Source: Variovorax paradoxus (GTDB lineage: Bacteria; Pseudomonadota; Gammaproteobacteria; Burkholderiales; Burkholderiaceae_C). Taken from it: a stretch of DNA of 64,000 bases. Below are positions 1 to 64,000 of the stretch, piece after piece; positions within the stretch are counted from its first letter, which is position 1; each line of letters opens with the position of its first letter. The stretch is taken from contig CP063166.1 in assembly GCA_016806145.1 (NCBI GenBank), forward strand, positions 1,612,001-1,676,000, read 5' to 3'. The notes beneath the pieces are model-generated. The model was not told the origin of the DNA and ran no database searches. It saw only the letters and a list, made by a program, of their open reading frames with translations. Both the position numbers and the translations under genes were made by a program.

Positions 1-446
1 TCGACGCCGACAGCGCCGACAAGCCCATCGACATCCTCGTGAGCTCGCCCGGCGGGCATCTCGAATCGGGCGATGCGATCCACGACGTGGTGCGCTTCAT
101 CGCCGCGCCGGTGCACATGATCGGCACCGGTTGGGTCGGCAGCGCCGCCACCCATCTGTTCCTGGCCGCGCCGCGCGAGCGCCGCGTGTGCCTGCCCAAC
201 ACCCGCTTCCTGATCCACCAGCCCTCGGGCGGGGCCGGCGGCCAGGCCACCGACATCGCGATCCAGGCCCAGGAGATCGTCAAGGCCCGCCAGCGCATCG
301 CGCACGAGATCGCGCGCGAGACCGGCAAGCCCCTCGAGGTGGTGCTGGCCGACATCGAGCGCGACCGCTGGCTGTCGGCGGAGGAGGCGGTCGAGTACGG
401 GCTGGTCTCGCGCATCGTGCAGCGCAAGAGCGAGCTGCGGGGCTGA
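1..446 (+). CDS. ClpP-type serine protease, 3' part only
   Basis: The gene enters from outside the window; the reading frame begins at base 3, and about 147 C-terminal residues are visible. They match the Clp-fold peptidase core: SSPGG in the early strand, the nucleophile segment GSAAT (Ser), IHQPSGG with the catalytic His, and a C-terminal DRWLSAEEAVEYGL stretch where canonical ClpP has the catalytic Asp and the handle-helix exit. ClpP degrades proteins delivered by ClpX or ClpA in the cytosol. The sequence around the nucleophile (GWVGSAAT rather than GQAASM) differs from housekeeping ClpP, so it may be a paralogue. No tig or clpX follows; the next gene is convergent. Confidence 0.85.
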   Translation, partial: DADSADKPIDILVSSPGGHLESGDAIHDVVRFIAAPVHMIGTGWVGSAATHLFLAAPRERRVCLPNTRFLIHQPSGGAGGQATDIAIQAQEIVKARQRIAHEIARETGKPLEVVLADIERDRWLSAEEAVEYGLVSRIVQRKSELRG

Positions 447-460
447 CGCGGGACGGAAAT

Positions 461-585
461 CCGAACAGCCGAACGCAGAAGAAAGCCCAAAGCTGCGCAG
501 AAGTCGCAGAAAAGACCGAAGGCATCTTTCGGTTTTCTTCTGCGACCTTCGCGCAACCTTCGCGACCTCTGCGTTCGGCTGTCCG
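461..585. repeat. Palindromic repeat family A, copy 1
   Basis: An imperfect inverted repeat of about 125 bp fills the gap between the convergent clpP-like and ridA genes. Outer arms read CAGCCGAACGCAGA on the left and its complement on the right, and pairing continues inward through GTCGCAGAA/TTCTGCGAC to a small loop near 522-527. A closely similar element lies at 2771-2898. As RNA it would be a long hairpin, plausibly a bidirectional terminator. Confidence 0.8.
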
Positions 586-596
586 GTCCCCGTGTC

Positions 597-986
597 TCAA
601 GCCTTCGGCTTGTACGCCACCACGTCGATCTCCACCTTCGCATCGACCATCAGCCGCGCCTCGGTGGTCGAGCGCGCGGGCTTGTTCTCGCCGAAGTAGC
701 TCATGTAGATGCGGTTGAAGGCGCCGAAGTCGCGCGCGTCGTCGAGCCAGCAGGTGGTCTTGCAGACGTCGTCGAGCGTGGCGCCGGCCAGCGCGAGCAC
801 GGTCTTCAGGTTCTCCATCACCTGGCGCGTCTGCGCCTCGATGCCGCCGGCCACGATCTCGCCCTGCGCATTGGCCGGCACCTGGCCCGACACGTAGATG
901 AAGTCGCCCGCGCGCACGGCCGGCGAGAAGGGACGCACCTGGCGGTCGGAAGCGGTGGGCGGGGCGCCGAGGTATTCGAGAGGCAT
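597..986 (-). CDS. RidA family protein (enamine/imine deaminase)
   Basis: The 129-residue product has the RidA/YjgF/UK114 length and motifs: FSPAVRAGDFIYVSGQVP near residue 25, GGIEAQTRQVMENLKTVL around 48-65, and the C-terminal KVEIDVVAY. The conserved Arg of RidA catalysis is likely in the PARSTTEARL segment near residue 103. Cytosolic RidA proteins hydrolyse reactive 2-aminoacrylate released by PLP-dependent Ser/Thr dehydratases. The gene is divergent from the D-amino-acid/peptide operon starting at 1184, which encodes such a PLP enzyme at 6874, so a role in quenching its intermediates is a reasonable inference. It shares the 987-1183 promoter region. Confidence 0.88.
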   Translation of the reverse strand: MPLEYLGAPPTASDRQVRPFSPAVRAGDFIYVSGQVPANAQGEIVAGGIEAQTRQVMENLKTVLALAGATLDDVCKTTCWLDDARDFGAFNRIYMSYFGENKPARSTTEARLMVDAKVEIDVVAYKPKA

Positions 987-1049
987 GGACGAACTCCTGT
1001 CTAAGAAGGAAAGGGAAGGGGTTGAAAACGGCCGCCAGTATCGGCCGAA

Positions 1050-1068
1050 ACTGAAAATCTATTTCAGT
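1050..1068. promoter_or_regulatory. Candidate RpiR-family operator
   Basis: ACTGAAAATCTATTTCAGT has perfect 7-bp arms around a 5-bp centre. A further CTGAA half-site at 1076-1080 makes a second inverted pair with the TTCAG at 1063-1067. It lies in the 197-bp gap between divergent ridA and the transporter operon, whose regulator at 8193 is RpiR-type. TGAAA/TTTCA palindromes resemble operators of that family; the pairing with this regulator is inferred. Confidence 0.55.
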
Positions 1069-1183
1069 GATAACGCTGAATCAAGGGTTTTCACGGATGA
1101 TTTGGCATGGATACTGCTTCAAAGTGCGGCCCGCAACGAAAGTTTTTTTCACAAACGCGTCTCGCCCCATGAAGGAGAACTCC

Positions 1184-2755
1184 ATGCCCCACGCCGGCTC
1201 TTTCCCGCGCCTGCCCATGCTGTCGAAGCGCACCCTTCTGGGTGCCACCCTGCTCGCGGCGCTGTACGCCGTGGCGCCGCTGAACGCCCAGGCGCAGGGT
1301 CCGCGCAACTTCGCCACGCTGGCGATGGTGGCCGAGCCGCAGACGCTCGATCCGATGGCTTCGACCGCCGACCTGGTCGGAACCATCATGCAGCACGTCT
1401 ACGAGACGCTCTACACCTTCGACGCCAAGTGGAACGTGGTGCCGATGCTGGCCGAGGGCATGCCGAAGATCTCGGCCGACGGCAAGACCTACGCGATCGC
1501 GCTGCGCAAGGGCGTGATGCTGCACAGCGGCCGCGAGCTCACGGCCGACGACGTGGTCGCGAGCCTGCAGCGCTGGATGGACCAGTCGCCGCGCGGCAAG
1601 GCCGTGGGCAAGGAGATCGACAGCCTCAAGGCCAAGGGCCCGCTGGCGGTCGAGATCGTGCTCAAGGAACCCTATGCGCCGCTGCTGTCGCAGCTCGCGC
1701 TGCCCAGCGGCATGGCCGCGATCATGGCCAAGGAATCGATCGCCTCGCCGCTCAAGGACTTCGTCGGCACCGGCCCCTACAAGTTCAAGGAGCGCCGGCC
1801 CGACCAGTTCGTGCTGCTCACGCGCTTCGACAAGTACGCGGCGCGCAAGGAGCCCGCGAGCGGCTACGGCGGCAAGCGCGAGGCGGCGATCGAGGAACTG
1901 CGCTTCGTGCCGGTGCCCAACGCCAGCACGCGCGTCGAGGGCGCGCTGGCCGGCCAGTACGACTTCGCCGACCTGCTGCCGGTGGAGGCACTGCCGCGCC
2001 TCGAGAAGTCGGGCGGCAAGACGGTGCCGATCATGACGCCCTCGTTCGGCTTCCCCTACCTGGTGCTCAACACCAAGGAAGGCGTGGCCGCGAGCCAGCC
2101 GGTGCGCCAGGCGATCCAGACCGCGCTCGGCGAGGGCGAGATGCTCGCGGCCGGCTTCGGCGACACGCGCTTCTTCGTGGCCGAGGCCAACCACTTCCCG
2201 AAGGGCTCGCCGTTCTATTCGACGGCCGGCGCCGACCAGTACAACCAGCGCAACGCCGCCAAGGCCAAGGAGGCCGCGGCCAAGGCCGGCTACAAGGGCG
2301 AGCCGATCCGCGTGCTCACGAGCCGCCAGTACGACTTCCACTACAACATGTCGCTGCTGATGGCCGAGCAGCTCAAGCGCGCCGGCTTCAAGGTCGACCT
2401 CAACGTGGTCGACTGGGCCACGCTGGTGCAGCGCCGCAACGACGCCAAGCTGTGGGACATCTACGTCACCCACTCGGGCCAGTTCCCCGAGCCCATGCTC
2501 TCGCCGCCGCAGCTCGGCGACGGTGCGCCCGGCTGGTGGGACACGCCCGCCAAGAAGGCGGCGCTGCAGGCCTTCAACGTCGAGAGCGATCCGGCCAGGC
2601 GCGGCGCGCTGTGGGGCAAGGTGCAGCAGGTGGTCTACGAGGAGGTGCCGTACATCAACGTCGGCAAGTTCAACGGGCTGTCGGCCAGGAGCCCGGCGCT
2701 CGACAACTACCAGCCGGCGACCTGGCCCTTCTTCTGGAACGCTCGCATCAAGTAA
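1184..2755 (+). CDS. Peptide ABC transporter substrate-binding protein (SBP_bac_5)
   Basis: 523 residues. The N-terminus carries a basic stretch and hydrophobic core ending in LNAQAQG, a Sec signal peptide with likely cleavage near residue 38. The mature protein has the DppA/OppA family-5 layout: an early TLDPMAST segment, TFDAKWNVVPMLAEG, LRKGVMLHSGRELTADDVVASLQRW near residue 115, and VGTGPYKFKE near 190. It would capture peptides or related solutes in the periplasm for the permeases and ATPases that follow. ATG 1184 is preferred because GAAGGAGAAC lies just upstream; an in-frame ATG at 1169 is possible but would place the ribosome-binding site inside the gene. Confidence 0.93.
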   Translation: MPHAGSFPRLPMLSKRTLLGATLLAALYAVAPLNAQAQGPRNFATLAMVAEPQTLDPMASTADLVGTIMQHVYETLYTFDAKWNVVPMLAEGMPKISADGKTYAIALRKGVMLHSGRELTADDVVASLQRWMDQSPRGKAVGKEIDSLKAKGPLAVEIVLKEPYAPLLSQLALPSGMAAIMAKESIASPLKDFVGTGPYKFKERRPDQFVLLTRFDKYAARKEPASGYGGKREAAIEELRFVPVPNASTRVEGALAGQYDFADLLPVEALPRLEKSGGKTVPIMTPSFGFPYLVLNTKEGVAASQPVRQAIQTALGEGEMLAAGFGDTRFFVAEANHFPKGSPFYSTAGADQYNQRNAAKAKEAAAKAGYKGEPIRVLTSRQYDFHYNMSLLMAEQLKRAGFKVDLNVVDWATLVQRRNDAKLWDIYVTHSGQFPEPMLSPPQLGDGAPGWWDTPAKKAALQAFNVESDPARRGALWGKVQQVVYEEVPYINVGKFNGLSARSPALDNYQPATWPFFWNARIK

Positions 2756-2770
2756 CGCGGCCGTCGAACA

Positions 2771-2898
2771 CGGGCAGCCGAACGCAGAAGGAAGACCAAA
2801 GTAGCGCAGAAGTCGCAGCAAAAGACAGAAGACTTTTTTTTGGTTTTTCTTCCGCGACCTCTGCGAAACCTTCGCGACTTCTGCGTTCGGCTGTCCGC
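2771..2898. repeat. Palindromic repeat family A, copy 2
   Basis: This element of about 128 bp strongly resembles copy 1 at 461-585. Outer arms are GCAGCCGAACGCAGAAG and the complement CTTCTGCGTTCGGCTGTC, with a T-rich centre (run of eight T at 2834-2841). It sits between the binding-protein stop and the permease start, inside an operon, where a stable RNA hairpin could protect or terminate the upstream transcript. Confidence 0.8.
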
Positions 2899-2923
2899 TC
2901 CCGCATCCCATAACGACTACCCC

Positions 2924-3865
2924 ATGATCCGCTACATCGCATCCCGCGCCACCGGCATGCTCATCGTGCTCGCCCTCGTGGCGGTGCTGGTGTTCGTGCT
3001 CACGCGCGCCGCCTCGGGCGACCCGGTCTCGGTGCTGCTGGGCGACCAGGCCACCGCGGCCGACATCGCGCGCGTGCAGAAGGAATACGGCCTCGACAAG
3101 CCGCTGCCCGTGCAGTTCGGCTACTGGCTGCGCGAGGTGCTGCAGGGCAACCTCGGCACCTCGATCTTCCTGCAGCGGCCGGTCACGCAGGCGCTGTGGG
3201 AGCGCGCCGAGCCCACCGCGCTGCTCGCGCTGATGGCGGTGGCCATCGCCGCGCTGATCGGCGTGCCCTGCGGCATCGTCTCGGCCGTGTTCCGCGGCCG
3301 CGCGGTCGACCAGCTGTTCACCGGCATCGCGATGCTGGGCGCGAGCATCCCGAGCTTCTGGCTCGGCATCGTGCTGATCCAGATCTTCGCGGTCTCCTTC
3401 GGCTGGTTCCCGGTCTCGGGCTACGGCGCGCCCGACGCGGCGCTGGCCGAGCGGCTGCATTCGCTGGTGCTGCCGGCCGCGGTGCTGGGCCTCCTGAACT
3501 CCGCGCTCATCATCCGCTTCACGCGCGCCTCGATGCTCGACGTGCTCGGCGAGGACTACGTGCGCACCGCGCGCTCCAAGGGCCTGAGCGAGACGGTGGT
3601 GGTGCTCAAGCATGCGCTGCGCAACGCGCTGGTGCCGATCGTCACGGTGATCGGCCTGACGGTGGCGCTGATGATCGGCGGCGCCGTCATCACCGAGACC
3701 GTGTTCGGCCTGCCGGGCGTGGGCAACCTCGTGGTGAGCGCGGTGCTGCGGCGCGACTACCCGGTGATCCAGGGCGCGCTGCTGGTGATCGCCGCGATCT
3801 ACGTGCTCATCAATTTCTCGATCGACCTGCTGTATGCGGTGGTCGATCCGCGCGTGAAGGTCTGA
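2924..3865 (+). CDS. Dipeptide-type ABC transporter permease (DppB-like)
   Basis: 313 residues, typical DppB length. It starts MIRYIASRATGM and has an N-terminal membrane helix (about residues 9-30), the periplasmic stretch with GDPVSVLLGDQAT and YGLDKPLPVQ seen in DppB/OppB, and then five further hydrophobic segments. The EAA loop that contacts the ATPase is near 215-235 (DYVRTARSKGLSETVVVLKHALRNAL). It forms half of the inner-membrane channel with the next gene. ATG 2924 fits family starts; upstream in-frame codons fall inside repeat A copy 2 and are rejected. Confidence 0.93.
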   Translation: MIRYIASRATGMLIVLALVAVLVFVLTRAASGDPVSVLLGDQATAADIARVQKEYGLDKPLPVQFGYWLREVLQGNLGTSIFLQRPVTQALWERAEPTALLALMAVAIAALIGVPCGIVSAVFRGRAVDQLFTGIAMLGASIPSFWLGIVLIQIFAVSFGWFPVSGYGAPDAALAERLHSLVLPAAVLGLLNSALIIRFTRASMLDVLGEDYVRTARSKGLSETVVVLKHALRNALVPIVTVIGLTVALMIGGAVITETVFGLPGVGNLVVSAVLRRDYPVIQGALLVIAAIYVLINFSIDLLYAVVDPRVKV

Positions 3866-3868
3866 GCC

Positions 3869-4707
3869 ATGCGGATGCCAAGAATGCTTCGCCAGCTGAT
3901 GCACCGCCGCATCGTGATGCTGTCCGCGCTGGTGCTGCTGGCGATCGCCATCCTCGCCATCGGCGCGCCGCTGTTCGCCTCCATCGATCCCAACGACACG
4001 GCCGTGCTGCAGCGCCTGAAGGCGCCGAGCGCCGAGCACCTGCTGGGCACCGACGAGCTGGGCCGCGACCTCTACTCGCGCATCGTGCACGGCGCGCGCT
4101 ACTCGCTGGCGATCGCGGCGCTCACCGCGCTGGGTGCCGTCGTCGCGGGCACCGTGCTGGGCCTGATGGCCGGCTTCTTCCGCCGGCTCGACGCGCCGCT
4201 GATGCGCGTGGTCGACGCGATGATGTCCTTCCCCGACATCCTGCTGGCGATCGCGCTGGTGGCGATCCTCGGGCCGTCGCTGATGAACACGGTGCTGGCG
4301 CTGGTGCTGGTCTACACGCCGCGCGTGGCGCGGGTGGTGCGAGCCTCCACGCTGGTGGTGCGCGAGCTGCTGTTCGTCGAGGCCGTGCGCGCGCTCGGCG
4401 TGCGCACCTCGCGCATCCTGTGGCGCCACATCCTGCCGAACCTGATGTCGCCGATCCTGGTGCAGGTCTCGTTCATCTTCGCCTACGCGATCCTGGCCGA
4501 GGCGGGGCTGTCCTTCCTCGGCGTCGGCGTGCCGCCCGAGATCCCGACCTGGGGCACCATGGTCGCGGGCAGCCAGCAGTACGCGCACCAGGCCTTCTGG
4601 GTGGTGCTGTTCCCGGGGCTCGCGATCATCTTCACGGCGTTGTCGCTGCAGCTGCTCGGCGATGGCGTGCGCGACCTGCTCGACCCCAAGCTGAAGAAGA
4701 CCGCGTG

Positions 4708-4708
<1 letters not shown>
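3869..4708 (+). CDS. Dipeptide-type ABC transporter permease (DppC-like)
   Basis: 279 residues. An N-terminal membrane helix ([19 protein letters not shown]) is followed by the DppC hallmark [24 protein letters not shown] near residue 55. The remaining hydrophobic helices include the EAA loop [23 protein letters not shown] near 170-192 and the C-terminal [18 protein letters not shown] segment. It pairs with the DppB-like permease, whose stop lies 3 bases upstream. Its own stop overlaps the next start (TGATG), indicating translational coupling. Confidence 0.93.
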
Positions 4709-5745
<1,037 letters not shown>

Positions 5746-5760
5746 TGTCCTCACAGACCC

Positions 5761-5885
5761 TGTCTTGCTCCCTCCCCTTCCGGGGGAGGGCTGGGGTGGG
5801 GGCACCGGGCCGCTCCATCGCCGCAACGGTATCGACCGCCCGGAGCCCCCATCCCAACCCTCCCCCAGAGGGGGAGGGAGTCCAT
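5761..5885. repeat. Palindromic repeat family C, copy 1
   Basis: An imperfect inverted repeat of about 125 bp: CTCCCTCCCCTTCCGGGGGA then GGGGTGGGGGCACCGGGC on the left, and CGCCCGGAGCCCCCATCCCA then the complementary GGGGGAGGGAGT end on the right. It separates the two ATPase genes of the peptide transporter. A second copy, about as long and with the same central ACGGTATC-ACCGCCCGGAG core, lies at 58343-58467. Confidence 0.8.
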
Positions 5886-5899
5886 ACCAGGGACCCACG

Positions 5900-6873
<974 letters not shown>

Positions 6874-6877
<4 letters not shown>

Positions 6878-8181
6878 CCATGACCGACACCGCCGCCCCC
6901 TCCTTCGACGACCCGCTGCTGGGCAGCAGCTTCAAGGGCTATCCGCGCACCCAGGCGCCGCGCCGGCGCAGCGAGATCGGCGCCGCGGGCTGGAACGTGC
7001 TCGCGGGCGACCTGCCGCTGCCGCTGGCTGTGCTCAAGCGCGAGGCGCTCGAGCACAACCTGGCCTGGATGCAGGCGCGCGTGCGCGAATGGGGCATCGA
7101 CCTCGCGCCGCACGGCAAGACCACCATGTCGCCGCAGCTGTTCCAGCGCCAGCTCGACGCCGGCGCCTGGGGCCTGACCTTCGCCACCGTGACCCAGCTC
7201 GCGGTGGGCGTGGCTGCCGGCGCGCGCCGCACGCTGATCGCCAACCAGGTGGTGAGCGACGAGGACCTGGCCGGCATCCAGCTGCTGCTGCGCGACCATG
7301 CGGGCCTGCGCATCGTGTTCCTGGTCGATTCGCTGGCGCAGCTTGCGCTGATCGAGGACTGGGCGCGCCGCCACCCGAACAGCGTGCCCTTCGAGGTCAT
7401 GCTGGAGATCGGCGTGCAGGGCGCGCGCACCGGCTGCCGCACGCATGAAGAGGCGGTGGCGCTCGCCACGCGGCTGCGCGCGAGCGACGCGGTGCGGCTG
7501 GTGGGCATCGAGACCTACGAAGGGCAGGGCGCCACCGGCGCCAGCGAGCCCGACGCGGCCTATGCCGCGACCCTGATGGACCGCGTGGAAGCCGTGGCGC
7601 GCCATTGCGACACGCAGCAGCTGTTCCAGACCGACGAGGTGCTGGTCTCGGCCGGCGGCTCGGCCATCTTCGACCTCGTGGCGGGGCGGTTGAAGCCCGC
7701 GCTCGCGTCGCCGGTGCGCGGCCTGCTGCGCTCGGGCTGCTACGTCACGCACGACCATGGCTTCTACAAGCGCATGGTCAGCGCGGTCGACGAGCGCCTC
7801 GGTTGCGATTGCGGCGAGAGCCTGGTGCCCGCGATGGAGGTCTGGGCCACGGTGCAGTCGCGGCCCGAACCCGGGCTCGCGATCCTGGCCGTGGGCAAGC
7901 GCGACATCTCCTTCGACCTCTCGCTGCCGGTGCCGATCGCGCGCGCGGCACGCGGCGTGCTCGCGCCCGAGGCCGTGCCCGCCGGCTGGAAGATCACCGC
8001 GCTCAACGACCAGCATGCCTACCTGCGCTGGGAGGCCGACGAGGAGGCGCGCGCGCCGGCCGTCGGCGACCGCGTGGGCCTGGGCATCTCGCATCCCTGC
8101 ACCACCTTCGACAAGTGGCACTGGATGCCCGTGGTCGAGAACGACTACCGCGTGAGCGACGCGGTGGCGATGCACTTCTGA
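6874..8181 (+). CDS. PLP-dependent D-serine deaminase/D-threonine aldolase-like enzyme
   Basis: 435 residues, fold-type III (alanine racemase-like) PLP enzyme. The N-terminal barrel begins with a PLPLAVLKREALEHNLAWM segment, and APHGKTTMSP near residue 86-95 carries the PLP lysine. The C-terminal domain has HPCTTFDKW near 410, matching the His and Cys that bind zinc in eukaryote-like D-serine dehydratases (DSD1). Expected reaction: elimination or retro-aldol cleavage of D-hydroxyamino acids such as D-Ser or D-Thr in the cytosol. Its place between a peptide importer and a D-aminoacylase supports D-amino-acid catabolism; the exact substrate is not shown by the sequence. ATG 6880 is an alternative start. 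Confidence 0.87.
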
Positions 8182-8192
8182 CAGCGCGGCCG

Positions 8193-9104
8193 ATGAATCC
8201 CTCGCTGCTCCAGAAGATCGCGCAGACCCGCGAGGGCGCGCCCGCCACGCGGCGCGCGATCCTCGACCTGATCCTCGAGGACCCCGACCGGGTGCTCGAG
8301 GAGAGTTTCGAATCGCTGGCCGAGCGCTCCGGCAGCTCGGTGCCGACCATCATGCGCACCTGCCGCGACCTCGGCTTCGCGGGCCTGCGCGAATTCAAGC
8401 TCGCGCTGGCGCAGGAGCTCGCGCTCGGCGGCTCGCCGCTGCACCGCCGCGTCAACATCGAGGACGCCGCCGACGAGGTGGTGTCGAAGATCGCGCGCAG
8501 CGCGGCCGCCTCGGTCTCGGGCGTGCGTGGCCAGCTCGACATGCAGGTGCTCGACGGCGCCGTCTCGGCCATCGCGGCCGCGCCGCACGTCGACCTCTAC
8601 GGCGCCGGCGCCACCTCGTGGTTCATGGCCAACGACCTGCAGGCGCGGCTGTTCCGGCTCGGCCTGTCGGCCAATGCCTGGGCCGACTACCACCTGCAGC
8701 AGGTGGCCGGCGCCGCGCAGCGCCCCGGCGGCGTGGTGATCGCGATCTCGCACGTGGGCGGCATGCCCTCGCTGCTCGACGCGGTCGACATCGCGCGCGG
8801 GCAGGGCGCCAAGGTGGTCGCGCTCACGCGGCCCGGCACCGCGCTCGCGGCCAGGGCCGATTTCCTGCTCGGGCTCTCGGTGCCCGACGACGCCGTGATG
8901 CACGTGGGCATCGATGCCTACCTGACGCACCTCACGGCGATCGAGATCCTCACGGTGCTGGTCGCGCAGCGGCGCGGCGAGCCGGCGGTGCAGCGCCTGC
9001 AGCGCGCGCGCGAAGCCTTCCAGCGCCACGGCATCGACGCCACCACGCACCCGCTGCAGAGCTGGGACGGCGGCGGCATCAACGAGAAAGGACAACGGTC
9101 GTGA
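8193..9104 (+). CDS. MurR/RpiR family transcriptional regulator
   Basis: 303 residues. The N-terminal RpiR-type HTH spans about residues 1-80 (ATRRAILDLILEDPDRVLEESFESLAERSGSSVPTIMRTCRDLG), and a SIS sugar-isomerase domain follows from about 110 to 250 (VDLYGAGATSWFMANDLQ and GVVIAISHVGG). SIS domains sense phosphosugars or small metabolites. It sits inside the D-amino-acid operon, so it is a likely local regulator of that operon, acting through the palindrome at 1050-1068. Its stop overlaps the following GTG start (GTGA). Confidence 0.9.
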   Translation: MNPSLLQKIAQTREGAPATRRAILDLILEDPDRVLEESFESLAERSGSSVPTIMRTCRDLGFAGLREFKLALAQELALGGSPLHRRVNIEDAADEVVSKIARSAAASVSGVRGQLDMQVLDGAVSAIAAAPHVDLYGAGATSWFMANDLQARLFRLGLSANAWADYHLQQVAGAAQRPGGVVIAISHVGGMPSLLDAVDIARGQGAKVVALTRPGTALAARADFLLGLSVPDDAVMHVGIDAYLTHLTAIEILTVLVAQRRGEPAVQRLQRAREAFQRHGIDATTHPLQSWDGGGINEKGQRS

Positions 9105-10576
9105 GCGCTCCCCAAGCCGTGCTGCTCGAAGCCGGCCTCGTGGTCGACGGCTCGGGCGGCCCCTCGTGGCCCGGCGACGTGCTGCTGCACGGCGACCGCA
9201 TCCTCGCGCTCGGCGAGGGCCTGCGCGCGCGCCTGCCCGAGGGCCTCGCGCTGGCCGACGTCGAGGTCGTCGACTGCCGCGCCAAGGTCATCGCGCCGGG
9301 CTTCATCGACGCCCACACGCACGACGACGCGATCGTGCTGCGCGACCCGCTGTGCCTGCCCAAGGTGTCGCAGGGCATCACCACCGTGGTCACGGGCAAC
9401 TGCGGCATCTCGCTCGCGCCTTACCGCACGCCGCAGTCGAAGCCGCCGCTCACGCTGCTGGGCGCCGATTCGTTCCGCCACGCGAGCATGGCCGAGTACC
9501 GCGCCGCGGTCGACGCCACGCAGCCCGCGCTCAACGTGGCCGCGCTGGTGGGCCATACCACCCTGCGCTTCGCGGCCATGGAGGCGCTCGACCGGCCCGC
9601 AAACGCGGACGAGCTCGCGCGCATGGCGGCGCTGCTCGAGGCCTGCATGGAAGAGGGCGCGCACGGCATGTCCTCGGGCCTGTTCTATGAAGAAGCCTTC
9701 GCCGCGCCCGCCGAGGAGGTGACCGCCCTCGCGCGCGTGGTCGCGCGCCATGGCGGCGTCTACGCCACCCACCTGCGCAGCGAGATGCAGCAGATCGTCG
9801 AGGCGCTGCACGAGGCCGGCGACTCGGCCTTCGCCGCGGGCGTGCCGCTGGTGATCTCGCACCACAAGTGCGCCGGGCCCGCGAACTGGGGCCGCACCAA
9901 GGAGACGCTGCCGCTGATCGAGTCGCTCGCGCAGCGCCAGAAGATCGCGATGGATGTCTACCCCTACGTCGCCGGTTCCACCGTGCTGCGCGAGGACCTG
10001 GTCGACGGCGTGATCGACGTGCTGCTGACCTGGTCCGACCCGCATCCCGAGATGACCGGCCGGCTGGTGTCGGACATCGCGCGCGAATGGGGCGTGAGCG
10101 AGCAGGAGGCCTGCCTGCGGCTGAAGCCCGGCGGTGCCTGCTACTTCCAGATGCAGGAAGAGGACGTGGAACGCGTGATCGCGCATCCGCTGACCATGAT
10201 CGGCAGCGACGGCCTGCCGCACGACCGCCATCCGCATCCGCGGCTGTGGGGCGCGTTCCCGCGCGTGTTCGCGCGCTACTGGCGCGAGCGCCGGCTGTTC
10301 ACGCTCGAGCAGGCGGTGCACAAGATGACCGGCATGAGCGCGCGCAACCTGCGCATCGCCGAGCGCGGCCTGCTGCGCGCGGGCCACATGGCCGACGTGG
10401 TGGTGTTCGATCCCGAGACCATCGCCGACACCGCCACCTACGACCGGCCCCGGGGCTTGAGCCTGGGCATCGAGCGCGTGTTCGTGAACGGTGTGCTGGC
10501 CTATCGCGGCGGCGCGACGGTGGACGAGGCGCGCGTGCTGGCGCGCGCGGGGCGCATGCTGACGCGCGGGACCTGA
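9101..10576 (+). CDS. N-acyl-D-amino-acid deacylase (D-aminoacylase family)
   Basis: 491 residues, amidohydrolase superfamily. The N-terminal beta-sandwich holds LLEAGLVVDGSGGPSWPGDV. Metal-site motif GFIDAHTHDD is near residue 68, and TTVVTGNCGISLAP near 95 carries the Cys ligand typical of D-aminoacylases. YATHLRSE near 222, ISHHKCAG near 251 and GSDGLPHDRHPHPR near 368 supply further His and Asp ligands. It hydrolyses N-acyl-D-amino acids to the free D-amino acid, feeding the PLP enzyme at 6874. The GTG start overlaps the regulator stop. The operon ends here. Confidence 0.9.
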   Translation: MSAPQAVLLEAGLVVDGSGGPSWPGDVLLHGDRILALGEGLRARLPEGLALADVEVVDCRAKVIAPGFIDAHTHDDAIVLRDPLCLPKVSQGITTVVTGNCGISLAPYRTPQSKPPLTLLGADSFRHASMAEYRAAVDATQPALNVAALVGHTTLRFAAMEALDRPANADELARMAALLEACMEEGAHGMSSGLFYEEAFAAPAEEVTALARVVARHGGVYATHLRSEMQQIVEALHEAGDSAFAAGVPLVISHHKCAGPANWGRTKETLPLIESLAQRQKIAMDVYPYVAGSTVLREDLVDGVIDVLLTWSDPHPEMTGRLVSDIAREWGVSEQEACLRLKPGGACYFQMQEEDVERVIAHPLTMIGSDGLPHDRHPHPRLWGAFPRVFARYWRERRLFTLEQAVHKMTGMSARNLRIAERGLLRAGHMADVVVFDPETIADTATYDRPRGLSLGIERVFVNGVLAYRGGATVDEARVLARAGRMLTRGT

Positions 10577-10831
10577 AAGACCCCATGGCGCGGGGGTGCG
10601 CGGGGGGGCTTCTATAGACTGAAGGGGTGACAACCTCTTGCGAGCCTCCCAGTCCGTCGCTGGCCTGCGCCAGCCTCCCCGTTCCCCGCCGCCGCTTTCC
10701 GAGCGCGCTGTCCCCGCCAATGACACGGCCTCCGCCGCGTCCAACGGCCGCTTCTCCCCTCCCGATTTCCCCTTCATCGCCCGCCATGGTTCGCGCCATG
10801 CCGGGCCGCACGCGCTCGCGCGCCACCTTCC

Positions 10832-12400
10832 ATGATTGAACTGCTGTCCGACCCCGCCGTCTGGATCGGTCTCCTCACCCTCGTCGTGCTCGAGATCGTG
10901 CTGGGCATCGACAACCTGATCTTCATCGCGATCCTCGCGGAGAAGTTGCCGCCGCACCAGCGCGACCGCGCGCGGCTCATCGGCCTGAGCCTGGCGCTGC
11001 TGATGCGCCTGGGGCTGCTGTCCATCGTCTCGTGGCTGGTGACACTGACCACGCCGCTGTTCAGCCTGTTCGGCCAGGGCTTCTCGGGGCGCGACCTGAT
11101 CCTGCTGTTCGGCGGCCTGTTCCTGCTGTTCAAGGCCACGGCCGAGCTGCACGAGCGCATCGAGGGCGTGAGCCATGCCGTGACCGGCAGCGCGGCCTAT
11201 GCGAGCTTCGGCGTGGTGGTGGCGCAGATCGTGGTGCTCGATGCGGTGTTCTCGCTCGACGCGGTGATCACCGCCGTCGGCATGGTCGACCACCTGCCGG
11301 TGATGATGGCCGCGGTGATCATCTCGATCGCGATCATGCTGTGGGCCTCGAAGCCGCTGACGCGCTTCGTCAACGCCCATCCCACGGTGGTGGTGCTGTG
11401 CCTGAGCTTCCTGCTGATGATCGGCCTGAGCCTGGTGGCCGAGGGCCTGGGCTTCCACATTCCCAAGGGCTACCTCTACGGCGCGATCGGCTTCTCGGTG
11501 CTGATCGAGGCGCTCAACCAGTGGGTGCGCCGCAACGAACTGCGCCACGAGGCGCGTCGGCCGCTGCGCGAGCGCACGGCCGAGTCGGTGATCCGCCTGC
11601 TCGGCGGCCGCACGCGCGGCGAGCCGGTACCCGTGGGCGGCGATGCGGCCGATGCCGATGCGCCCGCGGCCGAGCCCGCCTTCGGCATCGAGGAACGCAA
11701 CATGGTCAGCGGCGTGCTCTCGCTGGCCGAGCGCAACGTGCGCTCGGTGATGACGCAGCGCGCCGACGTCTCCTGGGTCGACCTCGACGACGATCCCGAG
11801 GCGCTGCGCGAGCAGCTGCTCGACACGCCGCACGGCATCTTCCCGGTGTGCCGCGGCTCGCTCGACCAGGTGGTGGGCGTGGCGCGTGCCAAGGACCTGC
11901 TGGGCCAGCTGCTGCGCCATGGCCGCATCGACGAGGGCCATGGCCTGCGCGCGCCGATCTACGTGGCCGAGTCGACGCGCGTGATCCGGCTGATCGACAC
12001 CCTGCGCGGCGCGCGCGGCCAGCTCGCGCTGGTGGCCGACGAGCACGGCACGCTCACGGGCGTGGTCACGCCGATCGACGTGCTGGAGGCGATCGCGGGC
12101 GAGTTCCCCGACGAGGACGAGGCGCTCGAGATCCAGCAGACCGGCCCCGAGGCCTGGACCGTGGCCGGCAGCGCCGACCCGCACCTGCTCGAGCAGGCGC
12201 TGCAGACCGACGGCCTGGCGAGCGAGGACGACAGCTACACCTCGGTGGCGGGGCTGCTGCTCGATCGCTTCGGCGGCCTGCCCGCGGCCGAGGCGACCTG
12301 GGTGCATGACGGCTGGGAGTTCGTCGTCACCGGCGTGGACGCGCAGCGCATCCGCGAGGTGGCGGTGCGGCGCGTGCCCGTGGCGTTGCCCGAGGCCTGA
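10832..12400 (+). CDS. TerC family membrane protein with CBS and CorC/HlyC domains
   Basis: 522 residues. The N-terminal TerC domain, about residues 1-235, has seven or so membrane helices and the acidic motifs [11 protein letters not shown] and [14 protein letters not shown] seen in Alx/YoaE metal exporters. A cytosolic linker follows, then paired CBS domains (about 285-410, from [20 protein letters not shown]) and a C-terminal CorC/HlyC transporter-associated domain (about 430-515). The architecture equals YoaE/YegH of enterobacteria. A role in Mn or other metal homeostasis is inferred from relatives. The 255-bp upstream gap shows no recognisable Mn riboswitch. Confidence 0.9.
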
Positions 12401-12407
12401 AGCGCGC

Positions 12408-12436
12408 GGGGCGCCGCTTTGGTAGGCTGGCGCCCC
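12408..12436 (+). terminator. GC-rich stem-loop after the TerC gene
   Basis: GGGGCGCC at 12408-12415 pairs with GGCGCCCC at 12429-12436 across a 13-base loop. There is no T-run after it, so it is at best a weak or factor-dependent terminator. Confidence 0.3.
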
Positions 12437-12458
12437 CGCTTCCCGACCCGCTCCGCGC

Positions 12459-13073
12459 ATGACCTCCAACGCCGCCCACCGCCAACCCGTTCCCCTCGCC
12501 AAGGCCTATCGCCTGCTCAACCACGGCCCCACAGTGCTGGTGAGCGCGGCCCACGCGGGCCGGCGCAACATCATGGCGGCGGCCTGGGCCATGCCGCTGG
12601 ACTTCGATCCGCCCAAGGTGGCGGTGGTGCTCGACAAGAGCACCTGGACCCGCGTGCTGCTCGAGGGCGCGGGCAGCTTCGCGCTGCAGGTGCCGGTGCG
12701 CGCGCAGCTCGACCTGACTGAGGCGCTGGGCAGCAGTTCGGGCCGCGAGATGGTCGAACGCGACGGCCGCGACAAGTTCGAGGCCTACGGGCTGCAGAGC
12801 TTCGCGGGCAGCGCCACCGAGGCGCCCCTGCTCGAGGGCTGCGCCGCCTGGCTCGAATGCCGGCTGCTGCCCGAGCCGCCGATCCAGCAGCGCTACGACC
12901 TGTTCCTCGGCGAGGTGATCGCGGCCCAGGCCGACGCGCGCGTGTTCTCGAACGGCCGCTGGCATTTCGAGGGCCACGACGACCTGCGCACGCTGCACCA
13001 TGTGGCGGGCGGGCACTTCATCGTCGACGGCGAGGCGGTGGACGCGAAGCCGCTGGCGCCCTTCAGCGGTTGA
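12459..13073 (+). CDS. Flavin reductase-like domain protein
   Basis: 204 residues with the FMN-binding split-barrel layout of the flavin reductase/flavoredoxin family. Visible features are PTVLVSAAHAGRRNIMAAAWAMPLDFDPPKVAV (residues 24-55), the TWTRVLLEGAGSFALQVP strand, and a C-terminal VSNGRW/HHVAGGHFIVDG region. Such proteins bind FMN and reduce it or pass electrons to a partner oxygenase. No oxygenase is adjacent, so the partner is unknown. Confidence 0.8.
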   Translation: MTSNAAHRQPVPLAKAYRLLNHGPTVLVSAAHAGRRNIMAAAWAMPLDFDPPKVAVVLDKSTWTRVLLEGAGSFALQVPVRAQLDLTEALGSSSGREMVERDGRDKFEAYGLQSFAGSATEAPLLEGCAAWLECRLLPEPPIQQRYDLFLGEVIAAQADARVFSNGRWHFEGHDDLRTLHHVAGGHFIVDGEAVDAKPLAPFSG

Positions 13074-13090
13074 TGCGGCAGCACCGACAG

Positions 13091-13180
13091 AACCGTTCTG
13101 GCTGAGCTCGGCCCGTCCTGAGCTTGTCGAAGGATCGAAGCCCAGCGCGGCGCTTCGACAAGCTCAGCGTGAACGGTTTT
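13091..13180. repeat. Palindromic repeat family B, degenerate copy
   Basis: A 90-bp inverted repeat between convergent genes. Outer ends are AACCGTTC and GAACGGTTT, with inner TGAGCTTGTCGAAG and CTTCGACAAGCTCAG. Compared with the perfect copy at 18633-18694, the left side contains an apparent internal duplication of the GGCTGAGC / CCTGAGCTTG part. Confidence 0.75.
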
Positions 13181-13186
13181 CGTAGA

Positions 13187-14020
13187 TCAGCCCTCGCTGG
13201 TCCGCCCCGAGGCCACCAGCAGCTGCCGCAGCACCACCCCGCCGCACAACGCGGCCGCGCCGGCCAGCAGCACGAAGCTCAGCACGCCGGCCGGCGAGGC
13301 GTCCTCGAGCCAGCCGGCCACCAGCAGCGTGGTGCTGTTGTAGGCCGCGTGCAGCGCGATGCACGGGATCAGCGAGCGCGTGCGCTCGTAGAGCCAGCCC
13401 AGCACCGCGCCCATCGCCACGCCGACCACGAACTGGTAGATGTTCATGTGGGCCGCGCCGAACAGCAGCGCCGACATCAGGATCGCCTGCCAGCGCGGGT
13501 AGCGCTGCAGGAAGCCGCGCAGCACGACGCCGCGGAACAGCATCTCCTCGAGCAGCGGCGCCATCACGCAGACCGCCAGCACCGCCGCCACGCTGCCGTC
13601 GGCCATGCGGCTGAACATCGCCTCCTCCCAGGCCGACAGCGGCATCGCCAGCGTCAGCAGGTTGATCGCGCAGGTGATCGCCAGCATCAGCGCCGGCACC
13701 AGCAGCAGCGTGGGCGGCACCACCAGCATCAAGGTGGCGCGCATCGATGCGTGCGAGGGATGGAACAGCGCGCGCCAGCCCAGCTTCTGCCGCTGCATCA
13801 CGACCGCGAACACCAGCCCGTTGCCCAGCACGGCCGACAGCACGCCGATCTGCATGCTGCTCAGGCCGAACAGCCGGTTGGCGTCGCGCAGCGCGGCGCC
13901 CACGACCAGCTCGCAGAGGAACAGGGCGAGGTAGAGCAGGACGGCCTGCGTCGCCGAGGGGAAGGCCGGGCGGTTCGGGGAGGGCATGGGCACGGGCGCT
14001 GGCGGGGAGGTGGCGCGCAT
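13187..14020 (-). CDS. CPBP family intramembrane glutamic endopeptidase
   Basis: 277 residues with about seven hydrophobic segments. The CPBP (Abi) motifs are present: LLEEMLFRGVVLRGFL (motif 1, EExxxR) near residue 155, FGAAHMN (motif 2) near 190, and LHAAYNSTTL (motif 3, HxxxN) near 225. These are the catalytic Glu/His set of Rce1-type membrane proteases. The target is unknown; bacterial members include bacteriocin-immunity proteins. A start 11 codons later (13987) is possible, because neither ATG has a clear ribosome-binding site. Confidence 0.88.
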   Translation of the reverse strand: MRATSPPAPVPMPSPNRPAFPSATQAVLLYLALFLCELVVGAALRDANRLFGLSSMQIGVLSAVLGNGLVFAVVMQRQKLGWRALFHPSHASMRATLMLVVPPTLLLVPALMLAITCAINLLTLAMPLSAWEEAMFSRMADGSVAAVLAVCVMAPLLEEMLFRGVVLRGFLQRYPRWQAILMSALLFGAAHMNIYQFVVGVAMGAVLGWLYERTRSLIPCIALHAAYNSTTLLVAGWLEDASPAGVLSFVLLAGAAALCGGVVLRQLLVASGRTSEG

Positions 14021-14059
14021 GTTAGCCGCGCGCCGCCCCGGCCCGCCTGAGCGCCGCGT

Positions 14060-14980
14060 TCAGCCCTGGCGCGGCGCCGGCAGCTGCCGCAGGTACAGGT
14101 GCAGCGCCCGCATGTCGGTGTCGCTGATCTCGCGCAGCGACTCGAAGGGCATCACGCGCACCGGCGTGCCGTCGGGGCGCAGGCCGCTGCGGAAGAGGCG
14201 GATCATCGACTCGGCATCGGGATAGCGCGCCATCGCCGAATCCCCGCCGGGCGCGAGTCGCGAGGCCGCGGGCCAGTCGGGCGGGCCGCCCGGGACCTTG
14301 CCGCCCGCGAGCTGCGCGCCATGGCAGCCCAGGCACATGTTCGCCACGTAGGCGCCATGCGCCACGCTCACGCCCTCGGCCACCGGCTGCGCGGGCGGCA
14401 GCCGGTGATCGATCTTGGCGGCCGCGTCCTGGATCAGGCCGAAGCCGTAGAGCGCGCGCACCGGCAGCGGCATCTCGACCACGGCGGGCGTGCCCTGCAC
14501 CGGCGGCAGGGCGCGGACGTGGGCCACCAGCGCGGCGAGGTCCTCGTCGGTGAGGCGGTTGTAGTCCTCGCTCGGCATGATCATCAGCGGCCGGCCTCCG
14601 GGCGCCACGCCGTGGCGGATCGCGCGCACCCAGTCCTCGGGCCGGTAGCCGGCGGTCGCGTTCGCGGCACCGGGCGCGATCTGCGGCCCGGCCACGCGCA
14701 GGCCGTTCGGCGCGTCGATGAAGCGGCGGCCGCCGCCGTTGGCGCCGTGGCAGTCGACGCAGCCGCGCGAGGCATAGAGGTAGCGCCCGCGTTCGAGCGC
14801 CGCGGTGTCGCCGCGCGGGCGCAGGGCCACCGGCTTGACCTCGATGTCGACGCGGCGTTCCATCTTGTGGCGCGCCATCAGCACGCCGCCGGCCAGCGCG
14901 GCCGCGGCGAGCAGGGCCAGCGCCAGCAGCGCGAGCACGCCGCGGCGCAGCCAGCGGGCGGTGGCACCGGGCGCGCTCAT
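14060..14980 (-). CDS. Membrane-anchored di-heme cytochrome c
   Basis: 306 residues. One N-terminal membrane helix (about residues 14-35) anchors two periplasmic class I cytochrome c domains. Each has one heme-attachment motif: CVDCH at residues 74-78 and CLGCH near 216. Candidate axial Met ligands lie in PLMIMPSEDY and RVMPFESL. It resembles cytochrome subunits that accept electrons from periplasmic dehydrogenases, but no dehydrogenase is next to it. ATG 14980 is chosen because GCGGAGGCGG lies immediately upstream; the longer reading from 15007 lacks such a site. Confidence 0.88.
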   Translation of the reverse strand: MSAPGATARWLRRGVLALLALALLAAAALAGGVLMARHKMERRVDIEVKPVALRPRGDTAALERGRYLYASRGCVDCHGANGGGRRFIDAPNGLRVAGPQIAPGAANATAGYRPEDWVRAIRHGVAPGGRPLMIMPSEDYNRLTDEDLAALVAHVRALPPVQGTPAVVEMPLPVRALYGFGLIQDAAAKIDHRLPPAQPVAEGVSVAHGAYVANMCLGCHGAQLAGGKVPGGPPDWPAASRLAPGGDSAMARYPDAESMIRLFRSGLRPDGTPVRVMPFESLREISDTDMRALHLYLRQLPAPRQG

Positions 14981-15185
14981 CGCGCCGCCTCCGCGCTGCG
15001 ATGGCATGGCGCGCGGCGGGCGGGCTTCTTTTTCTTCTTCTCTGTCATGGGGGAATCGTGGGATCGTTGGCGACGCCGGATGGGCGCGCGCCGTTCAGGC
15101 CCGAACGATAGGAGAAAGGCCCGGCCATGGGCATTGGCCGGATTGCCTATGCCCGGCGCCGGGCCGGCCGAGGCCTCGGACCTTG

Positions 15186-15749
15186 TCAGACCAGGAAGGG
15201 CACGAAGCGCCGGGTGCCGCGCATGTAGGCGCGGTAGGCGTCGCCGAAATGCGCGATGCATTCGCGCTCGTCGCTGAGCGCGGTCAGCACCAGCAGCACG
15301 GTGGCCGCGAGCGCCAGCGCGAGGCCGGGGCCGCCGACGTCCTTGAGGCAGGCGCCCCAGGCCAGCAGCATCAGCGCGGTGTACATCGGATGGCGGATGT
15401 AGCGGAAGGCGCCGTCGGTGACCAGCGACGCGGTCTTCTCGAAGCCGAGCAGCGCGGGATCGTCGTCGCGCGCCGCGCCGGGTCGCACCGCGGCCCGCAG
15501 CCGGCGCCAGGCATGCACCGGCAGCCAGGCCGACAGCGCCAGCAGCAGCCACGACAGCAACTGGTGCGGCGCCAGCGGATCCACGTGCCACACGGGCAGG
15601 TTCAACAGGATCAGCGCCAGCATGCACTCCCAGGCGAAGAAGCGGTAGAAGCCGTGCGAACCGCGCCGGCGCAGCGCGCCGCGCGAGACGTGAAGCAGCG
15701 CGGCCGACACGGCGACGAACAGGGCGATCTGGATCCAGGCGAAAGGCAT
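15186..15749 (-). CDS. Isoprenylcysteine carboxyl methyltransferase-like membrane protein
   Basis: 187 residues with four to five membrane helices. The C-terminal half carries the ICMT/PEMT signature: DGAFRYIRHPMYTALML near residue 112-130 and DERECIAHFGDAYRAYMRGTRRFVPF at the end. Enzymes with this fold methylate membrane substrates with S-adenosylmethionine. The bacterial substrate cannot be told from sequence. The 178-bp gap to the cytochrome gene holds nothing I recognise. Confidence 0.8.
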   Translation of the reverse strand: MPFAWIQIALFVAVSAALLHVSRGALRRRGSHGFYRFFAWECMLALILLNLPVWHVDPLAPHQLLSWLLLALSAWLPVHAWRRLRAAVRPGAARDDDPALLGFEKTASLVTDGAFRYIRHPMYTALMLLAWGACLKDVGGPGLALALAATVLLVLTALSDERECIAHFGDAYRAYMRGTRRFVPFLV

Positions 15750-15792
15750 GGGGCCGAATCTACACGCCGGGCCGCGGCGCCCTCACACCTTG

Positions 15793-16550
15793 TCAGCCCA
15801 TCGTCGAGTAGCCGCCGTCCACCGGGATCGACACGCCGGTCACGTAGTCGGACGCCGGGCTCGCGAGGAACACGGCCGTGCCCGCGATGTCGGCCGGACG
15901 GCCCCAGCGGCCCGCCGCCGTGCGCGCGACCACGCGTTCGTAGAGTCCCGCGACCTGGGCGCGCGCGCCATCGGTCATCTCGGTCTGGAACCAGCCCGGC
16001 AGGATCGCGTTGACCTGGATGTTGTCGGCCGCCCACGAGAGCGCGGTCGACTTGGTGAGCTGCACCACGCCGGCCTTGCTCGCGGCATAGGCGGGCGAGT
16101 AGGCGGCGCCGAAGATCGACATCATCGAGCCGACGTTCACGATCTTGCCGCCGCCCGCGCGCTGCATGTGCGGATGCGCCGCGCGGCTCACGAGGAAGGC
16201 GCTGGTGAGGTTGGTCTGGAGCACGAGGTTCCACTCGTCCAGCGTGAGCTGGTCGACCGGCTTGCGCACGGTGGTGCCGGCGTTGTTGACCAGGATGTCG
16301 AGCCGGCCGCAGCGCGCGGCCACGGCGTCGACCGCCTGCTGCACCGAGGCCTCGTCGGCCACGTCGATGGCGACCGCGAAGCTGTCGCTGCCGAGCGCCT
16401 TCAGCGTCTCGACCGCGGCGGCCGATTTCTCGGGGTTGCGCGCGGCGATCGCCACGCGCGCGCCGGCCCGCGCCAGGCCCTGGGCCATGCCGAGGCCCAG
16501 GCCGCCGTTGCCGCCGGTGACCAGCGCGACCTTGCCGCCGAGGTCGAACA

Positions 16551-16551
<1 letters not shown>
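15793..16551 (-). CDS. SDR family oxidoreductase, last gene of the paa cluster
   Basis: 252 residues, a classical short-chain dehydrogenase. The nucleotide-binding motif TGGNGGLGLGMA is near residue 13, NNAG near 88, Ser in VGSMMS near 140, and catalytic YAASK near 155, with PGWFQTEMT after. It ends in the family-typical DGGYS. Its ATG overlaps the paaZ stop (ATGA), so it is translationally coupled to paaZ and probably works in the same pathway. One possibility is oxidation of a 3-hydroxyacyl-CoA, the step normally done by PaaH, which is absent from the window; that is inference only. Confidence 0.87.
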
Positions 16552-18611
<2,060 letters not shown>

Positions 18612-18632
18612 GAAAGGGTCCTCGAAGTTGAA

Positions 18633-18694
18633 ACCGTTCGGGCTGAGCTTGTCGAAGCCTTGCGCCCGGCTTCGACAAGCTCAGCCCGAACGGT
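18633..18694. repeat. Palindromic repeat family B, perfect copy
   Basis: Perfect 27-bp arms at 18633-18659 and 18668-18694 (ACCGTTCGGGCTGAGC outward, then TTGTCGAAGCC) surround an 8-base loop. It lies between the livF stop and the paaZ start. The CTTCGACAAGCTCAG core recurs at 13091-13180 and 26192-26230. As RNA it would form a very stable hairpin that could insulate paaZ from upstream transcription. Confidence 0.9.
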
Positions 18695-18752
18695 GATGGG
18701 GATGGATGTTCAGCAACGTGAACGGGGATGGAAGATCGCGGCGGTGCGCGCC

Positions 18753-19496
18753 TCAGTGCTTTTCGGCATCGCGGTTGCCGATGCCCAGGTAGGTATCGAT
18801 GATCCGCTGGTCGTGCAGCAGCTCGCGCGCCGGGCCCTCGAGCGCCACGGCGCCCATCTCGAGCACGTAGGCGCGGTCGGCCACCTGCAGCGCGGCGCGT
18901 GCGTTCTGCTCCACCAGCAGCACCGACACGCCGTGCTTGCGCAGCTGCGCCACCACGCGCAGCACCTCGCGCACCACCAGCGGGGCCAGGCCCAGCGAGG
19001 GCTCGTCGAGCATCAAGAGGCGCGGGCGCGCCATCAGCGCGCGGCCGATGGCCAGCATCTGGCGTTCGCCGCCCGAGAGCGTGGAGGCCATCTGCGGCCG
19101 GCGTTCCTTCAGGCGCGGGAAGATCTCGAAGATCTCGTCCATGCGCGCGCGCTGGTCGCGCTTGCCCTTGCGCCACTGGTAGAAGCCGCCGAGCAGCAGG
19201 TTGTCTTCCACCGACATCTCGCCGAACAGCTCGCGCCGCTCGGGCACCAGCGCCACGCCGCGCGCGACCATGGCCTCGACGCCGGGGCGCGCGATGCGCT
19301 CGCCGTGCAGCGACAGGCTGCCGGTGGAGGGCAAGAGGCCCATCGCCGCGCACAGCAGCGTGGTCTTGCCGGCGCCGTTCGGGCCGATCACGGTGACGAT
19401 CTCGCCTTCGTTCACGTGCAGGCGCACGCTGTGCACCGCCTCCACCTCGCGGTAGGCGACGCAGAAGCCGTCGAGTTGAAGCAGGGGTTGGCTCAT
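18753..19496 (-). CDS. livF: Branched-chain-type ABC transporter ATPase LivF
   Basis: 247 residues. Walker A GPNGAGKTT is near residue 38, Q-loop VPERRELFGEM near 85 (the LivF form), signature LSGGERQML near 138, and Walker B LLMLDEPSLGLAP near 157. It pairs with the LivG domain of the upstream fusion protein; its ATG overlaps that gene's stop (ATGA at 19493-19496). Inside a paa cluster the transporter probably imports phenylacetate or a related aromatic acid, an inference from context. Confidence 0.92.
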   Translation of the reverse strand: MSQPLLQLDGFCVAYREVEAVHSVRLHVNEGEIVTVIGPNGAGKTTLLCAAMGLLPSTGSLSLHGERIARPGVEAMVARGVALVPERRELFGEMSVEDNLLLGGFYQWRKGKRDQRARMDEIFEIFPRLKERRPQMASTLSGGERQMLAIGRALMARPRLLMLDEPSLGLAPLVVREVLRVVAQLRKHGVSVLLVEQNARAALQVADRAYVLEMGAVALEGPARELLHDQRIIDTYLGIGNRDAEKH

Positions 19497-21409
19497 CGCG
19501 ATGCGTCCTCGAGCAGTTCGTCGTCGGCGCCGCCGAGGTAGGCCTCGAGCACGCGCGGGTTGGCCTGCACTTCGGCGGGCGAGCCGGTGGCGATCACGGT
19601 GCCGAACTCGAGCACGGTGATGCGGTCGGCGAGGTTCATCACGAACTCCATGTCGTGTTCCACCACGAGGATGCCGAGGCCTTCGGCGCGCAGCTGGCCG
19701 AGCAGCTCGGACAGCGCGCGCTTCTCGAGGTGGCGCAGGCCGGCCGCGGGCTCGTCGAGCAGCAGCACCGAGGGCTGGCCCGCGAGCGCGCGCGCGATCT
19801 CGACCACGCGCTGCTGGCCCAGCGAGAGCGAGGCCGCGGGCGTGTCGGCATGCGCGCCGAGGCCGCAGCGCTCGATCTGGCGCCGTGCCTCGGCCATCAG
19901 CGCGGCTTCCTCCGCGCGGTCCAGCCGCAGCATCGCCGAGACCCAGCCGCGTTTGGCGCGCAGGTGGGCGCCGAGCGCCACGTTCTCGATCACGCTGCGC
20001 TGGCCGAGCAGGCGCACGTGCTGGAAGGTGCGGCCCAGGCCCAGCGCGGCGAAGGCGCGCGAGGGCTGGCCCGACATCGGCTGGCCGACCAGCCGCACCT
20101 CGCCGGTGGTGGGATCGTCCACGCCCGAGATCATGTTGAAGAAGGTGCTCTTGCCGGCGCCGTTGGGGCCGATCAGCGCATGCACCTCGCCGGCCTTGAG
20201 GGTCATCGAGATGTCGTTGTTGGCGACCAGCCCGCCGAAGCGCTTGCTCACGCCGTCGGCCTGCAGCAGCAGGCTGCCCGTGGCCGGCAGCGCGCGCTGC
20301 GCGAGCTGCTCGGTGCTCGAGACGGCCGGGCCGGCGCCGGCGGCACGCGGCAGCTCGCGCACCCAGCGGCGCGTGAGCCGCGCCAGCGTGGGCCACAGGC
20401 CGTCGGCGAAGCGCTGCAGCACGAACAGCATCAAGAGGCCGAACACCACCACCTCGAAGTTGCCGCTGGTGCCCAAGAGCGCGGGCAGGATGTCCTGCAG
20501 CTTTTCCTTCAGCAGCGTGATCAGCGTGGCGCCGAGCACCGCGCCCCAGAGATGGCCCGCGCCGCCGACCACCGCCATGAACAGCATCTCGATGCCGATG
20601 TTGAGGTTGAAGGGCGTGGGGTTCACGAAGCGCTGCATGTGGGCATAGAGCCAGCCCGAGATCGCGGCCAGCAGCGCGGCCAGCACGAACAGCTTGATGC
20701 GGTGGCGCGCGGTGTCCACGCCCATCGACTCGGCCATCAGCCGGCCGCCCTTGAGCGCGCGGATGGCGCGGCCCTCGCGCGAGTCGAGCAGGTTGTGCAT
20801 GGCCCACAGCGCGAGCAGCAGCACGGCCCAGATCACCACGCCGAGCATGCGCGGCGTGGCGAAGGAGAAGCCCGCCACCACCAGCGGCGGAATGCCGGTG
20901 ATGCCGGTCTGGCCGCCGAGGAACTCCATGTTGCCGAGCAGGAAGTACAGGCTCAGGCCCCAGGCGATGGTGCACAGCGGCAGGTAGTGGCCCGAGAGCT
21001 TGAGCGTGACCGCGCCGAGCGCCCAGGCCAGCGCGAAGGTCAGCACCAGCCCGAGCAGCAGGCCGAGCCAGGGCACCAGCGCGGAGCCCGCGAGGCCGCC
21101 GAGCCAGCCGGCCGCGGTCGGCGAGGTGCAGATCCAGGCCGTGGCATAGGCGCCCATGCCGACGAAGGCGGCCTGGCCGAAGGAGGTCATGCCGCCGACG
21201 CCGGTCAGCAGCACCAGGCCCACGGCCACCAGTGCATAGAGGCCGATGTTGCTGAGCACGGTGACGGTGAAGGCCGGCAGCCAGCCCCAGGCCAGCGCGA
21301 GCGCGACGATGAAGACGAGCGTGAGCACGCGCGGCGTGACGAGCGGACGGCCCTCGGGCACGGCGCTGGCGGAAGAAGAAGCCACAGGGGTCGATGAAGA
21401 CGGGTTCAT
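19493..21409 (-). CDS. Fused branched-chain-type ABC permease-ATPase (LivM-LivG)
   Basis: 638 residues in one uninterrupted frame. Residues about 1-340 are a LivM permease with nine or ten membrane helices (GMTSFGQAAFVGMGAY, GHYLPLCTIAWGLSLYF, the ATPase-contact loop SREGRAIRALKGGRLMAESMGV). Residues about 385-630 are a LivG ATPase with Walker A GPNGAGKST, signature LSLGQQRVVEIARAL and Walker B VLLLDEPAAGL. The signature is LSLGQ rather than LSGGQ, as in many LivG. A linker with TRRWVRELPRAAGAG joins the two. Both ends overlap neighbours as ATGA (livH upstream, livF downstream). Confidence 0.92.
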   Translation of the reverse strand: MNPSSSTPVASSSASAVPEGRPLVTPRVLTLVFIVALALAWGWLPAFTVTVLSNIGLYALVAVGLVLLTGVGGMTSFGQAAFVGMGAYATAWICTSPTAAGWLGGLAGSALVPWLGLLLGLVLTFALAWALGAVTLKLSGHYLPLCTIAWGLSLYFLLGNMEFLGGQTGITGIPPLVVAGFSFATPRMLGVVIWAVLLLALWAMHNLLDSREGRAIRALKGGRLMAESMGVDTARHRIKLFVLAALLAAISGWLYAHMQRFVNPTPFNLNIGIEMLFMAVVGGAGHLWGAVLGATLITLLKEKLQDILPALLGTSGNFEVVVFGLLMLFVLQRFADGLWPTLARLTRRWVRELPRAAGAGPAVSSTEQLAQRALPATGSLLLQADGVSKRFGGLVANNDISMTLKAGEVHALIGPNGAGKSTFFNMISGVDDPTTGEVRLVGQPMSGQPSRAFAALGLGRTFQHVRLLGQRSVIENVALGAHLRAKRGWVSAMLRLDRAEEAALMAEARRQIERCGLGAHADTPAASLSLGQQRVVEIARALAGQPSVLLLDEPAAGLRHLEKRALSELLGQLRAEGLGILVVEHDMEFVMNLADRITVLEFGTVIATGSPAEVQANPRVLEAYLGGADDELLEDASR

Positions 21410-22434
21410 TCCTCGTCCTCCACGTGATGGCTGCGCAGCGAACGCCACCACAGCACCGGGATGATCAAAGTGAAGACCAGCACTTCCTTGTACGCGCTGG
21501 CCCAGAAGGAGGAGAAGGCCTCGAGCAGGCCCACAAGCAGCGCGCCCGCGAGCGCCAGCGGATAGCTCGCGAGGCCGCCGACGATGGCGGCCACGAAGCC
21601 CTTGAGGCCGATCAGGAAGCCGGTGTCGTAGTAGACCGTGGTGATCGGCGCGATCAGCAGGCCCGAGATGGCGCCGATGACGGCCGCCAGCGCGAAGCTC
21701 AGGTCGCCCGAGAGCTCGGTGGGAATGCCCGACAGGCGCGCGCCCACGCGGTTGATGGCGGTGGCGCGCAGCGCCTTGCCGATCATCGAGCGGCCGAAGA
21801 ACCAGAACATCGCGATCACCAGCACCAGCGTGACGCCGACCACCACCAGCGACTGGCCGCTGACGGGAATGCCGCCGAGGTCGAGGCGCAGCTCGGAGAA
21901 CGCGCTGGTGCGCGAGCCCTCGGCGCCGAAGAAGAAGAGCCCGAGGCCGACCAGCACGCCGTGCAGCGCGACCGAGACGATCAGGAGCATCAGCACGCTG
22001 GCGTCGGCCAGCGGGCGGTAGGCGAGGCGGTAGAGCAGCGGGCCCAGCGGCGCGATCAGCACCAGCACGGTGAGTGCCTGCGCGGCCAGCGAGGTGGGCT
22101 TGAGCACCAGCACCAGCGCGGCGGCGACCGCGGGGAAGGCCACGCACCAGGTCAGCGCCGAGCGCCAGTCGACCGTGGCGCCGCGCTTCCAGCGCCAGGC
22201 CTCGACCGCCAGCACGGCCACCGCCAGCGCCAGCAGCAGCCACAGCGTGGACGGCGCGCGGCCGCCCTGCAGCGCGGCCATCGACAGCGCGCCGAAGGCG
22301 ACGAACTCGCCCTGCGGGATGAAGATCACGCGCGTGACCGAAAACACCAGCACCAGCGCGAGCGCCATCAGTCCGTAGACCGCGCCGTTCACGATGCCGT
22401 CCTGCCCGAGCAGCAGGGCGATCTGCAAATCCAT
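21406..22434 (-). CDS. livH: Branched-chain-type ABC transporter permease LivH
   Basis: 342 residues, starting MDLQIALLLGQDGIVNGAVYGLMALALVLVFSVTRV, with the FIPQGEFVAFGALSM segment characteristic of LivH. About nine hydrophobic helices and a GKALRATAINRVGARLSGI cytosolic loop follow. It forms the channel with the LivM part of the next gene; its stop overlaps that gene's start. The protein is about 35 residues longer than E. coli LivH, mostly in the segment after helix 2. Confidence 0.92.
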   Translation of the reverse strand: MDLQIALLLGQDGIVNGAVYGLMALALVLVFSVTRVIFIPQGEFVAFGALSMAALQGGRAPSTLWLLLALAVAVLAVEAWRWKRGATVDWRSALTWCVAFPAVAAALVLVLKPTSLAAQALTVLVLIAPLGPLLYRLAYRPLADASVLMLLIVSVALHGVLVGLGLFFFGAEGSRTSAFSELRLDLGGIPVSGQSLVVVGVTLVLVIAMFWFFGRSMIGKALRATAINRVGARLSGIPTELSGDLSFALAAVIGAISGLLIAPITTVYYDTGFLIGLKGFVAAIVGGLASYPLALAGALLVGLLEAFSSFWASAYKEVLVFTLIIPVLWWRSLRSHHVEDEE

Positions 22435-22494
22435 ACGACCAACTTTCCTTCAGAAGACCAGGGGCGAGAGAAAAACCGTGCCCCTCTTGCAGGA

Positions 22495-22527
22495 ACACCG
22501 CGGGCCGGTGGCGCCGGCCCGCGGTGT
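22495..22527 (-). terminator. Stem-loop between livK and livH
   Basis: A perfect 14-bp stem (arms 22495-22508 and 22514-22527) with a 5-base loop lies just after the livK stop in the direction of transcription. A short T-run (minus strand, 22472-22476) occurs only about 20 bases later. It probably acts as a partial terminator or 3' stabiliser, letting the binding protein be made in excess over the membrane parts. Confidence 0.6.
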
Positions 22528-22548
22528 CCGTCGTTCAACCCCGTGCGA

Positions 22549-23694
22549 TCAGGGCTGGTATTTCCAGGCGCCGTTCTCGATCTTGACCATCACGCGCGCG
22601 CGCTGGTCCAGGCCCAGGTGGTCGGTGGCGCTCATGGTGAACACGCCGTGCGCGCCCGCCACGTCCTTGGTCTGCTCGAGCGCGTCGCGCAGCGCGGCGC
22701 GGAACTCGGGCGTGCCCGGCTGGGCCTTCTTGAGCGCGACCGGCACGGCCGAGCTCATGAGCAGGCCGGCGTCCCAGGCGTGCGCGCCGAAGGTCGAGAC
22801 CGAGCCCTTGCCGTAGGCGGCTTCATAGGCGGCCACGTAGGCGAGCGCGGACTTCTTCACCGGGTTGGAGGCCGGCAGCTGGTCGGCCACCAGCACCGGG
22901 CCGGCGGGCAGGAAGGTGCCTTCCACGTCCTTGCCGCCCACGCGCAGGAAGTCGGCGTTGGCCACGCCGTGCGTCTGGTACATCTTGCCGGTGTAGCCGC
23001 GCTCCTTGAGCGTCTTCTGCGGCAGCGCGGCCGGCGTGCCGGAGCCGGCGACCAGCACCGCGTCGGGCTTGGCGGCCATGATCTTGAGCGCCTGGCCGGT
23101 GACCGAGGTGTCGGTGCGCGCATAGCGCTCGTTGGCCACGACCTTGATCTTCTTGAGCTCGGCGGCCTTGGCGAATTCCTGCGACCAGCCTTCGCCGTAG
23201 GCGTCGGAGAAGCCGATGAAGGCGACGCTCTTCACGCCGTTGGCGGCCATGTGCTCGGCGATGGCCAGCGACATCATGATGTCGTTCTGGGGCGTCTTGA
23301 AGACCCACTTCTTCTTGGCGTCCATCGGCTCGATGATGCGCGCCGAGGCGGCCACCGAGATCATCGGCGTCTGCGCCTCGGCGGCCACGTCGATCATCGC
23401 GAGCGAGGCCGGCGTGGTGGTCGAGCCCAGGATCACGTCGACCTTGTTCTCGGCGATCAGCTTGCGCGTGTTGTTGACGGCGGCCGTGGTGTCGGAGGCG
23501 TCGTCGAGCACGATGTAGTTGATCTTCTGGCCGCCGATGGTCTTGGGCATCAGCGAGATCGTGTTCTTCTCTGGGATGCCCAGCGAAGCCGCCGGGCCGG
23601 TGGCCGAGATGGTCACGCCGACGTTGACGTCGGCCCAGGCCGACAGGGCCGTGGCGCACAGGGCGGCGATCAGCAGGGGCTTGAAGAATTTCAT
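22549..23694 (-). CDS. Branched-chain-type ABC transporter substrate-binding protein (LivK-like)
   Basis: 381 residues. A Sec signal peptide (MKFFKPLLIAALCATALSAWA, cleavage near residue 21) is followed by a type 1 periplasmic binding fold: VNVGVTISATGPAASLGIPEKNT, INYIVLDDASDTTAAVNNTRKLI, VILGSTTTPASLAMIDVAAE and FGAHAWDAGLLM. This is the Peripla_BP_6 layout of amino-acid and aromatic-acid binders. The paa context suggests phenylacetate or a phenylacetylated compound as ligand rather than leucine. Confidence 0.9.
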   Translation of the reverse strand: MKFFKPLLIAALCATALSAWADVNVGVTISATGPAASLGIPEKNTISLMPKTIGGQKINYIVLDDASDTTAAVNNTRKLIAENKVDVILGSTTTPASLAMIDVAAEAQTPMISVAASARIIEPMDAKKKWVFKTPQNDIMMSLAIAEHMAANGVKSVAFIGFSDAYGEGWSQEFAKAAELKKIKVVANERYARTDTSVTGQALKIMAAKPDAVLVAGSGTPAALPQKTLKERGYTGKMYQTHGVANADFLRVGGKDVEGTFLPAGPVLVADQLPASNPVKKSALAYVAAYEAAYGKGSVSTFGAHAWDAGLLMSSAVPVALKKAQPGTPEFRAALRDALEQTKDVAGAHGVFTMSATDHLGLDQRARVMVKIENGAWKYQP

Positions 23695-23741
23695 GGTTGG
23701 CTTGTCTCCGGTTGAAAAGAAAGGTTGAGGCCTGAAGTATC

Positions 23742-24836
23742 TCAGCGCTCGTCGAACGAGAGCGTGACGCGTTCGGTAAGGGGGTGGGCCTGGCAGGTCA
23801 ATACGAATCCCGCGGCCACTTCATTCTTGTCGAGCGCGAAGTTTCTTTCCATGCGGACTTCCCCGTCCACGCACTTGGCGCGGCAGGTGCCGCACACGCC
23901 CGAGGTGCACGAGAACGGCACCTCGAGGCCGGCCGCCGAGGCCGCGTCGAGGATGCTGGGCTGGCCTTCGGTGTAGGTGATCTCGCGCTGCAGGCCGTCG
24001 CGCACGATGGTCACGCGGGCGCGCTTGGCGTCGCCGGGCAGGGCCTCGTGCACCACGGCGCCGACCTGGGCGGTCGAGCTCGCCGAGGGCAGCGCGACGC
24101 CGAAGCGCTCGATGTGGATGCGTTCCTCGGGCACGCCCGCGGCCAGCAGCGCGGCCTCGGCCTCGTCGTTCATCTGGAACGGGCCGCAGATGTAGACGTG
24201 GTCGATGCTGCCCGCCGGCACCAGGCCCTGCAGGAACTCGCCGATCTTCTCGCGGTTCATCACGCCGAAGCCCAGCGGCGAGTCGGTGTGCTCGTCGGAG
24301 AACACGTGCTGCAGCACCAGGCGCGTCATGTAGCGGTTCTTCAGGTCCTCGATCTCTTCCTTGAACATCGTGGACTGGAGCTGGCGGTTGCCGTAGATCA
24401 GCGTGAAGCGGCTCTTCGGCTCGCGCGCGAGCACGGTCTTCATGATCGACAGGATCGGCGTGATGCCGCTGCCGCCCGCGATGCCGACGTGGTGGCGCGC
24501 GGACTCGCCCTCGATTGGCACGAAGAAGCGGCCTTGCGGCGCCATCACCTGGATCGAGTCGCCGGGCTTGAGGTGGGCGTTGATCCAGTTGGAGAACTGG
24601 CCGCCGCGCACCTTGCGCACGCCCACGCGCAGTTCGCCGTCGTCGACGCCGGCGCAGATCGAATAGGAACGGCGCAGATCCTGGCCGTCGATCTCGTTGC
24701 GCAGGGTCAGGTACTGGCCCTGCGTGAAGCCGAAGACTTCGCGCAGCGTCTCGGGGACCTCGAAGGAGACGATGACGGCCTCGGGCGTGTCGGGCTCGAT
24801 GGCCTTCACGCGCAGGGGGTGGAACAGGGTACTCAT
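23742..24836 (-). CDS. paaE: Phenylacetyl-CoA epoxidase reductase PaaE
   Basis: 364 residues, same layout as PaaE. The FAD domain (residues 1-105) has LRRSYSICAG, and the NAD(P) domain (about 110-235) has GIAGGSGITPILSI and YICGPFQMND. A C-terminal plant-type 2Fe-2S ferredoxin domain carries Cys in SCTSGVCGTCRAKC and a fourth Cys near 350. It passes electrons from NADPH to the PaaABC di-iron oxygenase. The start lies 12 bases after the paaD stop. Confidence 0.95.
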   Translation of the reverse strand: MSTLFHPLRVKAIEPDTPEAVIVSFEVPETLREVFGFTQGQYLTLRNEIDGQDLRRSYSICAGVDDGELRVGVRKVRGGQFSNWINAHLKPGDSIQVMAPQGRFFVPIEGESARHHVGIAGGSGITPILSIMKTVLAREPKSRFTLIYGNRQLQSTMFKEEIEDLKNRYMTRLVLQHVFSDEHTDSPLGFGVMNREKIGEFLQGLVPAGSIDHVYICGPFQMNDEAEAALLAAGVPEERIHIERFGVALPSASSTAQVGAVVHEALPGDAKRARVTIVRDGLQREITYTEGQPSILDAASAAGLEVPFSCTSGVCGTCRAKCVDGEVRMERNFALDKNEVAAGFVLTCQAHPLTERVTLSFDER

Positions 24837-24847
24837 CGGCGTGGGGC

Positions 24848-25381
24848 CTAGATCGGCTTGAAATGTTCGAAGGGTTCGCGGCAGGCGAGGCAGCGGTACA
24901 GCGCCTTGCAGGCGGTGGAGCCGAAGGCCGACAGCCGCTCGGTGCGCTCGCTCGCGCAGCGCGGGCAGGCGATGCGCTCGCCGGCGAGGCGGCCGAACAG
25001 GCGGATCGGCACCGCGGTGCCGGCGGCCTGCTCGGGCGTGAGGTGGGCGGGCGGGGCGATGCCGTAGGCCTTGAGCTTGGCGCGGCCCTCGTCGCTGATC
25101 CAGTCGCTGGTCCAGGCCGGCGCGCGGCGCAGGGTGGCGCGCGCGGGGCCGAGGCCGGCGCGCTCGATCGCGGCCAGCACGTCGTGCTCGATGGCCTCGG
25201 TCGCGGGGCAGCCCGAATAGGTCGGCGTCAGCACCACCTCGAGGCCGTCGTCGTGCTCGATCACGTCGCGCACGATGCCGAGGTCGCAGACCGACACGGC
25301 CGGCACCTCGGGGTCGGGCACCGAGTGCAGCACCTCCCAGGCGGCGTCGATGCGCGAGGCGGCCATGGTGTCGGCAGTCAC
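24848..25381 (-). CDS. paaD: Phenylacetyl-CoA epoxidase subunit PaaD
   Basis: 177 residues. The N-terminal DUF59/MIP18-like domain (about 10-95) has SVPDPEVPAVSVCDLGIVRDV and TYSGCPATEAIEHDV. The C-terminal half has two Cys pairs (CPRCASE and CLACREPF), a zinc or Fe-S ribbon. PaaD is thought to help mature the epoxidase Fe-S or di-iron sites. The start is taken as GTG 25381, which overlaps the paaC stop (GTGA) and follows a G-rich site; ATG 25366 is an alternative giving 172 residues. Confidence 0.92.
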   Translation of the reverse strand: MTADTMAASRIDAAWEVLHSVPDPEVPAVSVCDLGIVRDVIEHDDGLEVVLTPTYSGCPATEAIEHDVLAAIERAGLGPARATLRRAPAWTSDWISDEGRAKLKAYGIAPPAHLTPEQAAGTAVPIRLFGRLAGERIACPRCASERTERLSAFGSTACKALYRCLACREPFEHFKPI

Positions 25382-26157
25382 CACACGCCCCCGGGGAAGG
25401 CGCGCTGCAGGTGCTGCATCTCGGCCAGGATGTAGCCCATGTGCTCGCTGTGCACGCCCTGCTTGCCGGTGCTGCGGAACTTGGCCTCGGCCGGCGCGGC
25501 GAGGCCGGCGGCGTCGAGCACCTGCTGCATCTCGGCGAACCACGGTTCGCGCAGTTCGTTCCAGGCCGGGCCCAGGCCGCTGGCGCTGGCCTCGCGGTCG
25601 ACCGCGTCGGCTTCGAACAGCTCGGGCATGTAGAGCCAGGCCTGCTTGAGCGCGGCCTCGGTGCGGCGGCGCGATTCCTCGGTGCCGTCGCCCAGGCGCA
25701 CCACCCAGTCGGCCGAATGCTGCTGGTGGTAGCGCGCTTCCTTCAGCGCCTTGCCGGCGATGGCGGCCACTTCCTCGTCGCTCGAGCTCGCCAGCCGTTC
25801 CCACAGCAGCTTGAGCAGGGTGGCGATCATGGTGTTGCGCACCACCGAGAAGGCGAAGTCGCCGCGCGGCAGCTCGACCAGCGTGAGGTTGAAGTAGTCG
25901 CGCTCCTCGCGCAGGTAGGCGAGCTGGTCCTCGTCGTGCTCGCGGCCGGCGCCTTCCAGCTTGCCGGCGTGGGTGAGCAGCGCGCGCGCCTGGCCCACGA
26001 GGTCGAGCGCGATGTTGGCCATCGCGATGTCCTCCTCGAGCACGGGCGCGTGGCCGCACCATTCGCCCAGGCGCTGGGCCAGCACCAGGCAGGTGTCGCC
26101 GATGCGCAGCAGGTACTGCACGGCGGGCGTGCGGTTCAGTTCGATCGATGCTTGCAT
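25378..26157 (-). CDS. paaC: Phenylacetyl-CoA epoxidase structural subunit PaaC
   Basis: 259 residues, a ferritin-like helical protein. LAQRLGEWCGHAPVLEEDIAMANIALDLVGQARALL (residues 26-61) and EARYHQQHSADWV near 135 are typical of PaaC. PaaC keeps the di-iron fold but serves as scaffold for catalytic PaaA. Separation from paaB is 94 bp and contains a family B remnant, whereas paaC-paaD overlap. Confidence 0.95.
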   Translation of the reverse strand: MQASIELNRTPAVQYLLRIGDTCLVLAQRLGEWCGHAPVLEEDIAMANIALDLVGQARALLTHAGKLEGAGREHDEDQLAYLREERDYFNLTLVELPRGDFAFSVVRNTMIATLLKLLWERLASSSDEEVAAIAGKALKEARYHQQHSADWVVRLGDGTEESRRRTEAALKQAWLYMPELFEADAVDREASASGLGPAWNELREPWFAEMQQVLDAAGLAAPAEAKFRSTGKQGVHSEHMGYILAEMQHLQRAFPGGVW

Positions 26158-26191
26158 GTGTTGTGTGTCCTATGGCTGTCGCAGACCCCAG

Positions 26192-26230
26192 ACCGTTCAC
26201 CCGGCTTCGACAGGCTCAGCCCGAACGGGT
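26192..26230. repeat. Palindromic repeat family B, remnant
   Basis: ACCGTTC at 26192-26198 is followed by GGCTTCGACAGGCTCAGC and CCGAACGGGT, that is, one full arm and only the tip of the other. It lies in the paaB-paaC gap. Confidence 0.7.
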
Positions 26231-26251
26231 GGGGTGGCACGACGGGTTGCA

Positions 26252-26548
26252 TCACATGTGGTCGACGGACTTGGGCAGCGCGTAGAAGGTCGGGTGGCGG
26301 TAGACCTTGTCCTCGGCGGGATCGAAGTACATGTCCTTGTCGCCCGGATCGCTCGCGACGATCTGCTCGGAGCGCACCACCCAGATGCTGCAGCCTTCCT
26401 GGCGCCGCGTGTAGACGTCGCGTGCCATCTGGATCGCCATCTTCGAGTCCGCGGCATGCAGGCTGCCGCAATGCTTGTGGTCCAGGCCGGCCTTGCTGCG
26501 CACGAACACTTCCCACAGGGGCCATTCTTGTTTCTGTTCGACGGTCAT
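26252..26548 (-). CDS. paaB: Phenylacetyl-CoA epoxidase subunit PaaB
   Basis: 98 residues, the usual size of PaaB. It begins [19 protein letters not shown]; the middle has [19 protein letters not shown] and the end [19 protein letters not shown], all family hallmarks. PaaB bridges PaaAC heterodimers in the epoxidase. Its ATG overlaps the paaA stop (ATGA at 26545-26548). Confidence 0.95.
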
Positions 26549-27552
26549 GCCGCCTCCTTCATCGGTTGCTTGTTGGCATGGGCGAGTGCGGCTTCGCGCA
26601 CCCAGGCGCCGTCGTCCCAGGCGTCGACACGGGCCTGCAGGCGTTCGCGGTTGCAGGGGCCGTCGCCGCCGATCACGCGCCAGAACTCGCTCCAGTCGAT
26701 GGTGCCGAAGTCGTGCGCCTGGCGTTCCTCGTTCCACTTGAGGTCGGGGTCGGGCAGGGTCACGCCGAGGATGGCCGCCTGCTCGACGGTGGCGTCGATG
26801 AACTTCTGGCGCAGCTCGTCGTTGCTGAAGCGCTTGATGCCCCAGCGCATCGACTGCGCCGAGTTGGGCGACTGGTCGTCGGGCGGGCCGAACATCATGA
26901 TCGAGGGCCACCACCAGCGGTTGACCGCGTCCTGCACCATCGCCTTCTGCGCGTCGGTGCCGTGGGTCATCATGGTGAGCAGGGCCTCGTAGCCCTGGCG
27001 CTGATGGAAGCTCTCCTCGCGGCAGATGCGGATCATGGCGCGCGCATAGGGTGCGTAGGAGCAGCGGCAGATCGGCACCTGGTTCATGATGGCCGCGCCA
27101 TCGACCAGCCAGCCGATGGTGCCCATGTCGGCCCAGGTCAGCGTGGGGTAGTTGAAGATCGAGCTGTACTTGGCCTTGCCGGTGTGCAGCGCGTCGAACA
27201 TCTGGTCGCGCGAGGTGCCCAGCGTCTCGGCCGCGGCATAGAGGTAGAGGCCGTGGCCGCCCTCGTCCTGCACCTTGGCCAGCAGGATCGCCTTGCGCTT
27301 GAGCGTGGGCGCGCGGCTGATCCAGTTGCCCTCGGGCAGCATGCCGACGATCTCCGAGTGCGCATGCTGGCTGATCTGCCGCACCAGCGTCTTGCGGTAG
27401 TGGTCGGGCATCCAGTCCTTGGCCTCGATGAAGTCGCCGGCGTCGATGCGCGCGTCGAAGCGTTCCTCGAGCCGCAACTCGTCGGCCGAGCGCAGGGCCT
27501 TCTTGCCGTCGCCGGCATCCTTGCCCATGGTGTCCATGGCTTGTGTGTACAT
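26545..27552 (-). CDS. paaA: Phenylacetyl-CoA epoxidase catalytic subunit PaaA
   Basis: 335 residues, a di-iron oxygenase subunit. [22 protein letters not shown] and KVQDEGGHG supply iron ligands near 65-120, and [17 protein letters not shown] near 172-188 supplies the second Glu-x-x-His. PaaA converts phenylacetyl-CoA to the 1,2-epoxide with PaaBC and reductase PaaE. ATG 27552 is preceded by AAGGAG. A downstream ATG (27537) is in frame but lacks that site. Confidence 0.96.
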
Positions 27553-27593
27553 CGCGGTTCTCCTTGAGAGGTGAAGAGGTCGTCGATCGGTGG

Positions 27594-30059
27594 TCAGTAG
27601 CTCAGCTGCTTCGTGGACTGCGCCCGGCGGTCCACCTCGGCCGGTGTCAGGGCCTCGCTCTTGCAGCCGAAATCCTTGAACAGCGCCATCTGGTCGGCGT
27701 AGTGGGGCGACTTGCGGCCGTCGGGTGCGACGAAGCCGCTCTGGCCCGGCGGGGCGGCGGTGCACAGCACGACGCCCTTGGCGCCGAGCACCACCTTGTC
27801 GTTCTGCGTGCCGCGGTTCATGTAGCTCGGCAGGCTCAACAGCTCGTCGGCCCCGGCCTGCGGTGCGCCGATGAAGTTGCTGGTGAGGAACACATGCTTC
27901 GTCACCGGCGTGCGCCACCTGGCGGTGTCGCTGCCGTAGCGCTTGTCGAGCTCGGCCACGGCCTGCGCGAGCGTGGCGCGCAGCACGGCGTTCCTGTCCT
28001 CGCCGTTGAAGAAGTCGTAGCGCTGCGGCACGCCGGCCTTGGGGCCGAGCAGCGCGTTGTAGACCAGCTTCAGGCCGTTGCCCGGGCGGATGCTGGCCAC
28101 CTGCGTGTCGCCGGCATAGCCGGTGCCCGCATAGGCCGCGAACACCTCGGGCGGCAGGTCGTCGGCCAGCACCTTGCGGTAGAGGATCGGCAGCCACGCC
28201 GTCATGAGCGTGGTGGCCGGGCTGTCGTAGACGCCGCGCTCGGCCGGGTCCTCGTTGAGCATGTTCCAGTCCGCCAGCACCTGGGCGGCGCGGCGCGCCG
28301 GGTCGGCGGCCGGCAGGCCGCGCGTGGCCTCGAGCGCGAAGGGCACGAGGTAGCGCGCGTTGGTGTCGGCGTAGGCGGTGGTGCGATTGAGCGCCCAGAG
28401 CTCGTCGGGCGTGAGCCGGGGCTTGGCCTCGAGCCGCGCCGTGAACTCGCGCACCCGGTCGACCACCGAGTAGTTGCCGCCGTCGCTGACCGCGCCCGGC
28501 GCCGACTGGTTGTTCCAGTTGGCGACGTAGCCCTGCGCCGGGTTGAAGGTCTTCGGGTCCTCGCCGAACGGGCGGATGCCGAGCCATTCCATCGAGCCGT
28601 CGCCCACGGCGGGCAGGCGGATGTCCTGCGTGGCCGGGCGAATCGGCAGCCGGCCCGGCGAGACGTAGCCGATGTTGCCGGCGGTGTCGGCGTAGTACCA
28701 GTTGATGGTGATGGCCACGCGCGAGGCCTGCGCCAGCCACTGCTCCCAGTTCTGCGCGCGCATCGCGTGGATCCAGCCCAGCAGCGACTCGAGCTCGTAG
28801 CCGTCCCAGCTGCGCTTCATCGAATACGCGGTGCCGTTGGGCAGGTCGAAGTTGGTCACGGTGCCGTGCACGGTGGCGTAGACGTCCAGGCTCTGGTCGG
28901 GCTGGCCCTTGACCTTGATGAGCTCGGTGCGCTTGCTCATGGCGCGCATCGCGCCGTTGAAGCGGTACTGATACTGGTTGGCCGGGTCCAGCTTCTCCTG
29001 GTACATGTCGTTCACGTCGAGCGGACCGGCGGTGGCGCCCCAGGCGATCTTGCCGTTGGCGCCGAACAGCACCACGGGATGCGCGAACGGCGTGTTGCCG
29101 GTCACGTCGAAGCCGGCGCCGTGCAGGCCGATGCCGAACACGTACGAGGGATTGAACCAGTTGAACTGCGGGCCGTTGATGAAGACGGTGCTGCCGTCGG
29201 TGGTCTTGTTCGGGCCGGCGATCCAGAGGTTGCTGGCGATCGGGCGGGTCCAGGGCTCGGCCACGCCGCGCTGCGCGGCATCGATCTCGTTGCGCGCGAC
29301 CAGCAGCTCGGGCGAGACCGGCGCCAGCGCCGCGCGATGGGCGGCGTGCGCATCGTTGGCGGCGCCTCGGGCCACGGCCTTGGGACGCGGCACGGTGGTG
29401 GGCGCGAGCGGGTCTTCCACCCAGCGGATCTGGTCGAACAGCTGGCGGCCGGCCTCGTCGCCGCGCGCCTTGCGCAGCTGCTCGAGCAGGCGCAGGTTGG
29501 CGAGCTCGCTGCTCACGTTGGAGTAGCGGTTGGCCATGGTGCCGACCCAGATCATCGCCACGTCGTAGCCGGTCCAGTCGGCCTTCGGGCGGAAGCCCGC
29601 ATCGGCGAACTGCTTGGGCAGCAGGGTGGCCGGCGCGGCCAGCACTTCGTTCACGCGCGCATTGAAGCCGGCGGCATAGCCGTCGAAGATGGCCTTGTCG
29701 TCGCTCGACAGGCGCGCCATCTGCGCGCGGATCGAGGCGGGATCGAAGCTGGCGCGGCTGCCCTTGTCGAGCGCGACATAGGCCGGGCCCATCACTTCGG
29801 CGACGGTGCCCAGCACCGCGCGGCGCGCCATCTCCATCTGGAACAGGCGGTCTTCCGCGACGGCATAGCCGAAGCCGTGGAACAGGCCGCGCACGTCGTT
29901 GGCATAGACGTGGGGCACGCCGTAGTCGTCGCGCTTGATCGTGACCTTGCCGGCCGGGGGCATGGCCGCGCCGGTGGCCGGGGCGGTGGAGTTGGCGGCG
30001 CAGCCGGCCAGCGCCACCAGGGCGCAGGCGAGGGCGATCGATCGGAAATTCAGTGTCAT
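27594..30059 (-). CDS. Penicillin acylase family lipoprotein (Ntn hydrolase)
   Basis: 821 residues, near the size of E. coli penicillin G acylase. A lipoprotein signal ends LVALAGC with lipidated Cys20. An alpha-subunit region follows, with [40 protein letters not shown]. The Ntn nucleophile is predicted at Ser276 in [11 protein letters not shown], giving a beta subunit of about 546 residues after self-cleavage; [17 protein letters not shown] and an [14 protein letters not shown] segment agree. It would cleave amides outside the cytosol, and a phenylacetyl amide is suggested by its place between paaK and paaA. An acyl-homoserine-lactone or other acylase role is also possible. Confidence 0.9.
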
Positions 30060-30090
30060 CGGTGGCGGTTCAAGGGAAAGCGGCGGCGCC

Positions 30091-31401
30091 TCAGCGCGGG
30101 CGGTTGTCGACGACGCGCCGGGCCTTGCCGGTCTGCGTGCGTTCCATCTCGTTCGGTGCATGCACCACCACGCGGGTGGAGATGCCGACCAGCGTCTTCA
30201 CGCGGTGCTGCACCCAGCCGGCGATGGCCGCGCGGTCGGCCGCGGCGGCTTCGTTCGGCGCGAGTTCGCAGTGCACCTCGACCTGGTCGAGCAGGCCTTC
30301 GCGGCTCACGTGCACCTGGTAGAGGCCGGAGAGGGCGCCGTGCGCGAGCACGATCTCTTCGACCTGCGTGGGGAACACGTTCACGCCGCGGATGATCATC
30401 ATGTCGTCGCTGCGCCCGACGATCTTGCCCATGCGGCGGAAGGCGCGCGAGGTGGGCGGCAAGAGGCGCGTGAGGTCGCGCGTGCGGTAGCGGATGATCG
30501 GCATCGCTTCCTTGCTCAGCGAGGTGAAGACCAGCTCGCCTTCCTCGCCGTCGGCCTTCAGTTCGCCGGTCTCGGGATCGATGATCTCGGGATAGAAGTG
30601 GTCTTCCCAGATCACCGGGCCGTCCTTGCTCTCGACGCATTCGCTGGCCACGCCCGGGCCCATGACTTCGCTCAGGCCGTAGATGTCGACGGCGTCGATG
30701 CCGGCCTTGGCCTCGATGTCGCGGCGCATGGCCTCGGTCCAGGGCTCGGCGCCGAAGATGCCGATGCGAAGCGAGCTGTCCTTGGCGTCCAGGCCCAGGC
30801 GCTCGAACTGTTCGATGATCACCTGCATGTAGCTCGGCGTGACCATGATGATGTCGGGCCGGAAGTCCTGGATCAGCTGCACCTGTTTCTCGGTCTGGCC
30901 GCCCGACATCGGGACCACGGTGCAGCCCGCGCGCTCGGCGCCGTAGTGCGCGCCCAGGCCGCCGGTGAACAGGCCGTAGCCGTAGGCGATGTGGATCAGG
31001 TCGCCGGCGCGGCCGCCCGCGGCGCGGATCGAGCGCGCGACCAGGTCGGCCCAGGTGTCGATGTCCTTCTTGGTGTAGCCCACCACGGTCGGCTTGCCGG
31101 TGGTGCCCGACGAGGCGTGGATGCGCGCCACCTGCTGGCGCGGCACCGCGAACATGCCGAAGGGATAGTTGTCGCGCAGGTCGCTCTTGACCGTGAACGG
31201 GAATTTCGCGAGGTCGGCCAGCGTCTTGAGGTCGCCCGGCTGCACGCCCTTGGCGTCGAAGGCCTGGCGGTAGTGCGGCACGTTGTCGTAGGCGCGCTGC
31301 AGCGTGTCGCGCAGGCGCTGCACCTGCAGCGCGGTGATCTCGTCGCGGCTCGCGGTCTCGATCGGTTCGAGATCGCCGGGGGCGGGGCGGGGTGCTGGCA
31401 T
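30091..31401 (-). CDS. paaK: Phenylacetate-CoA ligase PaaK
   Basis: 436 residues, the normal PaaK length. AMP-binding motif SSGTTGKPTVVGYT is near residue 98; AYGYGLFTGGLGAHYGAE, FGAEPWTEAMR and DIYGLSEVMGPGVA follow. The C-terminal lid has IVGRSDDMMIIRGVNVFPTQVEE near 335 and TGKARRVVDN at the end. It activates phenylacetate to phenylacetyl-CoA with ATP, the entry step of the pathway and the step after any acylase-released phenylacetate. Confidence 0.96.
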   Translation of the reverse strand: MPAPRPAPGDLEPIETASRDEITALQVQRLRDTLQRAYDNVPHYRQAFDAKGVQPGDLKTLADLAKFPFTVKSDLRDNYPFGMFAVPRQQVARIHASSGTTGKPTVVGYTKKDIDTWADLVARSIRAAGGRAGDLIHIAYGYGLFTGGLGAHYGAERAGCTVVPMSGGQTEKQVQLIQDFRPDIIMVTPSYMQVIIEQFERLGLDAKDSSLRIGIFGAEPWTEAMRRDIEAKAGIDAVDIYGLSEVMGPGVASECVESKDGPVIWEDHFYPEIIDPETGELKADGEEGELVFTSLSKEAMPIIRYRTRDLTRLLPPTSRAFRRMGKIVGRSDDMMIIRGVNVFPTQVEEIVLAHGALSGLYQVHVSREGLLDQVEVHCELAPNEAAAADRAAIAGWVQHRVKTLVGISTRVVVHAPNEMERTQTGKARRVVDNRPR

Positions 31402-31429
31402 GACGGGGTCCTCGTTTTTTTCGTTCGGT

Positions 31430-31870
31430 TCAGGCCGCGACGGCGGGGCGGCCCTTGGCGGTGTAGGAGCGGCCGCGGAAGATCGCGACGCGCTCGCCGC
31501 GCTGGTTGGTGATCTCGGTGTCGTAGACGCCGGTGCGGCCGGCCTTCGAGACCTCGAAGCAGCGCGCGGTCAGCAGGTCGCCTTCGCGCGCGGGGGCGAT
31601 GAAGTCGATCGCGAAGCCCGAGGCCACGGTCAGCTCGTTGTAGGAGTTGCAGGCGAAGGCGAAGGTGGAATCGGCCAGCGTGGCCATGAAGCCGCCGTGG
31701 CAGATCGCATGGCCGTTGAGCATGTCGGGGCGCACGCGCATCTCGATCGTGGCCTGGCCGGGGCCGACCTCCACGATGCGCATGCCCAGGCCCTTGGAGG
31801 CGTTGTCGTTGGCGAACATGCCATCGCGCACGTATTCGGCGGTCTGTTGCGGGGTGCGTTCGGTGCTCAT
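31430..31870 (-). CDS. paaI: Hydroxyphenylacetyl-CoA thioesterase PaaI
   Basis: 146 residues, single hot-dog domain. NGHAICHGGFMATLADSTFAFACNS (residues 52-76) holds the Asn, His and catalytic Asp region of PaaI. It hydrolyses aryl-CoA thioesters, relieving CoA trapping when the epoxidase product is not consumed. The start is 3 bases after the paaG stop. Confidence 0.93.
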   Translation of the reverse strand: MSTERTPQQTAEYVRDGMFANDNASKGLGMRIVEVGPGQATIEMRVRPDMLNGHAICHGGFMATLADSTFAFACNSYNELTVASGFAIDFIAPAREGDLLTARCFEVSKAGRTGVYDTEITNQRGERVAIFRGRSYTAKGRPAVAA

Positions 31871-31873
31871 GGC

Positions 31874-32677
31874 TCAGCGGTCCTTGAAGACGGGGGCGCG
31901 CTTGGCGCGGAAGGCCTCGACACCTTCGCGGTAGTCGTCGGCAGCGCCGAGGTCGCGCTGCAGGCGGGCCTCTTCGGCCAAGGCGGTGTCGAGGTCCATG
32001 GTCTGCGCGGCATTCATCGCGGCGCGCGTGGCGACCAGCGCGCGCGAGGGCATGGCGGCGAGCCGGCCCGCGAGCGCGGCGGCGGCATCGGCCAGCGCGG
32101 CGTCGTCCACCACCTGCCAGATCAGGCCGATGCGCGCGGCTTCCTCGGCAGGCAGCTTGTCGCCGAGCATCGCGATGCCCAGCGCGCGCGCCGGGCCCAC
32201 GAGCCGCGGCAGCAGCCAGGTGCCGCCGGTGTCGGGCACCAGGCCGATCTTGGTGAAGGCCTGGATGAAGCTGGCCGAGCGCGCGGCGAGCACGAGGTCG
32301 CAGCACAGCGCGAGGTTGGCGCCGGCGCCGGCGGCCACCCCGTTGACGGCGGCCACCACGGGCACGGGCATGCTGCGGATGCGCTGGACCAGCGGGCCGT
32401 AGAGCTTCTCGATGACATGGCCCAGGTCCTTGGGCGCGGCGCCGGGCGTGGTGTCGGGCGCGACCATCGGGTCGGCGAGGTCCTGGCCGGCGCAGAAGGC
32501 GCGGCCGGCGCCGGTCAGCACCACGCAGCGCACCTCGGCATCGGCCGCGGCCGCTTCGAGCGCCGCCAGCAGTTCGGCGTGCAGTTCGCTCGTGAAGCTG
32601 TTGAGCGCCGCGGGGCGGTTGAGGCTCAGTGTGCGGACGGCGCCGGCATTGCCGACGAGGACCAGGGGTTCCGACAT
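31874..32677 (-). CDS. paaG: Epoxyphenylacetyl-CoA isomerase PaaG
   Basis: 267 residues, crotonase family, close to PaaG. RAFCAGQDLADPMV (residues 66-79) is the CoA oxyanion region. VNGVAAGAGANLALCCDLVLAARSASFIQAFTKIGLVPDTGGTWLLPRLVG (about 108-158) includes the Asp of PaaG-type isomerases. It converts the 1,2-epoxide to oxepin-CoA. It is the first gene of the leftward cluster, next to the PaaR-like operator. ATG 32677 matches family length better than ATG 32692, which adds MRDKP. Confidence 0.95.
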   Translation of the reverse strand: MSEPLVLVGNAGAVRTLSLNRPAALNSFTSELHAELLAALEAAAADAEVRCVVLTGAGRAFCAGQDLADPMVAPDTTPGAAPKDLGHVIEKLYGPLVQRIRSMPVPVVAAVNGVAAGAGANLALCCDLVLAARSASFIQAFTKIGLVPDTGGTWLLPRLVGPARALGIAMLGDKLPAEEAARIGLIWQVVDDAALADAAAALAGRLAAMPSRALVATRAAMNAAQTMDLDTALAEEARLQRDLGAADDYREGVEAFRAKRAPVFKDR

Positions 32678-32727
32678 GGGCTTGTCTCTCATCTGTGTGG
32701 GGGATGACTTCGGGTCAATTACTATTG

Positions 32728-32741
32728 ACCGACCGTTCGGT
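32728..32741. promoter_or_regulatory. Candidate PaaR operator
   Basis: ACCGACCGTTCGGT has 5-bp inverted arms (ACCGA/TCGGT). It lies between divergent paaG and paaY and strongly resembles the ACCGAACGG-type palindromes described for TetR-type PaaR of beta-proteobacteria. Binding by the product at 33499 is inferred. Confidence 0.65.
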
Positions 32742-32843
32742 AGATTTTAGGATCGCGAACGAATCCGGCACAAGTCCAAAGCATTCAGGGAAAACCCTGG
32801 TATTGCGTGACAGAGGACCGGCACCCCACAGGAGACCGCATCC

Positions 32844-33446
32844 ATGCCCAGCTACGCCATCGACGGCGTGATCCCCGTCGTCGACCCCACCGCCTACGTG
32901 CATCCGTCCGCCGTGCTGATCGGCGACGTGATCGTGGGCCCGAACTGCTATGTCGGCCCCTGCGCCAGCCTGCGCGGCGATTTCGGCCGCATCGTGCTCG
33001 AGGAGGGCTCGAACCTGCAGGACAACTGCTGCGTGCACGGCTTTCCCGACAACGACACGGTGATCGAGGTCAACGGCCACATCGGCCATGGCGCGATCCT
33101 GCACAGCTGCGTGGTGCGGCGCGACGCCATGGTGGGCATGAACGCCGTGGTGATGGACGAGGCCGAGATCGGCGAGAAGGCCATCGTGGCCGCCAGCGCC
33201 TTCGTGCCGGCCGGCATGAAGGTGCCGCCGCGCACGCTGGTGGCGGGCATGCCCGCGCGGGTGAAGCGCGAACTCAGCGACGCCGAGATCGCCTGGAAGC
33301 TCGAGGGCACGCAGGTCTACCAGGCGCTCGCGGTGCGCAGCCTCGCGACGATGCGCGAGGTCGAGCCGCTGGCGCAGGTCGAGGCCGGGCGGCCGCGGCT
33401 GCCGGCGATCGACGTCAAGCCGCTGATCGCGACCAGGCGCGGCTAG
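32844..33446 (+). CDS. paaY: PaaY, gamma-carbonic-anhydrase-fold thioesterase
   Basis: 200 residues of left-handed beta-helix hexapeptide repeats: [51 protein letters not shown] (residues 18-68). Zinc ligands are the His in [19 protein letters not shown]-terminal helix follows. PaaY hydrolyses CoA thioesters of toxic paa intermediates. It is divergent from paaG and lies upstream of paaR, a common paa arrangement. Confidence 0.92.
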
Positions 33447-33498
33447 GATCGCGCGCTGCCCGCCACACCCTCTCAACGCCAGAACAGAAAGAACACCG

Positions 33499-34134
33499 AT
33501 GCCCAGAGGAAGATCCGCCAGCTACGACGACCAGCGCGAGCTCATCCTCGAGCGGGCCGCGCGGCTGTTCGCGCGCCAGGGCTACCCCGCCACCTCGATG
33601 AACCAGGTGGCCGAGGCCTGCAATCTCTCGAAGGCCACGCTCTACCACTACTACAAGGACAAGCGCAGCCTGCTGATCAGCATCGCCGAGACGCACGTCT
33701 CCAAGCTGGCGGCGCTGGTGGCCGAGGAGGAGGCCTCGACGCAGACCGACGAGGAGCGGCTGCGGCGCTTCATCTACCGCATCGTCGAGGAGTACGCGGG
33801 CGCGCAGGACGCGCATCGCGTGCTGACCGACGACGTGCGCTTCCTCGAGGAGGAGGACCGCGAGCGCGTGCTCGACAAGGAGCGCGAGGTGGTCGCGGGC
33901 TTCGCGCGCGCGGTGGCCGCGCTGCGCCCGGGCACGCCGAGCGACGACCTCGCCAAGCCGCTGACCATGCTGCTGTTCGGCATGATCAACTGGATGTTCA
34001 CCTGGATGAAGCCCGGCGGCCAGCTCGACCATGCCTCGATCGCGCCGGTGGTGGCCGACCTGTTCCTCGGCGGCATCGGCGCCGTGAAGGCGCCGCCGGC
34101 GCGCGCGAAAAGGAAGCCGAAACCGGCGGCCTGA
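33499..34134 (+). CDS. paaR: TetR family regulator PaaR
   Basis: 211 residues. The N-terminal TetR HTH (about 10-57) reads RELILERAARLFARQGYPATSMNQVAEACNLSKATLYHYYKDK; the C-terminal ligand domain is helical and ends in an Ala/Pro/Lys-rich tail (PPARAKRKPKPAA). TetR-type PaaR represses paa genes until phenylacetyl-CoA is made. Location next to paaY and a matching palindrome at 32728-32741 support the name. Confidence 0.88.
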   Translation: MPRGRSASYDDQRELILERAARLFARQGYPATSMNQVAEACNLSKATLYHYYKDKRSLLISIAETHVSKLAALVAEEEASTQTDEERLRRFIYRIVEEYAGAQDAHRVLTDDVRFLEEEDRERVLDKEREVVAGFARAVAALRPGTPSDDLAKPLTMLLFGMINWMFTWMKPGGQLDHASIAPVVADLFLGGIGAVKAPPARAKRKPKPAA

Positions 34135-34146
34135 GGGCGCGGACCT

Positions 34147-34971
34147 TCAGCGCGCCGCGCCGGCGTAGCGCGTGGCCGGCGTGCCGTTCTGCGAGGCGCC
34201 GAAGAGTCGGGCGCGCGCGTCGTCGTAGGCCGCGAACAGCGGCGCGTAGTCGTCCACCGAGGGCATGGTGATCGGCTCGCCGAGGTCGAGGCCGGCGATG
34301 GCGGCATCGACGCAGTGCTCGGCCGTCATCACGTGCGCGGGATCGAGGTTCGTGACCGGGACGCCCGACAGCTCCCAGATGTCGGTGGCCGTGGCCGCGG
34401 GCAGCACCAGCTGCACGCGCACGCCGCTGCCCGCCACTTCCTCCTGCAGGCCGCGCGTGAAGTTCAGCACGAAGCCCTTGGTGCCGCTGTAGATGCTGCT
34501 GATCGGCAGCGTGTGGAAGCCCAGCACCGAGCCGATGTTGATCAGCGTGCCGCGGTCGCGCGCCTTGAAGCCCGCGAGCGCCACCAGGCTCAGCCGCGCC
34601 AGCGCGGTGACGTTGACGTCGATCATCGACTGCGCCGACGCGGGCGCGGTCGCGAGCACCGGCGCCAGCGTCGAGGTGCCGGCGTTGTTGACCAGCAGCG
34701 TGATCGAGGCATCGGCGGCGATGGCCTGCGCCACGCGCTCGAGGTCGGCGGTGGCGCCGAGGTCGGCCACCAGGATGTTCACCGTCACGCCGTACTGGCT
34801 GCGCAGCGCGTTGGCGGCTTCGTCGAGGCGGTCGCCGCGGCGTGCCACCAGCAGCAGGTCGTGGCCGCGGCGCGCCAGCCGGTCGGCGAAGAGCCGGCCC
34901 AGGCCGGCGGAGGCGCCGGTCACCACCGCGGTGCCGGGCTTGGCGGAGGTGTTGTTCGCTTGCTCGCTCAT
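34147..34971 (-). CDS. SDR family NAD(P)-dependent oxidoreductase
   Basis: 274 residues, classical SDR. TGASAGLGRLFADRL is near residue 18, a basic LLVARRGDRL suggests NADP preference, NNAGTSTL is near 95, Ser is in INIGSVLG and catalytic YSGTK near 164. Start ATG 34971 follows GGAGAACGAC; a TTG 12 bases earlier would overlap that site. It is divergent from the TetR gene at 35141 and is probably its target. Substrate unknown. Confidence 0.87.
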   Translation of the reverse strand: MSEQANNTSAKPGTAVVTGASAGLGRLFADRLARRGHDLLLVARRGDRLDEAANALRSQYGVTVNILVADLGATADLERVAQAIAADASITLLVNNAGTSTLAPVLATAPASAQSMIDVNVTALARLSLVALAGFKARDRGTLINIGSVLGFHTLPISSIYSGTKGFVLNFTRGLQEEVAGSGVRVQLVLPAATATDIWELSGVPVTNLDPAHVMTAEHCVDAAIAGLDLGEPITMPSVDDYAPLFAAYDDARARLFGASQNGTPATRYAGAAR

Positions 34972-35044
34972 GTCGTTCTCCAAAAAAGAAGTCGGGGTGC
35001 CCGCGCGGTCGGCGACCGCTTCCCAAAGGCCCTTCGTCGTTAAG

Positions 35045-35060
35045 CATGATGGTCATCATG
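35045..35060. promoter_or_regulatory. Candidate TetR operator 1
   Basis: CATGATGGTCATCATG is a palindrome with perfect 7-bp arms in the SDR/TetR divergent gap. Its centre is 31 bp (about three helical turns) from that of a second copy. Confidence 0.6.
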
Positions 35061-35075
35061 TTTGACGGTGCGAAG

Positions 35076-35091
35076 CATGATGCCTATCATG
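35076..35091. promoter_or_regulatory. Candidate TetR operator 2
   Basis: CATGATGCCTATCATG has 6-bp inverted ends (CATGAT/ATCATG) and the same left arm as operator 1. It lies 49 bp before the TetR start, placed for autoregulation. Confidence 0.55.
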
Positions 35092-35140
35092 AATAGCGTC
35101 AACCAGGGTCTGGAAGTACCCGGAAAGAGGATGAGGTCAC

Positions 35141-35716
35141 ATGCGATACCCCGCAGCGGAAACCGCCGAAAAGCATCAGAAGATCCTGGGCGAGGCCTCG
35201 CGCCTGTTCCGCGAGCGCGGCTTCGGTGGCGTGAGCGTGAGCGAGATCATGAAGGCCACGGGCCTCACGCACGGCCCGTTCTACAACCACTTCGACTCGA
35301 AGGAAGCGCTGATGGCCGAGTGCGTCGACCATGCATCGGCGCATTCGCTCGCCGACCTCGATGCCGCCACCCAGCTGCCCAACGGCATGGTCGACTACGT
35401 GCGCGCCTACCTCAGCGTGTCGCACCGCGATGCGCCCGGCGACGGCTGCCTGCTCGCGGCCTTCTCGGCCCAGACGGCGCAGAAGCAGGTCACCGCGCCT
35501 TCGCTCACCGCGCACATGAAGGCGAGCATCGAGCGCTTCGCGAAGTTCTTTCCCTGGCGCGCACGCAAGAACGCCGATGCGCGCGGCGACGCGATCCGCG
35601 CGGTGGCGGCGATGACCGGCGCTCTGGTGCTGGCGCGCGCGATGAACGACGAGGCGCTGTCCGAGGAGATCCTGCGCGAGGTGCTCGCGGGGATCGAGGG
35701 AATGGCGAAGGCCTGA
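35141..35716 (+). CDS. TetR/AcrR family transcriptional regulator
   Basis: 191 residues. The HTH (about 12-58) reads HQKILGEASRLFRERGFGGVSVSEIMKATGLTHGPFYNHFDSKEALM, the NemR/AcuR-like subgroup form. The C-terminal ligand domain has GCLLAAFSAQTA with a Cys near residue 107, a position where related regulators sense electrophiles; whether this one does is speculation. It likely controls itself and the divergent SDR through the twin palindromes. Confidence 0.88.
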   Translation: MRYPAAETAEKHQKILGEASRLFRERGFGGVSVSEIMKATGLTHGPFYNHFDSKEALMAECVDHASAHSLADLDAATQLPNGMVDYVRAYLSVSHRDAPGDGCLLAAFSAQTAQKQVTAPSLTAHMKASIERFAKFFPWRARKNADARGDAIRAVAAMTGALVLARAMNDEALSEEILREVLAGIEGMAKA

Positions 35717-35728
35717 GCGGGCGTTGGC

Positions 35729-36766
35729 CTAGAGGATCCGGTTGAACCAGAGCAGCGAGAGCCCGGCCGACAGCAGCGTGAGCACCGCGGCGCCGAGCGC
35801 GAACAGCGCCGAGATCTCGGTTTCCTTCTTCTCGACCGTGAGCCGCGAACTCAGCGTTTCGTAGACCTTCTTGAGGTCGGCGGCGGTGCCGGCGTAGAAG
35901 TAGTCGGCCTGGGTCTTGCTGGCGACGGCCTTGAGGGTTTCCTCGTCGAGCCGCACGCGCATCGACCAGCCCTCGAAGCCGATGGTCTCGCCGTCGACCG
36001 TGCCGATGCCCACGGTGTAGATGCGCACGCCGCGGTCGGCCGCGGCCTTGGCCGCGTCGAGCGGATCGACGCCGGTGGTGCGCTGGCCGTCGGTCAGCAT
36101 GATGATCGCGGCCGAGGTGAAGGAGCCCGGCGCGACCGGCGTGAATTCCTTGGCCGGCTTGTCGGCCTGGTCGATCGCCACGCCGCGCTGGCGGCTCGGC
36201 GCGCTGAACTGCGAGACGTCGATGCCGGCCTCGGGGAACAGCGTGGCGAGCGACACCACGATGGCATTGCCGGTGGCCGTGGCGCGCTGCAGCTGGAAGC
36301 TGTCGATCGCGGTCACGAGGTCGTCGTGGTTGGTGGTGGGCAGCTGCGCCACCTGCGCGCTGCCCGCGAAGGCGACGATGCCGACCTTCACGTTGCGCGG
36401 CAGGTCCTTGATGAAGCTCTTGGCGGCATCCTGCGCCGCCACCAGCCGGTTGGGCTGCACGTCGGCAGCGCGCATGCTGCCCGAAACGTCCATCGCGAGG
36501 ATGATGGTCTGCTGGTTCGACGGCAGCATCACCACCGCCATCGGCCGCGCGGCGGCCACCAGCATCGCGGCCAGCGCAAGCAGGAACAGGAACGGCGGCA
36601 CATGGCGCCGGATGCTCTGGCCGGTGCCCATCGCCTCGCGCACGATCGAGAGGCTGGCATAGCGCACCGCGAGCTTCTTCTTGCGGCGCAGCAGCCACAG
36701 GTAGAGCAGCACCAGCAGCGGCAGCGCCAGCAGCAGCCAGAGGAATTGGGGCCAGAGGAAGGTCAC
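35729..36766 (-). CDS. VWA domain membrane protein (BatA-like)
   Basis: 345 residues. Two N-terminal membrane helices (about 5-25 and 57-77) come first, then a von Willebrand A domain starting IILAMDVSGSMRAADV, with MIDAS DxSxS near residue 93, GIVAFAGSAQ and MLTDGQRTTGVDP. One C-terminal membrane helix ends the protein. The domain faces the periplasm by family topology. It is the last gene of a MoxR-DUF58-VWA operon, thought to act in envelope stress or chaperone functions. No second VWA (BatB) or TPR gene follows. Confidence 0.9.
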   Translation of the reverse strand: MTFLWPQFLWLLLALPLLVLLYLWLLRRKKKLAVRYASLSIVREAMGTGQSIRRHVPPFLFLLALAAMLVAAARPMAVVMLPSNQQTIILAMDVSGSMRAADVQPNRLVAAQDAAKSFIKDLPRNVKVGIVAFAGSAQVAQLPTTNHDDLVTAIDSFQLQRATATGNAIVVSLATLFPEAGIDVSQFSAPSRQRGVAIDQADKPAKEFTPVAPGSFTSAAIIMLTDGQRTTGVDPLDAAKAAADRGVRIYTVGIGTVDGETIGFEGWSMRVRLDEETLKAVASKTQADYFYAGTAADLKKVYETLSSRLTVEKKETEISALFALGAAVLTLLSAGLSLLWFNRIL

Positions 36767-36821
36767 GGCGAAATCCTCGCGCTCGTCGTCGCCAACGTCA
36801 ACTCGATATACCCGATGGTCG

Positions 36822-37823
36822 TCATGCGGCCACCGCCTTTACAGGACGCGAGGCACCCGAAGTGCGCACGCGCCGCTTGCGCATGTCCGCGAAACGCACG
36901 ATCGCCTCGACCAGGTCGTCGGCGGTCGACAGCTCCAGCGTGTCGACGCCGGCGCGGGCCAGCGCGCCGCGCAGCGCATCCTCGCGCTCGCGCGCGATGC
37001 GCGCGAAGCGGCGGCGAAAGCCCGCATCGTGGGTGTCGACCCAGAGCTGCTCGCCGGTCTCGGCGTCGCGCAGCGGCACCAGGCCCAGGTCGGGCATGTC
37101 GAGCTCGAGCGGATCGAACAGGCGCACGGCCACCACCTCGTGGCGCTGCACCAGCTGGCCCAGCGGCTTCTCCCAGCCGGGCTCGCTCAGGAAGTCGGAC
37201 ACCACGAACACGGTCGAGCGGCGCGGCATCAGGGTGGCGGCCGACTTCAGCAGGTCGTCGAGCCGGGTCATGCCCTTCTGCGGCGGCGCCTTGTCGGCCT
37301 GGTCGGCGCGGCGCTCCATCGCATGCAGCAGGTGCAGCACGTGGCGCCGGCCGCTGCGTGGCGGGATCACGGCCTCGAGGTCGTGGCCGTAGACCAGCGC
37401 GCCGACCCGGTTGCCGTGGCGCGTGAGCAGGCGCGCCAGCACGCCGACGAAGCCGGCCGAGATCTCGCGCTTGGCCTTCAGGCCCGAGCCGAAGTCGACC
37501 GAGCGGCTCAGGTCGAGCACGAACCAGGCCGACATCTCGCGGTCCTCGGTGAAGACGCGCACGTGCGGCGTCTGCAGCCGCGCCGTGACGTTCCAGTCGA
37601 TGTGGCGCACGTCGTCGTGCAGCTGGTACTCGCGCAGGTCGGCCAGGTCGAGGCCGGTGCCGCGCATCAGCGTGCGGTAGTCGCCCTGCAGCAGGCCGTC
37701 GAGGCGGCGGATCACGGTCCATTCGAGGCGGCGCAGCGCGCGCTCGGCGCCGCCGGCCTCGAGCGCGGGGCGTTCGTCGTTCGCGGCGGCCTCGGGGGCC
37801 TTGCGCCACCAGCTTTTCTTCAT
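36822..37823 (-). CDS. DUF58 domain protein
   Basis: 333 residues. The DUF58 hallmark DDVRHIDWNVTARLQTPHVRVFTEDREMSAWFVLDLSRSVDFGS is near residues 72-115, continuing into a VWA-like fold with a degenerate metal site (DLSRS in place of DxSxS). No membrane helix is visible. It sits 26 bp after moxR and 55 bp before the VWA gene, the usual order of this operon. Confidence 0.9.
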   Translation of the reverse strand: MKKSWWRKAPEAAANDERPALEAGGAERALRRLEWTVIRRLDGLLQGDYRTLMRGTGLDLADLREYQLHDDVRHIDWNVTARLQTPHVRVFTEDREMSAWFVLDLSRSVDFGSGLKAKREISAGFVGVLARLLTRHGNRVGALVYGHDLEAVIPPRSGRRHVLHLLHAMERRADQADKAPPQKGMTRLDDLLKSAATLMPRRSTVFVVSDFLSEPGWEKPLGQLVQRHEVVAVRLFDPLELDMPDLGLVPLRDAETGEQLWVDTHDAGFRRRFARIAREREDALRGALARAGVDTLELSTADDLVEAIVRFADMRKRRVRTSGASRPVKAVAA

Positions 37824-37849
37824 GGCGGGTCGTGTGGGGTGATCCGGGT

Positions 37850-38869
37850 TCAGGCGGCGAGCTTCTCGTGCTCGAGCGGCTTCGGCGGCGCGGGCACCGC
37901 ACGCATGATCTTCTCGATCAGGCCGTCGGGCGTCAGGCCCTCGGACAGGCCCTCGTAGGACAGCGTCACGCGGTGGCGCAGCACGTCGGGCACCAGCGCC
38001 GTCATGTCCTCGGGCAGCGCGTAGCTGCGTCCGCGCAGCAGCGCCAGGGCGCGCGCGCCCTCGGTCAGGCTGATGCTCGCGCGCGGGCTGGCGCCGAAGG
38101 TGATGAAGCGGCCCATGTCCTTGAGCCCGTGCCTGTCGGGCGTGCGCGTGGCCGACACCAGCTTCACCGCGTACTGGATCAGGGAGGGGTCGACGTACAC
38201 GCGCCGCGCCTCGGCCTGCAGCGCCGCGAGCTGCTCGGTGGTGGCGACCGGCACGGCCTCGACCGGCGGGCCGATCACGCGCTGCACGATCACGAACTCT
38301 TCCTCGTCGGTCGGGTAGTCGACCAGCACCTTCATCATGAAGCGGTCGACCTGGGCCTCGGGCAGCGGATAGGTGCCCTCGGTCTCGATCGGGTTCTGGG
38401 TGGCCATCACGAGGAAGGGGCGCGGCACCTTGTGCGTTTCGCCCGCGATCGTGACCTGGCGCTCCTGCATCACCTCGAGCAGCGCGCTCTGCACCTTGGC
38501 CGGCGCGCGGTTGATTTCGTCGGCCAGCAGCAGGTTGGCGAACACCGGGCCCAGCGAGGTGCTGAAGTCGCCGGTCTTCTGGTTGTAGATGCGCGTGCCC
38601 ACGAGGTCGGAGGGCACCAGGTCGGGCGTGAACTGGATGCGCTTGAACTGGCCCTGCACGGTGTCGGCCAGCGTCTTCACGGTCAGCGTCTTGGCGAGGC
38701 CCGGCACGCCTTCGACCAGCAGATGACCGCCCGCGAGCATCGCGACCATCACGCGCTCGAGGAAGCGGTCCTGGCCCACCACCACGCGCTTCACCTGGTA
38801 GAGGATCTGCTCCATCAGCTCGGCGGTGCTGGCGGGCGTGGCGAAGGAGGAGGTCTCGGTGCTGCTCAT
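37850..38869 (-). CDS. MoxR family AAA ATPase
   Basis: 339 residues. Walker A VEGVPGLAKT is near residue 55, Walker B LLLADEINRAPAKVQSALLEVMQER near 115, sensor 1 MATQNPIETEGTYPLPEAQVDRF near 152, and a C-terminal lid with SPRASISL near 265. MoxR ATPases act as chaperones for VWA-protein complexes, fitting the two genes downstream. Its start is 34 bp after the stop of the protease gene, so all four may be co-transcribed. Confidence 0.92.
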   Translation of the reverse strand: MSSTETSSFATPASTAELMEQILYQVKRVVVGQDRFLERVMVAMLAGGHLLVEGVPGLAKTLTVKTLADTVQGQFKRIQFTPDLVPSDLVGTRIYNQKTGDFSTSLGPVFANLLLADEINRAPAKVQSALLEVMQERQVTIAGETHKVPRPFLVMATQNPIETEGTYPLPEAQVDRFMMKVLVDYPTDEEEFVIVQRVIGPPVEAVPVATTEQLAALQAEARRVYVDPSLIQYAVKLVSATRTPDRHGLKDMGRFITFGASPRASISLTEGARALALLRGRSYALPEDMTALVPDVLRHRVTLSYEGLSEGLTPDGLIEKIMRAVPAPPKPLEHEKLAA

Positions 38870-38903
38870 TCGGGACTTTCTGGATCGAGGAGGAGAAAGG
38901 GGA

Positions 38904-39890
38904 TCAGAACGGTGGCGAACCGGCCGCCGAGGCGGCGTTCTCGATCGGCACCGCGAAGCCGATGCCGATGAAGGTGCGCTGCTGCGTGGGATTGAGGATG
39001 GCGGTGACGATGCCGAGCACCTCGCCGTCCATGTTGACCAGCGGCCCGCCCGAATTGCCGGGGTTGGCGGCCGCGTCGAACTGGATCAGGTTGCCGAGCT
39101 CCTGCTTGCCCTCGGGCGAGCGGAACGAGCGCTTGAGGCCCGACACCACGCCAGCCGACACCGAGGGGCCGATGCCGAAGGGGAAGCCCACCGCGGCCAC
39201 CTGGTCGCCGGGGCGCAGGTCGGCGGTCGAGCGCATCACGGCGGGAATCAGGTCGTCGGGAATCTTCTGCGCCTGCAGCACCGCGAGGTCGTTCTCGGGC
39301 TGCACGCCGGTGATGACGGCCGGCGCCTCCAGGCCGTCGGCGAAGGTCACCTTGATGGTCTCGGAGCCCGCGACCACGTGCAGGTTGGTGAGGATCACGC
39401 CCTTGTCGACGATCACCACGCCGGTGCCCACGCCGCGCTCGACCTGGCCCGGCGGGCCGTCGTCGGCCGGTGCCTCGGGCGACTTGCCCTTGGCCATGTT
39501 GCGGCCGCGCTTCTGGGTCTTGGCCTCGGGCGTGGCCTTCTCGGAACCGTAGCCGACCACGCGCACCACCGAGGGCCGCACGATGTCGGCGGCCTTGGCG
39601 GCGGGCGAGGGCAGGGTGTTGGTCTGCAAGGTGCGCAGCACGGCCGCGTCGATGTCCTTTTGCGTGAGCTGGCGCGCATTGCCGCGCTGCCACCAGGCCG
39701 CGCCGCCGGCCGCGAGGGCCGCGCACAGCGCGAGGCTCAGCAGCGCGAAGCTGCGGCGCCCGGGTTGCCAGCGCTCGCGCGCGGCGGCGGGCTGCGGCGC
39801 CACGGGATCGGTGACGGCCTGCCCGGGGGCCCCGTCGTCGGACTCGATCGGCGTGCGTGGCGAGCGGCTGTACATGGCGGGCCTGCGCAT
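38904..39890 (-). CDS. Membrane-anchored trypsin-like protease (HtrA-like, no PDZ)
   Basis: 328 residues. A cytosolic N-terminus and one membrane helix (about 47-68, SFALLSLALCAALAAGGAAW) are followed by an S1C protease domain with His in LTNLHVVAG, Asp in NDLAVL and Ser in NPGNSGGPL. There is no PDZ domain; the protein ends soon after the IGFAVPIENA strand. A charged Lys/Pro-rich insert (about residues 125-160) interrupts the first barrel. ATG 39890 follows GGAGGT; the longer reading from 39932 is rejected. Confidence 0.9.
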   Translation of the reverse strand: MRRPAMYSRSPRTPIESDDGAPGQAVTDPVAPQPAAARERWQPGRRSFALLSLALCAALAAGGAAWWQRGNARQLTQKDIDAAVLRTLQTNTLPSPAAKAADIVRPSVVRVVGYGSEKATPEAKTQKRGRNMAKGKSPEAPADDGPPGQVERGVGTGVVIVDKGVILTNLHVVAGSETIKVTFADGLEAPAVITGVQPENDLAVLQAQKIPDDLIPAVMRSTADLRPGDQVAAVGFPFGIGPSVSAGVVSGLKRSFRSPEGKQELGNLIQFDAAANPGNSGGPLVNMDGEVLGIVTAILNPTQQRTFIGIGFAVPIENAASAAGSPPF

Positions 39891-40003
39891 GGGTGCACCT
39901 CCGGCAAAAGACTGTCGCGTGGTGGGTGTCACGCAATGAGCGTGATGAAAAGCACGGTAGCACGCTTTCTTCTGCCTTGCATCCCTTCGGGCATCATGAC
40001 GCG

Positions 40004-40864
40004 ATGGCTCTTTTCGTCGACACCCACTGCCACCTCGACGCGCCCGAGTTCGGTGCGCAGATGCCCGGGATCCGCGCCCGCGCGGCCGAACGCGGCGTCG
40101 CGCTGTGCGTGATCCCGGCCGTGGCCGCCTTCAATTTCGAGACCGTGCGCGAGCTGGCCGAGCGCCAGGGCGACGCCTATGCGCTGGGGATCCATCCGCT
40201 GTGCACGGGCGATGCGAAGGAGGAAGACCTGGCCCTGCTCGATGCCGAGCTGGCCGCGCGGCGCGACGATCCGCGGCTGGTGGCGGTCGGCGAGATCGGG
40301 CTCGACTATTTCGTCGAGCACCTCGACGACGACAAGCAACAGCACTTCTTTCACACTCAGTTGCAATTGGCGCGCAAGCACGGGCTGCCGGTGCTGATCC
40401 ATGTGCGGCGCTCGGTCGACAAGGTGCTCAAGCATCTGCGCCAGACCGCCGGCGGGCAGCCGTGGCGCGGCATCGCCCATGCCTTCAACGGCAGCGAGCA
40501 GCAGGCACGAGCCTGCACCGGGCTCGGGCTCAAGCTGGGCTTCGGCGGCGCCGTGACCTTCGAGCGCGCGCTGCAGCTGCGGCGGCTCGCGGCCAGCCTG
40601 CCGATCGAGGCGCTGGTGATGGAGACCGACGCGCCAGACATCCAGCCGCACTGGCTCTACCGCACGCAGGCGCAGCGCGACGCGGGCGAGCCGCAGGGCC
40701 GCAACGAGCCTGGCGAGCTGCCGCGCATCGCCGAAGTGGTGGCGCAACTGCGCGGCATCGGGGTCGACGAGCTGGCCGAAAAAACCACGCGAAATGCCGT
40801 GGAAGCGATGCCGAAGCTCCAAAGTCTTCTGGCGCTGTCGGAGGGGTCCTTACCCGGGGCGTAG
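40004..40864 (+). CDS. TatD family metal-dependent hydrolase
   Basis: 286 residues. Metal motifs are FVDTHCHLD at residues 4-12, VGEIGLDYF near 98, VLIHVRRS near 134, AHAFNGS near 160 and METDAPD near 205. The family comprises Mg-dependent deoxyribonucleases and related hydrolases of the cytosol. DYFVEHLDDDKQQHFFHTQLQLA is typical of YjjV/YcfH-type TatD proteins. It appears to stand alone. Confidence 0.92.
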   Translation: MALFVDTHCHLDAPEFGAQMPGIRARAAERGVALCVIPAVAAFNFETVRELAERQGDAYALGIHPLCTGDAKEEDLALLDAELAARRDDPRLVAVGEIGLDYFVEHLDDDKQQHFFHTQLQLARKHGLPVLIHVRRSVDKVLKHLRQTAGGQPWRGIAHAFNGSEQQARACTGLGLKLGFGGAVTFERALQLRRLAASLPIEALVMETDAPDIQPHWLYRTQAQRDAGEPQGRNEPGELPRIAEVVAQLRGIGVDELAEKTTRNAVEAMPKLQSLLALSEGSLPGA

Positions 40865-41018
40865 GCCAATGCCTTGACTTGGGTCGAAGTGGTTTTCGGG
40901 CCTGCATTTGCTGTCATCCTTGAACCGTGGAGCTTCGTTGGACGGGTGTGACGACCTTCGTCACCGATGTCGAACGACACCGGCTCCCAGCATTTCATCC
41001 AAGAAAAGGAGTTCATCC

Positions 41019-41477
41019 ATGAAAGCAACTTTCGCTCGCACCCTTCCCGTCGTGCTCGCACTGGCCTTCGGTGCCGTGGGCATCTCTGCCGTGGCACAGA
41101 CCACCGCTCCGGCAACGGCCGAACCCTCGACCACCGAGAAGGTGAAGGAAGCCGGCAAGGACGCCTACGACGCGACCAAGGACACCACCAAGCGCGCCGT
41201 GAACGCGACCGAGCGCGGCGCCGAGAAGGCCTGGGACGCGACCAAGCGCACGACCAAGAAGGCCGCCAACGCGACCGAGTCGGGCGCCGAGAAGACCTGG
41301 GACGCGACCAAGAAGACCACCAAGAAGGCCACCAACGCCACCAAGAAGGCGGCCAACAAGACCGGCAACGCGGTCGAAAACGCCGGCCACAAGACGGCCG
41401 ACGGCATGCGCAGCACGGGTCACGCCATCGGCGAGAAGATCCCGGGCACGGCCGAGAACGAAGCCGCCAAGAAGTAA
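41019..41477 (+). CDS. Exported Lys/Ala/Thr-rich repeat protein
   Basis: 152 residues with a Sec signal peptide (cleavage after AVA near 26). The rest is low-complexity, with repeated units such as AYDATKDTTKRAVNAT, AWDATKRTTKKAANAT and TWDATKKTTKKATNAT, about 22 residues apart, each an amphipathic helix with Lys and Ala/Thr faces. It resembles LEA group 3 or histone-H1-like tails rather than a folded enzyme. A good site (AAGGAG) precedes the ATG and an intrinsic terminator follows, so it is a real monocistronic gene. Function unknown; envelope protection or DNA/polyanion binding are guesses. Confidence 0.85.
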   Translation: MKATFARTLPVVLALAFGAVGISAVAQTTAPATAEPSTTEKVKEAGKDAYDATKDTTKRAVNATERGAEKAWDATKRTTKKAANATESGAEKTWDATKKTTKKATNATKKAANKTGNAVENAGHKTADGMRSTGHAIGEKIPGTAENEAAKK

Positions 41478-41517
41478 AACCGCACGCGCCGCGCCCTCGG
41501 GCCGGCACGCAAGGAAT

Positions 41518-41546
41518 GGAAACCCGCTTCGGCGGGTTTTCCTTTT
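41518..41546 (+). terminator. Intrinsic terminator after the repeat-protein gene
   Basis: AAACCCGC and GCGGGTTT form the stem around a TTCG tetraloop (41528-41531), followed by CC and TTTT. A classical rho-independent terminator. Confidence 0.88.
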
Positions 41547-41599
41547 GGGGCGCGCCGCGACCGGTCCCGGACTATCGCTTGCGGCCAGAATGCGCATCC

Positions 41600-42169
41600 A
41601 TGCCCAGATCCAGATCCCCCGCAAGCCCGGCCCCGCCCGAGCGCGAAGCCATCCCCGAGCCGGTGGCCGCGGGCCCGGTGCTCACCGGACTCGCGCCGAT
41701 CGTCTCGCCCGCCACCGTGCTGCTGATCCTCGGCAGCTTCCCGGGCGCGAGATCGCTCGAGCTGCAGCAGTACTATGCGCATCCCCAAAACCAGTTCTGG
41801 AAAATCTTGCAAGCCCTGTGGCCCCATGACCCGCTCCCCACGGGAGTAGACAGCTATCGAAAGCGTAGCGACTGGCTGCTGGCACACGGCCTCGGCGTGT
41901 GGGACGTCTATGCGGCCTGCGAGCGCGAGGGCAGCCTCGATTCGGCGATCCGCGCGGCCGTGCCCAACGACATCGCGGCGCTGCACCTGCCGAAGCTGGC
42001 GGCCGTGGCCCACAACGGCGGCGAGAGCTTCAAGCACGCCCGGCATACCCGAACCCTCGGCGTGCCGGTTTACCCACTGCCTTCGACCAGCCCGGCCAAT
42101 GCGTCGTGGAGCTTCGAGCGCAAGCTCGCCGCATGGCGCGAGGTCTTCTCTGTCCATGGACTGGTCTGA
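41600..42169 (+). CDS. DNA-deoxyinosine (hypoxanthine) glycosylase, UDG superfamily
   Basis: 189 residues. After a proline-rich leader, TVLLILGSFPGARSLELQQYYAHPQNQFWKIL (residues 38-69) gives the UDG-family active-site motif in the family 6 form, with Asn in PQNQFW. VWDVYAACEREGSLDSAI, VAHNGG and STSPANASW follow. Such enzymes excise deaminated adenine from DNA. The start at 41600 lacks a strong site. The stop lies just before the next gene's preferred start. Confidence 0.87.
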   Translation: MPRSRSPASPAPPEREAIPEPVAAGPVLTGLAPIVSPATVLLILGSFPGARSLELQQYYAHPQNQFWKILQALWPHDPLPTGVDSYRKRSDWLLAHGLGVWDVYAACEREGSLDSAIRAAVPNDIAALHLPKLAAVAHNGGESFKHARHTRTLGVPVYPLPSTSPANASWSFERKLAAWREVFSVHGLV

Positions 42170-42173
42170 TCCG

Positions 42174-42953
42174 ATGGCCGCACGCAAGCAATCCACGTCC
42201 CGCCTTCCCGCCGAACTGCCCGAGGTCAACTTCTCCGACTGGGGCGACATCCGCTACCTGCACCTGGGCACCGAATGGGTCCAGGGCTCGATGAAGCTGG
42301 ACGCGCCCTACGAGATCGAGCTCGAGTACGTGCAGCGCATGATGGCCTGGCTGCTGTTCACAGGCGGCACCGGCATCGGCAACCGCCATGCGATGCAGCT
42401 CGGCCTGGGCGCGGCCACGCTCACCAAGTTCTGCCGCAAGACCTTGCGCATGCGCACCACCGCGATCGAGCTCAATCCGCAGGTGGTGTCGGCCTGCCGC
42501 GGCTGGTTCAAGCTGCCGCCCGACGACGTTAAGCTGCGCGTGGTGATCGCCGACGCGGCCGAGGAGATCCGCCGGCCCGAATGGCAGGGCACGGTCGACG
42601 CGCTGCAGGTCGATCTCTACGACCACGAGGCCGCGGCGCCGGTGCTCGACAGCGAGGACTTCTATGCCGACTGCCGCGCGCTGCTCACCGAGGACGGCGC
42701 GATGACGGTCAATCTCTTCGGCCGCTCGTCGAGCTACGAGCGCAGCCTCGAGAAGATCCAGGCCGCCTTCGGCGCCGACGCGGTCTGGGCCTTCAAGCCG
42801 ACGCGCGAAGGCAACACGGTGGTGCTCGCGCAGCGCCAGCCCAGCCGGCCCAAGCGCGAGGCGCTTGCCGAGCGTGCCCAAACCATCCAGACTCGCTGGG
42901 GCCTGCCCGCGCCCAAGTGGCTGCGGGTGTTCAAGCCGGTCCTTTCCATCTGA
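42174..42953 (+). CDS. Spermidine synthase-like Rossmann protein
   Basis: 259 residues. It has the SpeE-like methyltransferase core: AMQLGLGAATLTKF for SAM binding near 76, TAIELNPQVV, DAAEEIRRPEW and VDLYDHEAAAPVLDSEDFY. The true spermidine synthase motif with the catalytic DxSDPxGP is not present, so aminopropyl transfer is doubtful; related proteins are annotated only as spermidine synthase-like. An in-frame ATG at 42156 would overlap the glycosylase gene by 14 bases and is an alternative start. Only 4 bases separate it from the ATPase gene. Confidence 0.78.
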   Translation: MAARKQSTSRLPAELPEVNFSDWGDIRYLHLGTEWVQGSMKLDAPYEIELEYVQRMMAWLLFTGGTGIGNRHAMQLGLGAATLTKFCRKTLRMRTTAIELNPQVVSACRGWFKLPPDDVKLRVVIADAAEEIRRPEWQGTVDALQVDLYDHEAAAPVLDSEDFYADCRALLTEDGAMTVNLFGRSSSYERSLEKIQAAFGADAVWAFKPTREGNTVVLAQRQPSRPKREALAERAQTIQTRWGLPAPKWLRVFKPVLSI

Positions 42954-42957
42954 ATCC

Positions 42958-44748
42958 ATGAGCGCCGTTCCCGCTTCCGCCGCACCGGCCGTCCGCCCCG
43001 AAGGTCCACTCGAGCTGCGTCGCCTGATCGAATGGCTGGCCGCCGACGGCGTGATCTCGCCGATGGAAGCCAAGCGCACCATCGCGCGCTGCGCCCAGGC
43101 CGAGAGCCGCCAGCATCCGCTGGTGCGGCTCGCCAATGTCGCGATGACGCGCGAGAGCGACAGCAAGCCGCTCGACCTCGAGATGCTTGCGCAGTGGCTT
43201 GCGGGCCGCGCGGGCCTGTCCTACCTGCGCATCGACCCGCTCAAGGTCGACGTGGGCAAGGTGGCCGACACCATGAGCGCGGCCTATGCCGAGCGCCACA
43301 AGGTGCTGCCGGTGCAGGTGCTGCCCAACGAGGTGGTGGTGGCCACGGCCGAACCCTTCCTCACCGACTGGATCTCCGAGGTCGAGCGCCAGTCGCGGCG
43401 CACGGTGCGGCGCGTGGTCGCGAACCCGGCCGAGATCCAGCGCTACACGGCCGAGTTCTTCGCGCTCGCGAAGTCGGTGCGCGCGGCGCAGAAGGCCGGC
43501 GGCAACACCGGCGGCGCGAGCTTCGAGCAGCTCGTCGAGCTCGGCAAGAGCAACAAGCAGCTCGATGCCAACGACCAGAGCGTGGTGCAGGTGGTCGACT
43601 GGCTGTGGCAGTACGCCTTCGACCAGCGCGCGAGCGACATCCACCTCGAGCCGCGACGCGAGCAGGGCGTGATCCGCTTTCGCATCGACGGCGTGCTGCA
43701 TCCGGCCTACCAGATGCCGATGGGCGTGATGAACGCGATGGTCGCGCGCATCAAGCTGCTGGGCCGCATGGACGTGGTCGAGAAGCGCCGGCCGCTCGAC
43801 GGCCGCATCAAGACCCGCAACATGCGCGGCGAAGAGATCGAAATGCGGCTGTCGACCCTGCCCACCGCCTTCGGCGAGAAGATGGTGATGCGGATCTTCG
43901 ACCCCGACACCGCGGTCAAGGACCTCGACGCGCTCGGCTTCGCGCAGCACGATGCGCAGCGCTGGGAGCAGCTCGTCACGCGGCCCAACGGCATCATCCT
44001 CGTGACCGGCCCCACGGGCTCGGGCAAGACCACCACGCTGTACTCGACGCTCAAGCGCGTGGCGACCGAGGAGGTCAACGTCAGCACGGTGGAAGACCCG
44101 ATCGAGATGATCGAGCCTTCGTTCAACCAGACGCAGGTGCAACCGCAACTCGATTTCGGTTTCACCGAGGGGCTGCGCGCGTTGATGCGGCAGGACCCGG
44201 ACATCATCATGGTCGGCGAAATCCGAGACCTCGCCACCGCCGAGATGGCGGTGCAGGCCGCGCTGACCGGCCACCTGGTGTTCAGCACCCTGCACACCAA
44301 CGACGCGCCCAGCGCCATCACGCGGTTGATGGAGCTCGGCGTGCCCTCGTACCTCATCAACGCCGTGATGCTCGGCGTGCTCGCGCAGCGGCTGGTGCGC
44401 ACCCTGTGCCCGCACTGCAAGCAGCCCGACGACGGCATCACGCGCGAGAAGCTCGAGGCCATCGTCAAGCCGTGGCAGATCACGGGCTCGGTGCGCGCCT
44501 ACAAGCCGGTGGGCTGCGTCGACTGCCGCATGACCGGCTACATGGGCCGCATGGGCCTGTACGAACTGCTGAGCATCAGCGAGACCTTCCGCAACGAGGT
44601 CACGAAGGCGCCGAACCTCGCGGTGCTGCGGCGCCAGGCCGTGGTCGACGGCATGCGGCCGCTGCGCCTCGCGGGTGCGCTGCGCGTGGCCGAGGGCCTG
44701 ACCACGATCGAGGAAGTGCTGAGCGCCACGCCGCCGCTCGACGCTTGA
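42958..44748 (+). CDS. GspE/PilB-type secretion ATPase
   Basis: 596 residues. The N-terminal GspE-N/MshEN-like domain covers about 1-190. The hexameric ATPase core has ASDIHLEPRREQGVIRFRIDG (Asp box) near 225, Walker A GPTGSGKTTT near 352, Walker B DIIMVGEIRD near 418 and the His box VFSTLHTNDAPSAITR. A tetra-cysteine motif (CPHCK and CVDCR, about 480-520) is typical of GspE and PilB. It powers type II secretion or type IV pilus assembly, but no pilC, pilM-Q or gsp gene is in the window. Confidence 0.9.
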   Translation: MSAVPASAAPAVRPEGPLELRRLIEWLAADGVISPMEAKRTIARCAQAESRQHPLVRLANVAMTRESDSKPLDLEMLAQWLAGRAGLSYLRIDPLKVDVGKVADTMSAAYAERHKVLPVQVLPNEVVVATAEPFLTDWISEVERQSRRTVRRVVANPAEIQRYTAEFFALAKSVRAAQKAGGNTGGASFEQLVELGKSNKQLDANDQSVVQVVDWLWQYAFDQRASDIHLEPRREQGVIRFRIDGVLHPAYQMPMGVMNAMVARIKLLGRMDVVEKRRPLDGRIKTRNMRGEEIEMRLSTLPTAFGEKMVMRIFDPDTAVKDLDALGFAQHDAQRWEQLVTRPNGIILVTGPTGSGKTTTLYSTLKRVATEEVNVSTVEDPIEMIEPSFNQTQVQPQLDFGFTEGLRALMRQDPDIIMVGEIRDLATAEMAVQAALTGHLVFSTLHTNDAPSAITRLMELGVPSYLINAVMLGVLAQRLVRTLCPHCKQPDDGITREKLEAIVKPWQITGSVRAYKPVGCVDCRMTGYMGRMGLYELLSISETFRNEVTKAPNLAVLRRQAVVDGMRPLRLAGALRVAEGLTTIEEVLSATPPLDA

Positions 44749-44812
44749 ACAGTCCCCGGCGCAGCCCCGCGCCGAACACGAACTGCCTACATCCGAGGCG
44801 CCTCGTGCACCG

Positions 44813-44825
44813 GGGTTATCCCTAA
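44813..44825. promoter_or_regulatory. GGGTTATCCCTAA motif upstream of tctB
   Basis: A GGG-N4-CCC palindrome followed by TAA, 84 bp before the tctB start. An almost identical site (GGGTAATCCCTAA) lies at 56877-56889 before another transporter. Regulator unknown. Confidence 0.35.
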
Positions 44826-44909
44826 GTTCTCGGTAGGTGGAACCCACATGGGGCTGACTTCCACCTGACTCCACAATCCCGCATCGAAATTTGTTCGAGG
44901 AGACTGTTC

Positions 44910-45395
44910 GTGAAAATCAAGAGTCAAAAAGACTTTTTCTCGGGCCTGATGTTCACCGTGGTCGGGGTCGCCTTCGCTTGGGGCGCCACCAACTACAGCG
45001 TGGGCACAGGCGCTCGCATGGGCCCCGGGTACTTCCCGCTGGTGCTCGGCATCCTGATGGCGGTGATCGGCCTGGGCATCATGTTCAGCGGCCTGACCGT
45101 CGAAACCACCACCGGTGATCCGATCGGCAAGTGGGCCTGGAAGCAGGTCGTGCTGATCCTCGGCGCCAACCTGATGTTCGGCATCCTGCTCGGCGGCCTG
45201 CCGAGCATCGGCCTGCCGGCCATGGGGATGATCATCGCGATCTACGCGCTGGTGATCATCGCGAGCCTCGCGGGCCACGAGTTCAAGCTGCCCAGCGTGC
45301 TGGTGCTGGCCACCGTGCTGGCCGTCGGCAGCTACGTTGCATTCATCTGGGCGCTCAAGCTCCAGATCCAGGTCTGGCCGACCTTCATCGGCTGA
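44910..45395 (+). CDS. tctB: Tripartite tricarboxylate transporter small subunit TctB
   Basis: 161 residues with four hydrophobic helices. FFSGLMFTVVGVAFAWGATNYSVGTGARMGPGYFPLVLGILMAVIGLGIM (residues 9-58) is the TctB family signature. The small membrane subunit supports TctA in a proton- or sodium-driven, binding-protein-dependent carrier. Start is GTG, preceded by GAGGAG. tctA follows after 13 bases. Confidence 0.92.
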   Translation: MKIKSQKDFFSGLMFTVVGVAFAWGATNYSVGTGARMGPGYFPLVLGILMAVIGLGIMFSGLTVETTTGDPIGKWAWKQVVLILGANLMFGILLGGLPSIGLPAMGMIIAIYALVIIASLAGHEFKLPSVLVLATVLAVGSYVAFIWALKLQIQVWPTFIG

Positions 45396-45408
45396 GGACG
45401 CAAGCACC

Positions 45409-46920
45409 ATGGAACTCTTTCAAAACCTCTCGACCGGCTTCGGCGTCGCGTTCACCTTCACGAACCTGCTGTACTGCCTGGTCGGCTGTATCCTGGGCAC
45501 GCTGATCGGCGTGCTGCCCGGCATCGGCCCCGTCGCGACCATCGCGATGCTGCTGCCCGCGACCTACGCACTGCCCCCGGTGTCGGCCCTGATCATGCTG
45601 GCCGGCATCTACTACGGCGCGCAGTACGGCGGCTCCACCACCGCGATTCTCGTGAACCTGCCAGGGGAGTCATCCTCGGTGGTGACAGTGATCGACGGCT
45701 ACCAGATGGCGCGCAAGGGCCGGGCGGGGCCGGCGCTTGCCGCGGCGGGCCTGGGCTCGTTCTTCGCGGGCTGCGTCGGTACGCTGATCCTGGCCGCCTT
45801 CGCGCCGCCGCTGACCGAGCTGGCCTTCAAGTTCGGCCCGGCCGAATACTTCTCGCTGATGATCCTGGGCCTGATCGGCGCCGTGGTGCTGGCTTCGGGT
45901 TCGCTGCTCAAGGCGATCGCGATGATCGTGCTGGGCCTGCTGCTGGGCCTGGTGGGCACCGACGTGAACTCGGGCGTGGCGCGCTTCAGCTTCGACATCC
46001 CCGAACTGACCGACGGCATCGGCTTCGTGGCCATCGCCATGGGCGTGTTCGGCTACGGCGAAATCATCGCGAACCTCTCGCGTCCCGATGAAGAGCGCGA
46101 AGTGTTCACCGCCAAGGTGAAGGGCCTGTTCCCGACCAAGGAAGACTTCAAGCGCATGGTGCCCGCGGTGCTGCGCGGCACGGCGCTCGGTTCGGCCCTA
46201 GGCATCCTGCCCGGCGGCGGTGCGCTGCTGGCGGCCTTCGCGGCCTACACCATCGAGAAGAAGACCAAGCTGAAGCCGGGCGAAGTGCCCTTCGGCAAGG
46301 GCAACATCCGCGGCGTGGCGGCTCCCGAGTCGGCCAACAACGCCGGCGCGCAGACCTCCTTCATTCCGCTGCTGACGCTGGGCATTCCGCCCAACGCCGT
46401 GATGGCGCTGATGGTGGGCGCGATGACGATCCACAACATCCAGCCGGGCCCGCAGGTCATGACCAGCAACCCCGAGCTGTTCTGGGGCCTGATCGCCTCG
46501 ATGTGGATCGGCAACGCGATGCTGATCATCCTGAACCTGCCGCTGATCGGCATGTGGATCAAGCTGCTGTCGGTGCCGTACAAGTACCTGTTCCCGGCGA
46601 TCGTGCTGTTCTGCGCGATCGGCGTGTACTCGACCAACAACAACACCTTCGACATCTGGATGGTGGGCATCTTCGGCTTCGTGGGCTACACCTTCTTCAA
46701 GCTCGGCTGCGAACCCGCGCCGCTGCTGCTGGGCTTCATCCTGGGCCCGATGATGGAAGAGAACCTGCGCCGCTCGCTGCTGCTGTCGCGTGGCGACTGG
46801 AGCGTGTTCATCACGCGTCCGATCTCCGCTGGCCTGCTGGCTGCTGCCTTGCTGCTGCTCGTCATCGTGCTGCTGCCGGCCGTGAAGTCGAAGCGCGAGG
46901 AAGCCTTCGTCGAGGAGTGA
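45409..46920 (+). CDS. tctA: Tripartite tricarboxylate transporter large subunit TctA
   Basis: 503 residues, about 11-12 membrane helices. LIGVLPGIGPVATIAMLLPATYALPPVSALIMLAGIYYGAQYGGSTTAILVNLPGESSSVVT (about residues 35-97) is the conserved first repeat. ALGILPGGGALLAAFAAYTIEKK and a PESANNAGAQTSFIPLLTLGIPPNAVMA segment are the second. It carries a carboxylate captured by a Bug/TctC protein; the nearest candidate is at 48026. A double hairpin ends the operon. Confidence 0.95.
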   Translation: MELFQNLSTGFGVAFTFTNLLYCLVGCILGTLIGVLPGIGPVATIAMLLPATYALPPVSALIMLAGIYYGAQYGGSTTAILVNLPGESSSVVTVIDGYQMARKGRAGPALAAAGLGSFFAGCVGTLILAAFAPPLTELAFKFGPAEYFSLMILGLIGAVVLASGSLLKAIAMIVLGLLLGLVGTDVNSGVARFSFDIPELTDGIGFVAIAMGVFGYGEIIANLSRPDEEREVFTAKVKGLFPTKEDFKRMVPAVLRGTALGSALGILPGGGALLAAFAAYTIEKKTKLKPGEVPFGKGNIRGVAAPESANNAGAQTSFIPLLTLGIPPNAVMALMVGAMTIHNIQPGPQVMTSNPELFWGLIASMWIGNAMLIILNLPLIGMWIKLLSVPYKYLFPAIVLFCAIGVYSTNNNTFDIWMVGIFGFVGYTFFKLGCEPAPLLLGFILGPMMEENLRRSLLLSRGDWSVFITRPISAGLLAAALLLLVIVLLPAVKSKREEAFVEE

Positions 46921-46930
46921 TCGACGACCG

Positions 46931-46948
46931 CCCGGCACGCGTGCCGGG
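46931..46948 (+). terminator. Stem-loop between tctA and lysR, proximal
   Basis: CCCGGCACGCGTGCCGGG is a perfect 18-bp palindrome 11 bases after the tctA stop, just ahead of a stronger terminator. It could act in both directions. Confidence 0.5.
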
Positions 46949-46960
46949 CTCGCTCCAATG

Positions 46961-46989
46961 AACGGCGCCCGCGGGCGCCGTTCGTTTTT
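46961..46989 (+). terminator. Intrinsic terminator after tctA
   Basis: A perfect 10-bp stem (AACGGCGCCC with GGGCGCCGTT, 46961-46982, loop GC) is followed by CG and TTTTT. It lies between the convergent tctA and lysR genes. Confidence 0.85.
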
Positions 46990-47002
46990 GGCGAAGGCCT
47001 TT

Positions 47003-47926
47003 TCAGCCCTTCGCCGCGCGCGGCTTCAGGTGCTGCCGCGCGATGTCGAGGAAGGCCATCGCCGCCGGGCTCAGCGGATGCTTGGCCAGCCGCACCGCCA
47101 CCAGCGGGTATTCGAGCACCGGCCGCGTGACCGAGAGCACGCGCAGGTTCGGCGGCATCAGCACCTCGACGTAGCGCGGCAGCAGCGCCACGCCCGCGCC
47201 GGCCTGGATCAGGCCGAAGGCGGTGGAGAGCATCGACACGTGGTGCGCCACCTGCGGATAGACGTTGGCCACGCTCGACAGCTGCCGGCTCACCGCGCGC
47301 CAGACGTTGGCGTCGGGGTTGACGTGGATGAAGGGCAGGGCCTCGAGCTGCCGCGCCTCGATGCTGCTGCGCTGCGCGAGCGGATGGTCCTCGCGCACGA
47401 ACAGCGCCATGCGCTCGACGAACAGCGGCTCGGTCGCGAGCTCGGAATGCGCCTGGCCGATGTCGGAGCCGAAGCCCAGGTCGGCCTCCTGCGAGAGGAT
47501 GCGCGAGATCATCTGCTCGGCGGTGCTGTCGAGCAGCGTGGTGGCCAGCTTGGGGTGCTTGTGCGCGAAGCGCCCGAGCAGCGGCGGCATCAGCGCGCCG
47601 GCCGTGAGATGGCCCACCGCCAGCACCACGCGGCCCTCGCGCAACTGCGCCTGCGAGCGGCAGGCATTGACCGACTCATCGATCAGCCGCAGCGCGCGCA
47701 CGGCCGTGTCGACCATCATCTGGCCGGCATCGGTCATGCGGATGCGCCGCCCGCGCACCACCAGCGGCTGGCCCAGGTCCTCCTCCATGCGCTTGACGAG
47801 ATGGCTGATGGCCGGCTGGGTCAGTTGCAGGCTCTCGGCGGCCAGCGTGAAGCTGCCCGTTTCGGCCACCGCCGCGAGCGCGCGAAGCTGCTGCAGCGAA
47901 ACCTCCTCGGCGGCGATCCGTGCCAT
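47003..47926 (-). CDS. LysR family transcriptional regulator
   Basis: 307 residues. The HTH (about 9-68) reads SLQQLRALAAVAETGSFTLAAESLQLTQPAISHLVKRMEEDLG; the C-terminal periplasmic-binding-like effector domain starts near 95. It is divergent from the Bug-GGT-EamA genes at 48026 and is the likely activator of that set, with a weak T-rich palindrome in the gap. Confidence 0.9.
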   Translation of the reverse strand: MARIAAEEVSLQQLRALAAVAETGSFTLAAESLQLTQPAISHLVKRMEEDLGQPLVVRGRRIRMTDAGQMMVDTAVRALRLIDESVNACRSQAQLREGRVVLAVGHLTAGALMPPLLGRFAHKHPKLATTLLDSTAEQMISRILSQEADLGFGSDIGQAHSELATEPLFVERMALFVREDHPLAQRSSIEARQLEALPFIHVNPDANVWRAVSRQLSSVANVYPQVAHHVSMLSTAFGLIQAGAGVALLPRYVEVLMPPNLRVLSVTRPVLEYPLVAVRLAKHPLSPAAMAFLDIARQHLKPRAAKG

Positions 47927-47945
47927 AAATTGTGCTCATAGTTGA

Positions 47946-47959
47946 ATAAGCGGGATTAT
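47946..47959. promoter_or_regulatory. Possible LysR binding site
   Basis: ATAAGCGGGATTAT has inverted ATAA/TTAT ends with T-N10-A spacing. It lies in the 99-bp gap between divergent lysR and the Bug gene. A weak match to the T-N11-A LysR pattern. Confidence 0.3.
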
Positions 47960-48025
47960 CTGGCTTGATGCGCCCGTGCTGCTTAGCATCGAATGTTCGC
48001 CATCTTGCGAAGGGAATCCAGCACC

Positions 48026-49009
48026 ATGCAACGCCACCAGTTTCTCCACGGCCTCGCGGCCGCCTTCGCCGCGCTGTGCCTGGCCGCGCCGGCCACCGGC
48101 TTCGCGCAGGGCTATCCCAACAAGCCGATCCGCCTGGTCGTGCCCTTTCCCGCGGCCGGCGCCACCGACCTGTTCGCGCGCACGCTGGGCCAGAAGATGG
48201 GCGAGAAGCTGGGCACCACGCTGGTGGTCGACAACAAGCCCGGTGCCGGCGGCGCCATCGGTTCCGACATTGCGGCCAAGGCCGCGCCCGACGGCTACAC
48301 GCTGCTGTTGGCCACCACCAGCACGCATTCGATCGGCCCGGCCATCACCAGCCGGCTGCCCTACGACACGGTGCGCGACTTCACGCCGATCGCGCACGTG
48401 GGCGACGCGCCGAGCATCATGCTGGTGCCGGTGAACTCGCCCGCGAAGACGGTGCGCGAGTGGATCGACTACGCGAAGAAGAACCCCGGCAAGCTCAACT
48501 ACGCCTCGAGCGGCAACGGCACCATCGTGCAGCTCACGGCCGAGCTGTTCAAGGCGCAGGCCGGCGTGTTCGTCACCCACATCCCCTACAAGGGCACGGC
48601 GCTCGCGATCCCCGACCTGATCAGCGGCAAGGTCGACGTGCTGTTCGACTCGCTGCCCACCGGCATGCCGCACGTGCGCGACGGCCGGCTGCGCGCGCTG
48701 GGCGTGACCTCGCTCAAGCGCAGTCCGCTCGCGCCCGAGCTGCCGCCGATCGCCGACACGCTGCCGGGCTACGAATCGAACACCTGGTTCGGCTTCTACG
48801 GCCCCAAGGGCCTGCCGGCCGATCTGGTGGCGCGCGTGAACAAGGCCGCCAACGAGGCGCTGGCCGACCCCGAGGTCAAGGACAAGCTGTCGCGCCTGGG
48901 CATCGAGCCCGCCACGGCCGGCACGCCCGAGCAGTTCGCGAAGATGGTGGCCGTCGACGCCGCCAAGTGGAAGAAGATCGTCGTCGAACGCAAGATCACC
49001 AACGACTGA
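48026..49009 (+). CDS. Bug family (TctC) substrate-binding protein
   Basis: 327 residues. A Sec signal peptide (cleavage after GFAQ near 28) is followed by YPNKPIRLVVPFPAAGATDLFARTLGQKM, the Bug family signature. GAGGAIGSDIAAKAAPDGYTLLL and VTHIPYKGTALAIPDLISGKVD are the usual ligand-loop regions. Bug proteins bind carboxylated solutes in the periplasm and pass them to TctAB; the nearest pair is at 44910-46920, beyond the LysR gene. ATG 48026 follows AAGGGAA and gives a normal signal peptide. Confidence 0.93.
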   Translation: MQRHQFLHGLAAAFAALCLAAPATGFAQGYPNKPIRLVVPFPAAGATDLFARTLGQKMGEKLGTTLVVDNKPGAGGAIGSDIAAKAAPDGYTLLLATTSTHSIGPAITSRLPYDTVRDFTPIAHVGDAPSIMLVPVNSPAKTVREWIDYAKKNPGKLNYASSGNGTIVQLTAELFKAQAGVFVTHIPYKGTALAIPDLISGKVDVLFDSLPTGMPHVRDGRLRALGVTSLKRSPLAPELPPIADTLPGYESNTWFGFYGPKGLPADLVARVNKAANEALADPEVKDKLSRLGIEPATAGTPEQFAKMVAVDAAKWKKIVVERKITND

Positions 49010-49030
49010 AGACACGAGAGCACGACCGCC

Positions 49031-50653
49031 ATGACCGCCATGAACTTCGATTTCGGCAACCCCTACACCTCCACCCGCATCCCGGTGTTCGCGCGCAACG
49101 TGGTGTCGACCTCGCACCCACTGGCCGCGCAGGCCGGCCTGCGCATCCTGCAGCAGGGCGGCAACGCGGTCGACGCGGCCGTCGCCACCGCGGCCGTCAT
49201 GACGCTGGTCGAGCCGGTGAGCAACGGCCTGGGCAGCGATGCCTTCTGCATCCTGTGGGACGGCAAGGCCCTGCACGGCCTCAATGCCTCGGGCCCCGCG
49301 CCCAAGGCCTGGACGCCCGAGTACTTCAAGGCCAAGTACGGTGCCGACGCCGCCACCCCGCCGATGCGCGGCATCGACTCGGTCACCGTGCCGGGCGCGG
49401 TGCGCGGCTGGGCCGCGCTCAGCGAGCGCTTCGGCAAGCTGCCCTTCGCCGACCTGATGGCGCCGGCCATCGACATCGCCGAGCGCGGCTACCTGGTGCC
49501 GCCGGTGGTGCAGGGCAAGTGGCTCGCGGCCACGCCGCTGCTGCAATCGCAGCCGGGCTTCGCCCAGGCCTTCCTGCCCTGGGGCCGCGCGCCCGAGGTC
49601 GGCGAGCTGTTCCGCTTCGCCGCCGCCGCGCGCGCGCTCAAGGCCATCGCCCGCACCAGGGGCGAGGCCTACTACACGGGCGAGATCGCCGAGGCGCTCG
49701 CGAAGTTCTCCCAGGAGCAGGGCGGCGCGCTCACCGTGGCCGACCTCGCGGCCTACCAGCCCGAGTGGATCACGCCGATCTCGCGCGACTATCGCGGCCA
49801 CACGCTGCACGAGATCCCGCCCAACGGCCAGGGCATCGCGGCGCTGATCGCGCTGGGCATCCTCGAGAAGTTCGACATCGCCTCGCTGCCGGTCGACTCG
49901 GTGGAGTCGCAGCATCTGCAGATCGAGGCCATGAAGCTGGCCTTCGCCGACGTCTACCGCTACGTGTCGGAGCGCTCGACCATGGAGGTCACGACCGAGC
50001 AGATGCTCGACGACGCCTACCTGGCCTCGCGCGCGCGGCTGATCGACCGCAACAAGGCGCAGGACTTCAAGGCCGGCAACCCCGTGAAGGGCGGCACCAT
50101 CTACCTCACCGCAGCCGACGAGAGCGGCATGATGGTGAGCTTCATCCAGAGCAACTACATGGGCTTCGGCTCGGGCTGCGTCGAGCCCGAATTCGGCATC
50201 AGCCTGCAGAACCGCGGCCACGGCTTCAGCCTCAAGGCCGAGAGCCCGAACGTGGTGGCGCCGGGCAAGCGTCCGTTCCACACCATCATCCCGGCCTTCC
50301 TCACCAAGGACGGCCAGCCGGTGATGAGCTTCGGCGTGATGGGCGGCAACATGCAGCCCCAGGGCCACATGCAGACGCTGGTGCGCATGCTCGACTACAA
50401 GCAGAACCCGCAGGCCGCCTGCGACGCGCCGCGCTGGCGCTTCAACGCGGGCCTGGAGATCAACGTCGAGGCCGCGATGAACCCCGCCACCGTGCAGGGC
50501 CTGCGCGGGCTGGGCCACCACCTCGAGGTCATCAACGACTCCTACCAGGACTTCGGTGCCGGCCAGTTCATCTGGCGCGCGGGCGATCCCTCGGTCGAGG
50601 GCTACGTGGCCGCCAGCGATCCGCGCCGAGACGGAGCGGCAGCAGGGTATTGA
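49031..50653 (+). CDS. Gamma-glutamyltransferase family protein
   Basis: 540 residues, Ntn hydrolase. ILQQGGNAVDAAVATAAVMTLVEPVSNGLGSDAF (residues 38-71) is the GGT N-terminal signature. The self-cleavage nucleophile is predicted at Thr356 in KGGTIYLTAAD, and the small subunit has SYQDFGAGQFIW. There is no signal peptide, unlike periplasmic E. coli Ggt, so it should act in the cytosol on imported gamma-glutamyl or similar amides. It starts 21 bases after the Bug gene. An in-frame ATG at 49040 is possible. Confidence 0.9.
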   Translation: MTAMNFDFGNPYTSTRIPVFARNVVSTSHPLAAQAGLRILQQGGNAVDAAVATAAVMTLVEPVSNGLGSDAFCILWDGKALHGLNASGPAPKAWTPEYFKAKYGADAATPPMRGIDSVTVPGAVRGWAALSERFGKLPFADLMAPAIDIAERGYLVPPVVQGKWLAATPLLQSQPGFAQAFLPWGRAPEVGELFRFAAAARALKAIARTRGEAYYTGEIAEALAKFSQEQGGALTVADLAAYQPEWITPISRDYRGHTLHEIPPNGQGIAALIALGILEKFDIASLPVDSVESQHLQIEAMKLAFADVYRYVSERSTMEVTTEQMLDDAYLASRARLIDRNKAQDFKAGNPVKGGTIYLTAADESGMMVSFIQSNYMGFGSGCVEPEFGISLQNRGHGFSLKAESPNVVAPGKRPFHTIIPAFLTKDGQPVMSFGVMGGNMQPQGHMQTLVRMLDYKQNPQAACDAPRWRFNAGLEINVEAAMNPATVQGLRGLGHHLEVINDSYQDFGAGQFIWRAGDPSVEGYVAASDPRRDGAAAGY

Positions 50654-50675
50654 GCTTTCACGCGATGATCGGGGG

Positions 50676-51620
50676 ATGACCAAGACGGCCGCGAGCACCG
50701 GCATTCCCCTTCCAGACAGCGCGAAGAGCATCGCGCCCGGCCTCGTCCTCGCCTCGCTGGGCGCGATCGCGTTCAGCGGCAAGGCGATCATCGTCAAGCT
50801 GGCCTACCGCCATGGCGTCGATGCCGTGACGCTGATCATGCTGCGCATGCTGTTCGCGCTGCCGCTGTTCGCGCTCATGGCCTGGTGGGCCGGCCGCGGC
50901 AAGCCCGCCCTGAGCTTTCGCGACTGGCTCGGCGTGATCGGGCTGGGCTTCTCGGGCTACTACCTTGCGAGCTTCCTGGACTTCGCCGGGCTGGCCTACA
51001 TCTCGGCCAGCTTCGAGCGGCTGATCCTCTATCTCAATCCCACGCTGGTGCTGTTCTTCGGCTGGGTGCTGTACCGCCGCCGCGTCACGCGGCCGCAACT
51101 GATCGGCATGGTCATCAGCTACGCGGGCGTGCTGCTGGTCTTCGGCCACGAGCTCCTGGCCGGCGAGAGCAAGGGCGGCGGCCTCGCGGCGGCCTGGGGC
51201 GCGTTCCTGGTGTTCCTCAGCGCGGTGAGCTATGCGGGCTACCTGGTCTACAGCGGCGAATTCGTGCAGCGCCTGGGTTCGCTGCGGCTGGTGGGCCTCG
51301 CGACCACGGTGGCCTGCCTGTTCTGCCTCGCGCAGTTCGCGCTGCTGCGCCCGCTAGCCGCGGCGCTGCAGGTGGCGCCCGAGGTGATCTGGCTGTCGGT
51401 GCTCAACGCCACCCTGTGCACCGCGGTGCCGGTGCTGATGGTGATGATGGCGATCGAGCGCATCGGGCCGGCCATCGCCGCCCAGACCGGCATGATCGGG
51501 CCCCTGTCGACCATCCTCATGGGCGTGGTCATACTCGGCGAGCCGTTCACGGCCTGGATCGCCGCCGGCACGGCGCTGGTGATCGCGGGCATCTTCGTTT
51601 TCACGCGCAAGGGCCGCTGA
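50676..51620 (+). CDS. DMT superfamily (EamA) transporter
   Basis: 314 residues, ten predicted helices in two EamA repeats (about 22-160 and 172-310). ASLGAIAFSGKAIIVKLAYRHGVD begins repeat one, and GAFLVFLSAVSYAGYLVYSGEFVQRLG begins repeat two. Such carriers usually export amino acids or metabolites. It lies 22 bases after the GGT gene and probably belongs to the same unit. Confidence 0.88.
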   Translation: MTKTAASTGIPLPDSAKSIAPGLVLASLGAIAFSGKAIIVKLAYRHGVDAVTLIMLRMLFALPLFALMAWWAGRGKPALSFRDWLGVIGLGFSGYYLASFLDFAGLAYISASFERLILYLNPTLVLFFGWVLYRRRVTRPQLIGMVISYAGVLLVFGHELLAGESKGGGLAAAWGAFLVFLSAVSYAGYLVYSGEFVQRLGSLRLVGLATTVACLFCLAQFALLRPLAAALQVAPEVIWLSVLNATLCTAVPVLMVMMAIERIGPAIAAQTGMIGPLSTILMGVVILGEPFTAWIAAGTALVIAGIFVFTRKGR

Positions 51621-51660
51621 GGCCACCGCGCTTTATTTTTTCTCTTCTGGAGTCGAACAA

Positions 51661-52461
51661 ATGGATCTGGGCATTGCAGGCAAGACCGCGCTGGTGTGCG
51701 GCGCGAGCAAGGGGTTGGGCTACGGCTGCGCCGAGGCGCTGGTGCGCGAGGGCGTCAACGTGGTGATCGTGGCGCGCGGCGCCGAGGCGCTCGAGGCTGC
51801 GGCCAAGCAACTGGCCGACGCGGCCACCGCGGCGGGCACGCCCGCGCCCTTCGTCAAGGCCGTGGCGGCCGACATCACGACCGAGGCCGGCCGCGCCGCC
51901 GTGTTCGCGCTGGGCCATGCCTTCGACATCGTGGTCACCAATGCCGGTGGCCCGCCGCCCGGCGACTTCCGCAACTGGGAGCGCGAGGACTGGATCAAGG
52001 CGGTCGACGCCAACATGCTCACGCCGATCGAGCTCATCAAGGCCACGGTCGACGGCATGGCCGAGCGCGGCTTCGGTCGCATCGTCAACATCACCTCGAG
52101 CTCGGTGAAGTCGCCGATCGAAGTGCTGGGCCTGTCGAACGGCGCGCGCAGCGGCCTCACCGGCTTCGTCGCCGGCGTGGCGCGCAGCAGCGTTGCCGGC
52201 AAGGGCGTGACCATCAACAACCTGCTGCCCGGTTCCTTCGAGACCGATCGCCTCAAGGGCACGATGAGCGGCGCGGCGCAGAAGTCGGGCCTGGACTTCG
52301 ACACCGTGTGGGAGAACCGCAAGAAGGCCGTGCCCGCGCGCCGCTTCGGCACGCCCGCCGAGTTCGGCGCCATCTGCGCCTTCCTGTGCAGCGTGCAGGC
52401 CGGCTACATGACCGGCCAGAACGTGCTGGCCGACGGCGGTGCCTACCCGGGCACCTACTGA
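51661..52461 (+). CDS. SDR family protein lacking the Tyr-x-x-x-Lys pair
   Basis: 266 residues. The nucleotide-binding motif CGASKGLGYG is near residue 14, TNAGGPPPG near 97, and Ser in NITSSSVKSP near 145. Where YxxxK is expected the protein has SNGAR (about 160-164), so Tyr is replaced by Ser and Lys by Arg; PGSFETDR and GGAYPGTY follow. It belongs to an SDR subgroup annotated as FabG-like, whose activity may be altered or lost. Good spacing to the EamA gene (40 bp) suggests possible co-transcription. Confidence 0.87.
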   Translation: MDLGIAGKTALVCGASKGLGYGCAEALVREGVNVVIVARGAEALEAAAKQLADAATAAGTPAPFVKAVAADITTEAGRAAVFALGHAFDIVVTNAGGPPPGDFRNWEREDWIKAVDANMLTPIELIKATVDGMAERGFGRIVNITSSSVKSPIEVLGLSNGARSGLTGFVAGVARSSVAGKGVTINNLLPGSFETDRLKGTMSGAAQKSGLDFDTVWENRKKAVPARRFGTPAEFGAICAFLCSVQAGYMTGQNVLADGGAYPGTY

Positions 52462-52507
52462 GCCGGACCAGGCATCACGCGAGCCGAAGAATTCGCGGGG
52501 CAAGAGG

Positions 52508-54280
52508 ATGAGCAGGGAGTCGTTTCAAGAGATCACGCTGGTGTCCGTCACCGGCCTGCCGGATGCACGCGGCGCCGCCATGGCGCTCGCGCTGAGCCTG
52601 GCGCAGATGCCCGGCGCGCGCGCGCTGCTGTGCAGCCCGCAGGCGCCGCCCGACCTGGGCCGCGGCATCGCGCACCGCGCGATCGCGCCGCTCGACTACC
52701 ACGAGTACAGCTGGTTCATCATGTTCGCGCTCTGGCGCCTGGTGGACACCGAGTTCGCGCTGATCGTGCAGGAAGACGGCTGGGTGCTCGACGCGGCCAA
52801 CTGGAACGAGGCCTTCCTCGACCACGACTGCATCGGCGCGCCGATCCACCTCGCGCGCATCGAGCCGCCGCGGGGGCCGGCCTATTGGCGCAACCGCTTC
52901 GAATGGGCCGACGAGTACGCGCGGCCCGACCACCGCGTCACGCCGGTGCTCAACGGCGGCTTCAGCCTGCGCAGCCGGCGCTTCCTGCGCGCGCTGGTCG
53001 ACCATCCCGAGATCCGCGTCGAGATTCCGCCGCCCGATGCGCTCGAGGGCGAGCCGCTGCGGATGCACTGGCATCACAACCCGCTGCTGGAGGACGTCCA
53101 GCTGACGGGGGTGCTGCGGCCCGCGCTCGAGGCCCGGGGCCTGCGCTTCGCGCCGGTCGAGCTGGCGCGCGAGTTCGCGATCGAGCATGCGGGCCCGCAG
53201 CTGCACCATGGCTTCGATGCGCTGAAGATCTTCGGTCATCACTCGAAGGTGCGCCGGCTGGTGTCGCTGTCGCCGCCCACGGTGCGTTCGCTGGTGCCGC
53301 TGTCGGAGCTCGACGGCTGGTACGGCGAGCGCGACCTGCTGGCGATGTTCGAGCGCCGCGGCTACCGCGTCGAGTTCCCGCTCGAGGCGCGTCAGGCCGT
53401 GGCCGTGTCGCAGGGCCCCACGCGCAGGGTCTACGACTGCTTCACCTACAACGGCGAGGCCGACGTCCTCGCGGCGCGGCTGCACGAGCTCGACGAGGTG
53501 GTCGACTGCTTCGTGCTGGTGGAGGCCGACCGCAGCTTCACCGGCGCGCCCAAGCCGCTGCGCTTCGATGCCGCCGATCCGTGCATTGCGGCCTTCCTGC
53601 CGCGCATCCGCCATGTGGCGGTGCACGACATGCCCGAGGTCGACGCGGCGGCCGATGCGATCGCCGTGCCCGGCGACTGGCATGCCGACACGCCGACATC
53701 GGGCTTCTGGATCCGCGAGAAATTCCAGCGCAACCAGATCCTGCGCGGCCTGCACGACGCGGCGCCGCACGACCTGGTGATGGTCTCCGACGCCGACGAG
53801 ATACCGCGCGCCGACGTCGTTCGCGCCATGCGCGACGACCGCCGCCACGAGGTCTTCGGGCTGCGCCAGGCCTTCTATTACTTCTACGCCGACTACCGCA
53901 ACGTGCAGGGCCCCGAGGCCGCGGCGATCTGGACCGTGGCGGCCACGCGCGCGCGGCTCGATGGCCTCACGCCCGACCAGCTGCGCCTGCGCGTGCGCAG
54001 CGGCGCCCAGCCCGCGCGGCTGATCGACGACGCGGGCTGGCACCTGTCGTACCTCGCGATGGACGAGGAGGCGGTGCGCGCCAAGATCCGCGGCTTCGCG
54101 CACCAGGAATACAACCGGCCCGAGCTGCTCGAGGCGCTCGACATTCCCGCGCTGCTGGCCTCGGGCCGCGATCTCTACGGCCGACCCGGCTATGTCTGGC
54201 GACTGGTGGGGCGCGAGGAGGCGCCGCGCTGGCTCGCGGCGCAGCCCACGCTGGCGCACCTGTTCGCCCCGCGCCAGTGA
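52508..54280 (+). CDS. Two-domain glycosyltransferase (DUF5672 + GT17-like)
   Basis: 590 residues. The N-terminal part (about 1-240) matches DUF5672: LVSVTGLPDARG, DYHEYSWFIMFALW, FALIVQEDGWVLD and VLNGGFSLRSRRFLRAL. The C-terminal part (about 295-585) matches GT17 beta-1,4-N-acetylglucosaminyltransferases: RRVYDCFTYNGEADVLAARLHELDEVVDCFVLVEADRSFTG and HDLVMVSDADEIPRADVV (DxD-like). No signal peptide is seen; it is probably cytosolic. Acceptor unknown; no other sugar gene is adjacent. Start ATG 52508 has AAGAGG directly upstream. Confidence 0.85.
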   Translation: MSRESFQEITLVSVTGLPDARGAAMALALSLAQMPGARALLCSPQAPPDLGRGIAHRAIAPLDYHEYSWFIMFALWRLVDTEFALIVQEDGWVLDAANWNEAFLDHDCIGAPIHLARIEPPRGPAYWRNRFEWADEYARPDHRVTPVLNGGFSLRSRRFLRALVDHPEIRVEIPPPDALEGEPLRMHWHHNPLLEDVQLTGVLRPALEARGLRFAPVELAREFAIEHAGPQLHHGFDALKIFGHHSKVRRLVSLSPPTVRSLVPLSELDGWYGERDLLAMFERRGYRVEFPLEARQAVAVSQGPTRRVYDCFTYNGEADVLAARLHELDEVVDCFVLVEADRSFTGAPKPLRFDAADPCIAAFLPRIRHVAVHDMPEVDAAADAIAVPGDWHADTPTSGFWIREKFQRNQILRGLHDAAPHDLVMVSDADEIPRADVVRAMRDDRRHEVFGLRQAFYYFYADYRNVQGPEAAAIWTVAATRARLDGLTPDQLRLRVRSGAQPARLIDDAGWHLSYLAMDEEAVRAKIRGFAHQEYNRPELLEALDIPALLASGRDLYGRPGYVWRLVGREEAPRWLAAQPTLAHLFAPRQ

Positions 54281-54281
54281 T

Positions 54282-55187
54282 TCAGCGCCGCGCCGACACC
54301 ACGATCCCGCCCACGATCAGCACGAAGGCCGCGCCGTGGTACCAGTGCGGCGCCTCGCGCAGGAAGGCCGCCGACATCACGGCCGCGAACAGCGGCGTGA
54401 GGTTCATGAAGATGCCGGCCACCTGCGGGCCCGCGCGCTGCACGCCGCTGCCCCAGCACCGGTAGGCCAGCACGGCCGGGCCGATGCCGATGAAGGCCAT
54501 GGCGGCGACCAGCGGCCAGCCCAGGTCGAGGTGGGCCGGCGTCAGCGCCCATTCGCCGGCCGCGAACGTGCCCGACCAGGCGACGCCGAACACCAGCTGC
54601 GCCATCAGGAACGCGGCCCAGTCGCGCCGCAGCGCGGCGGGCTCGTGCGTGCGCGCGAGCAGCCAGCTGTAGAAGGCCCATGCGATGGTGCCCAGGATCA
54701 TGTAGAGGTCGCCCGGCACCAGCCGCAGCGCCAGCAGCTGGCGCCATTCGCCGCGGCTGAGTACCAGCAGCACGCCGAGCATCGACAGCAGCGCGCCGCC
54801 GATCGCGCGCCCATGCGGGCGGGCGCCGAAGAACAGGCTGCCCACCGCCAGCATCCACAGCGGCAGGCTCGAGCCCACCAGCGTCACGTTGATCGGCGTC
54901 GAGGTCTGCAGCGCCAGGTACTGGAAGGCGTTGTACAGGCCGATGCCCAGCAGGCCCAGCAGCGCATAGCGCCTCCAGTGCGCCCACAGCGGGCTCGCGG
55001 GCCGCAGCACCGCGGCCGCGAGCGGCAGCAGCAGCACGAAGGCGATGACCCAGCGCACGAAGTTCAGCGTGAGCGGCGACACCAGTTCGCGCACCAGCCG
55101 GCCGACCACCGCGTTGCCGGCCCACAGCAGCGGCGGCACGACGAGCAGGAGGACGGTCAGTGGCGTGAGGCGCTGCGGCTGTGACAT
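54282..55187 (-). CDS. DMT superfamily (EamA) transporter
   Basis: 301 residues, ten helices in two EamA repeats (PLLWAGNAVVGRLV in the first, MILGTIAWAFYSWLLAR in the second). It belongs to the RhaT/YdcZ-like export family. It is convergent with the glycosyltransferase gene, with 1 base between their stops. ATG 55187 gives a normal protein; the longer reading upstream contains no recognisable leader. Confidence 0.88.
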   Translation of the reverse strand: MSQPQRLTPLTVLLLVVPPLLWAGNAVVGRLVRELVSPLTLNFVRWVIAFVLLLPLAAAVLRPASPLWAHWRRYALLGLLGIGLYNAFQYLALQTSTPINVTLVGSSLPLWMLAVGSLFFGARPHGRAIGGALLSMLGVLLVLSRGEWRQLLALRLVPGDLYMILGTIAWAFYSWLLARTHEPAALRRDWAAFLMAQLVFGVAWSGTFAAGEWALTPAHLDLGWPLVAAMAFIGIGPAVLAYRCWGSGVQRAGPQVAGIFMNLTPLFAAVMSAAFLREAPHWYHGAAFVLIVGGIVVSARR

Positions 55188-55290
55188 GGGCGCCGACTCT
55201 AACGGCTGGATGCAATGACCCGTGTCGCCGCGGAAACCCCAAACATGGCAGGATGCGCCTCTTCTTTTTTCGCGCGTGGAGACAGCACCG

Positions 55291-56277
55291 ATGTTGAGCA
55301 AAGCCGTTCGTATCGACCGCCATGGCGGTCCCGAGGAACTGAAGATCGTCGAGGTCGAGGTCGGCGAGCCCGGCCCCGGCGAGATCCGCATCCGCCACAA
55401 GGCCGTGGGCCTGAACTTCATCGACACCTACCAGCGCAGCGGGCTTTATCCGTTCCAGATGCCGCTGCAGCTGGGCATGGAAGCCGCGGGCGTGGTCGAG
55501 GCGGTGGGCGAGGGCGTCACGCACCTGAAGGCCGGCGACCGCGCCGCCTATGCGAGCCAGCCGCCCGGTGCCTACAGCGAGCTGCGCGTGATGCCCGCCA
55601 AGTGCGTCTGCAAGCTGCCCGACGACATCTCCTTCGAGACCGGCGCGGCCATGATGCTCAAGGGCCTGACCACGCAGTACCTGCTGAAGAAGACGCTGCC
55701 GGCCGAGGGCCTGCAGGCCGGCGACTTCGTGCTGTTCCATGCCGCGGCCGGCGGCGTCGGCCTGATCGCCTGCCAGTGGGCCAAGGCGCTGGGCCTGCAG
55801 CTGATCGGCACCGCCGGCAGCGACGCCAAGTGCCAGCTCGCGCTGGACCACGGCGCGGCGCATGCCCTCAACTACAGCAGCGAGAACTTCGCCGCCCGCG
55901 TCAAGGAGATCACCGGCGGCAAGGGCGTGAAGGTGGTCTACGACTCGGTCGGCAAGGACACCTTCGAAGGCTCGATCGACTGCCTGCGTCCCTTCGGCCT
56001 GCTGGCCGTGTTCGGCAACGGCTCGGGCCCGGTGCCGCCGGTGAACCTCGGCGTGCTGGCCTCGAAGGGCTCGCTGTACCTGACGCGTCCCACGCTGTTC
56101 TCGCACCTGGCCACGCGCGAGAGCACGCAGGCGATGGCGGACGACCTGTTCGCCATCGTGCAGAGCGGCGCGGTGAAGATCCCGATCGTGCAGCGCTATG
56201 CGCTGGCCGACGTGCAGCAGGCGCACCGCGACCTCGAGGCGCGCAAGACCACGGGCTGCACCATCCTCACGCTCTGA
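55291..56277 (+). CDS. NADPH:quinone oxidoreductase family protein
   Basis: 328 residues, zinc-free MDR. RHKAVGLNFIDTYQRSGLYPFQMPLQLGMEAAGVVEAVGEGV (about residues 43-84) is the quinone reductase signature, and FHAAAGGVGLIACQWAKALG near 148 is the NADPH-binding Rossmann segment. No zinc Cys pattern is present. It reduces quinones or alpha,beta-unsaturated carbonyls in the cytosol. Confidence 0.9.
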   Translation: MLSKAVRIDRHGGPEELKIVEVEVGEPGPGEIRIRHKAVGLNFIDTYQRSGLYPFQMPLQLGMEAAGVVEAVGEGVTHLKAGDRAAYASQPPGAYSELRVMPAKCVCKLPDDISFETGAAMMLKGLTTQYLLKKTLPAEGLQAGDFVLFHAAAGGVGLIACQWAKALGLQLIGTAGSDAKCQLALDHGAAHALNYSSENFAARVKEITGGKGVKVVYDSVGKDTFEGSIDCLRPFGLLAVFGNGSGPVPPVNLGVLASKGSLYLTRPTLFSHLATRESTQAMADDLFAIVQSGAVKIPIVQRYALADVQQAHRDLEARKTTGCTILTL

Positions 56278-56409
56278 GCGTCACCCCGGCCTTGTCCTAC
56301 CCGGGCAGGGGTGTCATGCCTGCGTCTTGTGGCGGGAGCACTTTGTAGCCTCGTTGGCAACGAAGCCCCGCCGCCGTCCCGCCTCTTCGCGGGATCGCCG
56401 CCTGCCGCC

Positions 56410-56865
56410 ATGAGCACCGTCCGCACCTTCATCGTCGAAGACAACCCCACCATCCGCGAGAACCTCGTGGGCACCCTGCGCGAGGTGGCGCGGGTCGATC
56501 CGGTCGGCCTGGCCGACACCGAGGCCGAGAGCACGCGCTGGCTCACGCGCAACATGGCGGCGTGGGACCTGGCGATCATCGACCTGTTTCTGAAAGACGG
56601 CACCGGCCTCAGCGTGCTTCAGGCCTGCCGCCACCGCGACCCATCGCAGAAGATGGTGGTGCTGAGCAACCACGCCACGCCCGACATGCGCCGCCGCTGC
56701 CTGCAGCTCGGCGCCGATGCCGTGTTCGACAAGGCGACCGAGGTCGACGACCTGATCGACTTCTGCCTGCGCTGCCGCCAGGCGCGCTTCACGGCCACCG
56801 CCACGGGCTATCCCCCACCGTCCGCGTCGCCTTCTTCGCGCCCCGCCGCCTCGACGGCGCACTAG
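56410..56865 (+). CDS. Stand-alone response regulator receiver protein
   Basis: 151 residues: one receiver domain (about 4-125) and a short Pro/Ser/Ala tail, no DNA-binding domain. Acidic pair is in VEDN, phosphoacceptor Asp in IIDLFLKDG near residue 58, Ser in VVLSNH near 85 and Lys in FDKATE near 107. No sensor kinase is adjacent. It may act by protein contact like CheY or Spo0F. Confidence 0.87.
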   Translation: MSTVRTFIVEDNPTIRENLVGTLREVARVDPVGLADTEAESTRWLTRNMAAWDLAIIDLFLKDGTGLSVLQACRHRDPSQKMVVLSNHATPDMRRRCLQLGADAVFDKATEVDDLIDFCLRCRQARFTATATGYPPPSASPSSRPAASTAH

Positions 56866-56876
56866 CGCGAAAATAC

Positions 56877-56889
56877 GGGTAATCCCTAA
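56877..56889. promoter_or_regulatory. GGGTAATCCCTAA motif upstream of the BASS transporter
   Basis: Differs in one base from the site at 44813-44825 and lies 47 bp before the transporter start, within the 71-bp gap. Confidence 0.35.
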
Positions 56890-56936
56890 TTCGAGCGATC
56901 GTCCCTGTCCCGGGGTCGGTCGCGCTTTGCCTTTCC

Positions 56937-57953
56937 ATGTCCCGTTCCCGTCTCCTGCCCGACAACTTCACCCTCGCCCTGCTGTTGGTCGTCACCCTCG
57001 CGAGCCTCGTCCCCGCCAGCGGCCGTCCCGCCCAGTTCTTCGAGGGCCTGACCACGGTGGCCATCGGCCTGCTGTTCTTCCTGCACGGCGCCAAGCTCTC
57101 GCGCGAGGCGATCCTCGAGGGCATCACCCACTGGCGGCTGCACCTGCTGGTGTTCGCGAGCACCTTCGTGCTGTTCCCGCTGCTCGGGCTGGCGTTGAAG
57201 CCGGTGCTGGTGCCGCTGGTCACGCCCGAGCTCTACACCGGCGTGCTCTACCTGTGCGTGCTGCCCGCGACCGTGCAGTCGGCGATCGCCTTCACGGCGA
57301 TGGCGCGCGGCAACATGCCGGCGGCGATCTGCAGCGCCTCGGCCTCGACGCTGCTGGGGGTGTTCGTGACGCCGGTGCTGGTGGGGCTGGTGGTACTGCC
57401 GCACGGCGGGCATGCGGCGTCGTCGTCGCTCGATGCGATCGGGCGGATCCTGCTGCAGCTGATGGTGCCGTTCGCGGCGGGGCATCTGCTGCGGCCGTGG
57501 ATCGGGGGCTGGGTGAAGCGGCGTGCGTCGGTGCTGAAGTTCGTGGACCAGGGGTCGATCCTGCTGGTGGTCTATACGGCATTCAGTGCGGCGGTGATCG
57601 AGGGGTTGTGGCGGCAGGTGCCGATGCATGCGCTGGTGGGGTTGCTGGTCGTGTGTGCGGTGATCCTGGCTTTGGCGTTGAGCCTGACTACCTTGTTGGC
57701 GCGCAAGCTGGGCTTCGATACTGAAGACGAGATCACTATCGTGTTCTGTGGGTCGAAGAAGAGTCTGGCTAGCGGGATTCCTATGGCGAAGGTTCTGTTC
57801 GCCTCGCATGCTGTGGGCGCTATCGTTTTGCCGCTGATGTTGTTTCATCAGATGCAGTTGATGGTTTGTGCTGTGTTGGCGCAGAGGTATGCGCGGCGGG
57901 AGGCTGGGGTTGCTGAGCCTTCTGCTGTTGGGGCTGCTGCTTCCTCTAAATAG
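56937..57953 (+). CDS. Bile acid:sodium symporter family (BASS) transporter
   Basis: 338 residues, nine or ten helices. TVAIGLLFFLHGAKLSREAILEGITHWRLHLLVF, LPATVQSAIAFTAMARGNMPAA and FCGSKKSLASGIPMAKVLF match the YfeH/SBF-like branch, whose members move organic anions with sodium. The last hundred or so codons (from about 57640) switch from G/C-ending to many T-ending codons (GCT, GTT, TCT, CCT), unlike the first two thirds. A large repeat island follows immediately. Confidence 0.88.
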   Translation: MSRSRLLPDNFTLALLLVVTLASLVPASGRPAQFFEGLTTVAIGLLFFLHGAKLSREAILEGITHWRLHLLVFASTFVLFPLLGLALKPVLVPLVTPELYTGVLYLCVLPATVQSAIAFTAMARGNMPAAICSASASTLLGVFVTPVLVGLVVLPHGGHAASSSLDAIGRILLQLMVPFAAGHLLRPWIGGWVKRRASVLKFVDQGSILLVVYTAFSAAVIEGLWRQVPMHALVGLLVVCAVILALALSLTTLLARKLGFDTEDEITIVFCGSKKSLASGIPMAKVLFASHAVGAIVLPLMLFHQMQLMVCAVLAQRYARREAGVAEPSAVGAAASSK

Positions 57954-58208
57954 CGGGTTGCTTTTTTTTGAGGCAGGAGCCGGGAATTCGCCCCGGCGGG
58001 CGAGTCACTTTCTTTTGCTTCGCCAAAAGAAAGTAACCAAAGAAAAGGCGACCCACTGTCTGCGTCCCTCCGCTTCGCTGCGGGCAACCTGCGGTGCTCG
58101 CGTTTCGCGGGGTCTCGCAGAACTCGCTCCGCTGCGCTGCGCTCAAACAGCTGCGAGCCCTTATCCGCGAAACGCTGCGCTCCTCGGCGCAGCCAGAGGG
58201 GGTGGGTC

Positions 58209-58343
58209 GGGCCTTTGCTTCGCTCGGCCTTGGAATGCCGCTCGGGCCATTGCTTCGCTCGGCCTTGCAATGTCGCTCGGGCCATCGCTTCGCTCGGCCT
58301 TGCAATGTCGCTCGGGCCATCGCTTCGCTCGGCCTTGTGTTTG
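58209..58343. repeat. 35-bp tandem repeats, left side of island
   Basis: Three full units (58209-58243, 58244-58278, 58279-58313) and a partial fourth share GGGCC, TCGCTTCGCTCGGCCTTG and GCTC; units two and three differ at one base. Two units in reverse orientation lie at about 58468-58513, making the array part of the island's symmetry. Confidence 0.88.
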
Positions 58344-58467
58344 TCTTGTCCCCTCTCCCTCTGGGAGAGGGCTAGGGTGAGGGCACCGGGCCTCACCAAG
58401 GGTTTGACGGTATCCACCGCCCGGAGCCCTCACCCCAGCCCTCTCCCAGAGGGAGAGGGAGCAAGAC
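58343..58467. repeat. Palindromic repeat family C, copy 2
   Basis: It begins TGTCTTGTCCCCTCTCCCTC and ends in its complement near GAGGGAGCAAGAC, with the same GGGCACCGGGC and CCGCCCGGAGCCC blocks as the copy at 5761-5885. It occupies the centre of the island. Confidence 0.85.
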
Positions 58468-58777
58468 CCGAAGCCGAGCGAAGCGATGGCCCGAGCGGAT
58501 GTCGTGTGGCCGAGCGAAGCAAAGGCCCGAATCACCCCCCTCTGGCTGTGCCGAGGAGCGCAGGGGAAAGCGGGATCAGGGCCGCAGCTGTCTGAGCGGA
58601 ACGAAGTGCAGCGAGTTCTGCGGACCCCCGCTTTCCCCGAGCACCGCAGGTTGCCCGCAGCGAAGCGGAGGGACACAGACAGCGGGGTCGCCTTCTTTTG
58701 CTTACTTTTCTTGGCGAGACAAGAAAAGTGAGTCGCCCGCCGGGGCGAGTCCCGGCCTACGGCCTAAAAAAAGAACC

Positions 58778-60439
58778 CTACCCTTCGATCTTCCCAAGAC
58801 GAGACTCTTTCAACCGAGAAGGCGCCAACGCCCCAGCCGACTCCAGAATCGGATAAGCAATAGAACAGATATGCGAATTGATCCGCTTCAGATCGCTGAT
58901 CAGATCGATATGCAATGAACTGGTCTCGATGCTCAACGTCGTCCGATCCGACAACCGATCCAGGTGCGTCGTCGCATAGGCCCGCTCCAGATCCCGAAAC
59001 CGAGCCTTCTCCTCGAGCAGCTTCTGCGCATCCCGAACATTCCCGTTCAGGAACACGCTCATCGACAGCCGCAGATTCGCCACCAGCCGCCCGTGCAGCT
59101 CGACGATCTCCGCCATGCCCGCTTCCGAGAAGTTGCGCTGCGGCTTGATCTTCTTGTCCTCCACGTCCTGGATCACCCGCTCGATGATGTCCCCGATCTG
59201 CTCCATGTTGATCGTGAAGCTGATGATGTCCGTCCAGCGCCGGCTCTCCTCCTCGCCGAGGGCCTCGCGCGAGATGCGCGTCATGTAGTACTTGATCGCC
59301 GAATAGAGCTCGTCCACGGTGTCGTCGAGCTGGCGCAGCTCCTGCGCGAGCTTGAGGTCGTTGCGGCGGATCACGTCGAGCACGCCGATCAGCATCGTCT
59401 CCACGATGTCGGCCTGGTGCAGCGCCTCGCGCGCGGCATTCGAGATCGCGAGCGTGGGCGTCGACAGCGCCGAAGGATCGAGGTGGTGCGGCCGCAGCGA
59501 GGCGGTCGAGGGCGCGGGCTCGGGCAGCATGCGCGTCACCAGCTTCGCCACCGTCTGCGTGAGGCCGATGAAGCCGATGCTGATGATGATGTTGAAGGCC
59601 AGGTGGAACAGCACCACGCCATGCGTGGGCGTCGGCAGCTGCGGCTGCACGTAGCGCAGCCAGAGGCCGACGAAGGGCGCGACCACCGCCACGCCCAGGG
59701 CCTTGAACAGCAGGTTGCCGATGGTCACCTGGCGCACCGGAATCGCCGACTTGGCCGTGGTCAGCACCGCGAGCAGGCCGCTGCCGAGGTTGGCGCCGAG
59801 CACCAGGCCGAGCGCGACGTCGAGCGGCACCACGTTCGAATTGGCCATGGTCGCCACCAGCAGCACCACCGCGAGGCTCGAGTACGAAGCGATCGCGAGC
59901 ACGGAGCCGATGGTGATCTCGAGCAGCACGTCGCTGCTGATCGAGGCCAGCACCGCGCGCACCGCCTGCGAGGAGAACAGCGGCTCGGTGGCTTCGACCA
60001 CCAGCTGGAGCGCCAGGAGCATCAGGCCCAGGCCGATGAAGACGCGGCCGATGCGGCCGGCCACGCTGGCCGGGCGGCTGATGAACAGCACCACGCCCAC
60101 GAAGATGAACATCGGCGAGAGCCAGGACAGGTCGGCCGAGAACAGCACCGAGATCAGCGCCGTGCCCACGTCGGCGCCGCGCATCACCGCCAGCGCCGCG
60201 GGCAGGGTGATCAGGCCCTGGCCGACGAAGGAGGAGGTCATCAGCGAGGTGGCGGTGCTCGATTGCACCAGGGCCGTGACGCCGATGCCCGAGAGGGCGG
60301 CCGTGAATCGGTTGCGCATGCTCTGCACGAGGATCTTGCGCAAATTGGCGCCGAACACGCGAAGAACGCCGGTGCGCACGAGGTGCGTGCCCCACACCAG
60401 CAGGGCGACGGCCGCCAGCAGGTTCAGAAGATGCTTCAT
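58778..60439 (-). CDS. Na/Pi cotransporter family protein with PhoU-like domain
   Basis: 553 residues. The N-terminal membrane part (about 1-320) has the NptA repeats ALVQSSTATSLMTSSFVGQGL near 55 and VLGANLGSGLLAVLTT near 205. The C-terminal 200 residues are helical with PhoU-like features (ADIVETMLIGVLDVIRRND, NMEQIGDIIERVIQDVED). It likely moves phosphate with sodium, like YjbB. The last 40 codons, nearest the island, are rich in T-ending codons, mirroring the gene on the other side. Confidence 0.9.
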   Translation of the reverse strand: MKHLLNLLAAVALLVWGTHLVRTGVLRVFGANLRKILVQSMRNRFTAALSGIGVTALVQSSTATSLMTSSFVGQGLITLPAALAVMRGADVGTALISVLFSADLSWLSPMFIFVGVVLFISRPASVAGRIGRVFIGLGLMLLALQLVVEATEPLFSSQAVRAVLASISSDVLLEITIGSVLAIASYSSLAVVLLVATMANSNVVPLDVALGLVLGANLGSGLLAVLTTAKSAIPVRQVTIGNLLFKALGVAVVAPFVGLWLRYVQPQLPTPTHGVVLFHLAFNIIISIGFIGLTQTVAKLVTRMLPEPAPSTASLRPHHLDPSALSTPTLAISNAAREALHQADIVETMLIGVLDVIRRNDLKLAQELRQLDDTVDELYSAIKYYMTRISREALGEEESRRWTDIISFTINMEQIGDIIERVIQDVEDKKIKPQRNFSEAGMAEIVELHGRLVANLRLSMSVFLNGNVRDAQKLLEEKARFRDLERAYATTHLDRLSDRTTLSIETSSLHIDLISDLKRINSHICSIAYPILESAGALAPSRLKESRLGKIEG

Positions 60440-60531
60440 GGGTGTCGGGCTTGATCCTTTCTTTTCGTTCTGTTTCGGTTTTGCGTCGACCCCCCATTCT
60501 CCACATGTGGCCGGAGCAGGCCAGCGGGGTC

Positions 60532-61395
60532 CTAATCGATCAACGCGCCGTTGTCGTGGAACGGATACGGCCCCTCGAAATGCCCCGAGGCCGCGAGGTG
60601 CGTGACCAGCCGGCCGGCCGTGGGCGACCAGGCATGCACGCGGAAGCCCGGGGGCTCGAGCGTCCAGGCCGAGGCCGCGTCGGGCGCGAGGTCCAGGCAG
60701 ACCTGGTGCGCGGGCGCGGGCGCGGTCGAGGCCAGGGTGCCGCCGAAGCGCACGTCGATGGCGCGGTGCAGGTGGCCGCAGATCACGCGTTCCACATTGG
60801 AATGACGCGCAATCAGGGCCTCGAGTTCCGCGGCGCCCTCGAGCAGGCCGATCTCGTCCATGTGGCCGATCAGGGTCTGGAACGGCGGATGGTGCATCGC
60901 CACCACCACCGGCTCGCGCCGGCTCTCGCCGAGCCGGGCCTCGAGCCAGGCCAGCCGCTTCTCGCACAGCGCGCCATGGCTGGCGCCGGGCACCACGGTA
61001 TCGAGCGCGATCATCCGCAGCGGCCCGACGTTCAACGCGTACTGCACGAAGCCGTCGCTGTCGCCGCCGTCGCCGAGGTAGGCGTGGCCCGGGAAGCTGC
61101 GGCGCAGCTGGTCGCGGTCGTCGTGGTTGCCGGGCATCAGGTGGACGGGGATGCCCCGCGCCTCGAGCGGCGCCAGCAGGCGCGCGAGGTGCTCGTACTC
61201 GGCGGCGCGGCCGAAGTCGGTGAGGTCGCCGGTGATCACCACCGCGTCGGGCGACTGCCGCAGCGCGAGCACCGATCGCACCGCGCGCGCGAGGTAGGGC
61301 GCGGTGTCGATGCGGCCATAGGCCAGCCGGCCCGGCTCGCGGATGTGCAGGTCGGTGAGCTGGACCAGGAAGGTGTCTTGGGTGGTGGCGGTCAT
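60532..61395 (-). CDS. Metallophosphoesterase (GpdQ/CpdA-like phosphodiesterase)
   Basis: 287 residues, calcineurin-like. Metal motifs are LTDLHI at residue 13-18, ITGDLTDFG near 54, MPGNHDD near 87, AMHHPP near 166 and CGHLHRA near 206, the full set of class III cyclic/glycerophosphodiester phosphodiesterases. Its start overlaps the transporter ATPase stop (ATGA at 61392-61395), so it probably hydrolyses the imported compound, perhaps a phosphodiester. Confidence 0.9.
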   Translation of the reverse strand: MTATTQDTFLVQLTDLHIREPGRLAYGRIDTAPYLARAVRSVLALRQSPDAVVITGDLTDFGRAAEYEHLARLLAPLEARGIPVHLMPGNHDDRDQLRRSFPGHAYLGDGGDSDGFVQYALNVGPLRMIALDTVVPGASHGALCEKRLAWLEARLGESRREPVVVAMHHPPFQTLIGHMDEIGLLEGAAELEALIARHSNVERVICGHLHRAIDVRFGGTLASTAPAPAHQVCLDLAPDAASAWTLEPPGFRVHAWSPTAGRLVTHLAASGHFEGPYPFHDNGALID

Positions 61396-62465
61396 GCGCG
61401 GGTGTCCTGCGGGCTCATCAATCGGTCGGGGTGGATGCGAAGCGCGACGGCATCGCCGATGCCGTAGGGCGTGTCGCGCGCGGTGTCGGCCAGCAGCATC
61501 TGCGGCTGGTCGGCCACGCGCAGCTGCAGCTGCACGCGGTCGCCGAGGAAGGTGCGGCGCTCGACCGTGGCCGTGCCCCAGCCGGGGCGCGCGGGCTGCG
61601 CGGGGCCGACCTCGATGTCCTCGGGGCGCACCAGCAGCATGGCGCGGTCGCGCCAGGCGCCGGGGCAGGGCAGGGCGCTGCCGCCGAGCCGCACGACGTC
61701 TTCGCGCAGCGCCTCGGGCGTGCGCTGCAGGCGGTTCACGCGGCCCAGGAATTCGGCCACGAAGGGATGGGAGGGCGCGCGGTAGAGGTCCTCGCCGCGG
61801 CCCACCTGCACGATGCGGCCGGCCTGCATCACGGCGAGCCGGTCGGCGATGGCCAGCGCCTCCTGCTGGTCGTGCGTGACATGCACGGCGGTGATGTGCA
61901 GCCGCCGCAGCAACTCGGCGAGCTCGTCGCGCAGCGACTCCTTGAGCTTGGCGTCGAGCGCGGCCAGCGGCTCGTCGAGCAGCAGCACGCGCGGGCGCAC
62001 CGCCACCGCGCGCGCGAGCGCCACGCGCTGGCGCTGGCCGCCCGAGAGCTCGGCCGGGCGCTTGGCCTCGAGGCCGCCCAGGCGCACCAGGTCGACCAGT
62101 TCGCCGACGGCGCGCTTCTCCTCGGCGGGCGCCACGCCGCGGATGCGCAGGCCATAGCCGATGTTGGCCGCCACCGTCATCTGCGGGAACAGCGCGTAGC
62201 TCTGGAACACCATGCCCACGCCGCGCTGCTCGACCGGGCGCTGCGTCACGTCCTGGCCGCCGAAGGCGATGCGGCTGCCGGCATCGGGCGTTTCCAGGCC
62301 CGCGATCAGCCGCAGCAGCGTGGTCTTGCCGCAGCCCGAGGGGCCGAGCAGCGCCAGCACCTCGCCGGCCTCCACCTGGAGGTCGGTGGGCTGCAGGCCG
62401 CGCGTGCCGTCGGCATAGGTCTTGGCGCAGTGGGCGATGTCGATGGGGACGCGTTCAAGTTCCAT
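61392..62465 (-). CDS. ABC transporter ATPase (PotA/Fbp/PhnT-like)
   Basis: 357 residues. Walker A GPSGCGKTT is near residue 42, Q-loop MVFQSYALFPQM near 85, signature LSGGQRQRVALARA near 139, and Walker B VLLLDEPLAALDAKLKESLR near 160. The C-terminal TOBE-type domain (about 245-350) has LLVRPEDIEVG. It energises the two permeases upstream. The start overlaps the permease stop by 11 bases. Confidence 0.92.
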   Translation of the reverse strand: MELERVPIDIAHCAKTYADGTRGLQPTDLQVEAGEVLALLGPSGCGKTTLLRLIAGLETPDAGSRIAFGGQDVTQRPVEQRGVGMVFQSYALFPQMTVAANIGYGLRIRGVAPAEEKRAVGELVDLVRLGGLEAKRPAELSGGQRQRVALARAVAVRPRVLLLDEPLAALDAKLKESLRDELAELLRRLHITAVHVTHDQQEALAIADRLAVMQAGRIVQVGRGEDLYRAPSHPFVAEFLGRVNRLQRTPEALREDVVRLGGSALPCPGAWRDRAMLLVRPEDIEVGPAQPARPGWGTATVERRTFLGDRVQLQLRVADQPQMLLADTARDTPYGIGDAVALRIHPDRLMSPQDTRA

Positions 62466-63255
62466 GGCGTTTCTGGATCAGGTGGGCGAGGTATTGCAGG
62501 CCCCACAGCACGGGGAGGATGACGGCGAAGAAGACCAGCGTGTAGGCCGAGCCGATCTCGATGCGCATCGAGGCATAGCTGTCGGCCAGGCCCACGGGCA
62601 GGGTGCGCGTGAGCGGGGTGTGCAGCATCCAGGTGAGGTTGAACTCGCCCACCGAGAGCGTGAACACCATCAGGCTGCCGGCCACGATGGCGGGGAACAC
62701 GGCCGGCACCAGGATGCCCATGAAGCGCTGGCGGAAGCTCGCGCCCAGCGTGCGCGCGGCTTCCTCGAGCGCGAGCAGCTCGTGGCGCTGGAAGGCCGAG
62801 CTCACGGTGCGCACCATGAAGGGCAGCGTGAACACGACGTGGCCGACCAGGATGAAGGCGAAGCTCTGGCGGAAGGCCGTGAGCTGGCCGTAGGCGAGGA
62901 TCAGCGCGAGCGCGGTCGCCAGGCCCGGCACCGCGACCGGCAGGGTCAGCAGTTCCTCGAAGACATGGGCCGCGCGCGAGCGGCTGCGCGCCAGCGCATA
63001 GGCGCAGGGCACGCCGAGCAGCACGGTGCAGGCGACGCAGGCTGCGGCCAGCGCGAGCGACCAGCCGACGGTGCCGCCGTAGTTCTCCCACACCTCGCCG
63101 AGCCAGCGCAGGGTGAGGCCGCTCTTCAGGCCGGTGCTGTAGTTGTTGACCAGGCCGGCCATCACCGACAGCAGCATCGGCGCGATCATGAACAGGCTCA
63201 CGACCAGCGTGATCGCGAGCAGGAAGGGGGCCTGGGGCCGGGTGTTCGTTCGCAT
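62455..63255 (-). CDS. ABC transporter permease (PotC/PhnV-like)
   Basis: 266 residues, six helices. The EAA loop is near 160-185 (LLALEEAARTLGASFRQRFMGILVPAVFPAI), and the family motif VFTLPFMVRTVSSAF precedes it. It forms the channel with the permease gene at 63263, whose stop is 7 bases upstream. Confidence 0.92.
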   Translation of the reverse strand: MRTNTRPQAPFLLAITLVVSLFMIAPMLLSVMAGLVNNYSTGLKSGLTLRWLGEVWENYGGTVGWSLALAAACVACTVLLGVPCAYALARSRSRAAHVFEELLTLPVAVPGLATALALILAYGQLTAFRQSFAFILVGHVVFTLPFMVRTVSSAFQRHELLALEEAARTLGASFRQRFMGILVPAVFPAIVAGSLMVFTLSVGEFNLTWMLHTPLTRTLPVGLADSYASMRIEIGSAYTLVFFAVILPVLWGLQYLAHLIQKRHGT

Positions 63256-63262
63256 GGCGGCC

Positions 63263-64000
63263 TCAGCGTGCGACTGGGTTCGCGCCGAAGCGGCGCGCGG
63301 CGAACAGCACCAGCCAGGTCACGAGGCCGAGCGCGATCGACAGCGAGGCCGCGAGCGCGAAGTTCGCGTAGTTGGTGAACTCGTTGTAGATGGTGATCGG
63401 GATCACCTCGAACTTGCTCGCGAGCGTGAAGGCGGTGCCGAAGGCGCCCATCGAGGTCGCGAACAGGATCGCGCCGCAGGCCAGCGTGGTGGGCGCGAGT
63501 TCGGGCATCCACACGTCGCGCGCCACGCGCAGCCGCGAGGCGCCAAGCGAGCGCGCGGCTTCCTCGAGCTGCAGGTTCATGGCCTCGGCCGCGGCCGCGT
63601 AGGTGGCGATGGCGCGTGGCAGCGAGAAGTACAGGTAGGCCAGGAACAGCCCGAGCAGGCCGTAGGCGAAGGTGATGCGCTCGCCGATCAGGGCGTCGCT
63701 CAGGCTCGCCACCACGCCCTGGCGGCCGCCGAGCAGGATCACGAAGAAGCCGATGATCACGCCCGGAAAGGACAGCGGCAAGGTGAGCAGCGACAGCAGC
63801 ACGCGCCGGCCCCAGAAGGCATGGCGCGCGAGGTAGATGCCCACGGCCGCGCCGAGCACCAGCGTGGCCAGCGTGACCGCCGCCGACAGCAGCACGGTGT
63901 TGGCCATGCTCTGCAGGTAGCGCGCGTCGGTCAGCACGGCGAAGTAGGTGGCCCAGCCCTTGTCGGCGGGCAGCGCGAGCAGCCGCACCACCGGCAGCAG
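63263..64000 (-). CDS. ABC transporter permease, 3' part (PotB/PhnU-like)
   Basis: About 245 C-terminal residues; the start lies beyond the window end. Five helices are visible: SFPGVIIGFFVILLGG, GLLGLFLAYLYFSLP, the EAA loop LQLEEAARSLGASRLRVARDVWMPELAPT near the middle, and a C-terminal LVTWLVLFAARRF. Two permeases, one ATPase and a phosphodiesterase form one leftward operon; a binding-protein gene should lie outside the window. Confidence 0.9.
   Translation of the reverse strand: MLPVVRLLALPADKGWATYFAVLTDARYLQSMANTVLLSAAVTLATLVLGAAVGIYLARHAFWGRRVLLSLLTLPLSFPGVIIGFFVILLGGRQGVVASLSDALIGERITFAYGLLGLFLAYLYFSLPRAIATYAAAAEAMNLQLEEAARSLGASRLRVARDVWMPELAPTTLACGAILFATSMGAFGTAFTLASKFEVIPITIYNEFTNYANFALAASLSIALGLVTWLVLFAARRFGANPVAR

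What the first reader, a model, noticed from the sequence alone, without database searches (positions are those of the whole stretch)
57954..58777. 824-bp symmetric repeat island between convergent genes
Seen directly: arms of about 270 bp (57955-58228 and 58508-58775) are near reverse complements. Inside them are 35-bp tandem units in opposite orientations and, at the centre, a family C palindrome. This is a three-level nested palindrome with no convincing gene. It could be a non-autonomous mobile element, a built-up terminator, a nucleoid-protein or recombination site, or a structured RNA made from either flanking gene. Inner blocks such as the AAAGAAAGTAACC stretch look like motifs I recall from intergenic regions of other proteobacteria, but I cannot verify that here.
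Basis: seen in the sequence. Interest (0 to 1): 0.75.

Follow-up and report, generated by a model that had tools for sequence, protein, structure and literature searches.

The report
Triplex repeat that mutates its flanks
This intergenic island belongs to a widespread bacterial repeat whose folded ends appear to leave one strand of the neighbouring DNA unpaired again and again, slowly turning C into T in the adjoining genes in one direction only.

Summary
The 824-bp palindrome is real, one of at least 15 two-armed copies in this genome. Each ~270-bp arm starts with a GC hairpin and a conserved fold: pyrimidine strand, purine strand, then a purine linker mirroring the purine strand (214 of 216 parsed sites), plus a covarying pseudoknot: a class II intrastrand-triplex layout. 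The "family C" centre is an inverted pair of the known BoxC/TM_ECO motif. The surprise is outside. On the strand running into each arm, C falls from ~0.36 to ~0.17 and T rises from ~0.15 to ~0.31 (33 of 33 outer flanks). The same gene in relatives shows this where an arm abuts it, not where no arm matches. The effect is one-sided at single arms, ignores fork direction, depends at most weakly on gene direction, continues in close relatives, is absent at one apparently recent insertion, and can outlast the element. BoxC alone shows no such gradient. An exact 26-mer of the core occurs across Beta- and Gammaproteobacteria, with similar skew. Best mechanism (inferred): the fold stops polymerase copying that strand, leaving a gap whose cytosines deaminate. 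Nine literature searches found no report of this footprint.

The parts
57954..58777 (.). whole two-armed element
57954..58230 (+). left arm, sense on + strand, outer end at left
   Evidence: about 270-bp unit, found alone or in inverted pairs with outer ends facing out
58508..58777 (-). right arm, sense on - strand, outer end at right
57987..58004 (+). outer GC hairpin P1 of the left arm
   Evidence: sequence; stem letters vary with pairing kept by eye, but the tested helix is only 51.6% paired in alignment A1, its register differing between groups
58008..58053 (+). left core: Y strand 58008-58017, R strand 58024-58033, mirror purine linker 58039-58046, pseudoknot 58019-58023 with 58047-58051
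58686..58728 (-). right core, variant stem (CTTTTCTTG / CAAGAAAAG / AAAAGAA) with the same layout
58100..58175 (+). inner hairpin of left arm, GCGTTTCGCGG/CCGCGAAACGC
   Evidence: right arm has GGGGAAAGCGGG/CCCGCTTTCCCC in its place (58563-58638)
58202..58337 (.). 35-bp tandem units, left side; number varies between copies
58473..58530 (.). 35-bp type units, right side, inverted
58351..58383 (+). BoxC/TM_ECO intrastrand-triplex motif
   Evidence: pattern from PMC4666352
58427..58459 (-). second BoxC/TM_ECO motif, inverted
57354..57953 (+). left footprint: C depletion and T gain on + strand, inside the SBF_like gene (limits approximate)
   Evidence: third-position C 0.16, 0.16, 0.45 and T 0.33, 0.07, 0.00 in the last three 300-bp bins
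58778..59080 (-). right footprint: C-to-T on - strand, inside the Na/Pi cotransporter gene (limits approximate)

Best explanation
Each arm is a polar, structure-forming DNA repeat. SHOWN: the outer end of the arm carries a conserved pyrimidine-purine-purine layout with a covarying pseudoknot. The strand that runs into the arm accumulates C-to-T changes in the adjoining flank, decaying over a few hundred bases, on the outer side; carriers have it and matched non-carriers do not. INFERRED: when DNA is single-stranded at a fork, the sense strand of the arm folds into a hairpin, pseudoknot and triple helix. The polymerase copying that strand always moves from the inner to the outer side of the arm, as leading or as lagging enzyme depending on fork direction, and stops there. 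The template just beyond (the outer flank) stays single-stranded until it is refilled, and its cytosines deaminate. Over evolutionary time this gives the C-to-T gradient. The element itself is a non-autonomous repeat that spreads by an unknown route and can be lost by deletion between short repeats, leaving a scar.
For: Gradient on the strand toward the element at 18 own loci and in 33 of 33 outer flanks. 25 two-armed loci of relatives: 46 of 48 sides lower C, 47 of 48 higher T. Orthologous right gene, 69 loci: 10 with an arm abutting have third-position C 0.12-0.25, T 0.18-0.34; 53 without an arm match have C 0.41-0.56, T 0.00-0.11. Left gene: 9 loci with element C 0.13-0.20, T 0.23-0.33; 16 without C 0.29-0.42, T 0.02-0.07. 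C>T 0.257/0.234/0.200/0.078/0.022/0.017 with distance in the carrier clade and 0.286/0.257/0.154/0/0.012/0.007 in the window's own lineage, against 0.02-0.06 in another element-free clade; G>A is not raised. Same sign relative to the arm when a gene's 5' end faces it: 20 of 21 arm-bearing loci have third-position A 0.20-0.34, against 0.02-0.06 at 6 loci with no visible trace. Single arms: outer T above inner T in the first 100 bp in 7 of 7. Origin- and terminus-facing sides do not differ (13 pairs, p 0.95 and 0.59). Ongoing: C/T differences 2-9 times higher between close carrier pairs within 450 bp, 1.6-2.2 times beyond. One apparently recent insertion has no footprint: L287. Fold. Polymerase block by such motifs in vitro, and purine triplex not formed in RNA, as reported in PMC4666352.
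Against: No fold, arrest or gap was measured. Hairpin folding energy is not strand-specific: the antisense strand folds at least as well (z -5.3 against -3.45), so polarity rests on the triplex/pseudoknot alone. BoxC, a triplex shown in vitro, leaves no clear footprint in this genome (19 outer sides), so a triplex as such is not enough; PMC4666352 also cites an earlier study that found polymerase block in vitro but no effect in vivo. Footprints are a little stronger where genes point at the arm (C loss 0.156 against 0.126, p 0.013; T gain p 0.19), so transcription may contribute. Near several single arms inner C is also below its far value, without T gain (e.g. L042 0.26 and 0.20), and beyond 100 bp L025 is not one-sided in T. 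L286 shows C-to-T-like composition of opposite polarity with no element. The L019 orthologues were uninformative. L287 could also mean that its lineage lacks the process. In three of four copies whose right core is split by an insertion sequence that side has lost less C than the left, in the fourth more: not a test.
Confidence: 0.45

Rival explanations
1. Nick at the outer end. A nickase or structure-specific nuclease cuts the antisense strand at the outer end of each arm, and 5'-to-3' excision outward exposes the sense strand of the flank.
For: Gives the same one-sided strand polarity and is independent of fork and gene direction. The short tract (e-fold about 180 bp for T) would suit long-patch excision (recalled).
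Against: No nick site or dedicated enzyme was identified or searched for. Does not by itself explain why the pseudoknot/mirror layout is kept across classes of Proteobacteria.
Confidence: 0.2
2. Transcription running into the arm stalls at its hairpins; the displaced non-template strand deaminates (R-loop).
For: Right strand for convergent genes; a GC hairpin followed by a T-rich stretch looks terminator-like (by eye); slightly stronger where genes point at the arm.
Against: Strong footprints with the same polarity relative to the arm where the gene is transcribed away from it (12 sides; L017 locus).
Confidence: 0.12
3. Double-strand breaks at the palindrome with resection: deamination of the 3' overhangs.
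For: Right strands on both sides of two-armed copies; long palindromes are known break sites (recalled).
Against: Single arms are largely one-sided; a two-ended break would scar both sides.
Confidence: 0.1
4. Insertion preference or insertion burst: elements land in C-poor sequence or mutate the flank on arrival.
For: None beyond the correlation.
Against: Orthologues of the same genes without an arm match are not C-poor; L287 has the element and no footprint; substitutions continue after species split.
Confidence: 0.04
5. Selection for C-poor flanks, for instance to keep Rho off the transcript.
For: C-poor, G-rich RNA disfavours Rho loading (recalled).
Against: Same polarity on the antisense side of genes; decay with distance and absence at a recent insertion fit mutation.
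Confidence: 0.04

Closest known systems
BoxC / PIT / TM_ECO intrastrand triplex motif (Holder et al. 2015, PMC4666352; abstract, introduction, part of methods, sections 15, 16, 19 and the first part of 20 read)
   Same: The element's centre matches the published pattern twice in inverted orientation; the outer core has the same class II order (pyrimidine, purine, reverse-Hoogsteen purine). BoxC is linked there to variable flanks, above all within 500 nt, and to deletions.
   Different: The outer core is A/T-rich, carries a covarying pseudoknot and sits in a 270-bp structured arm; deamination and skew are not mentioned in that paper's main text (supplements not seen), and BoxC alone shows no clear gradient here.
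MITEs and other non-autonomous inverted-repeat elements
   Same: Multi-copy, no transposase, inverted ends, intergenic.
   Different: Arms are long and conserved in structure; no transposase with the same ends was met in the loci examined; no clear target duplication.
REP/BIME with RAYT transposases
   Same: Palindromic intergenic repeats in inverted pairs that serve as targets for insertion sequences (recalled).
   Different: The one Y1 transposase match in this genome has no arm beside it, and no perfect hairpin stem of 9 bp or more in the 3.3 kb around it.
Mobile insertion cassettes (recalled)
   Same: In other genera the arms can enclose one unrelated gene.
   Different: No insertion sequence with these ends was met.
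Non-B DNA mutagenesis (H-DNA, GAA repeats; review PMC12708500, abstract and passages seen)
   Same: Structure-induced, strand-specific single-stranded gaps are the proposed intermediate there, for eukaryotic forks.
   Different: Here a one-sided C-to-T signature is read from natural bacterial genomes.

Membership tests
BoxC/TM_ECO | CCCTCNCCCN3-6GGGNGAGGGN3GGGNGAGGG | tested here: met
   58351-58383 + and 58427-58459 -; concerns the centre only
class II intrastrand triplex | Y-R-reverse-Hoogsteen order, stem 6-15, loops 1-6, A opposite T and G opposite C in parallel register | tested here: met
   stem 8 (left) and 7 (right), loops 6 and 5; 214 of 216 parsed sites exact, 8 of 9 stem types
class II intrastrand triplex | folds as a triplex in solution | not testable with these tools
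   needs CD/NMR
MITE | terminal inverted repeats, no coding capacity | tested here: met
MITE | target-site duplication | tested here: inconclusive
   the apparent short repeats in the G063/G064 pairs read as deletion junctions by eye
MITE | autonomous partner with same ends | tested here: inconclusive
   only insertion sequences inside arms here and unrelated open reading frames elsewhere; no systematic search
REP/RAYT | RAYT gene flanked by the repeat | tested here: not met
diversity-generating retroelement or other RT-driven mutator | reverse transcriptase in the genome | tested here: not met
   no PF00078 match in arm-bearing G047 and G060, of 14 genomes searched, 8 with a match
bidirectional terminator between convergent genes | confined to gene 3' ends | tested here: not met
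   12 of 33 outer flanks have the coding signal pointing away (crude codon model)
known Rfam RNA | match above gathering score | tested here: not met
   window stretch and 10 other loci; microRNA hits at the centre are below threshold

The most novel reading that the evidence does not exclude
A widespread family of chromosomal repeats in Beta- and Gammaproteobacteria acts as a polar mutator: a pseudoknotted single-strand triplex repeatedly halts synthesis of one strand and drives directional C-to-T evolution of neighbouring genes, making these repeats natural recorders of single-stranded gaps.
Probability: 0.45. Interest if true: 0.92.

Novelty: new variant of a known kind. Interest (0 to 1): 0.82.

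Why it matters
If true, it gives a natural readout, in many sequenced genomes, of where and on which strand replication leaves single-stranded gaps, and shows that non-coding repeats can steer the codon use of neighbouring genes. It would also give the BoxC-type triplex repeats a relative with a measurable trace in living genomes: PMC4666352 cites polymerase block in vitro but none in vivo in an earlier study, and reports genomic instability whose mechanism it calls unclear.

Tried and rejected
Rejected: RAYT/REP origin; reverse transcriptase as a requirement; known Rfam family; fork-direction-dependent arrest; transcription as sole cause; insertion preference or burst. Phage or plasmid origin finds no support: no phage match; of 47 plasmid records with a match none covers 80% of the query, one Comamonas plasmid covers 42%, the other 24 listed cover 5-7%, 22 were not listed. 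Inconclusive: the L019-orthologue locus, where all five arm-less sequences keep palindromic remnants and the values overlap (third-position A 0.10-0.22 without, 0.02-0.28 with an arm); sequence context of C-to-T (5' A 0.68, T 0.34, C 0.22, G 0.21 at third positions) is confounded by codon degeneracy, so I do not use it. Literature: searches (listings and abstract starts seen) showed no description of the arm, its core string or the footprint; two papers were opened; supplements, preprints and most subscription journals were not searched.

Full report
Observation. No convincing gene lies inside. The neighbours are an SBF_like transporter (+) and a Na/Pi cotransporter with PhoU domain (-), convergent. 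The genome holds 74 BLAST matches to the 824 bp, with 40 of 76 candidates scored. Reading together, I count at least 15 two-armed copies (four split by an insertion sequence), three single arms and one fragment. 57 of 61 genus genomes searched, own included, have a match. The genus is probably Variovorax: among the titled loci the window's left arm is most similar to Variovorax sp. MHTC-1, but the titles of L243-L282 were not shown and the genome itself is unnamed.

Architecture. The unit is the arm of about 270 bp. Where two arms are together their outer ends face out: all own pairs and 25 of 25 two-armed loci of relatives, and 23 of 24 adjacent pairs within 1500 bp in other genera (the exception is a tandem 81 bp apart). 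The centre differs between species. Here it is an inverted pair of the motif known as BoxC or TM_ECO: 58351-58383 and 58427-58459 fit the published pattern. In other genera nine pairs are more than 650 bp apart; in six of them I judged an open reading frame between the arms plausible, three of these with a Pfam domain above cut-off.

Fold. Each arm starts with a GC hairpin, then Y strand CTTTCTTTTG, a loop, R strand CAAAAGAAAG, a short linker, AAAGAAAA, and GGCGA, which pairs with the loop. The purine linker is the parallel complement of the Y strand in 214 of 216 parsed sites. Over nine distinct stem types eight are exact (shuffled mean 1.3, maximum 6). The pseudoknot pairs fully in 203 of 216 sites; by distinct combinations it is 7 of 16, where shuffles give mean 3.5 and maximum 8, so that count alone is not significant. 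In an alignment of 51 sequences the hairpin and the pseudoknot are 96.0% and 96.6% paired, and two of the four pseudoknot pairs change on both sides; over the whole tested structure the covariation score is 0.204, against 0.094 for shuffles (0 of 500 reach it) and at most 0.126 for slid versions. Many of these loci were fetched by an exact 26-mer, which fixes part of the stem, so variety is underestimated. Order and register are those of a class II purine-motif intrastrand triplex; by PMC4666352 such motifs block DNA polymerase in vitro and the purine motif cannot form in RNA. Folding energies are low on both strands. No Rfam family reached its threshold on the arms.

The footprint. On the strand running 5' to 3' toward the element, pooled over 18 own loci (both sides, the inner sides of three single arms included), C is 0.174 in the last 100 bp on the left and 0.178 on the right, against about 0.35 beyond 700 bp; T is 0.31 and 0.29 against about 0.15; G rises slightly, A hardly changes. 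Using 200-bp windows, all 33 outer flanks have less C and more T than 700-1700 bp away. The T excess fits an e-fold of about 180 bp; the C fit is poorly bounded. Relatives show the same. In other genera, 67 sites had enough flank among the 80 listed loci: C is lower near the arm in 64, T higher in 49.

Cause or coincidence. I compared the same right-hand gene in 69 loci, the window and 68 of the 100 relatives. Ten with an arm abutting: last-300-bp third-position C 0.12-0.25, T 0.18-0.34. 53 without an arm match: C 0.41-0.56, T 0.00-0.11; 16 of these still have the left gene within 28 bp. The remaining six: L147 keeps only an outer end (0.23/0.22); L133 and L134 have lost most of the element (0.30/0.17 and 0.32/0.16); L098 has its arm about 100 bp away (0.39/0.12); L090 has a single arm facing the other gene (0.54/0.04); L153 has a 22-bp gap (0.35/0.06). 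The left gene agrees: nine loci with element C 0.13-0.20, T 0.23-0.33; 16 without C 0.29-0.42, T 0.02-0.07; L133, L134 and L153 lie between. On a tree of the distal part of the right gene the window's lineage and a clade of other carriers are separate, so two acquisitions are likely. Against the element-free sister consensus, C>T falls with distance as 0.257, 0.234, 0.200, 0.078, 0.022, 0.017 in the carrier clade and 0.286, 0.257, 0.154, 0, 0.012, 0.007 in the window's lineage, and stays 0.02-0.06 in another element-free clade. G>A is not raised; G>T is somewhat raised near the arm, perhaps through C, and C>G is high in the 200-300 bin. Close carrier pairs differ by C/T at 0.062/0.110/0.045/0.060 of third positions in the first four distance bins, against 0.013/0.024/0.020/0.007 for element-free pairs; beyond 450 bp the values are 0.036/0.026 against 0.022/0.012. 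The process seems to continue, though pairs were hand-picked and overlap.

Polarity. At seven single arms the outer 100 bp have more T than the inner 100 bp (0.23-0.42 against 0.06-0.19); in the next 200 bp this holds for five of six with data, L025 being the exception; inner C is also low near some arms, without T gain. The fragment without outer end (L026) has a weak effect. At the L017 locus the 5' end of a gene faces the arm: of the 30 best orthologous loci, 21 have an arm and 20 of these have third-position A 0.20-0.34 in the first 150 nt (that is C-to-T on the template strand); six with no visible trace have 0.02-0.06; three with remnants have 0.08, 0.16 and 0.34. The one arm-bearing exception, L287, is 98.5% identical to a sister (L288) that carries only a remnant, apparently a deletion at a short direct repeat, while six other sites show no trace: most simply a recent insertion, not yet scarred. 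At the L019 locus the comparison was uninformative. Over own copies, gene direction changes the footprint little (C loss 0.156 for 21 sides pointing at the arm, 0.126 for 12 pointing away, p 0.013; T gain p 0.19) and origin-facing and terminus-facing sides do not differ (13 pairs, origin from dnaA). Sixteen loci with BoxC but no arm show no clear gradient (19 outer sides: C 0.331 near, 0.354 far; T 0.162 and 0.147; both shifts in 11 of 19).

Mechanism. One-sidedness argues against two-ended breaks, gene-direction independence against transcription as the main cause, symmetry against one-directional fork arrest, and absence of a reverse-transcriptase match in two carriers against retro-copying. 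A strand-specific obstacle in the template fits: the enzyme copying the sense strand always meets the arm from its inner side, whichever way the fork runs, so the uncopied stretch is always the outer flank. The review PMC12708500 (abstract and passages) argues that structures mostly produce strand-specific single-stranded gaps, for eukaryotic forks. That deamination in such gaps makes the C-to-T is inference. The strongest points against are that the antisense strand also folds well and that BoxC, a triplex shown in vitro, is nearly silent here; the pseudoknot-locked arm may simply be a better block, or a nickase may be involved.

Novelty. Intrastrand triplex repeats, inverted non-autonomous repeats and non-B mutagenesis are known kinds. 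The arm with its pseudoknot and mirror linker, and the polar C-to-T footprint, were not found in nine literature searches (listings seen).

Noticed in passing
L013:3958-5090, L015:3895-4699, L021:3915-5042, L014:4207-5485: Three copies have an IS30-like element (family name recalled; HTH_38 and rve domains for the L021 protein) in the linker between R strand and mirror purine; a fourth has an IS481-like element (LZ_Tnp_IS481) in the hairpin loop. Two unrelated insertion sequences use the fold as target.
   Followed up: partly
L200:3665-5054, L201:2738-5041, L217:782-1884, L222:2761-3940, L262:980-1970, L267:984-2028: In other genera the inverted arms can enclose one unrelated open reading frame each (RDD family, DUF2441, PD40 repeats; three without a Pfam match above cut-off): cassette-like cargo.
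   Followed up: partly
L134:2863-3378: In a close relative the interior of the element is replaced by a small open reading frame (antibiotic-monooxygenase-like by eye only) between the outer ends.
   Followed up: no
L286, first 600 nt of the gene: C-to-T-like composition on the coding strand (opposite polarity) next to a site without any visible element; unexplained.
   Followed up: no
window:58202-58337: The 35-bp units vary in number between copies (this copy has the most of the 11 aligned), a possible strain marker.
   Followed up: no
L029:916-2160 (frame): The genome's only Y1 (RAYT-like) transposase match has no arm beside it and no perfect hairpin stem of 9 bp or more nearby.
   Followed up: partly
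L262:2275-2387: A guanidine-I riboswitch lies near a cargo-bearing copy.
   Followed up: no
L225:513-538: The 26-mer also hits a metagenome bin labelled Lewinella (not a proteobacterium); binning error or transfer not checked.
   Followed up: no
window:57848-58918, several frames: Long spurious-looking open reading frames run through the arms; such frames may be annotated as hypothetical proteins in databases (the annotation remark is recalled).
   Followed up: no
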